From NCBI RefSeq assembly GCF_037392515.1, contig NC_090280.1, positions 20,770,618-20,834,617 on the forward strand: a DNA stretch of 64,000 bases, written 5' to 3'. Below are positions 1 through 64,000 of the stretch, in pieces (position 1 is the first letter of the stretch; every line of letters begins with the position of its first letter). A program made the translations under genes and the position numbers. The notes below the pieces were generated by a model. That model was not told the DNA's origin and did not search any database. It was given only the letters and a program-made list of their open reading frames with translations. This DNA comes from Haliotis asinina. Its lineage: Eukaryota > Mollusca > Gastropoda > Lepetellida > Haliotidae.

Positions 1-2248
1 AGGGCATCAACGCACTCCTCAAATCCACATTCTGCTGTAAGGTGGAGGGGAGTGTCGCCCTTTTCATTCTGCACATTCACAACAGCTCCGGCCTCAATGA
101 GCACTTCCACACATGGCCTTGATCCTCGCCATGCTGCTCTGTGTAGGGGTGTTTCGGACATTTTGTTTGCTACATTCACATCAAAGCCAGATTTGGTCAT
201 CACAGCTTTCCGTCCAGTCTCTCCACTTGACATCTGTCTACAGTTACCCCCAATTTGACAGACTGCACCTGTTCTGTCAATAAGGAACTCTAACAATTCA
301 GGCTTTCCTGCATCAGCCGCAGAATGAAAAGGCGTGTCACCACTAGACGAAACCATGGCCATGTGTGCACCTTTCTGAAATAGGAACTTCACAGTTTCCA
401 TGTCCCCACCTTTACAGGCTGAGTGGAGAGGGCTGTTTCCATCCAGAGACAACATGTTGACTAAAGCGCCTTTTTCAAACAGAATCTGTACGAGAGACAG
501 GTTTCCACTTTGACATGCACTGCACACGACATCCCCAGACACAAGAGCCCCCTTGTCTTGCAGCAACGTTATCAACTCCTCTCTGCCACTTCTGCATGCC
601 AGATACAGCGGAGATTCCCCAAATGCGTCTGTGACATTGACATCTACCTCTCCATCAGTAACAACTGCAGCAGCAGCGGTATGACCGTATTCACACAAGT
701 AATGCAAGACAGTTTTCCCCCAGCGGTCAGACGTAAATAAGTCAGGTCCGGCAGATAGAATCTGCATAACAAAGTCAGTGTCCTTTGTTTCTGCGGCTAT
801 CATTAAGGGTGTTTTTCTGGCAGTTCCATATGCAGTGTTTATGTCTATTGCCATGTGTTTAGTCAAATACGTCAAGACATGTCCAGCAGAATGCTTGCAG
901 ACACCAAACAAAAGTTCACTTATTTGTTCTCGACTTAGAGAAATGTTGCCTTCCTCCATAAAATAGCGAAGCACATTTGAGGACTTGCTGCTGGGAAGTA
1001 TTTCCAGGAAAGAATCCCCTGATATGTGATCGGTGAATGTGATGAGATCATTCAGACATATTGGATGATCCCTTGTCAGAATATCCATGAATGTTTGAAC
1101 AAACTCAACATCTCCACATACTCTGTGAGACAGCACTAACACGAAGTTCCTGTTCATTATCTCAAATGCAAATCTCTTGGCCAAATCAGAAACGTACAGT
1201 CTGGGAATATGTGCTAGCAACCCCGTCTCGCTATCAGTACTGGCTGTTTGGGCAGTTTCAAGACGCAGTCTTTGATGAATGAATGCCAAACTGCAGTTGG
1301 TAATAACAAATCGGGTGTGTTTTCTGCTGAGAATAAAAGCAACACTATCGTAGATGGAAGGGTGGTCGAAAGTGTACATGTCCTCTTCCCTTTTGATATA
1401 CGATCCAAGCAGATCTTCTGCAGCTGTTAAACACTCATAGCCAAGGTCCTCATCAGCATGAAACTCATTTTCAGACACTTTCCCATCACCTTTGATCATC
1501 ATCATGAACACCTTACGCTTTATGCTATCGTTAATCAGTTTGTTCATTGTCTGGTTCAGAAAATCGAGAGGTTTGCTGAAGAATTCCTTCATTGAAATCT
1601 GACTGTCGTTGCTGTATGCTCTGAGAAACATTCTACAAACATGAGGAAATCCGTGTGGGCAGTCGATATAATAGCACTGTTCTACTGTTTCCTTATCAAA
1701 ATGTAAGCCTTGAGCCAGTGCTTTCCAAATTTGTTTCTTCTCTTCCACCTTTCTCTCCGATGATACCTCAATCACGTACTCGCTGCTGGTGATGAATGTA
1801 GCGAGTCTTCCCAAGTCGGGTACAGATGATTGCAGAACATAATCACGCCCAACAAGAATTATTGTCAGCGTCCTACATTGTTGCCCATCCTCATGTTCCT
1901 TGTAGTGCTCCACTGGGTCCAGAATTGGACGCAACAGCGGCCTCCACCTAGACCATTCCAAAATGCTAAATTCCAAGTCTCCCAATATGTCGTCCAGCAT
2001 TAGAAGGGGACTGGAACAGGCCATAGTGACCTCAGAAAACTCTGCTGGGGACTCCACCTGGAAGACTTGTCTCCCTTTGATGTGCTGATCTTTGAGAGCC
2101 ATGTAAGCCATTGTCGACTTTCCTTCTCCAGGGCTTCCCTTTATGGTTATCCAACTGGCACCTTTGTCGAGTCTATCTGTCACCTTCTTGAGATCTTCCG
2201 TTTTCACCATATCTTCTGTCCAAGTCTGAATCCTTGTTTCGGTTCTTT
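1..2248 (-). CDS. Exon 4: STAND (nSTAND3-like) NTPase and ankyrin repeats, partial
   Basis: An uninterrupted minus-strand frame of about 748 codons follows acceptor TTGCAG at 2254-2249. Its first two bases complete the phase-1 codon left by exon 3. It begins with a T-W-T-E-D-M-V-K-T stretch, then Walker A GSPGEGKST, hydrophobic strand plus LDD as Walker B, and T-I-I-L-V-G-R-D as a sensor-like strand. FDHPSIYDSVAF, typical of nSTAND3-type proteins, follows. From about position 850 down to 1 there are roughly eight ankyrin-type repeats (for example GNSPLHSACKGGDMETVKFL and SETPLHRAAWRGSRPCVEVL). No frameshift or stop was found, so the gene looks functional. The family assignment rests on motif recognition, not on a search. 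Confidence 0.9.
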
Positions 2249-5200
2249 CTGCAACATAACGGGAGTTTGGATAATCTAGTAGTTAAAGGTAGACGATCCG
2301 GGTTCAATACCACGCAAGGGTACAACATATGAAGATCATAAAAAAATTGTTAAATGCGGTGTAACACTAAGGTCACTCACTTCTGCAGTATATAGTGGAA
2401 TTATGTTATATGTCTGGGTTCATACACACAAAAGAAACACGCCAATTCGCCTGTCACTCCAAAGACGTGTCCTCTGTTCAGTGTTCAGTGATACGTCTCA
2501 GTGTTACAAAGGTATCAACATCTTAGTTTTCCAGACGTACTGACGTCTGTGTGTTCTAGTGATACGCACGTTTTTGCTCTAGTGGTACCCACGCGATAGT
2601 GTTCCATAGGTACCCAATTTTTAAAGTGTTCCAGAGGTACTCACGTCTTAGTGTTTTAGAGGTACTCGTGCTTGGTGTTCTTGTGGTACTCAGATCTTAG
2701 TGTTCTAGTGGTACTCAGATTGATTATTTTGGTACCCAAGTGCAAGTGTTCCATAGGTACTTAGGCTTTAGTGTTCCAGAGGTACTCACGTCTTAATGTA
2801 CTAGAAGTACTCCCGTCTGAGTGTTCCAGAGGTACTCATGTCTTAGTGTTCTAGAAGTACTCCCGTCTGAGTGTTCCAGCGGTACTCGTGTCTTGGTGTT
2901 CTAGAAGTACTCCCGTGTGAGTGTTCCAGAGGTACTCGTGTCTTGGTTTTCTAGAAGTACTCCCGTCTTAGTGTTCCAGAGGTACTCGTGTCTTGGTGTT
3001 CTAGTGGTACTCAGTTCTTGTTGTTCTTTTGGCATCTACGTGCTAGTGTTCCATAGTTACTCCCGTCTTAGTCTTCTGGAGGCACTCGTGTCTTATAGTT
3101 CCAGAAGTACTCATGTCTTAGTGTTCCAGGGGTACTCCCGTCTTAGTGTTCCAGAGGTACGTCTTAGTGTTCGAGAGGTATTCGTGTCTTAGAGTTCTAG
3201 TGGTACTCAGGTCTTGTTGTTCTTTTGGTACCCAAGTGCAAGTGTTCCAGAGGTACTCACGTCTTTGTGTGCTATATACACTCACGTCTTAGTGTTCTAG
3301 AGGTACTCGTGTCTTATTGTTCCAGAGGTACTCATATGTTTGGGCTCCACAGGTACTCGTGTCTTGCTGTTCTAGTACTCGGGTACGTGTTCTTTTGGTA
3401 CCCAAGTGCTATTGTTTCATAGATACTCACGTGTTGGTTTTCTGGAGGTGCTAGCGTATTAGCGTTCTACAAATTGTCATGTATTATTGTTCCAGAGGTA
3501 CTCACGTCTTAGTTTCTGTACAGCAGTCAGATGTGGTTCCTCTTCCTCCTGGACTTGGGTGGCTTTGCCAATGTTCTGAGATCCTCCAATGTTCAGGTTC
3601 CTGGCTTTAGGTACGGTCACCTGCTGCTCCACCTTGATGAAGTTGTACTGGACTGTCGCTGAAGTGAATGAATGAGTGAGTGAGCTGTTCAGTGTATGAG
3701 TGATTCGATTATTGAATGATTCCTTTCGATAGGGAGTGGATTGTTCAGTAAGTCAGTGGGTCAGTGAGTGGGTAATTCTGTTAGTGAGTGGATTGTTCAG
3801 TAAGTCATTCGGTCAGTGAGTGAGTAATTCTGTTAGTGAGTGGATTGTTCAGTAAGTCATTCGGTCAGTGAGTGAGTAATTCTGTTAGTGAGTGGATTGT
3901 TCAGTAAGTCAGTGGGTCAGTGAGTGGGTAATTCTGATCGTGAGTGGATTGTTCAGTAAGTCAGTGGGTCAGTGAGTGAGTAATTCTTTTAGTGAGTGGA
4001 TTGTTCAGTAAGTCAGTGAGTCAGTGAGTGAGTAATTCTGTTAGTGAGTGGATTGTTCAGTAAGTCAGTCGGTCAGTGAGTGGGTAATTCTGTTAGTGAG
4101 TGGATTGTTCAGTAAGTCAGTCGGTCAGTGAGTGAGTAATTCTGTTAGTGAGTGGATTGTTCAGTAAGTCAGTGGGTCAGTGAGTGAGTAATTCTGATCA
4201 TGAGTGGATTGTTCAGTAAGTGAGCCGCTCAGTAGATAAGTGAGTGAGTGATTCGTGTGGTCAGTGGCTCGTTCAGTGAGTAAGTGCATGATTGAGTCCT
4301 AATCAAGTGTGAATCGTTGAATGAGTGAGTTAGTGGTTCTGTCAATAAGAGGAGTTGGTAGTTCAGTGAGTTAGTGGTTCTGTTTGTGAATGATTAGATG
4401 TTATGATCGGTGGAATAATAGATGAACGGGTGGTTGAGTGATTTTGTGGCTGGTTGTCTTGTTGGTGGTTGAGTTTTTGGCGATTCATTGGTTTGCTTAT
4501 TGAATTGTTGTTAGATAAGTGGATTAGCTGTTTGTATGAGTGACTCAGTGAGTTGATAATCGTTTGGTTGGGCGTTTGAGTGAGTTAATAACGTTTGGAT
4601 GGGCAATTGAGTGAGTTAATAACGTTTGGATGGGCAATTGAGTCAGTTAAGAACGTTTGGATGGGCAGTTGAGTCAGTTAAGAACGTTTGGATGGGCAAT
4701 TGAGTCAGTTAAGAACGTTTGGATAGGCAGTTGAGTCAGTTAAGAACGTTTGGATGGGCAGTTGAGTCAGCTGATGGGGTGTCTGAGTTTGTTGAAGATC
4801 ATTTGGCCATTTATGGCGTGTCAACTTACCAAGACGTCCTTGGTCGGCTTTGTGTGTCGCTATCCCTGAGCCTGGTCCAGGTGTGAGTTCGCCTTGAGTT
4901 GATGGTAGCTGCGACACTGGTGCAGGTGTGAGTTCGCCTTGAGTTGATGGTAGCTCCGACACTGGGGCAGGTGTGAGTTCGCCTTGAGTTGATGGTAGCT
5001 CCGACACTGGTGCAGGTGTGATGAGACCTTGAACTGGTAATAGATAGCAATGACACAATGCAGTTAATACACATTACACAACAAAGTTTGCGACTAGACA
5101 ACAAGTTGACAGAAGTCCACTGATACATCTCAATGACAAACGAATGGTTATATTAGACAATAATAGTCGGGAAATATAACAACAAAGAATCATCTGGACA

Positions 5201-5779
5201 TATAACAGACAACCGCTATGTGATATTTCCAGGTGATTGTTGGAAGGAAGTACAACACGACAGGCGCTCAGTCAAGAATCAACAACCTGAAAATGTAAGA
5301 TTCATGAATTTATAGAAATATTAGAGTTTATCATTAGTTAGAAATCTGACCGTCGATAATCGTCAAATGTATAGAACAGTCAACAATCGCCTAGTTATAA
5401 AACCTAACTAAAATCGTCTGCAGATACTATCACTAATAAAGTTTCAGGAGATTTAACAGTCAATGATCATCTTGAAATCTACAATCGTCTGGAAATATAA
5501 CAGTCAACGGTTATACTCACCTTCATTTACTACTTGATAGGAATGTTGAGTGACAGTTTCACCAGTGATGTTGCCGAAAATAGTTCCGAGATCAGTTAAA
5601 TCAGCGTTGCTGTCCCCTTCTCCTTCATCATCGTCCTCTTCCTCCCCCTCATCTTCTTCCTCCTCACTACAGTAAAGATCTCCTTCCTCGACACTTCCTT
5701 CTTCTCTAAAATCGTAGTCATCGTCTTCCTCATCAGCTGTGACATAGTCATCGTCATCGTCAACGTCTGTGTCTGACAT
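1..5779 (-). CDS. STAND NTPase-ankyrin repeat protein (NLR-like), 3' partial, 4 exons
   Basis: Gene model join of 5779-5521, 5033-4830, 3658-3506 and 2248-1 on the minus strand. All three introns are GT-AG and all are phase 1, so the frame stays open for about 954 residues to the window edge. Order: very acidic N-terminus (1-86), Pro/Thr repeat linker (87-154), short exon with a RHIM-like core N-L-N-I-G-G-S-Q-N-I-G (175-185), P-loop NTPase with Walker A GSPGEGKST (243-251) and Walker B LLMLDD (287-292), helical region containing HPSIYD, then ankyrin repeats to the edge. The layout matches the animal nSTAND3/NLR-like class: a signalling motif, an NTPase switch and a repeat sensor. A role as a cytosolic immune sensor is inferred from that class. 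Splice sites are predicted from sequence only. The 3' end, and so the number of ankyrin repeats, lies outside the window. Confidence 0.72.
2249..3505 (-). repeat. Intron 3 with 25-bp minisatellite (about 2515-3505)
   Basis: About 40 degenerate head-to-tail units of 25 bp fill most of this intron. The plus-strand unit is approximately GGTACTCACGTCTTAGTGTT plus CCAGA. The array runs up to the exon 3 donor, and the last unit contains it. Plus-strand open frames inside it are repeat artefacts. At about 2268-2335, beside the exon 4 acceptor, is a plus-strand fragment resembling the tRNA-like head of SINE family A (CTAGTAGTTAAAG ... CCGGGTTCAATACC). Confidence 0.85.
3506..3658 (-). CDS. Exon 3: short exon with RHIM-like motif
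   Basis: A 153-nt exon (51 codons) between acceptor CACTTCAG and donor AAGAC|GTGAGT, phase 1 at both ends and therefore skippable without a frameshift. The peptide reads ...QYNFIKVEQQVTVPKARN, LNIGGSQNIGKATQVQ, then an E-rich stretch. L-N-I-G-G-S-Q-N-I resembles the RHIM core (I/V)-Q-(I/V)-G-x-x-N, but the Asn is displaced by one position and the core Gln is replaced by Asn. RHIM and HET-s-type motifs form amyloid signalling assemblies upstream of STAND or kinase partners. The position here, directly before the NTPase, fits that role, but the motif call is inference. Confidence 0.65.
3727..4250. repeat. 52-bp minisatellite in intron 2
   Basis: About ten copies of a 52-bp unit lie within intron 2 (3659-4829). 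The unit contains GTGAGTGGATTGTTCAGTAA, GTCAGT(C/G)GGTCAGTGAGTG and AGTAATTCTGTTA. Start-to-start spacing of 52 was checked at 3781 and 3833. Units are nearly identical, suggesting recent expansion or homogenisation. Less regular GAGT-rich sequence continues to about 4545. Confidence 0.9.
4546..4775. repeat. 31-bp minisatellite in intron 2
   Basis: About seven copies of a 31-bp unit containing AACGTTTGGATGGGCA and GAGTCAGTTAAG, spaced 31 bp (for example at 4621 and 4652). The array ends about 55 bp from the exon 2 donor. Confidence 0.88.
4830..5033 (-). CDS. Exon 2: proline/threonine-rich 15-residue repeat linker
   Basis: A 204-nt phase-1 symmetric exon with acceptor TATTACCAG and donor CTTG|GTAAGT. 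It encodes a short lead, then about three copies of GELTPAPVSELPSTQ and a variant ending PGPGSGIATHK. The DNA unit is 45 bp, so copy-number change keeps the frame. It probably forms a flexible linker between the acidic N-terminus and the RHIM-like exon. No known domain is recognised. Confidence 0.72.
5521..5779 (-). CDS. Exon 1: acidic N-terminus with start codon
   Basis: Starts at ATG 5779-5777 (MSDTDVDDDDD...) and ends at donor GAAG|GTGAGT. The 86 codons are dominated by Asp and Glu (for example SEEEEDEGEEEDDDEGEGD) and end in ADLTDLGTIFGNITGETVTQ. There is no signal peptide or membrane segment, so a cytosolic or nuclear protein is expected. The ATG was chosen as the first Met in this frame, and the exon ends in the phase that exon 2 needs. 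Confidence 0.72.
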
Positions 5780-6230
5780 GTCTCGGCAACACCGCGGGTC
5801 CCCCGTTGGCCCAACTAACTAAGGCGTCTCACTTTCTGTTCAGTCCCCACACCAAGAAGCACGGGTCACGACCGTCGTGGGCTCAAATCCCTGATACCTA
5901 CCTGCGACTTGACTGCTCCATAACCGCCCAGGTTTGTTCAAGGTGAAAACTTCAGTAATCAACCAAAGGTGACAGGAGGTACCTTTTACAGAAGGGTGAC
6001 CCTGATCTACGATCAAACCTGGAATACAATATATAAGGATACAACATACAGGTAAGGTATTCCTACACTATGAGGTTTATCGTCTCTCTTTCCGTCTCCA
6101 AATCATGATAATTCCCCTAGAGTATCGATTGTGTGCGATAGCCCTCAATGAGGCAAGTCCAGATTTCCCACCAATTGTCATTCTCCCATTTCACAGGCTG
6201 ATGTAGAATCAGTATTTAATGAATTGTTTT
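5780..6230. other. 5' flank of the STAND gene; possible tRNA-derived repeat
   Basis: No gene is seen. At about 5810-5905 plus-strand sequence with AACTAAGGCGTC and GGGCTCAAATCCC could be the A and B boxes of a tRNA-derived SINE head, but the match is weak. No TATA box could be assigned to the STAND gene. Confidence 0.3.
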
Positions 6231-6392
6231 CATCAAGTTAAGAATTCGTTGTAACATATGCTTACAATATGTTCAAGTGCATAACGCATAATAACATGCA
6301 GCATACTACTGTATGTAGTATACAGGAACCGTTGAATACAACAATTCATGTCGTTTGGAATACAACAGTATGTAACACCGGAAAAACTGACA

Positions 6393-6800
6393 GAATAACA
6401 TACGTCATTACTGAGCATTCGGCAATGTATAACATTTGTCAGTGTAGAACATTCAGCAGTGTATAACATTCATCTGTGTAGAACATTCATCAATGCAGGG
6501 CATCCATCAGTACATTCAGTAATGTATAACATTCATCTGAGTAGAACATTCAGCAATTTATAACATTCATCAATGCAGGGCATTCAGCAATGTATAACAT
6601 TCATCAGTACAGAGCATTCAGCAATGCCTAATATTCATCATTATAGAGCATTCAGCCATTGTAGCATTCTACAGGGTAGAGCATTCAGCAGTGTATAGCA
6701 ATCGTCGGTATAGAACATTCAGCAATTATAGCATTCATCAGTACAGAACATTCAGCCGTATAAACATATGTCAGTACTGAGCATTCATCAATGTATAGCC
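6393..6800. repeat. Degenerate ~17/34-bp tandem repeat
   Basis: Diverged repetition of ACATTCAGCAATGTATA and ACATTCATCAGTGTAGA blocks, about 17 bp each and often paired as 34 bp. Open frames across it on either strand are not credible genes. Confidence 0.75.
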
Positions 6801-7073
6801 TCAACACAATACAATGTAAATCGTTTCATCTGATATCACAAAATGTTTAAACAATAGAAGAGATTATAATAACATACTTATATGTCTGCATTGATGATCC
6901 AGAAGATGATCAAACCGTTAGCGGCGTGCACCGCTGTGTCAAAGGGTCTGAGGTATAGTTTCTACATCCGACACTATCAGCGCTCAGTCCTTCCGCTGCG
7001 CGTACTAAATATATTGCTTATTCAGTGGTATTTTACTTCCTCATTCGACAAAATCTCATACCCGTGAAGATCT

Positions 7074-7182
7074 GGGCCCACTTGCACAAAGCGATCTTAG
7101 CACTACAATGATTGTAACTCCCATTCTCCAGTATAGGCTAAAGATAGTTGTAGCCCTAAGATCGCTTTGTGCAAGTGGGCCC
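7074..7182. mobile_element. 109-bp palindromic MITE
   Basis: Perfect 27-bp inverted arms (7074-7100 and 7156-7182) start GGGCCCACTTGCACAAAGCG and end ATCTTAG, around a 55-bp centre. There is no coding capacity. The arms resemble the ends of the satellite element at 56621-57964, and the GCTTTGTG/CACGAAGC motif recurs at 20850-20942, so these form one foldback/MITE family. Confidence 0.8.
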
Positions 7183-7195
7183 TGGGTTAGAATTA

Positions 7196-7310
7196 AGCTT
7201 TAGAAGCCCATGCTTGAATTAATCTTTAGAAGGTCATGCTTGTCGTGAGAGGCGACATGTCATCCCAGTGACGTAATTCGATGCTCATGTTGTCCATTAC
7301 TGGGATTTTA
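7196..7310 (+). mobile_element. SINE family B fragment
   Basis: Partial match to the middle of family B: ATGCTTGTCGTGAGAGGCGA and CGATGCTCATGTTG. The tail is missing. It directly abuts the inverted-repeat element starting at 7314. Confidence 0.6.
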
Positions 7311-7313
7311 ATC

Positions 7314-8384
7314 TGTTTAGATGTCACTGTATTGTACGTTTGAAAGAACACGCCATAGAACAATAGTGTTCTGTCACAATAATCGTTTATGACACGATAT
7401 ATTTAAATGATTGTGTGACTAAGTTTCCATGGTTACAGCTTCCGTTCGTTACGCCGATATCCCCAGTTGTCTCTCAACATAGATACGATGAGTGAAGCGC
7501 ATTCCTGGTGTCCTCAGCTGTAATATCGCGGGAATATCGCTATAAAGCGGCATAAAACCATACTCATTCACCTCACACAAAAGTATGATTACTTTCTTTT
7601 ATAAATGTTTTCCCAGGTGATATTTTCCATGAAGATGTTGTCATGCAAACTTTAATATCAAACTTCTCCAAAGCACCAGATCACCTCTTGGTGCGAAAAG
7701 TGAAATCAACGGGAAATATTGAAACGTTTTTGATCTATTTACCCAAAATAGGGGCGGGCTTGTAACTAACAAGGGAGATAACTCTGTCCCCCTTTGGTGT
7801 CCCGATGACTATCTTCGGTGCTGATCCTCTGGTTGTCATGGTCAAAAATAGAGTCTCATATATAACCAAGCGCTCTAGATTTCGGCACTTCTGTGACAGA
7901 AATAGAATTGTCTGCCGTTTAGTCGAACTAGAAAGTAATAAAGCATGAAAGGATATCCCGGTCAAACTGGTAAATATAGAACCTTCGTTATTTTTGATCA
8001 GAAAAATACATACTGACAACTAAATAATGTCGCTTTTATTTGCATCACTGAAGTGTGGGTAGTAATAAAGACAGAACAGTGTGTCATGTTGTTTCACAAT
8101 AGAGAGAGTGAGATAAATCCTTTTGCCAAACGTCCTGCTTGAAATATAAGTGGATCACAGTAGTTGATCACGCGCTCGTCTGCGTGGACGTTACCACGGC
8201 TATGGCTGTTGCTACACCGCGATACACCGCGGTACACTGTGATACAATGTCACCCAGGCTGAGGTTGTGATACATGGAAACTAAGTCACTCCACACTATC
8301 ATTTGTATCGTGTTATAAATTAATATTGTGACGTCACTCTATTGTTCTATTCTTTCCAACGTACAGCACGATGACAGCCAAACA
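7314..8384. mobile_element. 1.07-kb element with ~125-bp terminal inverted repeats
   Basis: 7314-7440 and the reverse complement of 8262-8384 align over about 125 bp. Both begin TGTTT(A/G)G(A/C)TGTCA and share TAGAACAATAG, ACACGATA and CTAAGTTTCCATG. The interior holds a family A tail fragment near 7513-7577 and no convincing gene; a 94-codon minus frame at 7735-8019 has no recognisable domain. Probably a non-autonomous DNA transposon or foldback element. Confidence 0.6.
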
Positions 8385-8569
8385 ATTTGCTATTAGCGTG
8401 AACTACTCCATTATCATTATCTACAGGCACTGTCTTCTACGAGTGATTCGCCACCACGTGCAAGTCTAACACTCACATTTTCAAGCGCATATGCCAAGTC
8501 CTGGTTTGTTTCGACAGAGGTTGTATTTGTTTGTTCGTTCGCACCTCGTCAGTGTTCAGTGAACAAGTA

Positions 8570-8705
8570 TGATTTTAGCAATATTCCAGCAATATCACAG
8601 CGGAGGACCCCAGAAATGGGCTTCACTCATTGTACCCACGTGGGAAATCAAACCCGGGACTTCAGCACAGCGAACGCTTTAACCACTAGGCTACCAAATC
8701 CCCGT
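8570..8705 (-). mobile_element. SINE family A
   Basis: Read on the minus strand it has a tRNA-like head (GCCTAGTGGTTAAAGCGTTC, then CCCGGGTTTGATTTCC), the GGGTACAATG/GAAGCCCATTTCTGG body and the GATATTGCTGGAATATTGC tail. The ACTC run is absent. Confidence 0.8.
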
Positions 8706-9224
8706 CAGCGTTGAATTCTTCATATTGAAGAAATACCGTCGTTAAAATACCATAAATCTCGTTGTTTTTTCATGCACAGGTAAAACCTTTTATAAAGCTT
8801 AATAAAGCAGAACAAAGTGTTCTCACACTGGCAACAGGTGTGTCATCGTGGATGATTTGATACATGTTATTAATTAGATCTGTTGACCGTGATTCTGACG
8901 GGTCACATTAATTCATGCTGGTGTGTACATAGCTATTGAAATGTCAGCACAGAGCAGCATGGTCGGGTTGGGGTGCAGTTTTTAAACACTGTTTCCGGGA
9001 TGTATACAATGCGTTTTGAAACTCTCCCGGTAAATTGTACCATCTGTTTTATTACCTATCAGAAATATCATATTGCTCATGAATATTTTTTAACTGTTGC
9101 AGCGTGTCGTTCTGTTGCCATTGCAACCATAATATACGATTAATGCACAGCATATTGGAACGATGTTTGTTGTCACATCCCGAACTCAGCAATTTCCAGT
9201 GGGTCTGTTACCGATTCAGGACCA

Positions 9225-9365
9225 TGTTGACTGACGCCGCTTTTAGCGATGTTCCAGCAATCACGACGGTGAACACCAGAAATGGGCTTCACACATTGTA
9301 CCCAAGTGGGGAATCGAACCAGGGTCTTCGGCGTGACGAGCGAACGCTTTAACCACCCAAACAAG
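9225..9365 (-). mobile_element. SINE family A
   Basis: Minus-strand copy with head (GGTTAAAGCGTTCGCTCGTC, GGTTCGATTCCCC), body and tail (GCTAAAAGCGGCGTCA). It lacks a clear ACTC run. Confidence 0.8.
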
Positions 9366-9477
9366 ACAATTCTCACAGGATATTTAGTATTTTAACATCA
9401 TATTCAGGCTTTTGTTGGTATTACAGCTCAGTAACCGACTTCTGTGCATGGTGATAAACCTAAATATTTGAATGACG

Positions 9478-9700
9478 ACGGGGTAGCCTAGTGGTTAAAG
9501 TGTTCGCTCATTATTGACGGTACGACTCACTACATGGGGACACAATGTATAAAATCTGGTGTCACCCAGTCGTGACAGTACTGGCATGTTGCTCAATGCC
9601 GCATGAGTGAATGAGTGAGTGATTGTTGTTTTACGCCACCTTCAACAATATCACTACGGGGGACACCAGAGATGGGCTTCGCGCAGTATGAAGCTTGTAA
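9478..9700. mobile_element. SINE family A fragments in both orientations
   Basis: A plus-strand head (GGGGTAGCCTAGTGGTTAAA) at 9479-9560 is followed at about 9605-9690 by a minus-strand tail and body (GAGTGAGTGATTGTTG, TTTTACGCCACC, CACCAGAGATGGGCTTC). Confidence 0.65.
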
Positions 9701-9934
9701 TCACTATAAATATTTAACGAATCCCCCCTGTTCAATCGTACACAAAAGAAAACATGAAACATAAGCTCAACCACACATATATATGTACAAGCAAATATGA
9801 GTGAGTGAGTGAGTTGATTTTATTAAATAACAACATATGTTTTTGGTTTGTGGATTCTTGTTTTGCATACTAATTGTATTCATGTGATTTTAAGGGTATA
9901 TTTGTGTGTGTTTTTAGCATTTATTTGTTTGTAT

Positions 9935-10018
9935 ATTTATTAATTGTATGTATGTACGTACGCATGTATGTATCTATGTACGTATGTATGTATGTATGTA
10001 CGTACGTATGTATGTATG

Positions 10019-10050
<32 letters not shown>

Positions 10051-10156
10051 TGTGTGCGTGTTTGTTTCTTTATTTGATTTATTTGTTTATTTATGCGGGT
10101 ATGATCATTCATTCATTCATTTGTAATTTATATAGTTAGTTAGTTAGTTAGTTAGC

Positions 10157-10187
<31 letters not shown>

Positions 10188-10190
10188 GTA
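9935..10190. repeat. GTAT/GTGT/GCGT and TTAG tetranucleotide microsatellites
   Basis: 9935-10055 is an impure GTAT-GTAC-TGTG-CGTG run. 10131-10188 is (TTAG)n with one GCTAG interruption. Several open frames cross these runs on both strands and are artefacts. Confidence 0.92.
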
Positions 10191-10930
10191 TGTTTCTTTG
10201 TTTGTTTCTTTGTTCCGTTAAATGTCTGACTGCGTTATTCACACGCCCTCTGACCATTCTTCCTGCTCGACCATTTAACCATTAACAGCTACGTCCACTG
10301 AACGCTGACAATGTCACACGGAGAATGGATGCGTTAATTACATAGAGTACATCGATTCACAGTACAGGCATCAAATAGCATAGATCAAACAAATCAGTGT
10401 ATGAATAGGGAAAATGACTGAGCTCCTTTAATTCTCGAGGAAGGAAAACGGTTTATCCGTTTGAATTGAAAACAACACGCATGCTCTTTCATGAATGTGA
10501 AAGTGTGGGGGGATTTGCCACTAGTGTGGTAATGGCTTCAGTCAGACGCGAATTACTAAAACATAGGACAGGGTAATGAGGCCTGCCATGGCGAATCCGG
10601 CAAAACTGATAACTTGTTCACGACACTGTGTCCTGGTTTACTGACTTTGGGCAATGTGTCTCGAAATCGAAACTTGAGTTTGCATAAGTAAGGCGTTAGA
10701 TAGGAATCGTTAAATAACTTGTGTTTGATTCTTTACAGACGTGTTTCAGTTGTTTTATTTTTGTGTTTTATTTTATTTTAATTTCGGGGGTGGGGGGCGT
10801 GGGTGTGGGGTGGGGTGGGGGCTGAGTTGAACATTCTAGTTAAGCAAAAATTCACTCAGTTTCGGTGTTGGCTTCATTGTTTTCTGCCGCAGTGACACTG
10901 GTTCCAGCTGGTAGTTGTTGAGGTTTGGTT
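10190..10930. other. Non-coding stretch with G-rich tract
   Basis: No gene or SINE is seen. 10786-10821 carries six runs of 3-6 G separated by 1-3 bases, which fits a G-quadruplex pattern on the plus strand. It is preceded by a TTTTA-rich tract. Confidence 0.5.
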
Positions 10931-10934
10931 GTTT

Positions 10935-11161
10935 TGGTGTTTTACACCGCACTCGGAAACATTCCAGATATATGTTCTGTAAATAATCGAAACGGGACCA
11001 GACAATCCAGTGATCAACAGCACGAGCATCGATCTTCTCCATTGGGATACGATGACACTTGTCAACCAAGTAAGGGAGCCAGACCACCCGATCCCGTTAG
11101 TCGCCTATTACGACAAGCATGGGTTACTGAACACCAATTCTAACCCCGATCTTCACGGGAC
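10935..11161 (-). mobile_element. SINE family B
   Basis: Minus-strand copy with GTCCCGTGAAGATCGGGGTT at the head, GACTAACGGGATCGGGTGG, GATCACTGGATTGTCTGGTC and the tail. The tail is diverged (CACTCGGAAACATTCCAGAT on the plus strand). Confidence 0.85.
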
Positions 11162-11697
11162 AAGTTGTTGAAGGATCGGTAATGTATCGAAGGTGAAGTG
11201 TGTGGGGTATCTCCTTATGTTGATGGGGGACCGCACGAGTGCCAGTAAGATCAAAGCGTATTATGACAGCATCCTGTATTGGAAAAGATCCCAAGCAAAT
11301 TGACATGACTGATATTGGCCTACCCATGCTGCAAACCTCTACTGAATGCTATGTCCATGGTTGTATAGGAATACTATTCTTAGGAGGTAAGTCTAGCTAG
11401 TGTGAACGCTAGACTATATATATGTTGTAATATATATGCATTGTATACATTACAAATTATCATGGCAACTGTTGACTATTACTTTAGACAAGAGACTGGT
11501 GCAAGTCTGCTGCTGGTTGCACGAGGCGACTATAATAATGAGCTGTGTGGTCAAGGAAGGGAACTGTGTTTACTACGTGTCATTGTATACCAGTATACCC
11601 CCAGGGCTTGACTAACGGCGGTGACACAACACAGGTCCAGACGCGTTCGTTTTACAGGCCGCCTTCCCCAACTGTGATACTGCTGAGAGAGATGTTA
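11162..11697. other. No gene recognised
   Basis: Contains only short frames without recognisable domains. I see no repeat structure beyond a short AT-rich stretch near 11415-11450. Confidence 0.4.
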
Positions 11698-11850
11698 AGT
11701 GAGTGAGTGAGTTTACTTTTACGCCATTTTTAACAATATTCCAGCAATATCACGGGAACACAAGATATGGGCTTCCCCATGTGGGAAATCGAACCCGTGT
11801 CCTCGGCCTGACGAAGGAAATCTTGAACCACTAGTCTATCCCACCGTCCA
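11698..11850 (-). mobile_element. SINE family A with GAGT run
   Basis: The plus strand reads GTGAGTGAGTGAGTTTACTT, TTACGCC, AATATTCCAGCAATATCACG and then GGGAAATCGAACCCGTGTCC, so this is a near-complete minus-strand copy including its ACTC tail. Confidence 0.82.
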
Positions 11851-12157
11851 AACATACACCACAACTAGTAGGTGTTTTACAGATAATACATGTTTCGCTT
11901 TCGGATACACGAAACAAAAAACCCAATAAAACCATGGGGATGGAAGTATTTACTTAATCTCCTTACGTAATATATTCTTTGTTCAATGAATAACGAATTT
12001 CCAGTGAATAACGGATTTCCAGTGAATAACGGATTTCCACAGCCTAACTAAGTTACTACGCAAATAAACAGCCGCATGCATGCCCGTTGACGTAAACTGT
12101 TGTATAAAGCCGCGCGTGTATGTAATTGGGGGGTGACTGAGAGATTTTTGCGTTGCT

Positions 12158-12285
12158 TTTAGAAGTATTTCGGCAGTATCACGATTGGGGTCACCAGAGA
12201 GGTTCTCCACACAATATACCCATGTCGGGAATCAGACCCGTGTCTTCGACCTCATGAGCGAACTGCAAGGCTGCCCCACTTCCCC
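12158..12285 (-). mobile_element. SINE family A, diverged
   Basis: The plus strand shows GCTTTTAGAAGTATTTCGGC, ACCCATGTCGGGAATC and AGACCCGTGTCTTCGACC in the family A order. Confidence 0.65.
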
Positions 12286-12517
12286 CTTTCATTGTGTTCT
12301 ATTTTGTTTGTGCGCGAGTGTCTGTGTGTGCTCGTTACAAAATATCTACTTCGATGTAGTGGACAGGGACAGCCCCTTCGGCTAAAGTGATTCAAAATTC
12401 GATGTCTGTAGTACCTGTCTCTATTCTCAACGTAGCGCGAATCCTGTTTGGGTTCGGATCCTAGATCCTATATTTCCCTATGTTCCAGGGGCATGTCAGC
12501 GCCAAATCCTGACTGTA

Positions 12518-12680
12518 GGTTAGCCTAGTGGTTAAGGCGTTCCCTCGTCAAGCTGAAGACCCGGGTTCTATTCCTCACATGAGCACTATGTGTGGAGCCC
12601 GTTTCTGGTGCCTCTGCCATGATATTACTGGAACATTGCTAAAGATTGCTAAAACAATACTCATTCACTCTCTCATTAAA
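12518..12680 (+). mobile_element. SINE family A
   Basis: GGTTAGCCTAGTGGTTAAGG, then GACCCGGGTTCTATTCC, GTTTCTGGTGCCTCTGCC, a GATATTACTGGAAC tail and CTCATTCACTCTCTC. Confidence 0.8.
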
Positions 12681-12839
12681 ACTGCATACTCCCATGCGTT
12701 AAACTTTCAAAGCACTTACTCTTTTAGAAAGGTCTTTGTCCAAGTACTCGTGAAGATCCGGGTTAGCATTGATCTTCAGTTACCCATCCTTCTCAGCTGG
12801 TGATCGGATAGGGTGTTCAGGCTCGCCCAGTATTTAATT

Positions 12840-13166
12840 ATGTCAAGTAGAGATGTAAACGTTTTGATAAGTATTGCTAAGTTTTTTAAAAGGGTACGTA
12901 AAATTAGAAATGCATAAATTCCAGTTATTATTCTACAACTTAGATCCAAATGGTACTTGTCAGAAGCTTATAGTGTGACTTTGTACTGTACAAATTGTCT
13001 GACTGTGAACTTGTATTACCACCAGACACTGTACTCGAGGTTGGATAATTGTCCAAGGCAACAATTTATGACAGTCACTAAAGTCTTGTCACCAGCATGA
13101 AACAAAATACATATTGGTGTTCTTTTCTGTAATGTGGGCCATGGCCCTGTATACTGAATAAAGATG

Positions 13167-13218
<52 letters not shown>

Positions 13219-13540
13219 CAAGATGATAGTCAAAATTGATTGTCTATAGTGATTGTAAACCGTCAAAATCAAGAATGACACCCCATGCACGTGTTTGGGG
13301 CTCCGGCTTTATCGGGGCAGTAGTTAACTTTTCTTAATAAGGGGTCACTATCAACGTTTAAAGAATGTTATGTCAATAGCTTGATGCGGGGCAGCTGCCC
13401 CTCTGCCTGAGCTACACATTGCCCTGGTAGTGCATGTGAATCCCATGCATTGTGTCCAGGGTGATAAAGAGAAATGGCTGAAGATTAATTAGTATTCTGT
13501 CTTTGAAAAGTTTGTTATCTCTTATACTTCCTATCCAAAC
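12840..13540. other. Non-coding stretch with TGCC microsatellite
   Basis: 13166-13220 is a pure (TGCC)n run of about 13 units. The rest shows no gene or recognisable repeat. Confidence 0.85.
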
Positions 13541-13707
13541 TGGGCGGTGGGGTAGCCTAGTGGTTAAAGCGTTCGCTCGTCACGCCGAAGACCCGGGTTC
13601 GATTCCTCACATGGGTACAATGTGTGAAGCCCATTTTCTGGTGTCCCCCGCCTTGATATTGCTTGAATATTGCTAAAAAGCGACGTCCAACTAAACTCAC
13701 TCACTCC
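13541..13707 (+). mobile_element. SINE family A, near consensus
   Basis: Best-preserved A copy here: GGTAGCCTAGTGGTTAAAGC (box A-like), GACCCGGGTTCGATTCC (box B-like), TGTGAAGCCCATTTTCTGG, GATATTGCTTGAATATTGC, AACTAAACTCACTCACTC. Length is about 165 bp. Confidence 0.88.
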
Positions 13708-14756
13708 TATCCTAACTGAAAGTTCGGGTTCCCCTACTCGTTTTGAGAGTATAGCTTGAATATTGCTGAGTGTCAAGTTAGACAACATACATACAAACCT
13801 TGTCTCAGGCGGTAGCCATCGTAACGGAAATTCGAGAGTGTTATGTCTGATCATCATAAGTTTAGTAATGTTTTGTCTAAGTCTTCAATGATTGGCGCCT
13901 TTTTCACCCCAGTAAGGTTTGTAAGTGCCTTCTTTTTTTCAGGAAGCGTTTATTCGGGGATATCCTGAAAAGTCAAATCCATTATTGTACCAAGACCGTG
14001 ACTGAACGTAATACAACGTAATGTATGTACTTTACAAGCACGCCGCTCTCGCCTGGGGGTGTTTATGTTCGTATAACGGGACTTAACAGGCAAAGACCTC
14101 CTCAAATTTGATCCCTCGTTGCTGACACAATAATGTTACTTGTAGCGCCTTTGAAAACTTTTCGAGGTGAATTAGCGACCGGCCGTTATGGTCAGACGTG
14201 ACGTCACCATTAAGAAGGGGTGGAACGTTGATGGAGTCCAATTAGTCTGTCTCACAGAAGTACATTATTGACCCTTCCGCCTAGTCTGTGATACAGGCCC
14301 TGCAACAAATATATCCAAGAAGGCAATGTAAGTCTAGAGTATGTAACAAATCTAGATTTCCATAGTTTTTGAAAGGCTGTTCATTATATTTTATTATTTT
14401 AATTTTGGAACTATTTTTGCTGTAATATGTTCATTTCAGAGGCACTATTTAGTCTACCTTCCGCGCTCAGTCTTTCTGCAATACTAAAGCTCTTTTTGAA
14501 GCTTTTTGGAGTTGGTTGGATATGTGGGTGGGGGGATCTGTTTGAAGAAGAAGATTTCCAATGTACTTCGGTACAGACACTGGTGGTATAACATACCAGC
14601 GAGAACAAAGCATGCTCTTAAACAAAATGTTTCTTTGTTTGATGTAAAACACTCAGCTCAATACTCTAGCCATACAGTGGCGTAAACTCATGTTATTGTG
14701 TACGGCTTTGGGAGTGCCATGATCAAAATCATTGTCTTTTATGAAGCTGACAAAGT
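13708..14756. other. No gene recognised
   Basis: Short frames only; none has a recognisable domain, splice context or repeat structure. Confidence 0.4.
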
Positions 14757-14909
<153 letters not shown>

Positions 14910-15397
14910 TTTGAACAATCTCCAAACTCCTACAACTCCACTTAAAGATAGTGTCTGTCCTGCAAACACTAGACACAAACAACGCCTTGTTTACCGGACT
15001 CACTGGACATTATTGGTACCAGACAGTACTCCTAGAAGGGGACCCGTTCTATCTTTAACCAGCCCGGATCGAGCATTTCTAATGTGAATTAGCGCCCACA
15101 GACATACGAAGTATACAAGTCATTTGTGTTCTCGTATACAGTCTCCCTCGTGGACTTTGACCTCGAGTGATCACTTGGCATGACGAGACTATTCTCATTT
15201 CGTACTTTTGGACAGGAACTGTGGCTATATACAAGTTTTATGATGATGGCGATGATGTATGCGGTTGGTGACACAGTTGCAATTTGACAGGTGATGCGAA
15301 ACTGTATTATCAGAAGAAACACCACTTTATTGCATTTCCCAGTCATAAACGATTTTAATACTGTGCCGTACAACACTAAAATGTGGCCGTACAACGC

Positions 15398-15845
15398 AAT
15401 ATGTTAGGTGATGCAATACTATACGTAAGGGGATACAACACTATATGTAAGTTGATACAACACTATATGTTAGGTGATACAAAACTATATGTTAGGTGAT
15501 ACAACACTATATCTAAGTTGATACAACACTATATGTTAGGGGATACAACACTATATGTAAGGTCATACAACACTATATGTTAGGTGATACAAAACTATAG
15601 GTTAGGTGATACAACACTATATGTTAGGTGATACAACATTATATGTTAGGTGATACAAAACTATAGGTTAGGTGATACAACACTATATGTTAGGTGATAC
15701 AACATTATATGTTAGGTGATACAAAACTATATGTTAGGTGATACAACACTATATGTAAGGTCATACAACACTATATGTTAGGTGATACAAAACTATATGT
15801 TAGGTGATACAAAAGTATACGTTAAGTGATACAACATTATCTGTT
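15398..15845. repeat. 22-bp minisatellite
   Basis: About 20 copies of a 22-bp unit, TTAGGTGATACAACACTATA plus TG, with AAGTT/AGGTC variants. Spacing of 22 was checked across 15430-15500. Confidence 0.92.
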
Positions 15846-16051
15846 CGTAGAACTGCGACATGCTAATGTCGTACAGACATGACTTAGGGTTAGGTTTGCG
15901 CATGCGCCATCGTATCCTTACATCCCCAATTACGTTGATCGACAGGTAGATACAACTCATGCTTGTCATAACAGGCGACTAAAATCATCGGATTGTCAGC
16001 CTCGCTGACCTGGTTGACACGTGTAAAATATTGTATCGCAGCCGCGTAGAA

Positions 16052-16160
<109 letters not shown>

Positions 16161-16164
16161 GGAT

Positions 16165-16640
16165 AGTTATATAGCGCACATATCCACGCACTAGTGCATG
16201 CTCAAGGCGCTGGTATTTTTGCCTCGATCACTGGATGTCAATCTCAACAGCACATCGTATTTCAATCTCAACTCCCTGGGGAGTACACAACTCTTGCCGC
16301 CACTAGGCACACTGAGTTTATTGTAGCTCTCTCATCCTAACGAGGTACCCAATTGACAGCTGGGTGGACTGGGACACATAGTCACAGTACTTTGTCCAAG
16401 TTTACTGCACATTGCTGTACCCGCAACTAGGTGTGTGAACGTGTTCATGTGACCACCATCTGGTCATATACCAACGGATTCATGGGTTCTGTGTACTGTA
16501 CACTAAGGGTTGTGACAACACTGTAAGAGTCTGCACACAAAGTTGACTCCAAGGTTTTTACACCCGTTCACAGGTGGGCTCGATCCCGAAACCGAAACCT
16601 CGCTGGATCACTAGCCTGGCGCCTTAGCCAGCTCGCCCGC
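16165..16640 (-). mobile_element. SINE family C, long tRNA-derived element
   Basis: On the minus strand the head reads GGCGAGCTGGCTAAGGCGCC and, about 35 bp on, TTTCGGGATCGAGCCCACC, which fit polymerase III A and B boxes of a tRNA-like promoter. A body of about 400 bp follows and ends near AGCGCCTTGAGCATGCAC, then the tetranucleotide run. A short piece of the same end occurs near 53415-53460. The family name is not recognised. Confidence 0.6.
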
Positions 16641-16720
16641 CATGTTGATGATGGTGATCACTGGATTGCCTGACCCCGCTATATAGCTAGAATAATGCTG
16701 AGTTCGGCGTTAAACCAACT

Positions 16721-17449
16721 TCCGTGTATGACAACATAAATCGATGTTTGAATATACCACGTCCGCTGCTCGCAAAATAGCCGACTATAGGAAGTAATCA
16801 ATGTGTCTGCGAGGTATTTTTTTACAAAACACGCTGTGCTTGTAAGTAGATGGTTACAGCCAAATGCCCCGTTACCACTGGTCTGCATGTGAAGAGGTGA
16901 AGGTCAAACAAATGCAAGGGACTGCTTGTGCAGAGAAAAATACTCGTTGTCTGTGAGGTAATTGTGCAGGTGAACCTATATCAATCAGCTCAGTCTTTAC
17001 TGTTCCGTTTGAATTATGAATATAAATCTGTTTATTCACTTTTAGTGGTTAAGCTATAACCGCCTAGCTTAGGATCACTTAAAGCACTATGTGTTATGGT
17101 CATATCGAAGATTGATATCTCCACTAACTTGGGAGAAACAACTGCAAACCCTGTGCAAACGAACCCTGTGAAAACACGGATCATGCATCGAATTGATGAA
17201 AAGCAAGTGCAAATATCGTGCATGTGAACAGCTGCGTTATGGAGTAAAGTTTTTTTAAGAATTCGTAAATTTTCACTGATTTCCGTCCTTTACTGAACTC
17301 ATGATAATCTTTTCAATGTTACGATTTTTTACAGTGCATCGGTTCATTTATAAACAGTACCTTTAAACAATGTGCAATATTTTGCAACATCTACTTTAGA
17401 ACAGCTGATCTTAGTAAGTGGCTACAATTACGCTAGTGTGTCTAAACTT
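16721..17449. other. No gene recognised
   Basis: No recognisable repeat or domain; only short frames. Confidence 0.4.
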
Positions 17450-17695
17450 TCAACCCTTATCAGGCCAAGTGGGTATTTTTGGACCCGAAGTGGCATAAAT
17501 CATGTAATAACTGCAAAACCGTTGGATGATGAAATGTCATATTCCAGGTATTCCTCAAGTTTCTTGACGGTTACATGCCAATGAAATCTAAATATGGTTA
17601 TTCTTTCCGAAAAAGAAAATATTTTGAAAATTAAATCTTTAACCCACTAAGTGCCAAGCCGGGCCTATTAGGCCCGGTCACCCCCCCTCTTTCTC

Positions 17696-18763
17696 ATGGT
17701 GCCTATGGCAAAAATAGAGAAGAGAGAAGTACTGTGGACCAAATCATATGGCATTCCTTTGATCAGAGCTGCAATGTCCCGAAGCAGATTTAAAGAACTT
17801 TTAATATTTTTTCGGTTTGACGATAAATGCACCAGGTCAGCCAGAAAAGAAAAAGACAAGTTTGCCCCATTCCGTGATGTTTGGGAGAAATTCCACTCCT
17901 GTCTTGGCCGCCACTATATTCCAGGCACAAATCTGACCGTTGATGAGCAGCTGGTTCCCTTCAGAGGGAGGTGTTCTTTCATCCAGTATATGCCTATGAA
18001 ACCAGACAAATATGGCATAAAGCTCTTTTGGATTGTGGATTCTGACAGTTTCTACCCTCTGAAATGCATCCCATATGTTGGAAAAGAAGGTCATAACAGA
18101 CAAGTTGGACTAGGCAGACAAATCACTTTGGACTTGTGTCGTCCATTCTTCCAGTCAAATAGGAACATCACTGCAGACAACTTTTTTGTTGATCTTCATC
18201 TTGCAAAGGAGTTGCTCTCCAATGGACTGACACTTGTTGGAACTGTTCGACAAAACAAGCGCTTCCTTCCAACGGATTTTACTGCAAAGACTGGCAGGCA
18301 GCTCCATGACTCTACTTTTGGGTTCAATGACAAGACAACAATTGTCTCGTATCAGTGTAAGAAGAGGAAGTGTGTGACAGTGCTCAGTACCATGCACAGT
18401 GACAAAGAGGTGGACCAGTCCGCCAAGAAGAAGCCAGAAATAATTCTCTTCTATAATGCCACAAAAGGGGGAGTTGACACTATGGATCATATGGCCCACA
18501 AGTATACTACCAAACACAAGACAAAGCGTTGGCCACTTGTCATGTTCTTCAACATGCTTGACATTGCAGGACTAGCAGCATATGTCATCTGGAAGACGAA
18601 GTATCCAGCATGGAAGGTGTCAAACAATGATCGAAGACGTGCATATCTACAGGCTGCTGCTGAAGGGCAAACCCAGTCGGTCTATCAAGAGATATACAAC
18701 AGTACACAATGCGATGTGTCCTCCCTGATGGAGCACCTCATGATACTGAAGAGGACCCCGTGA
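17696..18763 (+). pseudogene. piggyBac transposase (PGBD4-like), N-terminus missing, frameshifted
   Basis: The 355-codon frame covers the DDE_Tnp_1_7 catalytic core. LTVDEQ (D83), ITADNFF (D161) and GGVDTMD (D261) supply the three catalytic aspartates. The start, MVPMAKIEKREVLW, falls inside the domain near PLIRAAMSRSRFKELLIFFR, so roughly 100-200 N-terminal residues are missing compared with typical 550-600-residue transposases. The frame ends in LKRTP, while the expected C-terminal zinc finger continues in another frame at 18709-18894, showing one frameshift near 18650-18760. Enzymatically it would cut and join at TTAA. The minus-strand frames opposite are shadows. Confidence 0.9.
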
Positions 18764-18894
18764 AGCGTCGACGATGTTGCATCTGTGACAGCAAGAAGGA
18801 TAGGAAGACCAACTTGGTGTGCAGCGAATGTTACCGCAATGTGTGCAAGGAGCACAGTTCTTCCACAATTGTGTGTGATGACTGTAAAGAGTGA
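18709..18894 (+). pseudogene. piggyBac C-terminal cysteine-rich zinc finger, shifted frame
   Basis: Reads ...EEDPVKRRRCCICDSK, then LVCSECYRNVCKEH, then IVCDDCKE and stop. The C-x2-C / C-x2-C / C-x2-H / C-x2-C pairs are those of the cysteine-rich domain that binds transposon ends in piggyBac. It overlaps the end of the main transposase frame in a different register. Confidence 0.88.
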
Positions 18895-19042
18895 GCGACG
18901 TTGTGGACTGATGACATAAGTGCGATTACTATCGCACACTGCACTCTGTAACACTGCATTAGTTTAAATTTCCAGAAGTCTTTGAACGGTGTTTGAGACA
19001 AATGTTGCCATGTAAAACCCCTGTTCAGTTACATGGTATACA

Positions 19043-19088
19043 TAAACAAATAAATCATTTCAAGTTTCAAGTTGTTTTATTTCTTCTG
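19043..19088. terminator. Back-to-back polyadenylation signals
   Basis: The plus strand has AATAAA at about 19049, serving the transposase. The minus strand has AATAAA at about 19079-19074, downstream of the antisense gene's stop. The two convergent transcripts would overlap by a few tens of bases. Confidence 0.6.
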
Positions 19089-19115
19089 TTGATACATGAT
19101 CTACCTTAGTAGGGT

Positions 19116-19972
19116 TTAGAGGTAGGTTTTCTGCACAGTGCACATGATTCTGGAGGAGAACGCCACTGATGTGCCACCATCTGCGTCAAGGTCAGGTGTC
19201 GAGAGCTCTGGAATAGAGAAAAGTACAAAATTACAAAGACAATAAAATAAAAACTTAGTACTGACCGAAATGTTGCTTGAAAAACGGATACAAAATGTCA
19301 CATGTATCAAATGGCCATACCTTGTCATCACTATACTGTGCATCATATGTACCAGCAGACGGATCTGGGAAACGCTCTCGAACAACAGATCTGATCTCCT
19401 CGGGGTACACAAGAGTAGTGCCTGGTTCCGCTATCTTTCCCCCATACTGAAACATATAACATCATCTTGAATAAGTCATTTACCAATTATGAACCAATGG
19501 GTGGTTTTCAAAAAATTAAATAATTAATACTTACGATCAGCTGTCCATACATAGCTCTGTACACAGCTTTGCGACTGTCACCATAGTGCAGCAAAACATG
19601 TATGAATCCCTGGGAAGCAGTAAGACTGAAAGAGCAATTGAGAATGAACATCAGACATGACAACAATGTTGAGACACAGTTATTAGTAGCTGATACTATT
19701 TATTCATAATGTCATTTTCCATTTTAATCAGCATTGTATTTGTTAATATTCATGGTTTAACCTTGAAAATTACCCCAAGATCGGGAAAATACACAAGCAT
19801 TTATGTCTTGTATATGAAGACAGAAAAATTAAGATTTGAAATCTGAAAGTTCAGTTTTAAATAAAATCCACCTTTAAAATACAACTAAACGTATTTTCGA
19901 AAATCATTTCATCACAAAAGATAACAGCTATTCTCACCCATTTGCCTTCAGATGCCTCTTCAGGGTTTCCAT
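19116..19972 (-). CDS. Small four-exon gene of unknown function inside the piggyBac element
   Basis: Preferred model: 19972-19938, 19625-19535, 19446-19266, 19207-19116 (132 residues). Junctions are GG|GTGAGA, CTTTCAG, ATC|GTAAGT, TTTCAG, TTCG|GTCAGT and ATTCCAG; the phases (2, 0, 1) agree. An alternative donor AAG|GTATGG at 19321 also keeps an open frame but ends in a different peptide (stop at 19106). The protein reads METLKRHLKANG, LTASQGFIHVLLHYGDSRKA, VYRAMYGQLI, then YGGKIAEPGTTLVYPEEIRS, VVRERFPDP, VWPFDTCDILYPFFKQHFG. I do not recognise the family; the PEEIRxVVRERFP region recalls BEN-type domains only faintly. The frame is also open upstream of the ATG. It runs against the transposase, with a TATA-like TTTATACCCC near 20047-20056, just inside the right end. 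Confidence 0.62.
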
Positions 19973-20130
19973 GATGTCTACAGTGTTGGTATCACAACAA
20001 AGGAAGGGGGATGGCTGGGCCTCTAAGGCCCGGCTTGGCACTTTATGGGGTATAAAAAGCTTGGCCTGATAAGGGTTAATGGGTAGTACATATAAAAAAG
20101 CAAGGGGGTTGGTCCTTTGAGTGAGAGAGT

Positions 20131-20172
20131 GAGTGACTTTTACACAACTTTCAGCAATATCACGACTGGGGA
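20131..20172 (-). mobile_element. SINE tail fragment
   Basis: GTGAGAGAGTGAGTGACTTT, TACAC, then TCAGCAATATCACG: the shared 3' tail of families A/B, in minus orientation. Confidence 0.5.
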
Positions 20173-20779
20173 CATTGGTAGGTCGATATGACTGAAATAT
20201 CCAAACTAGATTAATATATTTTAAGCTGCCATAAAAATATATTTTCTAATTTGAACATTTATTTGAAGGGGCCACGAAAACGTTAATTCTCTTTCGTTGT
20301 CGGCAAAATCTGACATAGTTCAAAGAACAAACTAACTGTGCCCTTCACGACCCCAGTAATAACTAACCGATCCTAACATGTATGTTCTATTTCCATGGAG
20401 ATTACATCAGTATTACCAAAACACCAACTTGGCACCTACTCTCCATCCCCTCTTTCTCCAAGGGTTTGATATAGACACTGAATTATTCACGTGTAGCTCG
20501 TGAATGATATATGTGTTGTGTCTGTGTCCCCTGACAAACACGTGCTCTTCTCTTCTAATCGATTGTTATGCGTTCACAACATTTGGAGGCAAGCTCTCCA
20601 CTAAAGCGACGGATTTCAGGGGCTGTGGCTTTAAATTGCACACTGAATGATTAGAACACGGTGTTTTTTTCAAAATATGATACCTGTCTATGAAATGGTC
20701 CTTTACATAATTGCAGGCCCAGGTATATATACTCTCAACCACAAAATTCTTATTACAGAGGCAGAAGCAGGATTTTGAG
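20173..20779. other. No gene recognised
   Basis: No convincing frame, splice context or repeat was found. Confidence 0.35.
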
Positions 20780-21045
20780 TGAGTGAGCTTAGTTTTAGGG
20801 CGCTTTTAGCAATATTCCAGCAATATCACGGAACAGGGAACAGGGATTCATTTCACGAAGCAGCCTTTGCTAAGGTTAACCTTAACATTGCATTGAGGTT
20901 ACCTTAATGACTTACGATCACCTTAGTGCTTTGTGACAGGAGGCCAAGGGCTTTTGACATTGTACTCATGTAGGGATATCGAATCCAAGGGTCTGCGGTG
21001 TGACGAGCGAACGCTTGTATATACAGCTGGGCTACCCCGCCGATC
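20780..21045 (-). mobile_element. SINE family A interrupted by a palindromic MITE
   Basis: The A tail (GAGTGAGTGAGCTTAGTTTT ... AATATTCCAGCAATATCACG) at 20780-20840 and the A body/head (GACATTGTACTCATGTAGGG ... TGACGAGCGAACGCTT) at about 20950-21045 are split by the insert at about 20850-20942. Confidence 0.75.
20850..20942. mobile_element. Palindromic MITE nested in SINE A
   Basis: Imperfect hairpin with TTCACGAAGCAGCCTTTGC and CTAAGG on the left and CCTTAGTGCTTTGTGACA on the right. It resembles the ACAAAG-ended MITE at 7074-7182. Confidence 0.65.
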
Positions 21046-21303
21046 CTAGGTTCCTGATAACTGAATTTCCACATAGATGCGGTACAAAACTAAACTCGTT
21101 CATCCAGTTTAATGATCTTCTCACAAGTGATTATCTTCATAATGCAGACACTGCAATATAAGCTTGAGGGCTTGCAACCCCTACAGGACGAAACAAGATT
21201 CCACTACAGTCATGTAAACTTAATACTGTGGTGTTCGAAAACCAAACCCAAAGTACTTGAATCGAATAATTTACTTCAAACAGTCTGGGCACACGTATAT
21301 CAG

Positions 21304-21435
21304 AGTGAGTGAGTACCGTTTTACGCCGCTTTTAGCAAAATACCAGCAATGTCACAGTAGGGGAAGCCTGACACGAGCTTCACAGATTGTAACCATGCAG
21401 GGAATCGAACCCAGGTCTTCAGCGAGAGAGTGACT
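21304..21435 (-). mobile_element. SINE family A
   Basis: The plus strand reads AGTGAGTGAGTACCGTTTTA, CGCCGCTTTTAGC, then GGGAATCGAACCCAGGTCTT. Minus-strand copy with its ACTC tail; the head is truncated. Confidence 0.75.
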
Positions 21436-21644
21436 GAAGTCCATGGTCACATTGGCAGTATTTCAGTCACATTGTGACCAGAAGTAGTAACAAATCCCTA
21501 ATATATACAGTAAAATTAGAAACTCATGTCTACGAAGGTCAGTAAAACACCACGGTACCGCAAAAACAAGGATTGAAACTAGCATCTATCTCTAAAACTG
21601 GATCTTCATCGGGACAAAACAGGCTGAGTATCGCCAGCAACTGA

Positions 21645-22125
21645 AGGTAAGGGGCACAGCCTAGTAGTTAGAGACCTGGTTTAATTCCCCAGATAGGTAT
21701 ACACTGTAAAGCTCTTCTTTAGTGACATTGGTGGAATAACGCTAAAACGGCGTAAAACTATACTCACTCACACCTCTGCTGAAGGGACAGCGGGATATGG
21801 TCTCTAGTGGTTAGACGCGCTCACGGTAAATGCATCTTATATTATCCTAACTCGCGATGCTCATGTCAGTCACTGGATTGTCTCGTCTGCACTCGATTAT
21901 TCACATTTAAAACTGGATTCCTACTGAATGCTGCCTTAATAAACAAGGGTCAGAGCTTGTTTATGACAACCCTTTCTTTGTAAGGGGCGCGGTGGGATAG
22001 CCTAGGAGTTAGAGACGCCGAAGACCCAGTTTTGATTCCACAGATAGGTATACTTCAGCATGGGGACTTCAGCGTTTTCAGCATGACGAACCGATGTTTT
22101 AATCATTAAGCTACCCCACCGCCAT
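21645..22125 (+). repeat. Composite repeat unit, copy 1 (empty site)
   Basis: A family A-like piece (CAGCCTAGTAGTTAGAGACC ... CGGCGTAAAACTATACTCAC) is followed by unique-looking sequence to about 21950, then CGGTGGGATAGCCTAGGAGTT and a minus-strand A head near 22055-22115. 21645-21960 is closely similar to 23335-23960, which differs by carrying a 274-bp SINE B insertion. ACAGCGGGATATG at about 21790-21802 is the matching empty site. Confidence 0.7.
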
Positions 22126-22487
22126 GTATATATATATCAGAACCGTATTGTACAGGACTAAACAATTTAGCGGCATAACACGGTGCGTACAGTGCTATAA
22201 CATTATGCAACAAAAACACTATGACGTAACACTATTATATGCCTGAACACAATACATCTGTAAAGTAAAGTTATTATATCTTGATCCTGATCGGGGGTAT
22301 TCGCGTATGAACAGTAGAGTACTTTTGACCATGACCTACTTTCGTCTAGGTGCTTGGTGAGGCTTGGATCAAAAATAAGGACACTCTGCAAATGAACCTT
22401 TCATACCGTGTTTCGTCCATTAGTCGGTGTTTCAACAAAAGAGACGTCCCTGTGTCCAGCACATGATCAGACTAATTACCCAGTGGT
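22126..22487. other. No gene recognised
   Basis: Low-complexity TATA near 22128; otherwise short frames without domains. Confidence 0.35.
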
Positions 22488-22750
22488 ACAGTCCGTCTGT
22501 CTCAAACGGGACCGATGAATTGCTGTCAAACTCGAAAACTATGATACTCATTGAAACTCTGATAATAATCAAAACATAAGACTAACCCTTGTAGGTTTTT
22601 TCATGATTTTTGTCCTAAACGTAAAAATGTTGTTTGACGAACTATCAGTAAAATATTGACACAGTTCACTGTTTGCTACGAGGGAGGAGTGCAGAGACGG
22701 GGACGGGAAGGTTGCAATTCATCGGTCCGCTTTTGAGTCAAACGGGCTGT
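22488..22750. mobile_element. Putative small DNA transposon with ~37-bp inverted ends
   Basis: ACAGTCCGTCTGTCTCAAAC plus GGACCGATGAATTGC on the left matches the reverse complement of 22705-22748 (GCAATTCATCGGTCCGC ... TCAAACGGGCTGT). The interior of about 180 bp is AT-rich and non-coding. Confidence 0.55.
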
Positions 22751-23334
22751 ATGTTAAGTAGAGCAAATACGGTATGCAATCTTATCTGAGGTGTATTTTG
22801 GGATGGTTTGGTGGTGACCTAAAGCAGTACCAATAAAAAACGAAATAACCTTAACTTACGGTACACCAATCATGAAGAACGTGGGTCGAAAATGGTTGGA
22901 CGTTGTTTGGGCATTAGACCCGTTAAAACACATTTAATAAAACACAACACAGATAGGCCCTCTCGAAAATAATGTGATTTTTGTTTCACTTTAAAAAACT
23001 TTGTATGCTCACATTTTGTTTTGAGTCTTTGGTTACACGACCCTAATGGGATGAGTCAAAATAAGAATGACGTTTACGGTAATAGATTTGTAATCATGAG
23101 TACAAACCGTGCTAATTTTATAACCTGTTACAGAAATTTATAACAAAGGGAAAAACCTTCATCTGCATAACAGGTTGCTGAATAACGTATTGTGATACAC
23201 CGATATATGCATAAATATAAGTTATCTCATCAGTGCGAATGGTTGAAAAAAATGCAATCCGTTGATAACACCAGCGTTTTATCATATGCATTACATCACG
23301 CCCAAACCCGTGAAGATAACGGCTGGAGCTTGTT
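22751..23334. other. No gene recognised
   Basis: No recognisable gene, SINE or tandem repeat. Confidence 0.35.
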
Positions 23335-23960
23335 TTCAACAACTCTTTCTTTGTAAAGGGCGCGGTGGGATAGCCTAGTAGTTAGAGACACCCAACACCG
23401 TGGTTTGATTCCCCAGATAGGTATACACTGTAGGGCTCATCACTTGTGACATTGTTGGAATAATGCTAAAACGGTGTAAAACTATACTCACTCACATCCC
23501 CTGTGAAGGGATAGCGGGATATGAATGAGTGAGTGAGTGAGTTTAGTTTTACGTCGCACTCAGCAATATTCCAGCTATATGGCGGCGGTCTGTAAATAAT
23601 CGAGTTGGGTGCAGACAATCCAGTGATCAACAGCATGAGCATCGATCTGCGCAAATGGGAACCGATCACAAGTGTCAACCAAGTCAATGAGCCTGACCAC
23701 CCGATCCCATTAGTCGGCTCTTACGACAAGCATAGTCGTCCTTTATGGCAAGCACAGGTTGCTGAAGGCCTATTCTACCCGGGGACCTTCACGGGTCGAT
23801 AGCGGGATATGTTCTCAGGTGGTTAGACGTGCTCAAGGTAAATGCATATTATATTATCCTAACTCGCAATGTTCATGTCAGTCACTGGATTGTCTCGTCT
23901 GCACTCGATTATTCACATTTAAAACTGGATTCCTACTGAATGCTGCGCTAATAAACAAGA
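23335..23960 (+). repeat. Composite repeat unit, copy 2 (filled site)
   Basis: Same order as 21645-21960: GATAGCCTAGTAGTTAGAGA, CCAGATAGGTATACACTGTA, then AAATGCAT(A/C)TTATATTATCC and CTCGTCTGCACTCGATTATT. The homology is interrupted at 23524-23797. Confidence 0.75.
23524..23797 (-). mobile_element. SINE family B, full length, with 14-bp target-site duplication
   Basis: A 274-bp copy on the minus strand from GACCCGTGAAGGTCCCCGGG to the (ACTC)n tail. It is flanked by GATAGCGGGATATG at 23510-23523 and again at 23798-23811. The related locus near 21790 carries one copy without the insert. This defines both ends of family B. Confidence 0.93.
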
Positions 23961-24655
23961 AACAATTATTTTATGTCTAAAGTGACCAACATTATTGACA
24001 GCCTTTGTAAAAGCCACTAGCACGGGCAGACAAACCGCAGGGAATCTGTAATCATGGCGCATGGTTATTCTGTGGATCCTGGTGGGGTTAGGGGACACTA
24101 GTAATTTTATTGTAAATGAACGTTACAACGTCACGGCCTGTAGATGCGTCTGATACTTTTATATGCTATGTAGCAAGTGCAAGGAATGTAAGTATATATC
24201 TGTATTTACTGTATGCCTGTCTATAGTTACAATCCTGTCATATTGCAATGTATGAAACAATGGCCCGACCGACCGAGACGGTACAGATTTCTGTGTGACG
24301 GTCTAAATTTACAGCTGGTCAGCTCTATGGTCTGGCAATGTTTTTGGATGTTCCCATGATACATATATACGAGTAAAATCATCATATTTTGTTACACAGT
24401 CTGGCTGCTAACATTTTGAAGTTTCACGCCCTGATGTCTGGGATTTGGGCTTATTTCATTCAATGCATATTGAAATTAACCCCAAAACAAAATAACAAAC
24501 ACCTGGTATATATGTTGAAAACAAAATAGAGCAATAAAGACGCTTATTTCATTTGATCACTAAATGCAAAATACATCAATCAAAGCACTCAAAACAGACA
24601 TGAAACTGAAGAACAGTGCAAATTTGGGATGAGGTCTTTTCCAGTTCTTCATAAC
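23961..24655. other. No gene recognised
   Basis: AT-rich non-coding sequence; I see no tandem repeat or SINE. Confidence 0.4.
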
Positions 24656-24659
24656 ATAT

Positions 24660-24917
24660 CGGACCCGTGAAGGTCCCGGGGTAGAATAGGCCTCCAGCAA
24701 CCTCTGCTTGCTAGGCGACTATGCCTGTCGTAAGAGGCGACTAACGGGATCGGGTGGCCAGGCTCGCTGGGTTGGTTGACACATGTCATCGGTTCCCAAT
24801 TGCGCAGATCGATGTTCATGTTTTTGATCACTGGATTGTCTGGTCCAGACTTGATTACTTACAGACCGCCACCACATAGCTGGAAATTAAACTCACTCAC
24901 TCACTCAATCACTCATA
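24660..24917 (+). mobile_element. SINE family B, near full length
   Basis: GGACCCGTGAAGGTCCCGGG head, GACTAACGGGATCGGGTGGC, GATCACTGGATTGTCTGGTC, AGACCGCCACCACATAGCTG, then a shortened tail and CTCACTCACTCACTC. Confidence 0.9.
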
Positions 24918-25059
24918 ATATAACGCAAAGACGTAATTATATTTTGAAACCTTGTTTGAAATGTTTCATCTATTCACCTTCGAAACGTTTTTATTCCATA
25001 CACTGATGCTGTCGAGAGTGGTAGTGCCTGATAAGAAAACACCAAGATATTATATCCGG

Positions 25060-25239
25060 GTTGTTGTTTCGTTCTTAGGCCACCGTTCAAAATGTAAACA
25101 AAGTCGCGTGCTCAGGACAGCAGCTGCAAGAAATTCGCGCCCTTTGATGTCATGAAGCATTGAAATTTGATTGGCTGGTCGAGCACTTCCCTTCCGTCAG
25201 CGGTCACGTGGATGACTAGAAGATCGTCCATTAACGAAG
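25060..25239 (+). promoter_or_regulatory. Candidate promoter and non-coding first exon of the ABCG gene
   Basis: A CpG-containing stretch with an inverted CCAAT box (GATTGG near 25169), an E-box CACGTG (25205-25210) and a donor-like AACGAAG|GTGAGA ending an exon at 25239. Downstream DNA shows fewer SINEs and a plus-strand SINE bias up to the first coding exon, which fits a long first intron. Joined to the exon at 39992, the reading frame of the transporter has a stop (TAA near 25231) before its ATG, so this exon would be untranslated. No transcript evidence; alternative first exons are possible. Confidence 0.3.
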
Positions 25240-27487
25240 GTGAGAGATGCGTTTGTTTTTGTTCCTTCTGTCTGGAATTACTCGCTTGTCAAATGTGTTT
25301 GAGAATTGTACTTAACAGAAATTTATATCATAAGTTACTACCTCCAATTAGTCCTCTTTTTGAGCGTTTGCCTTGTCGGAGAATCAACGCAAGCACCCAA
25401 TACTGAGGTATATCGCTGACGCGTAAGGTCTAATATCGTTGGTAATTTATGCCTCGTTTCATTGTGGATTCCATCTATGGCATCCTATTTTGCTAGCATA
25501 TGATTTGGATAGAAAATATCAACACGTATGATCCACATTATCGTGTGTGAAAAGGTTAGGAGTGACGAAAGGCGTGATGTAATGTAATTCCCTCATGAAA
25601 TTATGCATTAGACGAGCTGGCTCGTGTTGAATGAGGATGAATGCGCCAGCTGATCGTGTTCGGGGACGATCTGTTGGTAGACGTGTTTTGACAATGTCTG
25701 TGTTGATTATCATCGATTGATTTGTAACATTTCCGTTTAAGTAGACATTTCGGATAGTGAGGTTGTCGGGTCAACACTTGTCAATTTCACACAGTTGGAC
25801 AGTATTAGAAATCTGACCTGTAGAATAATGTATATTTCCATACAGCTGATTGTGGTCATGTGACCCCCAAACACAAAGAAACAATGGAATGAATGAGGTC
25901 CTTCTTATCATGAACTTAAGCTATAGAAACCTTAACAGATTATACATCTAGAACCAGAGAAAGACACTATCCCAACACCTTTAGGCTAGTGATAATTAAT
26001 TAGGACTAGATGATTTCAGTTGCACAATATCCTGATAATCTTGCACGTAGAATCTCACATTAGATGTGGTTATACAATCTGTTCACCATTAGTATCATAT
26101 AAACTAGATATATCTCATGGGTTCCATCTCATGATTGGATGTTTAGTATAGGAAAAACAGACATCGTTGGATAGGTTACTTCCCCTTGGATCCACTAGTA
26201 AATCTACAGGTTACACAACACCAAATGTTTTCCCATTGACTTATATAGTAACCTTATATTTTCAAAAAAAATAACCAGGCTATCAACAGCCATTCCATGT
26301 ACACATGGGCACAGTCTGGCCTCTAAACTACAGTAAAACACAAGTTGTGGCCAACTTGTCCAGCACATTTGTCAAGCACAGGAAGTGGAACACATCAACC
26401 CTTAGCTCTGTTCTGAATGTCACCTACTTCAAAATATATGTACACACATAAGCATAACCCATGGTGAAACAAATGACAGCACTAAATACTTAAAATTGTG
26501 GTCAGTTTTAATAACAGGGTGGATGTGCTTTTAAAACACATACACATCTTACACTATTTCATCCAATCACAGCTGTCACAGGCCTCTGTCCGTTTGAGTT
26601 GTTTCCATACGGTCCTCGCTCAGGCAGCATGTGATATTGATATAGTGAAATGGAACCTAGAGCACATCCGAACAGTAAAGTTTTCCTGCTTAGTTTAAGT
26701 CTTGCTATTGTCGTGACAACATCTCAGACTATATTTTAAGGCATATCTGACTGCTGCATTAACACTGACATGTGTATTTTTGTTACTTGAATTTTGTGAC
26801 AATGTTTAATGAGTCATGCAACATGCAACAATATGCCAGTTACATCATGACAACAACCTGTGAATATTATAATCTGGAATAGATGAACCCGTGATTGATA
26901 TCATGAGCAACAGAATAGTTGTCGTCCAATCCACTTTGAATAACCACTAGATTCATTGGTTTCTCTTGTGCAGTAAACATTGTTTGACATATTTGAATTT
27001 CCATCCAGAAATTTTCACAAGGCTGGTGGGCTGATGCTGTAAAACAGAACTCACTGACACAGCTCAACCTTGGCTTTCAAATTTGGCTTCATGTTCTGTT
27101 GTGTAACTTGTGGATAGCCATGTTCTAAGGTTATTGTATATGACATCATAACATGACATCATTTGTAACATAATTGCGACTTGTATGCTGGGTTTTTGCC
27201 CCGATGAATGAATGTTTGTCTGATGAGAACTGCTTATGTCTGCTTTGCTATTCAAGTCCATGTTCGGATGGAAACATGTTCATTGCTGGTATATGAACTG
27301 AACCAACAATGGACCATTTGTTCAAGGGCTGTTAGTTAAAACTGACAAATCAGAACAGATGAGAACATTGAGATTCTTGAGTTTGAAGTTAATTTCAAAC
27401 AAACCCTGCCAACAAATCCTAGATAAATCTCCGTCAACTGACCGTACATTATAGTATACAAGACATGTTTCAGAGTAGTCCTGGTTG

Positions 27488-27580
27488 TCTATGTAGCTGA
27501 GTGGTTCAAGCACTCGCTCAGTATCAGATGTGAGTGGAATGTGTTTGATTCCCTACTTGGGTACAATGTGATGCCATTTT
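27488..27580 (+). mobile_element. SINE family A head, diverged
   Basis: GTAGCTGAGTGGTTCAAGCA, then GTTTGATTCCCTACTTGGGT and ACAATGTGATGCC. The tail is absent; a detached tail piece lies at about 27960-28012. Confidence 0.6.
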
Positions 27581-30167
27581 TGTTTCCCTCACTGTAAATT
27601 CTCAGACAGATACATATAGTGACCTTGTTTTAAAACCTAGTATTCCAAACACTCAAAGTACTCAGCTGTCTTTTATTGCTAAATAGAAGTGAATGATGGG
27701 TATCCGTCAGTGAGATGATGGTCGGTCTGTGCTGACCTCCCTAGATGTATGTCAAAATACAGTCTGTTTTAGTACTGAAACGAATGGGAGCATAGTCCTG
27801 CATTGTGTCACAAGACTTATAATATGATACACTGATTTGCAACTCTTGCAACTACTTACAATTCATTACGTTACAGGTTACATTGATCTGAAAAATGTGA
27901 AAAATAGCAGTAAGTGTTCAAGGATCAGTTTATGCTATTTTACTGTTTGGCTGTAGAATGTGAGTATACACCAGGATATTGCTAGAATATTGCTATTTAT
28001 GGCGTAAAACTTAGCTTTTTAGCTATAAATGGTAGAATCTTCACTTTGCCACCCGACTTATATGTTTGTCCTCTTCAACATCAGATTATCACTATCTGAG
28101 ATTTTAGAACATTCAGAGTTGTGATTCATCTTCGAAAAAGAATATGAACTTCTGAAACTAAAATACTGTGTCAGAATACGAATCGTATCAGATACTTATT
28201 TGAATACAGATTTTATGGAGGCTCGCAGCCTCATCGTATATACATGGTTAAACCCCTACCTTACACCATCCTTGGTTTTACACATCAACATTGATCATTT
28301 CGGTTTCCCCATCATGAAGGTATGTTTTTAACCTTGTATAATAATCTGTTTTTCTTTTCCTGTGTGAAAGTGATATCTTTGTATATATATATATCAATAT
28401 TTAGATGTATACAGTATTCACGATAGCAAGCCAATAGTTATAGTAACTCGCTGGATGCTGTTATTGATGAAGTGGGTGTGAATCCAAGCCACAACTGCCA
28501 ATTCACATATTTATGCTCTGGGCTTCATAATGAAAAATGACCCTTTTGTTTATCAAATTATGTAACTGTAATTAGGGCCAGGGCCAAGGTTTGAAAAGGT
28601 TACTGAAATGACGGTACGAAAACAGAAAATACCAAATATTTTGTTGCAATATAGTATGATATGGTATATCAGACCAAAAGCAAATTATAATAGAATCTAC
28701 TTATACTGTTTCACCTCTAAGGGCATCATTTTTTTATGTGTTTCATGTAGTCGGTCGGTTGGGAAAATAATGTTCTTGATTCTCATTTATTTTAATACCT
28801 TGTGTTGGTTGGACTGTATGTTGGGTCGAGTCAACAGTGTTGTGATGAAGCAAAAAAATTAGAAGGGTCCGTCGGACAGTGAGAAATCCCCAAAAAGTAA
28901 GAATGTTGCCCTAATGACTATTGAAAACTTGAACTTGAATGGTCATATGCTGTTGGCCGTTCTTTCATGGCAGACATCGGTGAAAGAGTGCTTTACCCAG
29001 AGGAGATCACTCTCAACAGTAGAATGAAAGATTTCAATTTAGGCCCATGGGCCATTAACATGGAACTGTCGATATGTTAATCTCTATAACCGTTTTTTTC
29101 TTTTTGTTTTTAACTCATCACTGGTGAACAGAAGTGTAGTGTAGTGTCTTGTGTCTCGTAGGCCATATGGCCGGATGTTATATTTTAGCAGCGTTTTAGA
29201 CTATGTATGTGTATTTTAGATATGTATAACATGTGACACATAAATAAACATTTTCTCTCTCTTTTCTCTCTCCCTTTAAATGGTGAAAATCCTGATTCTG
29301 TTTTCTTAGGCCTAAATACAGGAAATCCTGTTCACAGCAGATGTGTTGGCATATAACACGTAAACATGTCCGCGATATTATACTCAGGAATTGGGATAGA
29401 GAACTTGCACAATAGGCCATTTTTAGGATTATTACAGCAGCCATTTTCTGAATTAAGAATGGGCCACTGCCCTTGTATCAATAGTAAACTTCAAAATTAT
29501 TATGGGCCATTTTTTATTTTGATGGGCAAATGGCCCCTGCCTTTAAGAATTATATGTAAATTTTGAAATTATGAATTAGGATGTATTTTTTTCATTGACG
29601 TATTGATAAGATATCAATTATAAAAATGCCAACATCCCTAACTGTATTTTGGGCAGTATATATTCAGTGAAATGTTTGTGACTCTGTGTACAGCAGAGTC
29701 CCAAATAAGGTGGGTATCGGGGTAAAATATGCATCGAAAATTCCAGTAATGCATTGAAAAATAATTGATGCGCATCAATTGCACATTTGAAATGTTATTG
29801 CTGTACTGTTAGTATAGGACAAGTGTTGAACTGTCTGTACTGGATGAGTGATTTTTTTCTGAGCTCATTTCCAATAGATATAAGTTGGTTTTGTTGAGGT
29901 ACGACATAAGGCAATACATACCTGCTTCGTAAACTTGTTCAATGACATACCTTATGTGAGAAAAGGCACTGAAATACCCACATATTTGAAAATGAAATAC
30001 CCACTCAACATTCATAATACCCACTCAAATACACACTCAAGTACAGTACCTACATGAGCTAAACCTTATCTAGAGCTCAGCAGAGGTCTGGTACGAGAGA
30101 GTATATAAAGAATATATTGATAGTGATAATCATTGTTGTCATTCTGTACAAATATTCATTAACAGAC

Positions 30168-30217
30168 TACCGCCATATTGCTAGACTGCAGCATAAAACT
30201 AAGCTCTCACTCACTAT
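30168..30217 (+). mobile_element. SINE family B tail fragment
   Basis: CTACCGCCATATTGCTAGAC, GCATAAAACTAAGCTCTCAC, TCAC: 3' end only. Confidence 0.55.
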
Positions 30218-30705
30218 TTAAATAAGACTGTTGCTCGGTCTTTGAATATATATGATTTTGATAGTAATGAACCAACCCATTTTAATTAAAAAGGAGCCCC
30301 AGAGAGATCATTGATTCAGAACATGAGGAAATTTAGACTTACTTCATTTAAGGCTTTAGCACTGCAGACTGGGCTGAGACAGACTATGTATAAATATATA
30401 CTTGACATATGAGAACAATGTTTGTTATGGAAAATAAAAGTATCCGTATCTAATATTATGCAGTATAATTTCTGTTTATTATTGCCTACAAATACCTGAA
30501 ACAGACTGACTTCCACAGTCCAGCTCTGAAGTTGAAACCCAGGTGCCCTTTGATTTCACCATTGTTGTCTGCATAAAAGCTGGACTTAAACCTTCAGGCA
30601 TAATAGAGGATAGTTATAAACATTTTGAAGATTATTTGGAAATAGGTCTATTATTTAGGTACTGATTCTTGAAAAAACATCATAGTTTTCAGCGAGAAAT
30701 AATAG

Positions 30706-30845
30706 GGTAGCGTTGTGGTGGCTTGTCATGCTGAAGGCTAGGCTTCGATTCCCCGCATGGTGCCCATTTTCGCTGTCCCCTCTTGTGATATTGCTGGAAT
30801 TTTCAGTGTTGCTAATAGTGGTGTAGAAACGGACTCGTACAGCAA
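30706..30845 (+). mobile_element. SINE family A
   Basis: GGGTAGCGTTGTGGTGGCTT, GGCTTCGATTCCCCGCATGG, GATATTGCTGGAATTTTC, and a changed tail (GTGGTGTAGAAACGG). Confidence 0.75.
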
Positions 30846-31242
30846 ATTTGGTTTCGTTGCAGTCATCACAGATTGTTAGTACATTGTTTGAACTTCTTAT
30901 GGAAGAGACAAGCTCTCCTTTCGGTTTCAGATCAACTATTCAACAAGTTCAATGCTTCCTGGTGGAAATATGATAAAAATCTGACATGTCAGAAATGTCA
31001 CAACTGCTTTAGTTGACTCCATATTGACATTATGACCAGCTAAATTGCCATATTTCTATCGTGTCAACAAAGACTTAAAATTTGAGTATTGGGGCCCTGT
31101 AGAGCTACAGCCAGACAGGCGCCATTGTGCAGTTCACATTAAAAAAATATGCCATGGCACTAATTTCAATGGTACAGCGTACCTATGAGGGCAACATTTA
31201 ATATAATCCACAGGTCTTCTATACCACGGCTGCCATGAATGG

Positions 31243-31470
31243 TAGATCCGTGAAAGTCAAGGATAGAAGGTGACTGTGCTTATCTTAAGAGACTTCTATC
31301 GGGACTGGGTGGTCAGGCTTGCTGACATGTCATCGGTTCCCAGTTGCAAAGATTGATGCTGATGCTATTGATCACTGGATTGTCTGGTGCAGATTCAAAT
31401 ATTTAAAGACCGAAGCCATATAGCTGGAATATTGCTGAGTGTGGCGTAAAACTAAACTCACTCACTCACC
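31243..31470 (+). mobile_element. SINE family B
   Basis: ATCCGTGAAAGTCAAGGATA head, GATCACTGGATTGTCTGGTG, GCCATATAGCTGGAATATTG, GTGGCGTAAAACTAAACTCA and ACTC run. Confidence 0.85.
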
Positions 31471-32591
31471 ATGAATGGCAAAAATCTCAACTGCATAGGC
31501 ATACATTTTAGTAGTTCAGGTTCCAACTGGCAACACTAGAAAATTCCTGTCTGAAACACTAGCCATGTAGAGATACTGTTATTTTGTTTGTGACATTTGT
31601 TTAGCCTGTTAACATGTTTATATTAAATCAGACATTTATTTCAGCCAGATTCGACCTTGCTCAGTCCAGAATTGGTCTTGAATCTTGTTTAATCCTATTC
31701 ATGCAAATTTTAATATTTTAATTGTATATTACATGAGCTATTTTGTATTCAGTCCCATTAGCAGGTTCTGTAGATCACTTTGCTTGACAACTGGCAGTTG
31801 TTTAAAGCTAGTGCTAGCTTTAATGTGGTCAAACAAATGTTTGTTTTTTTTACCCTTTTAAGAATGTTTAAAGCACAATGATTTAACCCGACCTGGCCAG
31901 AGGATGGCTTTCGCAAAATCTACAGCAAATGTCTGTAGAAATTCTTGAAATGAAATAATTAAAGGAAAATGGCTAAACTTCTATTTATGTAACAAATGGT
32001 ATCAGTAACTACAGTGATAAATTAGCTTACCTCATAATTTGGGAAAGCAAGAAATTAATCATGGTAAGAATTCCAGTTTTGTACGTGCACATTTTCTCTC
32101 CAGTTTTCCTGGTTTGGGAAATTATTTAATATTTATAAATTATGAATCAAGTATAAATCCTGTAGTGGCAAGATGACAACACCTTATCACATCTATCATT
32201 TCATGCTCGATATTTGGTCAAAAGTAGTTGTCAGGGAGTTATCATTTTCTGTGATCTACATCTGATGTCTTTCTATAACCATGATTACAAATCCTGATTA
32301 TAATCTGACCCACATCTATGTAGCATTTCCGAGTCTATCAGTGTGATGTCACTGTGAGTGCAGCTTTGGGACAAGCCACTGAACTTAATTGCCTGTCCTA
32401 GTTCACCCCATTCATTGTGACTCCCGGCAGAGATGTGTCATGCCTAATTTTTGCTAGTTCATTGTGGAGACCCACAATAGGCACACACTGTCATACTGTC
32501 AAACTCTGCTATGTAGCGTGGAAGTAGGGGGAATGTGACAGAGGTTTTCAAATACAGTCTGTATGGAGTATTTAGTATTTGTCATCTGTGA

Positions 32592-32830
32592 TAGTGGTGG
32601 GGTAGCCTAGTGGTTAGAGCGTTTGCTCATCATGCCAACAGCTCAGGTTCGATTTCCACACATGGGTACATGTTAAGCCTATGTTGTTATTTAATGTAAT
32701 CAACTCACTCACTCACTCACTCAAGATTAGTTATCCTGACAATTTGCTGCAGACTTATTTCTGGTGTTACCCATTGTGATATTGCTGGAATATTGCAAAA
32801 AGCGATATAAAACCATACTTGCCCAGTCAT
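32592..32830 (+). mobile_element. SINE family A with internal insertion
   Basis: The head (GGTAGCCTAGTGGTTAGAGC, CAGGTTCGATTTCC) is followed by an ACTC run and about 35 bp (TTAGTTATCCTGACAATTTG...) before the normal body and tail (ATTTCTGGTGTTACCC, GATATTGCTGGAATATTGC) resume. The same 35-bp sequence recurs at about 33167-33203. Confidence 0.7.
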
Positions 32831-32889
32831 AATAGAGGGTTCACATACAGATTAATATTGCATTAATCAAGCATTTATTCAAGTCACAG

Positions 32890-33066
32890 GGATGTGCGGG
32901 GGTAACCTGATTGTTATGGTTTAAAGCATTTACACATTACAGCAAAGCCACGGTTTTGATAACCCACATGGGTACAAAATGTTAAATCCATTTCTGGTGT
33001 TCCCTGTCATGATATTGCTGGAATATTGCTAAGAGTGATGTAGAACTGAACCCACACACTCATTAA
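32890..33066 (+). mobile_element. SINE family A
   Basis: Diverged head (GGGTAACCTGATTGTTATGG), CACATGGGTACAAAATG, CATTTCTGGTGTTCCCTGTC, GATATTGCTGGAATATTGCT. Confidence 0.75.
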
Positions 33067-33303
33067 GATGCAGGTTTCAAATAATCCCACATATGGTTTT
33101 GCCAAATACAGAGGAAGTAATACAGGTCTAGTTACTCACTCACTCACTCACTCACTTGGGGCTAGTTATCCTGACAATTTGCTGCAGACTTAGGTCTGGA
33201 TATCAGTCTCTTAGCAACTCTAGAGTTAGTCTGTTAGTGTTAACTTGGCTTTTGGAATGTTTATGTACATTTCAGTGATGTATAGGATATTGTTGTTAAT
33301 ATA

Positions 33304-33540
33304 TTAGTGTTGCACTCAGCAATAATCCTACTACATGGTGGCATCTGTAAATAGTCCAAACTGGACCACACAATCCAGTGACCCATACAACCACCAAAGT
33401 CATGCTTCAGTACAGAGGCAGTGACATTAGTCACTAATCTGAAACCTCAGTTCGTTTAATGTCACAGTTTGCAATATTCCAGCTATGTTGCAGCAGTCCG
33501 CAAATAATGTGGACCAGACAGTCCAGTGATCAACAAGTGA
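33304..33540 (-). mobile_element. Two SINE family B fragments
   Basis: 33304-33395 and 33463-33540 each show the B tail and the CTGGACCACACAATCCAGTG / TGGACCAGACAGTCCAGTGA segment in minus orientation. Confidence 0.65.
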
Positions 33541-34832
33541 GTTTACAAACTGTAAGTAGCTAGACCCAGGTTGCAGATTAGTGACTAAAGTCACTGTCTC
33601 TGTTCTGAAATATGAGCTTGATGGTTGTGTGGGTTCCCAGCATTCTGTTCTTGTCATCCGAGATGCTCAAGCTGACGTCCTCAGTTACATCCTCATGTCA
33701 TTTTAGACAGGTAGATTACATCAACATTGTAGCCTCACAAGATCTGGGGGAAAGAATCACCAGTCAGATTAATGGACAAATTTTGGGAGTATCGAGCATA
33801 TCCTTGAGATCAGGTGACCTCCATGTTTAAGAATCTGGAGAAACTAGACCCAAATTTCACAGCCATGTTTAGCAGTTGCTGTGAGTCCATGTGTGATTGT
33901 GGATGAGTATTACACAGTTGTATCAGATATCTGTGGAGGGTTGTATTCAGTTTCAAAGTCCACCAACTCAAGTGGCTATGGAGGCGAAGCTTCAGTGCTG
34001 CACACCAGGACACGAGCGAACTTTGATTGTGGTCATGTGACTTTGTGCTCACTCGTGTACTGGAATCCTACATATGGAGTAAGGTAGTTCCTGCATGTGT
34101 GCGGCACTACAAGGAAATGACACGGTAGATTTGCTGGTTTCTGAAATTTATAGTATTTGTCCCCAATCCTTTTGAAACACTGCTTCCAAATCTATTCATG
34201 CACTGCGCACTACCTACTCTTACTTTGTGCCAAAGCCTATTCTTACACTCTCCTTCATTTTTACCAAACTGTCCAAAAATCTATTCCAGACAGATTCAAG
34301 CTTTCTGAAAATCTGTTTATGCACAATCACCAAACCATTTCATGCTCAGAACCCAGCCCTACTTACACTCTCCCTAAAACATGCTCCGTCGCAAAATTGG
34401 CCCAAGATTTAAGGTCTATTCAGGCACCATTGAAGCACAATTTACAGCAAAACCAATGTTACTCTGCTCCATTTTGCTGGGGCACTTCCAGTTCATTCAG
34501 TTTCTACGTTGAATCTCTGGACTAACTCTTAATCAATTAGATTCGCATGAATTCTTATGCCAAAGCTGAAATCATGGGTATCCAGTTAATGTGTACCGAA
34601 TTTTGTACACCAAAAAAGAAACAACAGTTATGTGTGAAAATGAAGATATTTTTGTAAAAAACAGTGGTCCACAAGTTTCGAGTATTACATATATAAAATT
34701 GATTCAAACCTGGATTTTGTTTGTCTCTAAAATATTTATTCCTTTCTGCCAGGCCCCTGCAACCTAACCCAACCCTGCAATGGTTGCGTTGACTTTTAGC
34801 AAACCTCTGTCTTCCTTTGTCATTACATTTAT

Positions 34833-35030
34833 ATCTCTGGCGACTAATGGGATCGGGTTGTCAGGCTGACTTGGTTTATTCATGTCATCAGTTCCCAATT
34901 GGGCAGATAGATGCTCATGTTGTTGATCACTGGATTGTCTGGTCCAGACTCGATTATTTACAGACTGCCACCATATAGCTGGAATATTGCAGAGTGTGGC
35001 GTAAAACTAAACTCACTCACTCACTCATAT
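34833..35030 (+). mobile_element. SINE family B, 5'-truncated
   Basis: Starts at GGCGACTAATGGGATCGGGT; the middle and tail are well preserved (GATCACTGGATTGTCTGGTC, ACTAAACTCACTCACTCACT). Confidence 0.88.
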
Positions 35031-35975
35031 ATATCTCTGGTTTATAAAAAATTAATGCCTATGAAGTAGGTACCCTTTGAGACTGCTCGGCTCTTTATAG
35101 CCTCATGTATCAGAACAGTTCAGTGTAATCATTTCTGTATACTTTACTTCACCAAAGTGTATATGACTTGGTTGAATTTTGCAAGAATTTTCTGAGTTAT
35201 TGGTTAAAGTCTCAGACTTCATATTTGTACACAATCAACTAAAAAGAATGTTTGTCTATGGTGATTTATTGTGCAGATTTTGAGCCTGTAAGTAGATTCT
35301 TGTGAAAATTTTTTTACCAAGTGCAAAAAGTATTAAATCTGATTTTCCCTTGTTCAAAATTTTGAATGTTTCAAACTTTGTGGAAACAAGATGGATGATC
35401 TCTGCCATCACTTCTGTTGTCTTGAAAAAGTGCTAAACTTAACTTGTGTCTGCCATTTTGAAAATGTCAGACTTTTCATGAACGTAATGAATTATCTCAT
35501 CTGTCAGCTGTGGTATCTCGTCACAAGTGTTCACAGTATTCAGCTGTAATTGTAAGCAAGGCCAATATTGTATTTTCATAATTAAGAAGAGCCACAGACC
35601 TATATGTTTGTGATTCATTCCAAATATTTATTAGTAATATTGACAAGTTGCACTTGGTGAAAAGCTTAGCATACTGTTCATATTTTCAATTTATATTTAT
35701 TTATTTTGGTAAGCTTTTTGGATCTGTGATTAATAATAAGCTTCATAGAGATTGTATCCTGATAATTAGATTTTAGATAAAGCATTGTCATGTTACATTC
35801 ATAAACCAATTGTTCGTATTTTACAGTTTTGCTCTGTATCTGACAGGTGTTGCGTTTATGAACCACTAGTTGTAATTTTACATACATAGTTTAAAACTGA
35901 ATATTCTGCAATGAGGAATTTGTCAGCGTCAGTGTAATTGTTAATATTCATAATACACTGAAGGTCAGTTTCGTT

Positions 35976-36152
35976 ATAGGTGGTAGCCTTGTGGTTAAAG
36001 CATTTGCTCATCACAAAAAGGACCCAGGTTTGATTCCCAACATGGGTGCAATGTGGGATGCATACTTCTTGGGTTTCTCATGATGATGTTGCTGAAAAAC
36101 AGTGTAAAATATGTCTTTCTCTCCCTCTTTCTCACTCACTCACTCACTCACC
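35976..36152 (+). mobile_element. SINE family A
   Basis: GGTAGCCTTGTGGTTAAAGC, CCAGGTTTGATTCCC, diverged tail, then CTCACTCACTCACTCACTCA. Confidence 0.8.
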
Positions 36153-38179
36153 GATGCCAGTTTCTGTTGAATAACTTTAATCTGAATGCCAACACCTCCG
36201 ACTCTGACAACAAGATCATGCGAGTGAGTGTAGGTCATTACAAGATAAGAACACTTGGACGAGCTGGTCATCAACCTTAGACAGGAAGTGGGTGAAATAT
36301 GGGAGAACAATAGCCAGTGTTACAAGGCACAGACTTATCAGCAGTTAGCTCACAGATAAAACCGATTCTTTCTTGTGTTACCATGGTGACTGGAGACATG
36401 TTCACTCTGACATATTGCAGTTGCAGTTCCTCATGGTTTCAGGATGCGTTTTTTTGGAGTTGAATTGAGTTATTAGAGAGGTTAGTTCATGAAATATAAA
36501 CTATGTTTGTAACTGATTTTTATCTACTCGTAACTGCTCATGGTAGACATTATGGAAAAGGAATTTGGTTTTTTTCAGTTTTTAATTTGTCTTTGGCTCT
36601 AAATGTAGTGTTTGTTTGCACAGATGAACACACACATTATCTTTCACACGCAGTGTCACTGAGGAAAACAGATGAACAAAATGACCCACACTGGTCAACA
36701 GCTCTAAATTCAGTGTTTGTGCTCATGCATGCACGCACGCACACATGCACAGACAGACAGACAGACATTCACATGTGCACGTGTGCTTTGAAAAAATGAG
36801 AAACGCTGGAGTGTGTCTCACGCATGCACAAACGCACACACGCTATACAGAGACCCCACTTTAAGTGCAAACTTGGGAATACAACATGGCACATATTGTA
36901 AAACCTTGTATTTATAACATGTGTTAACTCTACCATGAAAATCATCTCGGCAAGTCAACCTAATTATTAATGCAAATAAGCCATTTTTTTTTCCCAAGCT
37001 GTGATCAGTATGATATTATGAAAACTCAGTCCTTCGAGCCATATATATGATTATCGATACACGACAAGCACGTGTTGACTTGCTATGTCAGTTGAGTACA
37101 TCTATGTTTTGATACACATTTGAAAAAGTTCCAGACCGCATATGGTGATAATGTTGAGATAACGTGTTTCTAAGGAAATTGGATCAGGAATTGAAGGCAG
37201 TGGTTACCATAGTTACGGAATGCTTAAAATTAGAGGTAGCATACTTGTATTATAAATGGGAAACTGATGTAAATGAGGACAGTTTGATTGGAAATTTTTG
37301 TACTGATTTTTTTATTTACATGTGTCTCAACAAAGAGACATTGACATACTACAGGCGACATATATGTCAACAACAAGGGTTTTTGTCCTGATTGTAGTGT
37401 ATGTTCAGATATTTCAATGTTTAACATTGAATTTCAGTCTTCTCATTGTCTGTCTTAATCATGGTTATTTGTGAGGTTAAGCAGTCCGAGACAATGTTTC
37501 GTGCGATACAGCCTATCGTCTCTTGTTTGTGAGACAGGCTCTCCATGGTACTATCTGTGACACTTCACCCTAATTAATTCAATCACCATGGAACCAACTC
37601 ATTTGGGTGCGAACACGCTGCAGGGTGTTTTGAAACAATGTTAAATATTTTTGTGAGTGTGAATTATTAATTCATCAAGTTATATTTGTAAATATGTATG
37701 TTGACATGTAATCAAACAAACTGAATATTGTTCTCTTTCAAAATAAGGCCAGAAATCATGTTTTTGGTGCGGACATATCCTTATCCAGACTCCTTTGGTC
37801 AGGCAATCTCTATGAGCTATTGCTGATGGTAATCCACTGTGTTGTTGATACATATAAAAATCAGCCAATCACCAGGAGAGCTGAGATATTGGATGCCGGT
37901 TAGAGAGCATTAATTACTGTACAAACAGTCAATTGGGCTGTCTTTGTTGTGCAAAATATGGCATAGATCTTACTCGGGATTAGACTTTTAGAGGGCATGT
38001 ATTGGAAATGATCATAATATTATTATATTGACTTCCATCTGCTGGGACCAAAGTCTAGTGTTGATATTGAGAGCATACTGGATTGGAGAGCTGGACAGTG
38101 GGCATACGTATATCAACAAAAAGAATGTTTCTTGACCTTTGTTTCAACATGACAGGTTTGTAATTCTTGCATGGAGGCT

Positions 38180-38346
38180 TGTGGAGTGATGGAGTAGCCT
38201 TGTGGTTAAAATGTTTGCTCGTCATGGCAAAGACCTGGGTTCGATTCCCCACATGGGTAGTAAGGTGTCAAATCCATTTCTGGTGTCCCCCACCGTGATG
38301 TTGCTTGAATATTGCTGAAAGTGGCATAAGAATAGACTTGCTCTCA
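38180..38346 (+). mobile_element. SINE family A
   Basis: GAGTAGCCTTGTGGTTAAAA, CTGGGTTCGATTCCCCACAT, TCTGGTGTCCCCCACCGTGA, TTGCTTGAATATTGCTGAAA. Confidence 0.85.
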
Positions 38347-38367
38347 CCACAGTTGAACGGTAGCTTA

Positions 38368-39150
38368 AAGGGGGTTGCACAGCATGGAGAGTATGACAAG
38401 TCTTCTTATATGCGAACAAGTTGGGCAAGGGTTGGCAATGTAATTCCCTAGCTTCAGATCGAAAAATGTTTTTCATTTCAAAATACAATATCGCCACCAT
38501 CAAAGGTACTCTTCCATTTCCTTACTTGGTTGTGTTCTCAGATTTTCTACCCCATGTTTAATAATTACTCACGTGAAATATGTTTTATTCAACATTTTAA
38601 GCACCATGTGTGGTATTCAGATCATTCTTTGCCTCCATTACCCCTGCCAGCTTCCGGTTGAACAGAGTGACGGAACAAGAATAAGCAGAAATTAGAAATA
38701 AATACCATATTGCCTAATTTCATCACGAACCTGTTGGAATTTATTTGTCTTATCTGTTGTTGCTATTCTTAGAATAAAATCTCTCCTGGTGTAATGGGCG
38801 AATGAAGCAGGGGGAGGTAACTGTAAGTATTCCATATGGAATAATATCATCCTGTTCCTTCACTCTGTTGAACCAGAAGCTGGAAGGGGGAATGGAGGGA
38901 AGAAACAGTCTGATATACCACGAGTTACGCTAAAAACTTATATGTTGAATAAAAAATATTTCACGGAGTAATTGTTCGACATGTTGGAAATGTGAGAGCA
39001 CAACCCAGTGAAGAAATGGGCATATACCTTTGATGGTGGCGATATTTTATTTTGACATGAAAAATATTTTTTCGCACCAAAGCGAGGAGAGTATGTTGCC
39101 AACCTTTGCTTGCTTCACTCACATGTGATTTTCTGTATGCTGCGCAGCCC
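38368..39150. mobile_element. Foldback element: ~780-bp imperfect palindrome
   Basis: Arms of about 320 bp face each other around a centre of about 130 bp. Matching pairs include ATATCGCCACCATCAAAGGT (38489-38508) with its complement near 39030, CCAGCTTCCGGTTGAACAGA (38648-38667) with CTCTGTTGAACCAGAAGCTG (38864-38883), and GTTGCACAGCATGGAGA (left end) with the complement of TGTATGCTGCGCAGCCC (right end). Arms are diverged and there is no transposase. Confidence 0.75.
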
Positions 39151-39991
39151 ATTTGTGCTACAGTTTGCCTGTGCTGTCACTATAAGGCTTGTTGACCTTA
39201 CATGTCACCATATCACAGTTCTGTTAATGGATATTCATGAAGTAGGGTGTTTTGAAATAGCTTTGGTTTTTTGTCATGAAAAATTTTTTGGCGTAGAATT
39301 TTGAAAACATTTGGTTTTGTGGACATTTTAAGCTGTTCAGTGTGTTTTTCTTGCAGGATGTTTTTTTTGTTTAGAAAAATGATTTGAAACAGTACTGTGT
39401 GAACAAGAATGTCATTTTAGAATAACTGTCACCCTTCTTCATACAAGGCTATAGACATAGAACATCTGGCTTTTGTGTATACATTTCCTAACTGTGAGGC
39501 TATTTGTCTTGGTTGAGGAACTTTATGCACATATTTATCCAGAAAAAATATGATATGAATATTAGTTACAAACACCTCTTCACAGCTATTTCATTTCTAG
39601 CAGTAGTAGCCTCGCTGCAGACGAACACCTTCTGGTTTCAAGCATAAATCAACTTTATAGTAAATCGAAATCAGAATTTTGAAATTATGTGAATTCCTCA
39701 GCAGAAAAATAACATATTCTGCAGTTATCCTGTATGACAGTTCTGCAGACCAGACCTTTTTCCACATCAGTGTGACCAAAGGGTAATATCCACCAACCAC
39801 AGAATCCAAGAGTGCCTGTAATATCACTGGAATATTGCTGAGGGCAGTGGCAGACAAGAAACCAACTCATAAATTACATGTGGAGGTCAAGCAATGAAAC
39901 AACTACAGATGTTATACTCCATGTCTGCTTGGTCTGCATTGACAAGGCAATTCCTAATTGCAACTTCATGATAACATTCTTACTTTTTCAG

Positions 39992-40284
39992 GTATTTTCA
40001 ACAGGCGATTTCCTCAAATTTACCACTTTTCTCTGACGGCAATGACAAGAGAGTGAAGAAAATGGCCGAGCTACTATCAGTGCAAGTGCACATCCCTCAG
40101 CATCTGGGGAACTACTTGCAACAGGAAGTCAAGAAGTCGCCATCTGTTCTTGAAAATGGGATGGCTGGGAAGACGAGTCTCCGGGATTCACGGAGTCAGT
40201 TTTCCAACTTCCAGAGACGACGACCAATCGACATCGAGTTCCGGGAGCTCATGTACACAGTGAAGGAAGGCAACAGGAGTAAAG
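39992..40284 (+). CDS. ABCG1: ABCG exon with start codon
   Basis: Acceptor CTTTTTCAG ends at 39991. Coding is called from ATG 40062 (AAAATGG, a good initiation context) and reads [20 protein letters not shown] to [13 protein letters not shown], where [15 protein letters not shown] is the ABCG1-type first strand. The frame is open back to 39992, so an upstream coding exon is not excluded. Donor AAAG|GTGTGT, phase 1. Confidence 0.9.
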
Positions 40285-43200
40285 GTGTGTGAAGTCTTAC
40301 TGTCTATATACATCCGCGATGGGTCGACCAGTTGTTTTAAGTGTTACAGATGGACATGCAGATATGTGAATATGTAATGCCATTTAGAAAGTGGTCAAAT
40401 GTGATGTGTTATATTTGTGATTACACTAACTCAGTAAAGAACAGAATATTGTACTTTTGTGAATCAATGTTGAATTGCATCCTGGGTTCAACCCTCATTT
40501 TCAGTCAGGCACACCAAGTCCACAAACCCAAACCACTCAGCATTGTGTGACTTCCTTTTCGAAGCCTGGTGGCTGAGGGGGTTAGACGGCTAACTTTCTG
40601 TGCAGGTGATAAATTTCAGTTGAAACCTCTAGAATAAAATTCCTATCCAAATGATTACCAAGGCTAGGTTGTTTGGTTGAAAATTCATCTTTTTCTGAAA
40701 ACAACTGCATCTGTGCTTGCACATTCAACTTATTTCTGAAGAAACCAAATTTTATTTCTGCCGGAGCTGATGTATTCATACCATCCATCCAATATATATC
40801 TGAACAGATTTTATTTCTGCCACAGCTAATATGTCGATGTGTCACATGTCGATGAACATTGTCAGACGTACTTTGCCTACTTCAGTGAATGGCCTACATT
40901 ATAATGAGCTTCTATAGTGTTGGCTGGACAACACAGGTTTACCTCAGTGCCCCAGTGTGGGGTCAATTACCTTGTAAGTGTAGTTTTTGAAAGGCATATG
41001 GAAGCTGGACAAATATGAATATGTGACACATTTTATGGAAAACGACATCTTTTTATTTTTTATATGATGTTTCGGAGCTAATTATTGATCATTAATCATG
41101 GGAAAAATTATGAAAGAGTAAGAATTAGAAGATAAAGATGTCCATAAAATGTGTTATGTATTTATTGTGTGTGTAGTTGGGTCTTTTCTCACCTACAGAA
41201 ACGTCAGATAACAGGAATATTGGAATGTCTATTCATTGAGACATTTTTTTATCTTGAAAAGTGTTTTACTCATGATTTCATGTGTCTTGGTTTCATGAAT
41301 TGTAGATATAGAAGAATGGGTGGCTTGTTTTTTGTTTGAAAATTTGTCCTGAAAATACACAAAAACCATTGTCCCTTCTTACTGTCTTGCATTTCAGTGT
41401 ATGATGCTTTGAATCAAATGCCATTAACTTCTTTCGTGGCTGTCTTATTGAGTGTATGATGGAATAGGCGGTATGCCATAGTTTGCCTCATCCCAGCCTT
41501 TATAGCGCGAAACTGCCACCTGTTGCCTTACCTTGACCTCTGCTAGACAAGCCTTTGGGAATGACCAATCACTGGTTTGTCTGTTTCAGTCTCCACTATT
41601 TAGATATCTTTGGTATTCACCTTTTGTTGAATTTGCTCTAGTGTTGAAATATGGCATTGGATATTAACTCACTCAACAAAGAAAAACAACAAATTTTGTT
41701 GTAGTTCTTCCTCAACATTGATGAACCTTATGTGGCAGTCAGTTTGAAAGACATCAGATCTGGTTGAGCTAGTATTACAGTGTATAATTCTGAAGATCAT
41801 TACAGAAGTCACAGTATCACAGTTGCATATATAATGTTTCTGATGTCAGTCAGTGGATTGTGGGAGGTGTGGGGTAGCCTTGTGCTGAAAGTGTTCGCTC
41901 ATCACGCCAAAGGCTGAGGTTTGATTCCCCACATGGGTGCAATGTGTGAAACCTATCACTGGTGTCGCAGCAGTTGTATTGCTCGCTCACTCACTCACTC
42001 ACTCACTCACTCACTCACTCACTCACTCACTCACTCACTCACTCACTCACTCACTCACAAACTCACTGGACTGTTTGGGCCTGGCTGCCATTGTACAAGG
42101 CGGTCTTTGATCACTCCTACTCCCGGTCACTCCCATAGCCTATGTTAGACTTTAAGACAGTTGGAGTGCTAATTGTACTGCAGCACCCTGATTATCTGTA
42201 GACCACTTCATACAGCTGAAATAATGCTGAGTGCAGCATTAAACTACAAACACCCTTTGTTATCTTTAGACATCCCTGAGCATCTGTACCTGAGGCTGGT
42301 ACAATGTGTGAAGCCCATTTTCTAGTGTCCCCTGCCGTGATATTGCTGGAATATTGCTAAAAGCGGCGTAAAACTAAACTCACTCACTCACTCATTCTAC
42401 CTGAGGCACTCTAATTTTATAAAGGTAACGCATATTTTATGTTATACTCCTCAACATTTCCTAAGGAACAATCATCATGGATCAAAGGTATGGTCCTTAG
42501 AATCTGTGAGTAGTATATGATACTAACCGTTGGGATTATATGGGATTGTGTGTAGGAATCACATTAACCGATCCAGTGATCCTTGTTGCTTTATAACTGG
42601 GTTAAGTCATGCCCTAGTTTTGCATTCATTTGAATATATACTCCCTTTTATTAATCAGAACACTGGTGATAAAGGCAATAGTCAATCTGACATGGTGTGA
42701 TATTAATGATATATATACTTATCTTACGCCAGGTAGGGAATACTCGATGTGATTGATTCACGTGGTCTTGATAAAGTACACTTTGTCCTTGCCTGTGAGG
42801 AAACTGTATTTCAGAGGTTGTGAATAAATCCCATATACTGCCTTGAAGAATACAGATTTCTGAAGAGGGAAAATAAATCCCTAATTCCCTGCTGTGGACC
42901 AAATTTGGCATCTATCCAAATTGGTGAAAGTCACATGATACTCTACAACAAGTTAAACACAGCTGTGTGAATTTTCAGTTTATGTTAATTGTATTACAAA
43001 GCTGGATTAATAGGTGTCTATAAATATACTTCTTGGAGTGGCATTGTATAGATGGTTTTGTGCCCCCTCTCTAGGTTTTATTTTACTTGACTTGGGTTCA
43101 TGATCTGAACTGTGATCAAATGAGCGATGCCAAATGCTGCCTATATCACCTTGATTATGCTACAACTCATATCACACAAAGCTCATTCTGAACTCGAAAG

Positions 43201-46200
43201 TAGACTTTCATTATCCATCAGCAGTCATTCTGTCCCTACAGTTATCAATGTGGATGAATTTTCTATAAAAAGAAAACAGAGCGAAAACTTTCTTTTTTGT
43301 TAAATTTTTATGACAATTATTTTTTTTTTAATTCATATTTTACAGAGTTAAGGTCCATGCTTCTCACTTTGGTGCAGTATTAGATACTTTTAATATTGAT
43401 TGTTGTCTTAAACTGTTGATAAAATTATGCAGCAGTGTTTTTTGAATTTCTGGGAGTATTCTTGAATTTGTCCATCCTGTTCGCAGTCAGATCAGCTTTG
43501 ACGTAAACACCACAAATTGTACTGTGCTTCATGGGGGGTATATGCTCTTTCAGTTTTTGTTTGTAAGAGGAAGTTTTTGTGTCCGTGAATGGGACGACTT
43601 TTGTTCAGATCCTTGACTAATTTGTCATATTCTTCGTTCCATAGTAACTATGTTTTATCAGTCAAGCTAACTATCCCAAGATTCTAAGTGTCTGTTACTT
43701 TTTTCCAAAAATACTGTAGGAGAACAAACAGGCCTAGATTAATACATATGCTGGAAAATTGTATTAATTACGTCTATCCTCGATCACATGTATGAAAACA
43801 TTGTTAGCTGCGACATAATGAGCTTATTCATGTTATCTGAATAATGACTGCCCCCTCCCATGTAATGATGAAATGTGTGATGCAATGCAAGACTAGTATT
43901 GCCTAAGGGAGCAATCATTGTTATGATTTGTTGCATAATTTGTTTGCCAGCTCACACTTCCTTGTGAGGATGTAAAAGTGGAGAAGAATGAGGTTGGATG
44001 GTTTGTTATTTAACCCCACAATATTCCAGCTATATGGTGGTGGTCTGTACATGATCGACTCTGGACCAGACAAATCCAATGATCAACAGCATGAGCATTG
44101 TTGGCTGGCCAAGTGCTCATTCCTCTACAGAATGGTTCATTTGGTACTTCATGTCTTGCAATTTTGTTCTGCTAGAACACTGAGAATTGTTTCCTGTTTC
44201 CTGTTTGAACTAGTGAATGAATAAGATTTTATCAGTTGACTCACCCTGTGGAAACAAACACACCAGATCAATTATCATCAACCGTTTGATGAAAACTGTG
44301 GTTGATTGGTTCCATTGCATCAAAACCCTTGACATTTTTATTTTTTCTTCCCAAATACTTTCCAGAAAATTAGAAAATAACCATACCACTTGGTTTCAGA
44401 AGGTTACTTTTTTCATAAGTGAAATGAGTAATGTGAAATACTTTAAGTCTCATTTGTTTAAGAACTTTTGAAATCAAATACCTGATCTGGTGCATATGTA
44501 GCATATGTCAGATGTTTTCTGTTGTACATGTCCCTTGTCACCGCAAAGCCAGAGTAAAATGAAGACTTCATGAAAATTAATTAGCATATGTCAGATGTTT
44601 TCTGTTGTACATGTCCCTTGTCACCGCAAAGCCAGAGTAAAATGAAGACTTCATGAAAAATTACTTAGTAGCTTATTAACAGTTAGTGAAGTTACTCTTT
44701 TGAAGAAACAAACGTTGTTAATTTTATATATGGCCTGGGTTTGTGATAGTGAATTATGAGGTCTGTTGAGGTCAGTGGAATAGTTCAGACATAATCTCAG
44801 GAGAACTGGAACAAATATCAGGTGATCTTCTATAGACGGCCTAGCTGTCTTATGTAGGATAAGAAATCTCCATTTATCTTTTAGTTATGTGTATGAAGCA
44901 TTCGTTTCACGTTTGGCTTGACTGCCTATGTCATCCTAGTGGGTAGTCACTCGTTGAAGGTCATGGGCTGACCTTCAGCCTAGTCACAGGAAAAGGCATT
45001 AAAAGTTGAAATACTGCCAGGCTTACGACATTAAGGTTTTGAAACAAGGCCTTGTTAGCTTGTAGTTAGTATTTGTGATGCATCAATTTTAAATTCTGGT
45101 GTCTGATCAGTCTAAGATGGTTTGACCAGATGCTGAAACACAGAGAATATATCCATAAGCCATTTCATAATATGATCACAAGACTGCAAAAAGATGTCAC
45201 AACTCACTTGTGATGTAGAATATGTTGATTTATTTTCAGATCTTTCCAGCAGTTTTTCTCAAGATTACCTCTCTAAATTTTCTGGATGATTATTTGCAGT
45301 TGTACCTTTAATTATTGATCTCGGGGTCTACATCAATAACTTGTCCTAGTGTTGTGCCTCATGAAAAAAGGTGTAGTGTGCATAAATGTACTGGGTCTGC
45401 ATCAATTGCTGGTGTTAGTGCTGTGCCTTCTGGAAACCTGTGTAGTACACACAAATGTACAGAACAAATGCAGTAAATAATATACATTGTACCCGAAGGG
45501 ATGCCCACAAAGTATTCTCTGTACTTATATACTTCACCAAAACAATTGGTTCATGTAATTTAGGTTATTGACAAAATGTAAGGCTCAGTGCTCGACACCA
45601 GTTTCATTACTTACAGTCTAGTTGATGTTTGGATCATTACTAGTGAACTGTCATCGAAAAACATTGGTGTGATTTTTCACACCTGTCTGTTAGGTTGTTA
45701 TGGCAGATTGAAACATGTTCTCAAACATGTTTTTTTGTTATATTTAGAATCGGAACACGTTGCATTTGTGAGTTTCTCATCCATTGTAAGGTTATGCAGC
45801 TTACAACTTTAAAGTGATGACTGCTATATCAAAAACATAAACTTACCTGAGTCTTCAAGAAATACTCGGTCAAGTGGTTCAAAGCTGAAACAGTAGTTTC
45901 AAAATTGTTTTTGTCCGATTATTAGAAAATGTGTTTGATTGCTAGGTTGTTTGGTCACTGCGACCAATCTTAGTTATTTCAATTAATCAGAACACCTCTT
46001 GTTGAAACAAATAATAAAAATACAAAGCAGCCAACACTGGTGTGCCCTCTGAAACATACAAATACACGCACCTACACATGTTCACATCCCCACATACATG
46101 TACCCACACACTTGCGTGGCTCTACAGTACAATGGTCATTAATGCAGTAATGCACCTTATTACACCACACCATACAGTACGTTCGCTTGTCTGAAACTTG

Positions 46201-49200
46201 CTATTGTTAATCAATACTTTATGATGCCGTTTTACTTTAATATCTTATTGGTAAGGATAAAATGGTGGCTAAAAATTGATCCTTGCAGAACACCTGAATT
46301 ACCTTTGTCACGAAAGGTCAAGGTCAAACAGATTTTGTTGCATTGCGCTGTGGCTTGAAAGGTCAAGGTCAAACAGATTTTGTTGCTCTGGCTATTTAGT
46401 TGCAGAGAATCTTAAAAGAGATCTGACATTCAGTTCCTCATGTGATTGATTATTTCATTTTAACATTTCTAAATATGCTTAAAGAAATTAGTCTTTGTTA
46501 ACAATTTTTAGAGTTTATGATGTTTGTGTTCTTTGTTTTGTTGGGTGTTATTTCTTTTTTTCCACTCAGGTTATATTTTTCAAAATTTACAGAGTGTACT
46601 TTGGTAGATATTCGTGATGAATACTTAAAATAGTTCTTGTCGAATATTGAGAGTAAAGTTTGTTTTAATATATCGTTTGCTGTTACACTGGTAGATGAAC
46701 CAAGGGAGACAACTTTCAATGGCAGTGACCAGCTCTGACATCTCAAGAACATAAAAAACCATTTCATTATGTTACTGAAATTTGGGTTTGACAAAAATCC
46801 AACTTTTATTCTCAAGTTCACTCAAAACTGGTCATGAAGCCTAGCATTTCACACGTGTAGATTTTGTCCATGTCTGCACGACTGACCTTCACATTGACTT
46901 GACCTTTTGAACTTTGACTGTGGGCTCTGCCCTGTTATCTTATCAGTGATATTACTTGATTGATGTGGTAGTTGAGGCTGAGTAGGTGATGATGTTGCCT
47001 AACAAAGGGTTAAAAGGTTTGAGTAATAACTCTGTCAAACATAGAACTTGAAGTGTGGACAAAGTGTTTGATGCTGATCTAAGCCAGTGTGGGTTGTTGT
47101 AATGCATGCAAGACTCACTCGTCTTGCTGACCCATGAAGGTCCCGGGGTAGAATAGGCCTTCACTAACCCATGCTTGCCATGAAAGGCAACTGTGCTTGT
47201 TCTAAGAGGCGACTAATGGGATCGGGTGGTCAGACTCGCTGACTTGACACATGTCATCGATTCCCAATTGCGCAGATCGATGCTCATGTTGTTGATTACT
47301 GGATTGTCTGGTCCAGACTCGATGATTTACAGACCGCTGCCATATAGCTTGAATATTGCTGAGTGCGCCGTAAAACTAAACTGACTGACTGACTCACTCA
47401 CTCGTCTTGCTTGATTTGCTCAGATACATAAAATAAAATAAACTAATTTTTCTTTAACGTGTTGAATGGCTAATTGAAATTGACCGTGAAATCAATTCTC
47501 AGTGAAATCATCACCATGTGGCATGGTCGGTGATATCAGTTGTAGATGAAGCTATCAGTTCTCCCTTTCTCTGGGTGATATGACAGATATGTACTAATTG
47601 ATAACACACACTGATAACAGGATAACATTGTCAGGGGTTTGATATCCACGATAATGGTATCAATTGAAATGTAAAGGAGACCTATTTTAGATGACATGTG
47701 ACATTATTGATGTAACTGTGAAGAACCAGGGAAGAACTGTCCCTCGGCAACTCACGTTTGTTGAAAGGTGACTAAGACCTGGTTTTGCGCGTCTAGAAAG
47801 CTCATATACAGAATGAATGGGGAAAAAAATTCATAGGGATGCACAGTATTATTCACAGCGCTCACAAAACATCTGTGACCTTCTTAAGTGTTTGGTTATT
47901 TCTCTCAGAGCAGACGACATGATCAATGATTCATTCCTGTCAGGGAAATTATCAGAACATACACTTCTCTACACTGTTACTTCACAGCGCCCACAAGGAC
48001 CCATGAAACTCTGAATGTTCAGTACTGGTCAAGGTAAAACCCTGGCCTGGAGCATGTCATGCATGCTTCTTCATATCCCAGGGGGTGATGTTCATGATGT
48101 CAATAGATTTTCTGGCTCCAACTGAAATATTTACACAGCATTCAATCTACACTGTACTCTTGCTTTATTCAAGCACAAACATTGCGTGTGACACAAGTGG
48201 TTTTCCAGTTAATTCTAATAATTGAACTCAAACGATTTTGTAACAACTGTTTTAGTGTCTGAAACACTTGACGATGAACCATATCTTAGCAGCTATCAGG
48301 GCCTGAAAACATGTTTAATTCTTAAAAAAACTCACTGCACAATCTGACTGTATATATATGTTCAAGACCCCAGACAGGTATGGTCATAGTAGTATGAAGT
48401 ATATAACCATCACTTTAAAGTGGCGGGTTACATCCTTTTAATTGGATGTACCAATGCATTTTGCACAGTTTCTAGATAACCAATCTATTTTTTTGATAAT
48501 TGCTCATTGATGAACACTGTGTTCTCAACACTATGTCACACACGTGACCTGTGAAGGTCCTTGGTAGAATAGGCCTTCAGCAACCCATGCTTACCATAAA
48601 AGGCGACTATGCTTGTCGTAAGGAGCAGCTAACGGGAGCAGGTGGTCAGGCTCGCTGTCTCGGTTGGCACGTCATCAGTTCTCCAGTTGAGCACATTGAT
48701 GCTCATGTTGTTGATCACTGAATTGTCTCATCCAGACTCAATTATTTACAGACTCATGTCATATTGCTCGAATATTGCTGAGTGTGGTGTAAAACTAAAC
48801 TCACTCACTCATATGGCACACTGTACAATTACAGGAGGGTGCATTCATAGATTTGAAACCCAATACCAGTTTCTCATGGCCCTTGAAGCATGCATTTGTT
48901 GTTTTGAGTACTCTGAACTCAACACATCACTTTAAGCCTTTGTTTTGGTGGAGCCTACCATTCAGTATATTACTTCAGACCAGTTTTGTTTTCTTGTTTT
49001 ACGGATCTGCCTCTCATGTTTTCAAGAAGAAAAAAAATCAAAATTTTTGTTTTTCCACTCAAAAAATAGAATCTTGATGTTTATATTGGCCAAAAATGTA
49101 AACTTACAAGAAAATGTTTGTTAGATTGTTTTATTGGCCCAATATACACGTCATGAATTGCCAAATACTTTCAGTAATCAGAAGGAATATTACTTGATTA

Positions 49201-52200
49201 GTAATTTTGTTTTCCCTCCTGCCTTCAGGTTTTCTGATGATGAAAATCTGCAAAACAAGAAATAAAATTGGTCTACCCTAATGAGAAAAACGACCACTTC
49301 ATAAGTCATCTAAACTGAACACTTGACTGACTGAACAGTTTTCTTAGTCTAACTTACTCAGTAGGTTCTCAACCTGGAACAAGGGTTGTGTAGAAAAGCG
49401 TTGGCTTGTCACCCAAAGCATGTGGGTTCGATTCCCCTCATGGGTACAGTCTTTGAAGACCAGTTGTGGTGTCCCCCACATAATATCGCTGGAATATTAG
49501 TTAAAGTGTGTAAAACTAAACTCACTCAGTCACTCAGCCCAGAACCTTTGGAACAACACAACTGGACACTTAAGTTATGAAGATTGTTTTATCATTATGA
49601 TCAGTCATAAAGTAACTAGTACATTTCTGTAAAGGTCAACTGAGTTTTCAAATGGTGGCATTTACCCACACTCTGATGAGGGAGGTTGTTTCACGCAAAT
49701 AAGTACTCTGGTGATGGCTTGTGTCAAAGTTGATGCTCCCTTCATTAATTAAATTACCTGTTTGACAGTTGATAGCTGAGAAAAAAAACCCAAGCATGAA
49801 GATCTACGCCTGTTATGTTGACTCTTTGCCTGTACATGTCATACCTTAGACACATGCAAGAAAAGCTGGAATAGAAAGACAGACCTACCCTCATAAAGTG
49901 TTGCACTTGACAAATATACACGAATAATTAAGTTGCTGTGTGTGTATGACATGTTAAATGTTGATCTGTCGCATAGAACCATGCGTATTTTTCACGTCAC
50001 ATGATGAAAAATAACTATGGTAATTGAAGGATTTTCACTTTGTGGCATCTTGATCACAGAACTGTTATTTCATATACTGATATCAGAAATATTTTATATG
50101 TGATAGATATTTGCCATGGGAGGCTCATCTTGGGAATTTGTGTGCCCTTGGGAATATAAATAAATAAACAATGTAACTTTAAGAACAAATTGATCCATTA
50201 CACTTGGTGAATGTCATTCATCAAAGACTGGATAAACAGCCATTGAAAGGTGACCACAAGACTTCTCCTACAGTCCTTGACATATACGATGAACCACTCA
50301 CTGCCATTTCAAATCAGTGAGGAAGAGGCCAGTTTGTTCATCAAATGGCTGTGCGCCATCCTTATGTATCGTTCTACAGAAATGAAAGGTTATATTTGAC
50401 TAAACCAGAGGCTTTTCTTAGCTTCCACTGACACACTATTTTACCAAGTAACCATGGGAACGGTAGTTATTGGTTGGTGATGCTGGTGGGATGTCCTGGA
50501 ACAAGCCGTCTGGTTGATACGTTCAATAAGACACAATCACATCAAGATCTGCCTTGGTTCACATGGTAATTGGGTTATGCTGAGAAATGAAATATTGGCT
50601 CTGTAATCTGAAAGTTGATGGAATGGTAAAGGTAGATTTGGCTCATGTTATATTGATCTTTTTTTCCATGTCAGTGGCTATGCTTTAGGAGGGATTTTCC
50701 TTGATTTATCTAATAACATCTAGTGGTTTAAGTGTTCACTTGTCACTTCGAAGACTTGTCTGATCCCAACTAAGTCCTTTTCTTGTGCCTGATGCCTTAA
50801 TATTTCATGGATATTGCTAGCAGGGCCAGAAACCCATGTTGACATACTCTTGTGCCATATAGGCTAATACAGAGTTAGGTGGCCTAGAGTGTGGCTTGGG
50901 ATATTGCTAATAGTTGTCTAAAATGCTCACTCAATCCTTGGAGTTTAAGGTGTCCCTGCAAGTACTCAAAAACAAATGTAAAGAACCAAATGTATTTCCC
51001 TTGACACTCTCTGCTTGTGCCATGACAGTAGTTTTTACTACAGGACAATGATTACATATCCTTAACCAAGGATCAGAAGGTCTAATAGGTGAATTCATAG
51101 ATCATATATATTTGATTGTTCAGTTAAACCTCATATGGATTTGATTAGTTGTTTCAAGGGTCATATAGATCTGATAGTATAATTCAAGGATCACATGGGT
51201 CTGTCGAATTCAATTATAAATAGATGCTTTTGTAAATAAAAAATAAAATACTTTAATAATATGATGTTTGGACTATTGAATTCATTGTTCTTACTGTTCT
51301 GCATGTTGTTTCAGAGCCCAAGACCATCTTGAAGTCCATCTCAGGCCGTTTCAAGTCGGGTGAACTCACCGCAATAATGGGACCGTCTGGAGCGGGCAAG
51401 TCCTCCCTCATGAACATACTGGCAGGTTACAGGTCAGTTCAGTTGCTATAGCAACAAGAGATGTTACATCTAATCATATTTTTGATGTTTTGGAAAATTT
51501 AATCTGTTCTGAAAAGTTCTGTAAAAAATAGTTAGATTTCAACAGGAATTTCAGATGTTCTGTAACATTGTCTTGTGGGCGGGTCCTGAAACCTTGCTTG
51601 TGTCGTTTACTTTCAGAGACACAGATGTTTGGGGTAGCCGTTTGGTTTAAATGTCTGTTTATCATGCTGAAAACCCTGGTTCAGTTCCCCACATGGGTAG
51701 AATATGTGAACCCATTTCTGGTGTCCCGCTGGGATATTGCTGGGATATTGCGAAAAGCGCTGTAAAAGCACTCATTCCCTTCTTCTGCATGAGTAGCTGG
51801 TATGATGAGGAACATTTGCTTGATAGGATTGTTAGCATGTACACAGAAGTGGTGATAGAGTAGCCTAGTGATTGCAGTGTTTGCTCGACACGCTAATGAG
51901 GTGGGTTCGATTACCTGCATGGGTACACTGTACAACCAATCTGGAATATAGTTAAAAGTGGTGTAGAACCACTCTCACTCATTCTATTGCACATATTGCA
52001 AAAAGAAATTGTGGTCCTTTTCACTGACTGCTTTCAGAGAATAAGGTCTTAAGGTAAACTTTCTCAAACCGATAATTTAATGGTTGTGCCTGAAAGTGAT
52101 ATAGATGTGAAATGGACAATTCTCAGTGTTTCTCAAGTAAGGCTTTGTTTCCATCAGGACAAAGAACATCTCGGGTCAGATCCTGGTGCGAGGGAAGGAT

Positions 52201-55200
52201 CGTGACCTGCGGATGTTCAGGAAGATGTCCTGCTACATCATGCAAGATGACCATCTTCTCCCTCATCTCACGGTCCAGGAGTCCATGATGTGCTCTGCCA
52301 ATCTCAAACTTAATGAGAGCCTCTCTACCGCAGAGAAACAGGAAATGGTTGGTGTCTAGAGATATTTGGGTTGTCAACTCTGGAATAAGGAATGTATTGT
52401 TTTGTCAACTCTGCCAATCTCAAACTTAATGAGAGCCTCTCTACTGCAGAGAAACAGGAAATGGTTGGTGTCTAGAGATATTATTTGGGTTATCAATTCC
52501 GGAATAAGGAATGTATTGTTTTGTCAACTCTGGGAATATGATATGTATCGTACATTGAACATTCGGAATAAGATATTTTCATAAAATGGAATAAAATTAT
52601 GTGTTGTCTGAAGAATTCTAGAGCACTTTGTGTTTAGAGAAGATCATTCTGTACAAGTAGATTAGATCTATGTAGTGACAAGGATCCTACTTTTCTCAAG
52701 TTTGCCATTCATATATTGGCATGGAATCATTTTCCACTAGGTTGACGAGATCCTGGAAACACTAAGCCTCTTGGAGGCCAAGAAAACAAGAACCTGTAAC
52801 CTGTCTGGTGGCCAAAGGAAACGGTTGTCGATTGCCCTGGAGCTAGTCAACAATCCACCAGTCATGTTCTTTGATGAGCCGACCAGTGGCCTGGACAGCG
52901 CTTCCTGCTACCAGTGCGTGTGTCTGCTGAAGACGCTGGCTGCAGGTGGCCGCACTATCATCTGCACCATACACCAACCCAGCGCCAAACTCTTTGAGAT
53001 GTTTGACCACGTAAGTTCATTCAGCAATGATGTGATTGTGTTGTGGACAATATCTGAAGGTATTATGGTCGTCTCATCATATCATCTCAGAGGCAGTGAG
53101 TAATCATTTCCTGATTCTTGTCATGGAGTTATAAATAATGCTGTGGCTTTGTTGAAGTGATTTTCTAATTCAGTAACTAGTGTGAAAGAACAATTTTGTC
53201 TTTAGGCTTTGTTGCAGTGATTTTCTAATTCAGTAACGAGTGTGAAAGAACAATTTTGTCCGCAAATTGCCATCCAACTGCACTGCCAGCTGATTCGCCC
53301 TGATACTGACTCATCTTGATGTTATCCTATACTTAACTATAGTGTTATGCTCATATTTACCCACGATGATGTTATCCTTTATAGACCAACCGTGATGCTA
53401 TGATAATAGTACTGGATAGTTGTAAAGCGCCAGCGTCCACCCACTGATGCATGCTTATGACACATTAAGACTATTCAGAAAGGTCAATGTCACTAGTAGG
53501 CATTAGTATAAAGGAATGTCTTAAGGGCCTTGTTATCCTACATTGACCAACATTGAGGTTATCATATGTTCACTAATGAATGTTAGCCTCATTCACCCAC
53601 TGTGAAATTCACAATCTGTGATATTAACCTCATATTCACCCACTCTAATGTTTTTGCATGTTGACAAGTGAATGTTAACCTCGTGTTCACCCACTGTGAT
53701 GTTATCCTATATTGACCAATGGTAATGATGTCTGATATTGACCAAGAGAGCTGTTATCCTATATGCACTAATGAATGTTAATATGATATTGACCCACTCT
53801 CTTGTTAACCTCGTATTGACCCATGGTGAGGTTATCTAATACTGACCAGCTGTAATTGATACAGACAGTTCTTGTGTCCTGTTCCAGTTGTACATGTTGG
53901 CAGAGGGCCAGTGTGTATACAGAGGGAGCATCCCAGCGCTACTGCCATACTTCGAGTCTCAGGGACTCCGCTGCCCGAACTACCACAACCCAGCGGACTA
54001 TGGTAAGTTACAGTTACCTCCCATGAACAGTTGTAATACATGTACCATGCTTTATCGGTGGTCGAAGTCATGTACAGTTACCTCCCATGAACAGGTCTAA
54101 TACATTTACCATGCTTTATCGGTTGTCGAATTCATGTACTTTGTGTATCACTCTGACAAGTGGACTTGTCTGAAGCAATGAATCCTGAAACCTTGTAAAA
54201 AGTGATACATTTTGGGGTTCAGAAGCTTTTGGGAGTTTGTTGGATCAATTTCACCTATTGTGTTGCAGTAATGGAGGTGTCAGTTGGAGAATATGGAGAG
54301 GACAAAGTCCGGCGTTTGACGATGGCACTCAAGACCGGAAAGTGTGACCCCTTCCAGGTCGAGTTCCAGCGCAAGCAATCTGCCTCCCGAACCCCCACCC
54401 CAAGTCCAGCGACAACACCAATGGAGTGTACACCTACACCAAGTGTTCATGAAGAATGCACCAATCACTGTGAAGAAGGAGCCGAGAAAAAGAAACTGAT
54501 GGAGAATGGATGTTGCAATGGATATTCCAACGGACATGCCCCAATCGTTACCAAAGGCGTCAACGGCATCTGTATTGCAGGAGTCCCCAAAACTGAGGTT
54601 TGTTTATTTGATATCACAAAGTGTCAAAGTCCATGAGCACACGCTGTTAGCTTAAGTCTCTATTTTTCAAATTCTCTTTTGAAATCACATTGCCTACCTG
54701 ACTGCAAATATTTGTGCTCAACTTTTTAGCTCAGCATCTTGTTTTCATCAGATTCTCTTCATCGTTTGATTAAAAGAATGAATTATTATTGGTACAAGTG
54801 AAAAATGTGCTGCAGTGGAATTGTGTTCAGTAAACATAAAACAGTTTTGAAGTTTATGATTGGATAACATTTTTGAATGTGTAGATCTCAAAGGGAGACA
54901 ACTCTGTAATCCCAGTCTTGTATCTGAGTTTTGCACCAATGAACATCCAACATGGCTGTTTCCCAGCATGACTAGCTAGTTGATTCTAGTATTTTTGTCA
55001 AGTTTCAATTGTTGTAGGTGTACTTACTATAAAGTGTTTTTCCTTTGTTTATTGTGTTTACAGCAGTCAGAATCGTCTGAGGTTTGTAACGTTACCATGG
55101 TAACCATGGTTTTCTGTAGTGTAGTATGGTATGACCCATGTTCGACCTATAGTTGAGGTACATATGCTGAAAGATGCAGTAAAATGAAAACTGATATCAA

Positions 55201-58200
55201 TTTTTTTGCTTTCTCCGCCTTTATTAACCTTACAATCTCATTAAATTCAAATCCTTACTCTGAAATGATACTTCTGTGCAGAGATCTGACAGCCCCTCTG
55301 TAGGAGATTGCATCAGGTGAACTTTTTGATCTAAGGCATGTTAATTCTTGCCCTGAGTGAGACAAAGATTGAAAGTAGCATCTCTGATTTCAGGTTCTTG
55401 AAAACAGAGCCAAACAACCAGATCCAAATATAAACAATGAAACCTGGAATGTCATATTTTAGGGAAACATTCTAAACATGCAGATGTTCCTTACAACCTC
55501 ACCCAAAAAGACATACTATCATAGAGTTTGTATATGGATGAACAGCTTCTTTATTAGGTGATGTGACGTTTCGATACAGATTCTTGTGTCGTTTTCAAGA
55601 GATGTTTCGATAGGATTCTTGTATTGTTATGTCACATCCTGTTATGAAGTTTGTCTTTTTCCAACTTCTGAAAACTCCACTCTACGTCGTTTATTTAGAT
55701 TTGACATGTAATGCTTGCAAAGGGAGCGTGTGAGGTTAGGGGCGGTGGTTAAAGTGTCCTCTCGTCAGAAGAACCGGGGTTGATTCCCCTCATGGGTACA
55801 ATGTGTGAAGTCCATTTCTGGTGTCCCCTCCTGTTATATTGCTGGAATATTGCTAAAAACAGTGTAAAGGCATAATCACTCGCTCACTCATCTGAATTGA
55901 CCACTTATGAAAAAGCTTCAGATCTTCATGCACAGTATTATCATGTTAGAGGAAAACATTTGATTGTAATGCGATTGTTAACTGGACACTTTCACTCAAT
56001 ATGCTGATCTTGAAATAACCCTATGAAATGAAATTTCTCAAATTTATGAAGGGCTTAAGCATAAGGACAGGGACTTTTGGAACAATAATACATTTAAAAT
56101 TTATGAGAATCATTGAATAGTAACTTTGAAAAAAATGGATTACAATTTCTGATACTATTTTGGAAAATTCCATTTAGTGAAATTCTTGCAAACAGCAATT
56201 CTGCTTTTAATGTAATTTAGAGAATTGGTTCAGGATATGTAAGATATAGTTACTGTTTTATTACTTCCCATTTATTTTTGGGAGGTTTCATTATTCTATA
56301 CTATCAAGAAAATATTGAGTAAAATATGGAAACTTATAAAGGCTGGCTTGGGGATGTAGGGGCATGACTTGTTAGACCTTGATTTAGATTTATGTGCAAC
56401 TAACATTATTCATGTTGTGCCTCAGTTTCGTTTTATTTTATTTTTTTATCCTTTTCTATTATTTTTTGCATATTTCTGCATGAAGTGATATTTTGTTTAT
56501 TGTTTATTTGTATGGTTTTAATGTTTCCTTCCAGATGTAGTGAACTAGTTGCATGGTGTGCAGTATTTGTTTGGAGGGTCTTTCTCTTCAGGTTAAGGCA
56601 TGTTCATCCTCGATAATCCAGGGTGCTGTAGTACAAAGCAACCTTAGAGCTAAGACTACCTTGAGTTTATGTTAAGGTAGGGGAGTTAGAGTCACCTTAG
56701 AGTTGAGACTACCTTGTGTTAAGGAGTTAATGTTAAGGTAGGGGAGTTAGAGTCACCTTAGAGCTAAGACTACCTTGTGTTTATGTTAAGGTAGGGGAGT
56801 TAGAGTCACCTTAGAGCTAAGACTACCTTGTGTTTATGTTAAGGTAGGGGAGTTAGAGTCACCTTAGAGCTAAGACTACCTTGTGTTTATGTTAAGGTAG
56901 GGGAGTTAGAGTCACCTTAGAGCTAAGACTACCCTGTGTTTATGTTAAGGTAAGGGAGTTAGAGTCACCTTAGAGCTAAGACTACCTTGAGTTTATGTTA
57001 AGGTAGGGGAGTTAGAGTCACCTTAGAGCTAAGGCTACCTTGTGTTAAGGAGTTTATGTTAAGGTAGGGGAGTTAGAGTCACCTTAGAGCTAAGATTAAC
57101 TTGTGTTTATGTTAAGGTAGGGGAGTTAGAGTCACCTTAGAGCTAAGACTACCTTGTGTTTATGTTAAGGTAGGGGAGTTAGAGTCACCTTAGAGCTAAG
57201 ACTACCTTGTGTTTATGTTAAGGTAGGGGAGTTAGAGTCACCTTAGAGCTAAGACTACCTTGCGTTTATGTTAAGGTAGGGGAGTTAGAGTCACCTTAGA
57301 GCTAAGACTACCTTGTGTTTATGTTAAGGTAGGGGAGTCAGAGTCACCTTAGAGGTAAGACTACCTTGCGTTTATGTTAAGGTAGGGGAGTTATAGTCAC
57401 CTTAGAGCTAAGACTACCTTGTGTTTATGTTAAGGTAGGGGAGTTAGAGTCACCTTAGAGCTAAGACTACCTTGTGTTTATGTTAAGGTAGGGGAGTTAG
57501 AGTCACCTTAGAGCTAAGACTACCTTGTGTTTATGTTAAGGTAGGGGAGTCAGAGTCACCTTAGAGGTAAGACTACCTTGTGTTTATGTTAAGGTAGGGG
57601 AGTTAGAGTCACCTTAGAGCTAAGACTACCTTGCGTTTATGTTAAGGTAGGGGAGTTAGAGTCACCTTAGAGCTAAGACTACCTTGTGTTTATGTTAAGG
57701 TAGGGGAGTTAGAGTCACCTTAGAGCTAAGACTACCTTGCGTTTATGTTAAGGTAGGGGAGTTAGAGTCACCTTAGAGGTAAGACTACCTTGTGTTTATG
57801 TTAAGGTAGGGGAGTCAGAGTCACCTTAGAGGTAAGACTACCTTGCGTTTATGTTAAGGTAGGGGAGTTAGAGTCACCTTAGAGCTAAGACTACCTTGTG
57901 TTTATGTTAAGATAGGGGAGTTGTAGTCACCTTACCGCAAAGATCACTTTGTACAATGGCACCCATGGCTTTTAGGGCTCCATTCTGTAATAAATATACG
58001 CTGGATCTGTTTGCATCCAACTGCAAAGCTTCATGTCTGTTTACATCACTAATACACAGAATGACTTTTGCATATGAGATTAAAATAGAAAACCATATGA
58101 AAATACCTTGTCTGTCTGTGAGTTGAGTTCATCTTTGTATCAGGGCCAAGGATTGTGTGTCTATGCCTGTCTTAAGGGAGCTCAAGGTTGTGATATGATC

Positions 58201-61200
58201 TCTGAACACATTCTATCAAAGGACTTTCAAATATATAGTAGTTGTTTCCCTGCCTGGTGCATGGGATTAAAACATGGACTGGTGGGCATGGATTCAGTCT
58301 GATATGTCTGAGTAAGATGGTAGCTCACATATTTTGCACTGTAAAACCCTTGTCAGTGCGGGATAGTACTAAGGTAGCCATGCTAATGTTGTTCAGACAT
58401 TTTCTTATTCAGGAGTTAATGCTGAAATTAGTGAAAACATTTTTCATTTGCGTCAAAACGTTTAGAGACATGGCTGTTTTAGAGAAAGTATAAAGTGGAT
58501 ATTTTGTTTTCCTGCCTCCCTGCAAGTACAAACAGCCAAACGTGTTTATGTCTATAACAAAGTTATTTATAGGCATTACATATTAGAAACATCTTTTCTG
58601 GAAAGGGTGACCTGTGAAGACAAGGGGTGGAATAGGTCTTCAACAACCAATGCTTGCTGCAAAAAGCTATGCTTGTCATATGAAGGGACTTTCAGGATTG
58701 AATGGTCAAGTTTTGCTGACTTGGTTGACACATAATTGGTTCCCATTTGTGCAGATCGATGTTCATGCTGTTGATCACTGGAATGTGTGGTCCAGACTCT
58801 ATCATTTACAGGCTGCTGCCATAAAGCTGGAATATTGCTGAGTGCGGCGTAAAACTAAAGCAGCTTTGGAAAGAAGGGTTGGGGTAGTCTTGTTAAAGCA
58901 TTCACTCCTCACATTGAAGATCTGGGTTCGATTTCCTACGAGGGTACAATCTGTGAAACCGATACATGGTGTCGCTGTGGCTATTTTGCTGCAATAGTAC
59001 TAAAAGCACCATAACACTAAACTCACTCCCAACATTTGGCAGAGCCTGGAATAGTGTTCAGTATGATGCTTTGTCACTCACTCTTCTGCCTCGTTGTAAC
59101 CATACACATTAAGATTTGTAGGCCTTTATATACTCAACAAAATTAGAAAGCGACACACATAGCATCGTTAAATTGTGAGGGGTAATACTATTGATTCTAA
59201 ATATTGCTTGAATATTGTGCACTTATTGTTACCTGGAAAATATATTGTTTTGTCACTAACTCATAAAGGAATTCCTTGTATATTAATTGAGAGATTTTGA
59301 AAAAAGAATCTACTTTTTCAGTTGTGAATATGGTGAAAAAGCTGTCATTTGAATCAGTTTCTATTTTTAGAGTCACCACTTTCAGAACCAAGCTGTTTTA
59401 TTTGAACAGGCTCAGGGCATTTACTGTGAAGGAAGGAGCTATAATTCACTAGATTGGCTGGAATGAGGCATACTTCATGTATACGCACATTTTAGACAGC
59501 AGGAAATGCGCTTCACACTGAATTGTTGGACATTAACACAGATATCTCATGATCTTCGTGGCACCGATTAATCACTTATGTCTAATCCTGAATTCTAGAC
59601 GGAATAGGCACAAGTAGCCGGTGTGGGTCGTAAGAGGCAAGTTATTGGATCATGTGGTCAGTCGTGATGCCTGAGTTGATTGCATGTTATCGTTGTGTAT
59701 TGAATGGCATTGACGTGGATCGTTGCTCATTATCAGTCAGTGGATTGTCTGGTCTGGATGTTATTATTTGCAGGATGTCATATAGCTGGAATATTGCTGA
59801 ATGCGGTTTGAATCAACAATGGGATTAAATGTACAGTATTCTCGCTGTAAATTTTTTTACTTTTTGTTGAATGTTTTTGAAATCTTACAAGACCGAAATG
59901 GTACAAGCCATCTTTTCTTTGAAACAGCTTGGAGTGAAAAGTCATAAAAACTTTTTGAAGTAACAGTGTGAAAGGATCAAACATGAAAGAGGAACTAGTT
60001 TGTGTGTGGTTTGTGTGTCCTTCACCCTCAGTGACTTCAGTTTCGTGCTTCTTATAGCAATATTCCACCAATGACCCGTGAAGGTCAGGGGAAGAATAGG
60101 CACTCAGCAACCCATGCTTGCCATAAAAAGCGACTATGCTTGTCGTAAGTCGTCTAACAGGATCAGTTGGTCAGTCTCGCTGACTTGGTTGACTTGGTCC
60201 AGACTTGATTATTTACAGACTGCCGCCATATGATGCTGATTGTGGCTTAAAACTAAACTCACTTACTTGCTCACTCATTCCAGTAGTATCTACGTGGGGG
60301 ACTCCAGAAATGGACTTCTCACAAAGAAGCCATGAAGGGGCCTTCACCATGATGAGCAAACGCTTTAGCCACTAGGCTACTGAACTGCACCCTTCTATCT
60401 CAGGATTAATTGGTGCTCATGCTCTCAGTCTCTGGTTTGTCTGGCCTGTCAAGACGGTTGGGTGGTTTTTTTCATTGGATTCACGTATGAAAGCCATTTA
60501 TGGTATCCCATGCCATGACTTTGCTGGAATATTTCGAAAGTGGTATAAAACCCTATTCACTCAGTGTTGTTTGGACTTGTCTATAGACCATTATTGCATA
60601 TTGCTGATCACCATTCATTAGTCAGTAAAGTTACGCTTTTGAAAAGATTCTATAGTTTTCAAGAACAACTGAAAATAAAATAAGAAAAACTGGTTAAAGA
60701 AAAATTAATTGGAAACTGCTTATACATGGAAACAAGTCAAATGAGCAGAGATGTTAGTGCTTTATAGGGCTGTTAAGGTTGAAAATATGCTGTCCTGCAA
60801 TAGGAGACAATACAGTTAAGTCCCTTAGCTTTGCAAGGATGTGCTGGTTAAAATATCAGATTTGCCCTAATTATGTCTTCACTGTGTTCATGTGATATGC
60901 CTAAGTAACAAACATCCATCCTTTTGATTTGTGGAACTGTTTTTAGCACATGATGTTGATCTGAGACAGACAGTGTATCAGCAGTTTCAAGTGAGAAGCT
61001 GTACAAGTCACATTTATCACAGTCTGACTGTACGGAGCCATCAAGTTTGTTGTCTGTTGCAGGACTTGATGTACGACCAGGAGTGTCACACATTCGCCAC
61101 CAGCTGCTTCACCCAGTTCAGGATTCTCTTCATGAGGACATTCACCTCTATTATGAGGGATGCGGTAAGTCATCTCTGACCTTTGACCTTTTGTCGTGTG

Positions 61201-63635
61201 AAATCCCATCAAACTTTGACATAAAAAATATGGCGTAGAACTTCCATCATGACGAATATTGTAAGTGACCTTTACCTTTACCTCCATCATAATGTTTGTG
61301 GTAAGTGATCTTCACCTCCTTCATAAGGGACATGTTGACCTTCACATTCAAGAACAATATCTGGACTTTCACCTGCATGACATATATGGCAACTGACCTT
61401 CACCTTCACCAGCTTCATACACCCAATATATCCAGATTGTAAAAATTATATCAGGTCTCGTGATAATTTTTAAGTGTCCCTACTCTTTTTTATGCAAGAG
61501 TACTGGAAAACCTTAAGAGTACATGAAGAGAACTGAATGGAATTTTATGGTGTATCAGTAATTTTGTGTTTCGTTTCATTTACGCATCAGAGCATTATCT
61601 TCTCTTCTGTAAACATGTCAGTAAACTATGAAACAATACACTTTCATATAAATGCATCTGTAAATGACTTTTAGACAATACACCATTGCTGTGTTGCTGT
61701 TTTCTAAAAGTATTTCCTACCATATGATGCTTATTTTGGATCCATACATACACCAATGTGACCATTATGGAGCCATGTATATATACTGCTAGCAGATTAT
61801 GATGTGAAGAATTTTGGAGATTGGTATCTGTATTGCAGACCCTGACAAGGCTGAGACTCATCTCGCACCTCACTGTCGGTATCCTCATTGGCCTCCTCTA
61901 TCTCGGCATTGGCAATGAAGCCAGCAAAGTGTTCAACAACGCGGGATGTCTGTTCTTCTGTATGCTGTTCTTGATGTTCACTGCCCTCATGCCAACTGTC
62001 CTCACATGTGAGTATTTTGCTGTCCTGTGATTCCTTCACACCAGTGTAGAGGAGGGTGAGGTAGCCCACTGGTTAATGCAGTCGCTCATTAGGTTAAAAA
62101 CTCAGGTTTTATTCCCCACATGGGTACAGTTTGTGAAGCCCATTTCTGGTGTACCCTGCCATGATATTACTGGAATATTGCTAAAAGCAGTGGAAAACTT
62201 AACTCATTCCCTCACTCAGTCACCCAAGGGGGGGGAACAGTAGTCTCCTAAGAAACACTTGTTTCTCCAGGCGAGTATAGTTCCCAGAAACTGTATTTAA
62301 GTATATAACATGTTCAGTAAACGGCCAAAAAACAAAAAATTATCTTTCATTTTTGAATGATAGAGCTTAATGGAAATGCTATAAAATATTATATACATAT
62401 CCAGAATCTTCCAAAAGAAATTTTTGTGTTTAGGGCTTGATTTATAATTTTGTGATGACATATTTTCTGTATTCCAGTTCCAATGGAGATGGCAGTGTTT
62501 GTCAGGGAGCACTTGAACTACTGGTACAGTCTCAAAGCCTACTATCTGGCTAAAACTATGGCTGACATGCCATTCCAGGTGAGCTAGGAGGCCCTGAGAA
62601 TCTCAAACATATCGAGGACGTTGGTGGATCTTACAATTAAAATCTCCTTGCACCATCAAGATGCAAGATGTACTAATACCAAAGAGAAAACCCACTGTCA
62701 TTCCTTATGATGAACTTCAATGATAGAGGCTTACAGAGATACGTTATGTTGCCAACTGGAGTTGGTGATATGTAAGGTTGAGCAGGGACCTGGTCTGGAA
62801 CAGAGACGTTGTAGGGCGTTATGGTTAATATGCTTCTTGGATTTGGTGAAAATGTAAAATCTTGAAGTCATGTTTTGACATTTTCAAACAAAACAATTTA
62901 GGGTTGTCTTGACAAACATATGAACCATTGTATTGCATGAAATTCTAAAAAGAAAGATAAAAAGCACATTCATACCTTATAATGAAACAGTACTTGGGTA
63001 CATTGTGGGAAGACCATTTCTGTTTTCCTCCTGCCACCATGATATTGCTGTAATCTTGCTGTGATATTGCTAAAAGTGGCAGAAAACTAACCTCACTAAC
63101 TTTCCTGCCAAGGGTCTTATTGGGTGGGGGGAAAGAGAGGGTTTAAATGCTGAGTATGAAAAGTAAAGTTGCAGGTTGGATCAGGAGATATTTATGTGGG
63201 AAGAATTGTGACTTTAGCCAGTTTGTCAACTTTTGATGCACCTGTAAAGGATGTTCATAAATTTTCAGAGAAATATGGCTTTTTACACTTTTGAAGTTAA
63301 CATATAATGCATGCTTTGTCTGAAAGTGTCCTATAGCTGTAACATTGCTCAGCGTGGTTATTTAAACAACAAACTGAAGAGTATCCATGGCAACCCATGG
63401 TGTTCAAACACAAAACAAAAAACATACAGGCTGAACATCCTGTCATCTTCATTGTATGTTATTTACAATTGTCTTCCAGATTATATTTCCATTGGTGTAT
63501 GGGTCCATTGTCTATTGGATGACTTCACAGCCAAATGACTTTGTGCGATTTGTGATGTTCCTGACCCTGTCCACCCAGACGTCACTGGTTGCCCAATCAC
63601 TGGGCTTACTCATTGGGGCTGCCACGTCTCTACAG
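40062..63635 (+). CDS. ABCG1: ABCG1/ABCG4-like half transporter (sterol/lipid exporter), 3' partial
   Basis: Join 40062-40284, 51315-51432, 52158-52347, 52741-53010, 53888-54002, 54269-54597, possible microexon 55064-55081, 61063-61164, 61839-62007, 62478-62578, 63480-63635; all phases agree. The 597 residues include an ABC ATPase with Walker [10 protein letters not shown] (97-105), Q-loop YIMQDD (Q143), signature LSGGQ (198-202), Walker B VMFFDEP (218-224) and H-loop CTIHQPS (H255). Next come a Pro/Thr/Cys-rich linker and the first membrane helices ([33 protein letters not shown]). [15 protein letters not shown] and [15 protein letters not shown] are near-identical to ABCG1/ABCG4. The last ~80 residues lie beyond the window. 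Family members dimerise and export cholesterol and other lipids from cells or endosomes. Sequence alone does not separate ABCG1 from ABCG4, so the symbol is approximate. Confidence 0.95.
41862..42062 (+). mobile_element. SINE family A with expanded ACTC microsatellite
   Basis: GGGTAGCCTTGTGCTGAAAG, GAGGTTTGATTCCCCACATG, then at 41981-42058 about 19 uninterrupted ACTC/CACT units directly after TGTATTGCTCG. The normal tail is lost. Confidence 0.88.
42180..42395 (+). mobile_element. SINE B tail followed by SINE A body and tail
   Basis: 42185-42250 resembles the B tail (GATTATCTGTAGACCACTTC, GCTGAGTGCAGCATTAAACT). 42296-42395 is an A copy lacking its head: GTACAATGTGTGAAGCCCAT, GATATTGCTGGAATATTGCT, AAAGCGGCGTAAAACTAAAC, ACTC run. 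Confidence 0.78.
44007..44115 (-). mobile_element. SINE family B fragment
   Basis: The plus strand shows ACAATATTCCAGCTATATGG, GGTCTGTACATGATCGACTC, CCAATGATCAACAGCATGAG. One of the few minus-strand copies in this gene. Confidence 0.72.
44501..44664. repeat. 83-bp tandem duplication
   Basis: GCATATGTCAGATGTTTTCT ... AGACTTCATGAAAA occurs twice with an offset of 83 and almost no differences, so it is recent. Confidence 0.9.
46312..46386. repeat. 45-bp tandem duplication carrying AGGTCAAGGTCA
   Basis: GAAAGGTCAAGGTCAAACAG plus ATTTTGTTGC occurs at 46312 and 46357. Each copy holds two abutting AGGTCA half-sites (46315-46326 and 46360-46371), which also contain TCAAGGTCA, the extended half-site used by ERR/FTZ-F1-type receptors. 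Confidence 0.85.
47129..47395 (+). mobile_element. SINE family B, full length, with target-site duplication
   Basis: GACCCATGAAGGTCCCGGGG to the tail. It is flanked by ACTCACTCGTCTTGCT at 47113-47128 and 47396-47411; part of this 16-bp match overlaps the ACTC tail, so the true duplication may be shorter. Confidence 0.9.
48545..48812 (+). mobile_element. SINE family B, full length
   Basis: GACCTGTGAAGGTCCTTGGT, GAATAGGCCTTCAGCAACCC, then GCTCATGTTGTTGATCACTG, TATTGCTGAGTGTGGTGTAA and ACTC run. Confidence 0.88.
49383..49537 (+). mobile_element. SINE family A
   Basis: TGTGGGTTCGATTCCCCTCA, GTGGTGTCCCCCACATAATA, TCGCTGGAATATTAG, AAACTAAACTCACTCAG. Confidence 0.82.
50715..50835 (+). mobile_element. 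SINE family A, degenerate
   Basis: CATCTAGTGGTTTAAGTGTT, CACTTCGAAGACTTG, ATTTCATGGATATTGCTAGC; the box B region is eroded. Confidence 0.5.
51315..51432 (+). CDS. ABCG1: ABCG exon with Walker A
   Basis: Acceptor TGTTTCAG, donor TACAG|GTCAGT, phase 1 to 2. Encodes [20 protein letters not shown] then [28 protein letters not shown] is the nucleotide-binding P-loop. Confidence 0.96.
51628..51985 (+). mobile_element. Two SINE family A copies in tandem
   Basis: 51628-51772 (GGGGTAGCCGTTTGGTTTAA ... GATATTGCTGGGATATTGCG) and 51848-51985 (GAGTAGCCTAGTGATTGCAG, GTGGGTTCGATTACC ... CTCTCACTCATTC), both plus strand and about 75 bp apart. Confidence 0.8.
52158..52347 (+). CDS. ABCG1: ABCG exon with Q-loop
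   Basis: Acceptor TTTCCATCAG, donor GAAATG|GTTGGT, phase 2 to 0. Encodes [21 protein letters not shown] then [20 protein letters not shown]. The 3' part and its donor are duplicated 116 bp downstream. Confidence 0.95.
52293..52524 (+). repeat. 116-bp tandem duplication of exon end and splice donor
   Basis: CTCTGCCAATCTCAAACTTA ... ATGGTTGGTGTCTAGAGATA starts at 52293 and again at 52409. Copy 2 keeps the donor but is intronic: reading through the first donor meets TAG after three codons (GTT GGT GTC TAG). Confidence 0.92.
52741..53010 (+). CDS. ABCG1: ABCG exon with signature, Walker B and H-loop
   Basis: Acceptor TTTCCACTAG, donor GACCAC|GTAAGT, phase 0. Holds [35 protein letters not shown] and [17 protein letters not shown]: the whole catalytic second half of the ATPase in one exon. 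Confidence 0.97.
53146..53265. repeat. 60-bp tandem duplication
   Basis: GGCTTTGTTG(A/C)AGTGATTTT ... GAAAGAACAATTTTGTC occurs twice in a row with few differences. Confidence 0.85.
53317..53850. repeat. Degenerate ~30-bp tandem repeat
   Basis: Repeated TGATGTTATCCTATATTGAC / CCACTGTGA blocks, strongly diverged. It is interrupted at about 53415-53460 by sequence like the end of SINE family C (AAAGCGCCAGCGTCCACCCA). Confidence 0.65.
53888..54002 (+). CDS. ABCG1: ABCG exon after the ATPase core
   Basis: Acceptor CTGTTCCAG, donor TATG|GTAAGT, phase 0 to 1. Encodes [38 protein letters not shown], the conserved end of the ABCG nucleotide-binding domain. Confidence 0.96.
54010..54140. repeat. 64-bp tandem duplication beside a splice donor
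   Basis: ACAGTTACCTCCCATGAACA ... CATGCTTTATCGG at 54010 and again at 54074. Confidence 0.85.
54269..54597 (+). CDS. ABCG1: ABCG exon: linker between ATPase and membrane domain
   Basis: Acceptor TGTTGCAG, phase 1 to 0. Starts [21 protein letters not shown], then a low-conservation stretch with [20 protein letters not shown] and [12 protein letters not shown], and ends GVPKTE before a weak donor GAG|GTTTGT. The linker appears longer than in vertebrate ABCG1. Confidence 0.9.
55064..55081 (+). CDS. ABCG1: Possible 18-nt microexon of the ABCG gene
   Basis: A strong acceptor (TTTATTGTGTTTACAG) is followed by 18 nt coding QSESSE and a donor GAG|GTTTGT identical to that of the preceding exon. It is phase 0 at both ends, so it can be included or skipped. 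No transcript support. Confidence 0.35.
55738..55892 (+). mobile_element. SINE family A
   Basis: GGGCGGTGGTTAAAGTGTCC, GGGGTTGATTCCCCTCATGG, GATATTGCTGGAATATTGCT-type tail (TTATATTGCTGGAATATTGC), CACTCGCTCACTC. Confidence 0.83.
56621..57964. mobile_element. MITE expanded into a 53-bp satellite (~24 units)
   Basis: Outer ends GGGTGCTGTAGTACAAAGCA (left) and the reverse complement of CTTTGTACAATGGCACCC (right) are inverted repeats resembling those of the 109-bp MITE at 7074. Between them about 24 units of 53 bp (GTTAAGGTAGGGGAGTTAGA, GTCACCTTAGAGCTAAGACT, ACCTTGTGTTTAT) repeat with very few changes. The unit itself contains inverted CCTTAG/CTAAG and AAGGTA/TACCTT pairs. It lies in an ABCG intron. 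Confidence 0.88.
57965..58606 (+). other. Intronic stretch, nothing recognised
   Basis: Short frames only (for example 58242-58493) without domain or splice context. Confidence 0.4.
58607..59030 (+). mobile_element. SINE family B followed by SINE family A
   Basis: 58607-58858 is a B copy (GACCTGTGAAGACAAGGGGT ... AATATTGCTGAGTGCGGCGT). 58878-59025 is a diverged A copy (GGGGTAGTCTTGTTAAAGCA, TGGGTTCGATTTCC, AAACTCACTCCC). Confidence 0.78.
59600..59810 (+). mobile_element. SINE family B, degenerate
   Basis: GACGGAATAGGCAC, GTCGTAAGAGGCAAGTTATT, GTGGATTGTCTGGTCTGGAT, CATATAGCTGGAATATTGCT. Confidence 0.7.
60070..60561. mobile_element. Cluster of three SINE copies
   Basis: 60070-60280 is a plus-strand B copy (GACCCGTGAAGGTCAGGGGA) with an internal deletion. 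60281-60390 is a minus-strand A piece (ACTCCAGAAATGGACTTCTC, AAACGCTTTAGCCACTAGGC). 60480-60561 is a plus-strand A tail (TTTATGGTATCCCATGCC, TATTTCGAAAGTGG). Confidence 0.72.
61063..61164 (+). CDS. ABCG1: ABCG exon before the first membrane helix
   Basis: Acceptor TCTGTTGCAG, donor GATGCG|GTAAGT, phase 0. Encodes [34 protein letters not shown], the connecting helix conserved across ABCG1/4. Confidence 0.96.
61177..61400 (+). promoter_or_regulatory. Cluster of nuclear-receptor half-sites with a DR1
   Basis: TGACCTTTGACCT at 61177-61189 is the complement of AGGTCAAAGGTCA, a perfect direct repeat spaced by one base (RXR/HNF4/PPAR-type). Further TGACCTT half-sites start at 61266, 61336 and 61394. 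It sits just after a splice donor of the transporter gene. Function is inferred from the motif only, and a degenerate tandem repeat could explain the clustering. Confidence 0.35.
61839..62007 (+). CDS. ABCG1: ABCG exon: first membrane helices
   Basis: Acceptor TATTGCAG, donor ACAT|GTGAGT, phase 0 to 1. Encodes [56 protein letters not shown]: two hydrophobic segments of the ABC2-type membrane domain. Confidence 0.96.
62052..62218 (+). mobile_element. SINE family A
   Basis: GAGGTAGCCCACTGGTTAAT, CAGGTTTTATTCCCCACATG, GTACCCTGCCATGATATTAC, CTTAACTCATTCCCTCACTC. Confidence 0.83.
62478..62578 (+). CDS. ABCG1: ABCG exon: conserved loop WYSLKAYY
   Basis: Acceptor TGTATTCCAG, donor TTCCAG|GTGAGC, phase 1 to 0. 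Encodes [34 protein letters not shown], nearly identical to ABCG1/ABCG4. Confidence 0.96.
62996..63102 (+). mobile_element. SINE family A, head missing
   Basis: TTGGGTACATTGTGGGAAGA, CACCATGATATTGCTGTAAT, GATATTGCTAAAAGTGGCAG, AACCTCACTAAC. Confidence 0.68.
63480..63635 (+). CDS. ABCG1: ABCG exon: membrane helices, last in window
   Basis: Acceptor TTGTCTTCCAG, donor CTACAG|GTAAGC, phase 0. Encodes [52 protein letters not shown]. The following exon, with the last helices and C-terminus, is not in this window. Confidence 0.96.
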
Positions 63636-63684
63636 GTAAGCTGTCTACATGGCAGTTTGTCATTGGGAGAACACCCTTAAAGAT

Positions 63685-63895
63685 CTGTGTAAGTTTGATC
63701 TTCAGCAACCCTTGGTTGTCAGAAGAGGTGACTAACATGATCGGATGATCACACTCGCTGACGTGGTTGACACATCATCATATCCCAGTAGTGTAGATTG
63801 ATTGCTCTTGTTTTTGATCACTTGATTGCCTGGTCCATTGTTTATGGATCGTTGCCATGTAGCTGGAATGTTACTAAGTGCTGCTTTAAACACTA
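63685..63895 (+). mobile_element. SINE family B, diverged
   Basis: ATCTTCAGCAACCCTTGGTT, GACTAACATGATCGGATGAT, TTTTGATCACTTGATTGCC, TGTAGCTGGAATGTTACTAA. Confidence 0.75.
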
Positions 63896-64000
63896 AACAA
63901 TGGAACAAGACTGTCTGATGGACAGTGGGACGGACGGGCATTAATCCTACAAAGTACCGTGTTTGTTTACCACATGCCACTTTTCACAAGAACCTTGCTG

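Follow-up and report, generated by a model that had tools for sequence, protein, structure and literature searches.

piggyBac is widely used as a tool for gene transfer and is usually treated as an element with a single gene. Its transposase carries the DDE_Tnp_1_7 domain, its target is TTAA and its terminal inverted repeats (TIRs) start with CCC, features found both in canonical elements such as T. ni IFP2 and, for the target and TIRs, in family A and the element L062 described below. Kolobok is another TTAA-targeting DNA transposon, in which KolX (Kol0 lineage) is an accessory protein. Kojima and Bao (PMC9587614) traced the origin of the P2X7 tail to KolX and, in one sentence of the part of their paper available to us, state that a few piggyBac families encode a KolX-like protein. 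The protein that we describe resembles these KolX-like proteins in being a second protein of a piggyBac element and in lacking most of the seven cysteines of the P2X7 ballast, but that sentence is silent on position, strand, exon structure, selection and lineage, and a CxxC...KPY tail is a feature of the present protein when set against the available description. We add to this brief precedent evidence on position, structure, selection and lineage, which is not otherwise described in the accessible parts of the open-access literature that we searched.

The antisense gene and its piggyBac element

The window, a stretch of 64,000 nucleotides of the Haliotis asinina genome, contains a 2,622-bp element (positions 17454–20075) that belongs to a short, deletion-derivative subfamily. 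It is bounded by identical 16-bp TIRs, CCCTTATCAGGCCAAG, at 17454–17469 on the plus strand and 20060–20075 on the minus strand, and is flanked by TCAA on the 5' side and TTAA on the 3' side. A subterminal repeat, AGTGCCAAGCCGGGCCT..AGGCCC, begins 197 nt from the left tip (17650–17677, plus strand) and recurs on the minus strand at 20015–20042, where it begins 34 nt from the right tip and lies upstream of the antisense start; the left and right copies are identical at 24 of 28 bases. The initial annotation had called this element a piggyBac, and the transposase bears that out, with a match to PF13843 (E = 2.6e-60), though only from profile position 54 onwards. Membership is also indicated by the TTAA target duplication and CCC-type TIRs. 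The transposase is a remnant (17672–18763, plus strand) that spans DDE_Tnp_1_7 positions 54–348, its N-terminal part being absent, compared to positions 3–348 of 349 in another copy, L016. Its C-terminal Cys-rich region (18664–18894, plus strand) is in another frame, with a 31-column deletion and 3 extra bases relative to L016. Judged from its sequence, the transposase of the window copy is defective.

Between the 3' end of the transposase and the right TIR, four minus-strand exons with GT-AG junctions join into 117 codons plus a stop. Exon 1 (19972–19938, 35 nt) contains the start codon at 19972, exon 2 (19625–19535) has 91 nt, exon 3 (19446–19321, 126 nt) encodes the part that resembles the P2X7 ballast, and exon 4 (19207–19106, 102 nt with the stop) encodes a CxxC motif and a C-terminal KPY. 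These are the four exons first proposed, and the antisense observation at this locus is confirmed with its 3' end and length revised. The 3' end had been placed at 19116, which is the stop of another frame; the true stop codon is at 19108–19106, and the length of about 132 residues becomes 117. We revised the frame of exon 4, which begins at 19207, because the acceptor CAG/AGCTCT scores better and because the related families B, C and D, described below, end in the same ...CxxC...KPY stop. The start had been put about 100 bp inside the right end, and we measured 103 bp from the right tip in the window copy. The gene also converges with the transposase and has its own polyadenylation signal, as originally described: AATAAA motifs on the transposase strand (19049–19054, plus) and on the antisense strand (19076–19081, minus, read from 19081) point towards each other.

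The exons have a GC content of 46–51%, compared to 25–31% in the introns. In a search with a four-exon gene finder (1-kb tiles, both strands) the antisense gene is the top-scoring model of the window, at 130 vs 63 for the best model outside the element, in a test that is not fully independent because its exon and intron composition terms were taken from the antisense locus itself. The predicted protein has a conserved basic core, YPxxIRxVVRxRF, and two cysteines in the window copy, both in exon 4 and none in exons 1–3.

The window also contains minisatellite arrays at 15324–15917, 2500–3513, 3595–4322 and 56620–58040, with units of approximately 22, 25, 52 and 53 nt. A short, SINE-looking, tRNA-like repeat, GTAGCCTAGTGGTTAAAGCGTTCGCTCGTCACGCCGAAGACCCGGGTTCGATT, is scattered through it in at least 10 copies.

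Close copies, diverged families and linkage to the transposase

We searched the genome (1.14 Gb, 159 contigs) for exact TIR sequences and found 19 sites, compared to none for a reversed control pattern. The 19 sites belong to 11 elements, the window copy included, which we call family A; elements in which both TIRs differ from the 16-mer escape this search, and one TIR carries a substitution in each of L022, L023 and L024. All 10 of the other copies have TTAA on both sides, vs TCAA and TTAA in the window copy, and pairwise identity among the 11 is 96.6–99.8%. The antisense exons are present in all 11 elements with this TIR; copies lacking them, which the initial annotation had named as evidence against the gene, did not turn up among these elements. 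Eight of the 11 copies retain the start codon, the GT-AG sites and the frame; the gene is broken in the other three by a one-base loss in exon 1 (L015), loss of the start codon (L022) or loss of a donor site (L023). A single long open transposase frame is seen in two copies, L016 and L022. Four copies (the window copy, L017, L020 and L021) have a common 544-column loss in the N-terminal region of the transposase and have also lost 44 columns upstream of where the antisense gene starts; the other seven are long. All four of these deletion derivatives keep the 117-amino acid antisense frame.

Using the spliced peptide as a query against the genome, we found at least 50 exon matches at 28 or more loci. 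The 11 close copies account for 33 of these matches, through their exons 2, 3 and 4, and the matches listed include 17 diverged loci with 48–64% identity over the matched exon. We examined the sequences of 12 of the 17 (nine with flanks and four, L055–L058, with one locus in both sets). In family B (L062 and L063) the exons are 35, 91, 129 and 114 nt long, with the same phases as in family A, and the predicted protein has 122 residues compared to 117 in family A. Exon 1 is also 35 nt long in families C and D. Families B, C and D have a common C-terminal frame with WRxP, CxxC and then KPY and a stop, and family E shows the CxxC part only. Families C and D were each seen as a single copy, whose frame is disrupted in exon 3 (C) or exon 2 (D). 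The family B element L062 has TTAA-flanked TIRs whose first 12 bases are identical, and its antisense gene again lies between the transposase and the right end.

To compare the families, we read each exon in its own open frame, calculated the proportions of synonymous (pS) and nonsynonymous (pN) differences, and drew 2000 bootstraps. Families A and B have 58 of 114 residues in common (pS 0.789, pN 0.321), A and C 55 of 102 (pS 0.791, pN 0.314), A and D 56 of 106 (pS 0.774, pN 0.316), B and C 47 of 105 (pS 0.729, pN 0.364), and B and D 52 of 108 (pS 0.792, pN 0.354); in each of these five comparisons pS ≤ pN was seen in 0 of 2000 bootstraps. With pS near saturation (0.73–0.79) and pN at 0.31–0.36 between families, the gene has been under long-term purifying selection. 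Closer comparisons give no significant constraint: the C–D pair has 88 of 100 residues in common (pS 0.118, pN 0.060, 132 of 2000 bootstraps), and two B copies, B and B2, gave 342 of 400 bootstraps. On these sequences the C–D branch has little power and constraint shows on the long branches. Among the 11 close copies of family A we detected no constraint on the antisense gene, with 23 nonsynonymous and 5 synonymous changes (2.46:1 expected, P = 0.30), and 28 of 354 exon columns and 35 of 513 intron columns are variable. The transposase of the close copies gave the same result (78 nonsynonymous and 25 synonymous changes, 2.71:1 expected, P = 0.58). The lack of detectable constraint within the family says little either way, because copies decaying after insertion would look alike. 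The absence of codon conservation, which had been proposed as a second argument against the gene, therefore holds for what is detectable among the close copies but not between diverged families, where conservation is clear.

The gene is linked to piggyBac transposases. The PF13843 profile gave 117 listed matches in the genome, which merge into 99 loci, and such a match lies within 3 kb of 20 of the 28 listed antisense-gene loci and within 8 kb of 23. All 23 neighbors are on the opposite strand and convergent with the antisense gene, with approximately 0.0014 expected per locus. A TBLASTN search added a transposase at L064, so that 24 of the 28 listed loci have one, and in the 11 family A copies and L062 the gene lies within the TIRs; in this sense it is encoded by the piggyBac element. 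No transposase was found near the other four, L066, L067, L073 (where 2.3 kb was searched) and C17:1656600. The loci L066, L067 and C17:1656600 may be solo, deleted or host copies; L067 and C17:1656600 score identically in the peptide search. In the reciprocal direction, the antisense gene lies within 8.5 kb of 22 merged PF13843 loci out of 99; the other 77, many of them fragments, have no listed gene copy within that distance, so the gene is not a general requirement of piggyBac.

The carriers form one group in a tree of 12 transposases, in which seven carriers (family A twice, and families B, C, D, E and H, with 39–74% identity between families) split from five non-carriers with support of 1.000. 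This is a small sample of non-carriers (L069, L070, L071, L074 and L075), and reading the carriers as a clade assumes that the root lies among the non-carriers. Non-carrier and carrier transposases are 21–33% identical, apart from L075 and family E at 40%, both of which are partial. With HMMs made from the exons, carriers B, C, D, E and H give matches to exons 2 and 3 at E-values of 1e-14 or better, compared to a best match of E = 0.4 in the flanks of the five non-carriers (in L074, about 0.7 kb beyond the transposase). In this respect the carriers differ from canonical piggyBac elements, such a second gene not being seen in the non-carrier flanks. As a separate observation, the family B transposase match is interrupted for approximately 340 nt near codon 452 (L062 1826–2167, L055 434–775, L058 434–772), close to the 31-column deletion of family A (codon 463); the interruption may be an intron or an old insertion.

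Possible roles of the proposed accessory protein

Its carriage at these loci, the linkage, the selection and the tree together argue that the gene has been inherited within one lineage as its second gene and is not random cargo. We estimate a probability of about 0.6 that one piggyBac lineage carries this as its second gene, which is spliced, begins just inside the right end, is read towards the transposase and encodes a small accessory protein. The initial proposal of an accessory gene of the element stands on its presence in every family A copy, the transposases beside most of its loci and its codon conservation between families. Whereas the gene's repeated presence, fixed place and orientation, A/B exon structure, between-family selection and carrier group can be read from the genome sequence itself, we infer the expression and role of its protein.

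Most likely, the accessory protein would work alongside the transposase, acting in trans on the element ends by means of its conserved basic core and C-terminal CxxC, a role comparable to the one that KolX may have in Kolobok. It would probably bind nucleic acid or nucleotide through the conserved basic residues. The antisense gene starts behind the subterminal repeat, and its promoter is predicted to lie in or next to the right-end region, where piggyBac transposases bind. A promoter in the right subterminal region could make the accessory gene self-regulating. The transposase would be helped or, less likely, restrained by the accessory protein. Whether a partner protein can do either in piggyBac transposition could be tested directly in such a lineage, in which the second gene is conserved.

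Deletion derivatives of the P element make a repressor or copy-number regulator of transposition, and the antisense protein could be a regulator of this kind that is made by autonomous and deleted copies alike. The four family A derivatives without a transposase N-terminus, all of which keep the antisense frame, are in keeping with such a role, as is the start of the gene within the right subterminal region, where a bound protein could switch off transcription of its own gene. We nevertheless consider a repressor unlikely: nothing in these observations separates it from a helper, no selection is visible among current copies, and the derivatives are found at four places (three with TTAA on both sides, and the window copy with TCAA on one side), so that mobilisation in trans, with the gene in place, is probable. 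These derivatives suggest only that the accessory gene does not prevent mobilisation in trans. A small protein that is kept between families, with no Pfam domain found, could also serve to shield the element against silencing by the host or to act on host chromatin. No motif points that way, and a gene of this type would be expected to roam between elements, yet this one tracks a single transposase group among those sampled, which makes such a role improbable.

The four loci without a detected transposase and the neutral-looking change within family A are what would be seen if the gene were a captured host gene or passive cargo. The constant position and orientation of the gene beside a transposase at 24 loci argue otherwise, as do the restriction to one carrier group and, between families, the conservation of residues where synonymous change is near saturation. 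Capture of a host gene was among the origins first suggested; a recent one is not supported, and we regard host or cargo origin in general as distinctly improbable. That the exons are chance open frames and not a gene is barely credible. The lack of codon constraint among close copies fits chance frames, but the antisense gene is the best four-exon model of the window, and unless the alignments are wrong, the matching exons of diverged families, in which pS greatly exceeds pN, refute them.

Resemblance to the P2X7 ballast and KolX

In the initial annotation the peptide had no recognisable family. Pfam searches at E ≤ 10 agree, with 0 families for four pieces from the window and 0 for seven accessory proteins or pieces; as a control, PF20478 (P2RX7_C), the family of the P2X7 cytoplasmic ballast, does match two ballast exons from this genome, with E-values of 1.7e-12 and 3e-08. 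The statement needs to be qualified by a weak relation to the C-terminus of the P2X7 ballast and KolX, and by the precedent in the available text of PMC9587614. A PDB search with the peptide gave nothing useful, and searches of IMG/VR with the peptide, the transposase and a ballast alignment found no relative; six matches to the 16-mer TIR were present there.

The part of the peptide that weakly resembles the C-terminal end of the ballast is its middle. When compared by hhalign, alignments of 11 and 5 sequences gave E = 0.0028 (probability 10.9%, 0 of 500 column shuffles as good) and alignments of 7 and 5 sequences gave E = 0.0058 (probability 6%, 2 of 300 column shuffles as good), E-values that refer to a single comparison. 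The profile-aligned core is GTTLVYPEEIRSVVRERFPDPSAGTY, opposite the ballast protein L025 of the same genome (93 bits to PF20478). In the hhalign alignment the P2X7 residues P570, R578, F581 and P582 stand opposite P57, R65, F68 and P69 of the peptide, with R574 opposite R61. Rump et al. (PMC7016195), in the available part, list the residues that invertebrate ballasts conserve, and in a hand alignment to that list R546, Y550, I/V568, P570, R578, F/Y581 and P582 have counterparts in the peptide, and A549, Y/F553, W559 and C572 have none. Counterparts of R546 and Y550 (R30 and Y34) appear in the hand alignment only; hhalign places that part otherwise, and backs the ballast alignment only from about residue 568 on.

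In a chimera test with Pfam, the exon 3 half of the window peptide scored 17.9 bits, compared to at most 13.0 among 8 shuffles, and the exon 2 half gave no gain (42.7 bits vs 39.6–44.2 in 8 shuffles). A short motif pattern occurs once in the six frames of the window and a long pattern in 3 of 300,000 peptide shuffles, a test that is biased because only the matching positions of the published list were used. Pairwise alignment to mammalian P2X7 is not above background, with shuffles reaching the score 347, 1260 and 1073 times in 3000. The spliced peptide is not among the matches listed for a three-sequence P2X7 HMM, the exon HMMs do not recover the ballast loci searched, and the window peptide does not have the seven zinc-binding cysteines of the ballast.

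Descent of the accessory protein from the C-terminus of the ballast or KolX is, on these comparisons, likely but unproved. The likeness to KolX is in the P...R..FP...G.Y end of the ballast domain, as seen in ballast proteins and not in a named KolX. The differences are that a full ballast has seven zinc cysteines and exons 1–3 of the present gene have none, and that the present element is not a Kolobok but a piggyBac by its transposase and TIRs. Through this resemblance the accessory gene is linked to the origin of the P2X7 tail, as traced to KolX in the part of PMC9587614 that is available. Speculatively, a ballast-type module could be a partner common to two TTAA-targeting superfamilies, Kolobok and piggyBac, and could be a nucleotide-binding or DNA-end-binding cofactor of TTAA transposition. 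It would have been acquired once by a piggyBac lineage and placed antisense at the right end, where basic residues at nucleotide-contact positions were kept and zinc was lost, and the GDP-binding tail of P2X7 would derive from a transposition cofactor. We hold this extended scenario only tentatively, and think it rather unlikely as a whole.

The genome contains other ballast loci. Four of them, L028–L031 (C1:44741078, C13:623467, C3:77215328 and C4:55841693), have only the C-terminal part of the ballast (PF20478 positions 142–192, approximately 31 bits). A piggyBac transposase query had no match in the 3 kb examined at these four, and three flanking frames fit no Pfam family well. Three very similar, fuller ballast proteins, L025, L026 and L027 (on C13, C9 and C16), score 75–93 bits to PF20478, and are perhaps the KolX of Kolobok elements.
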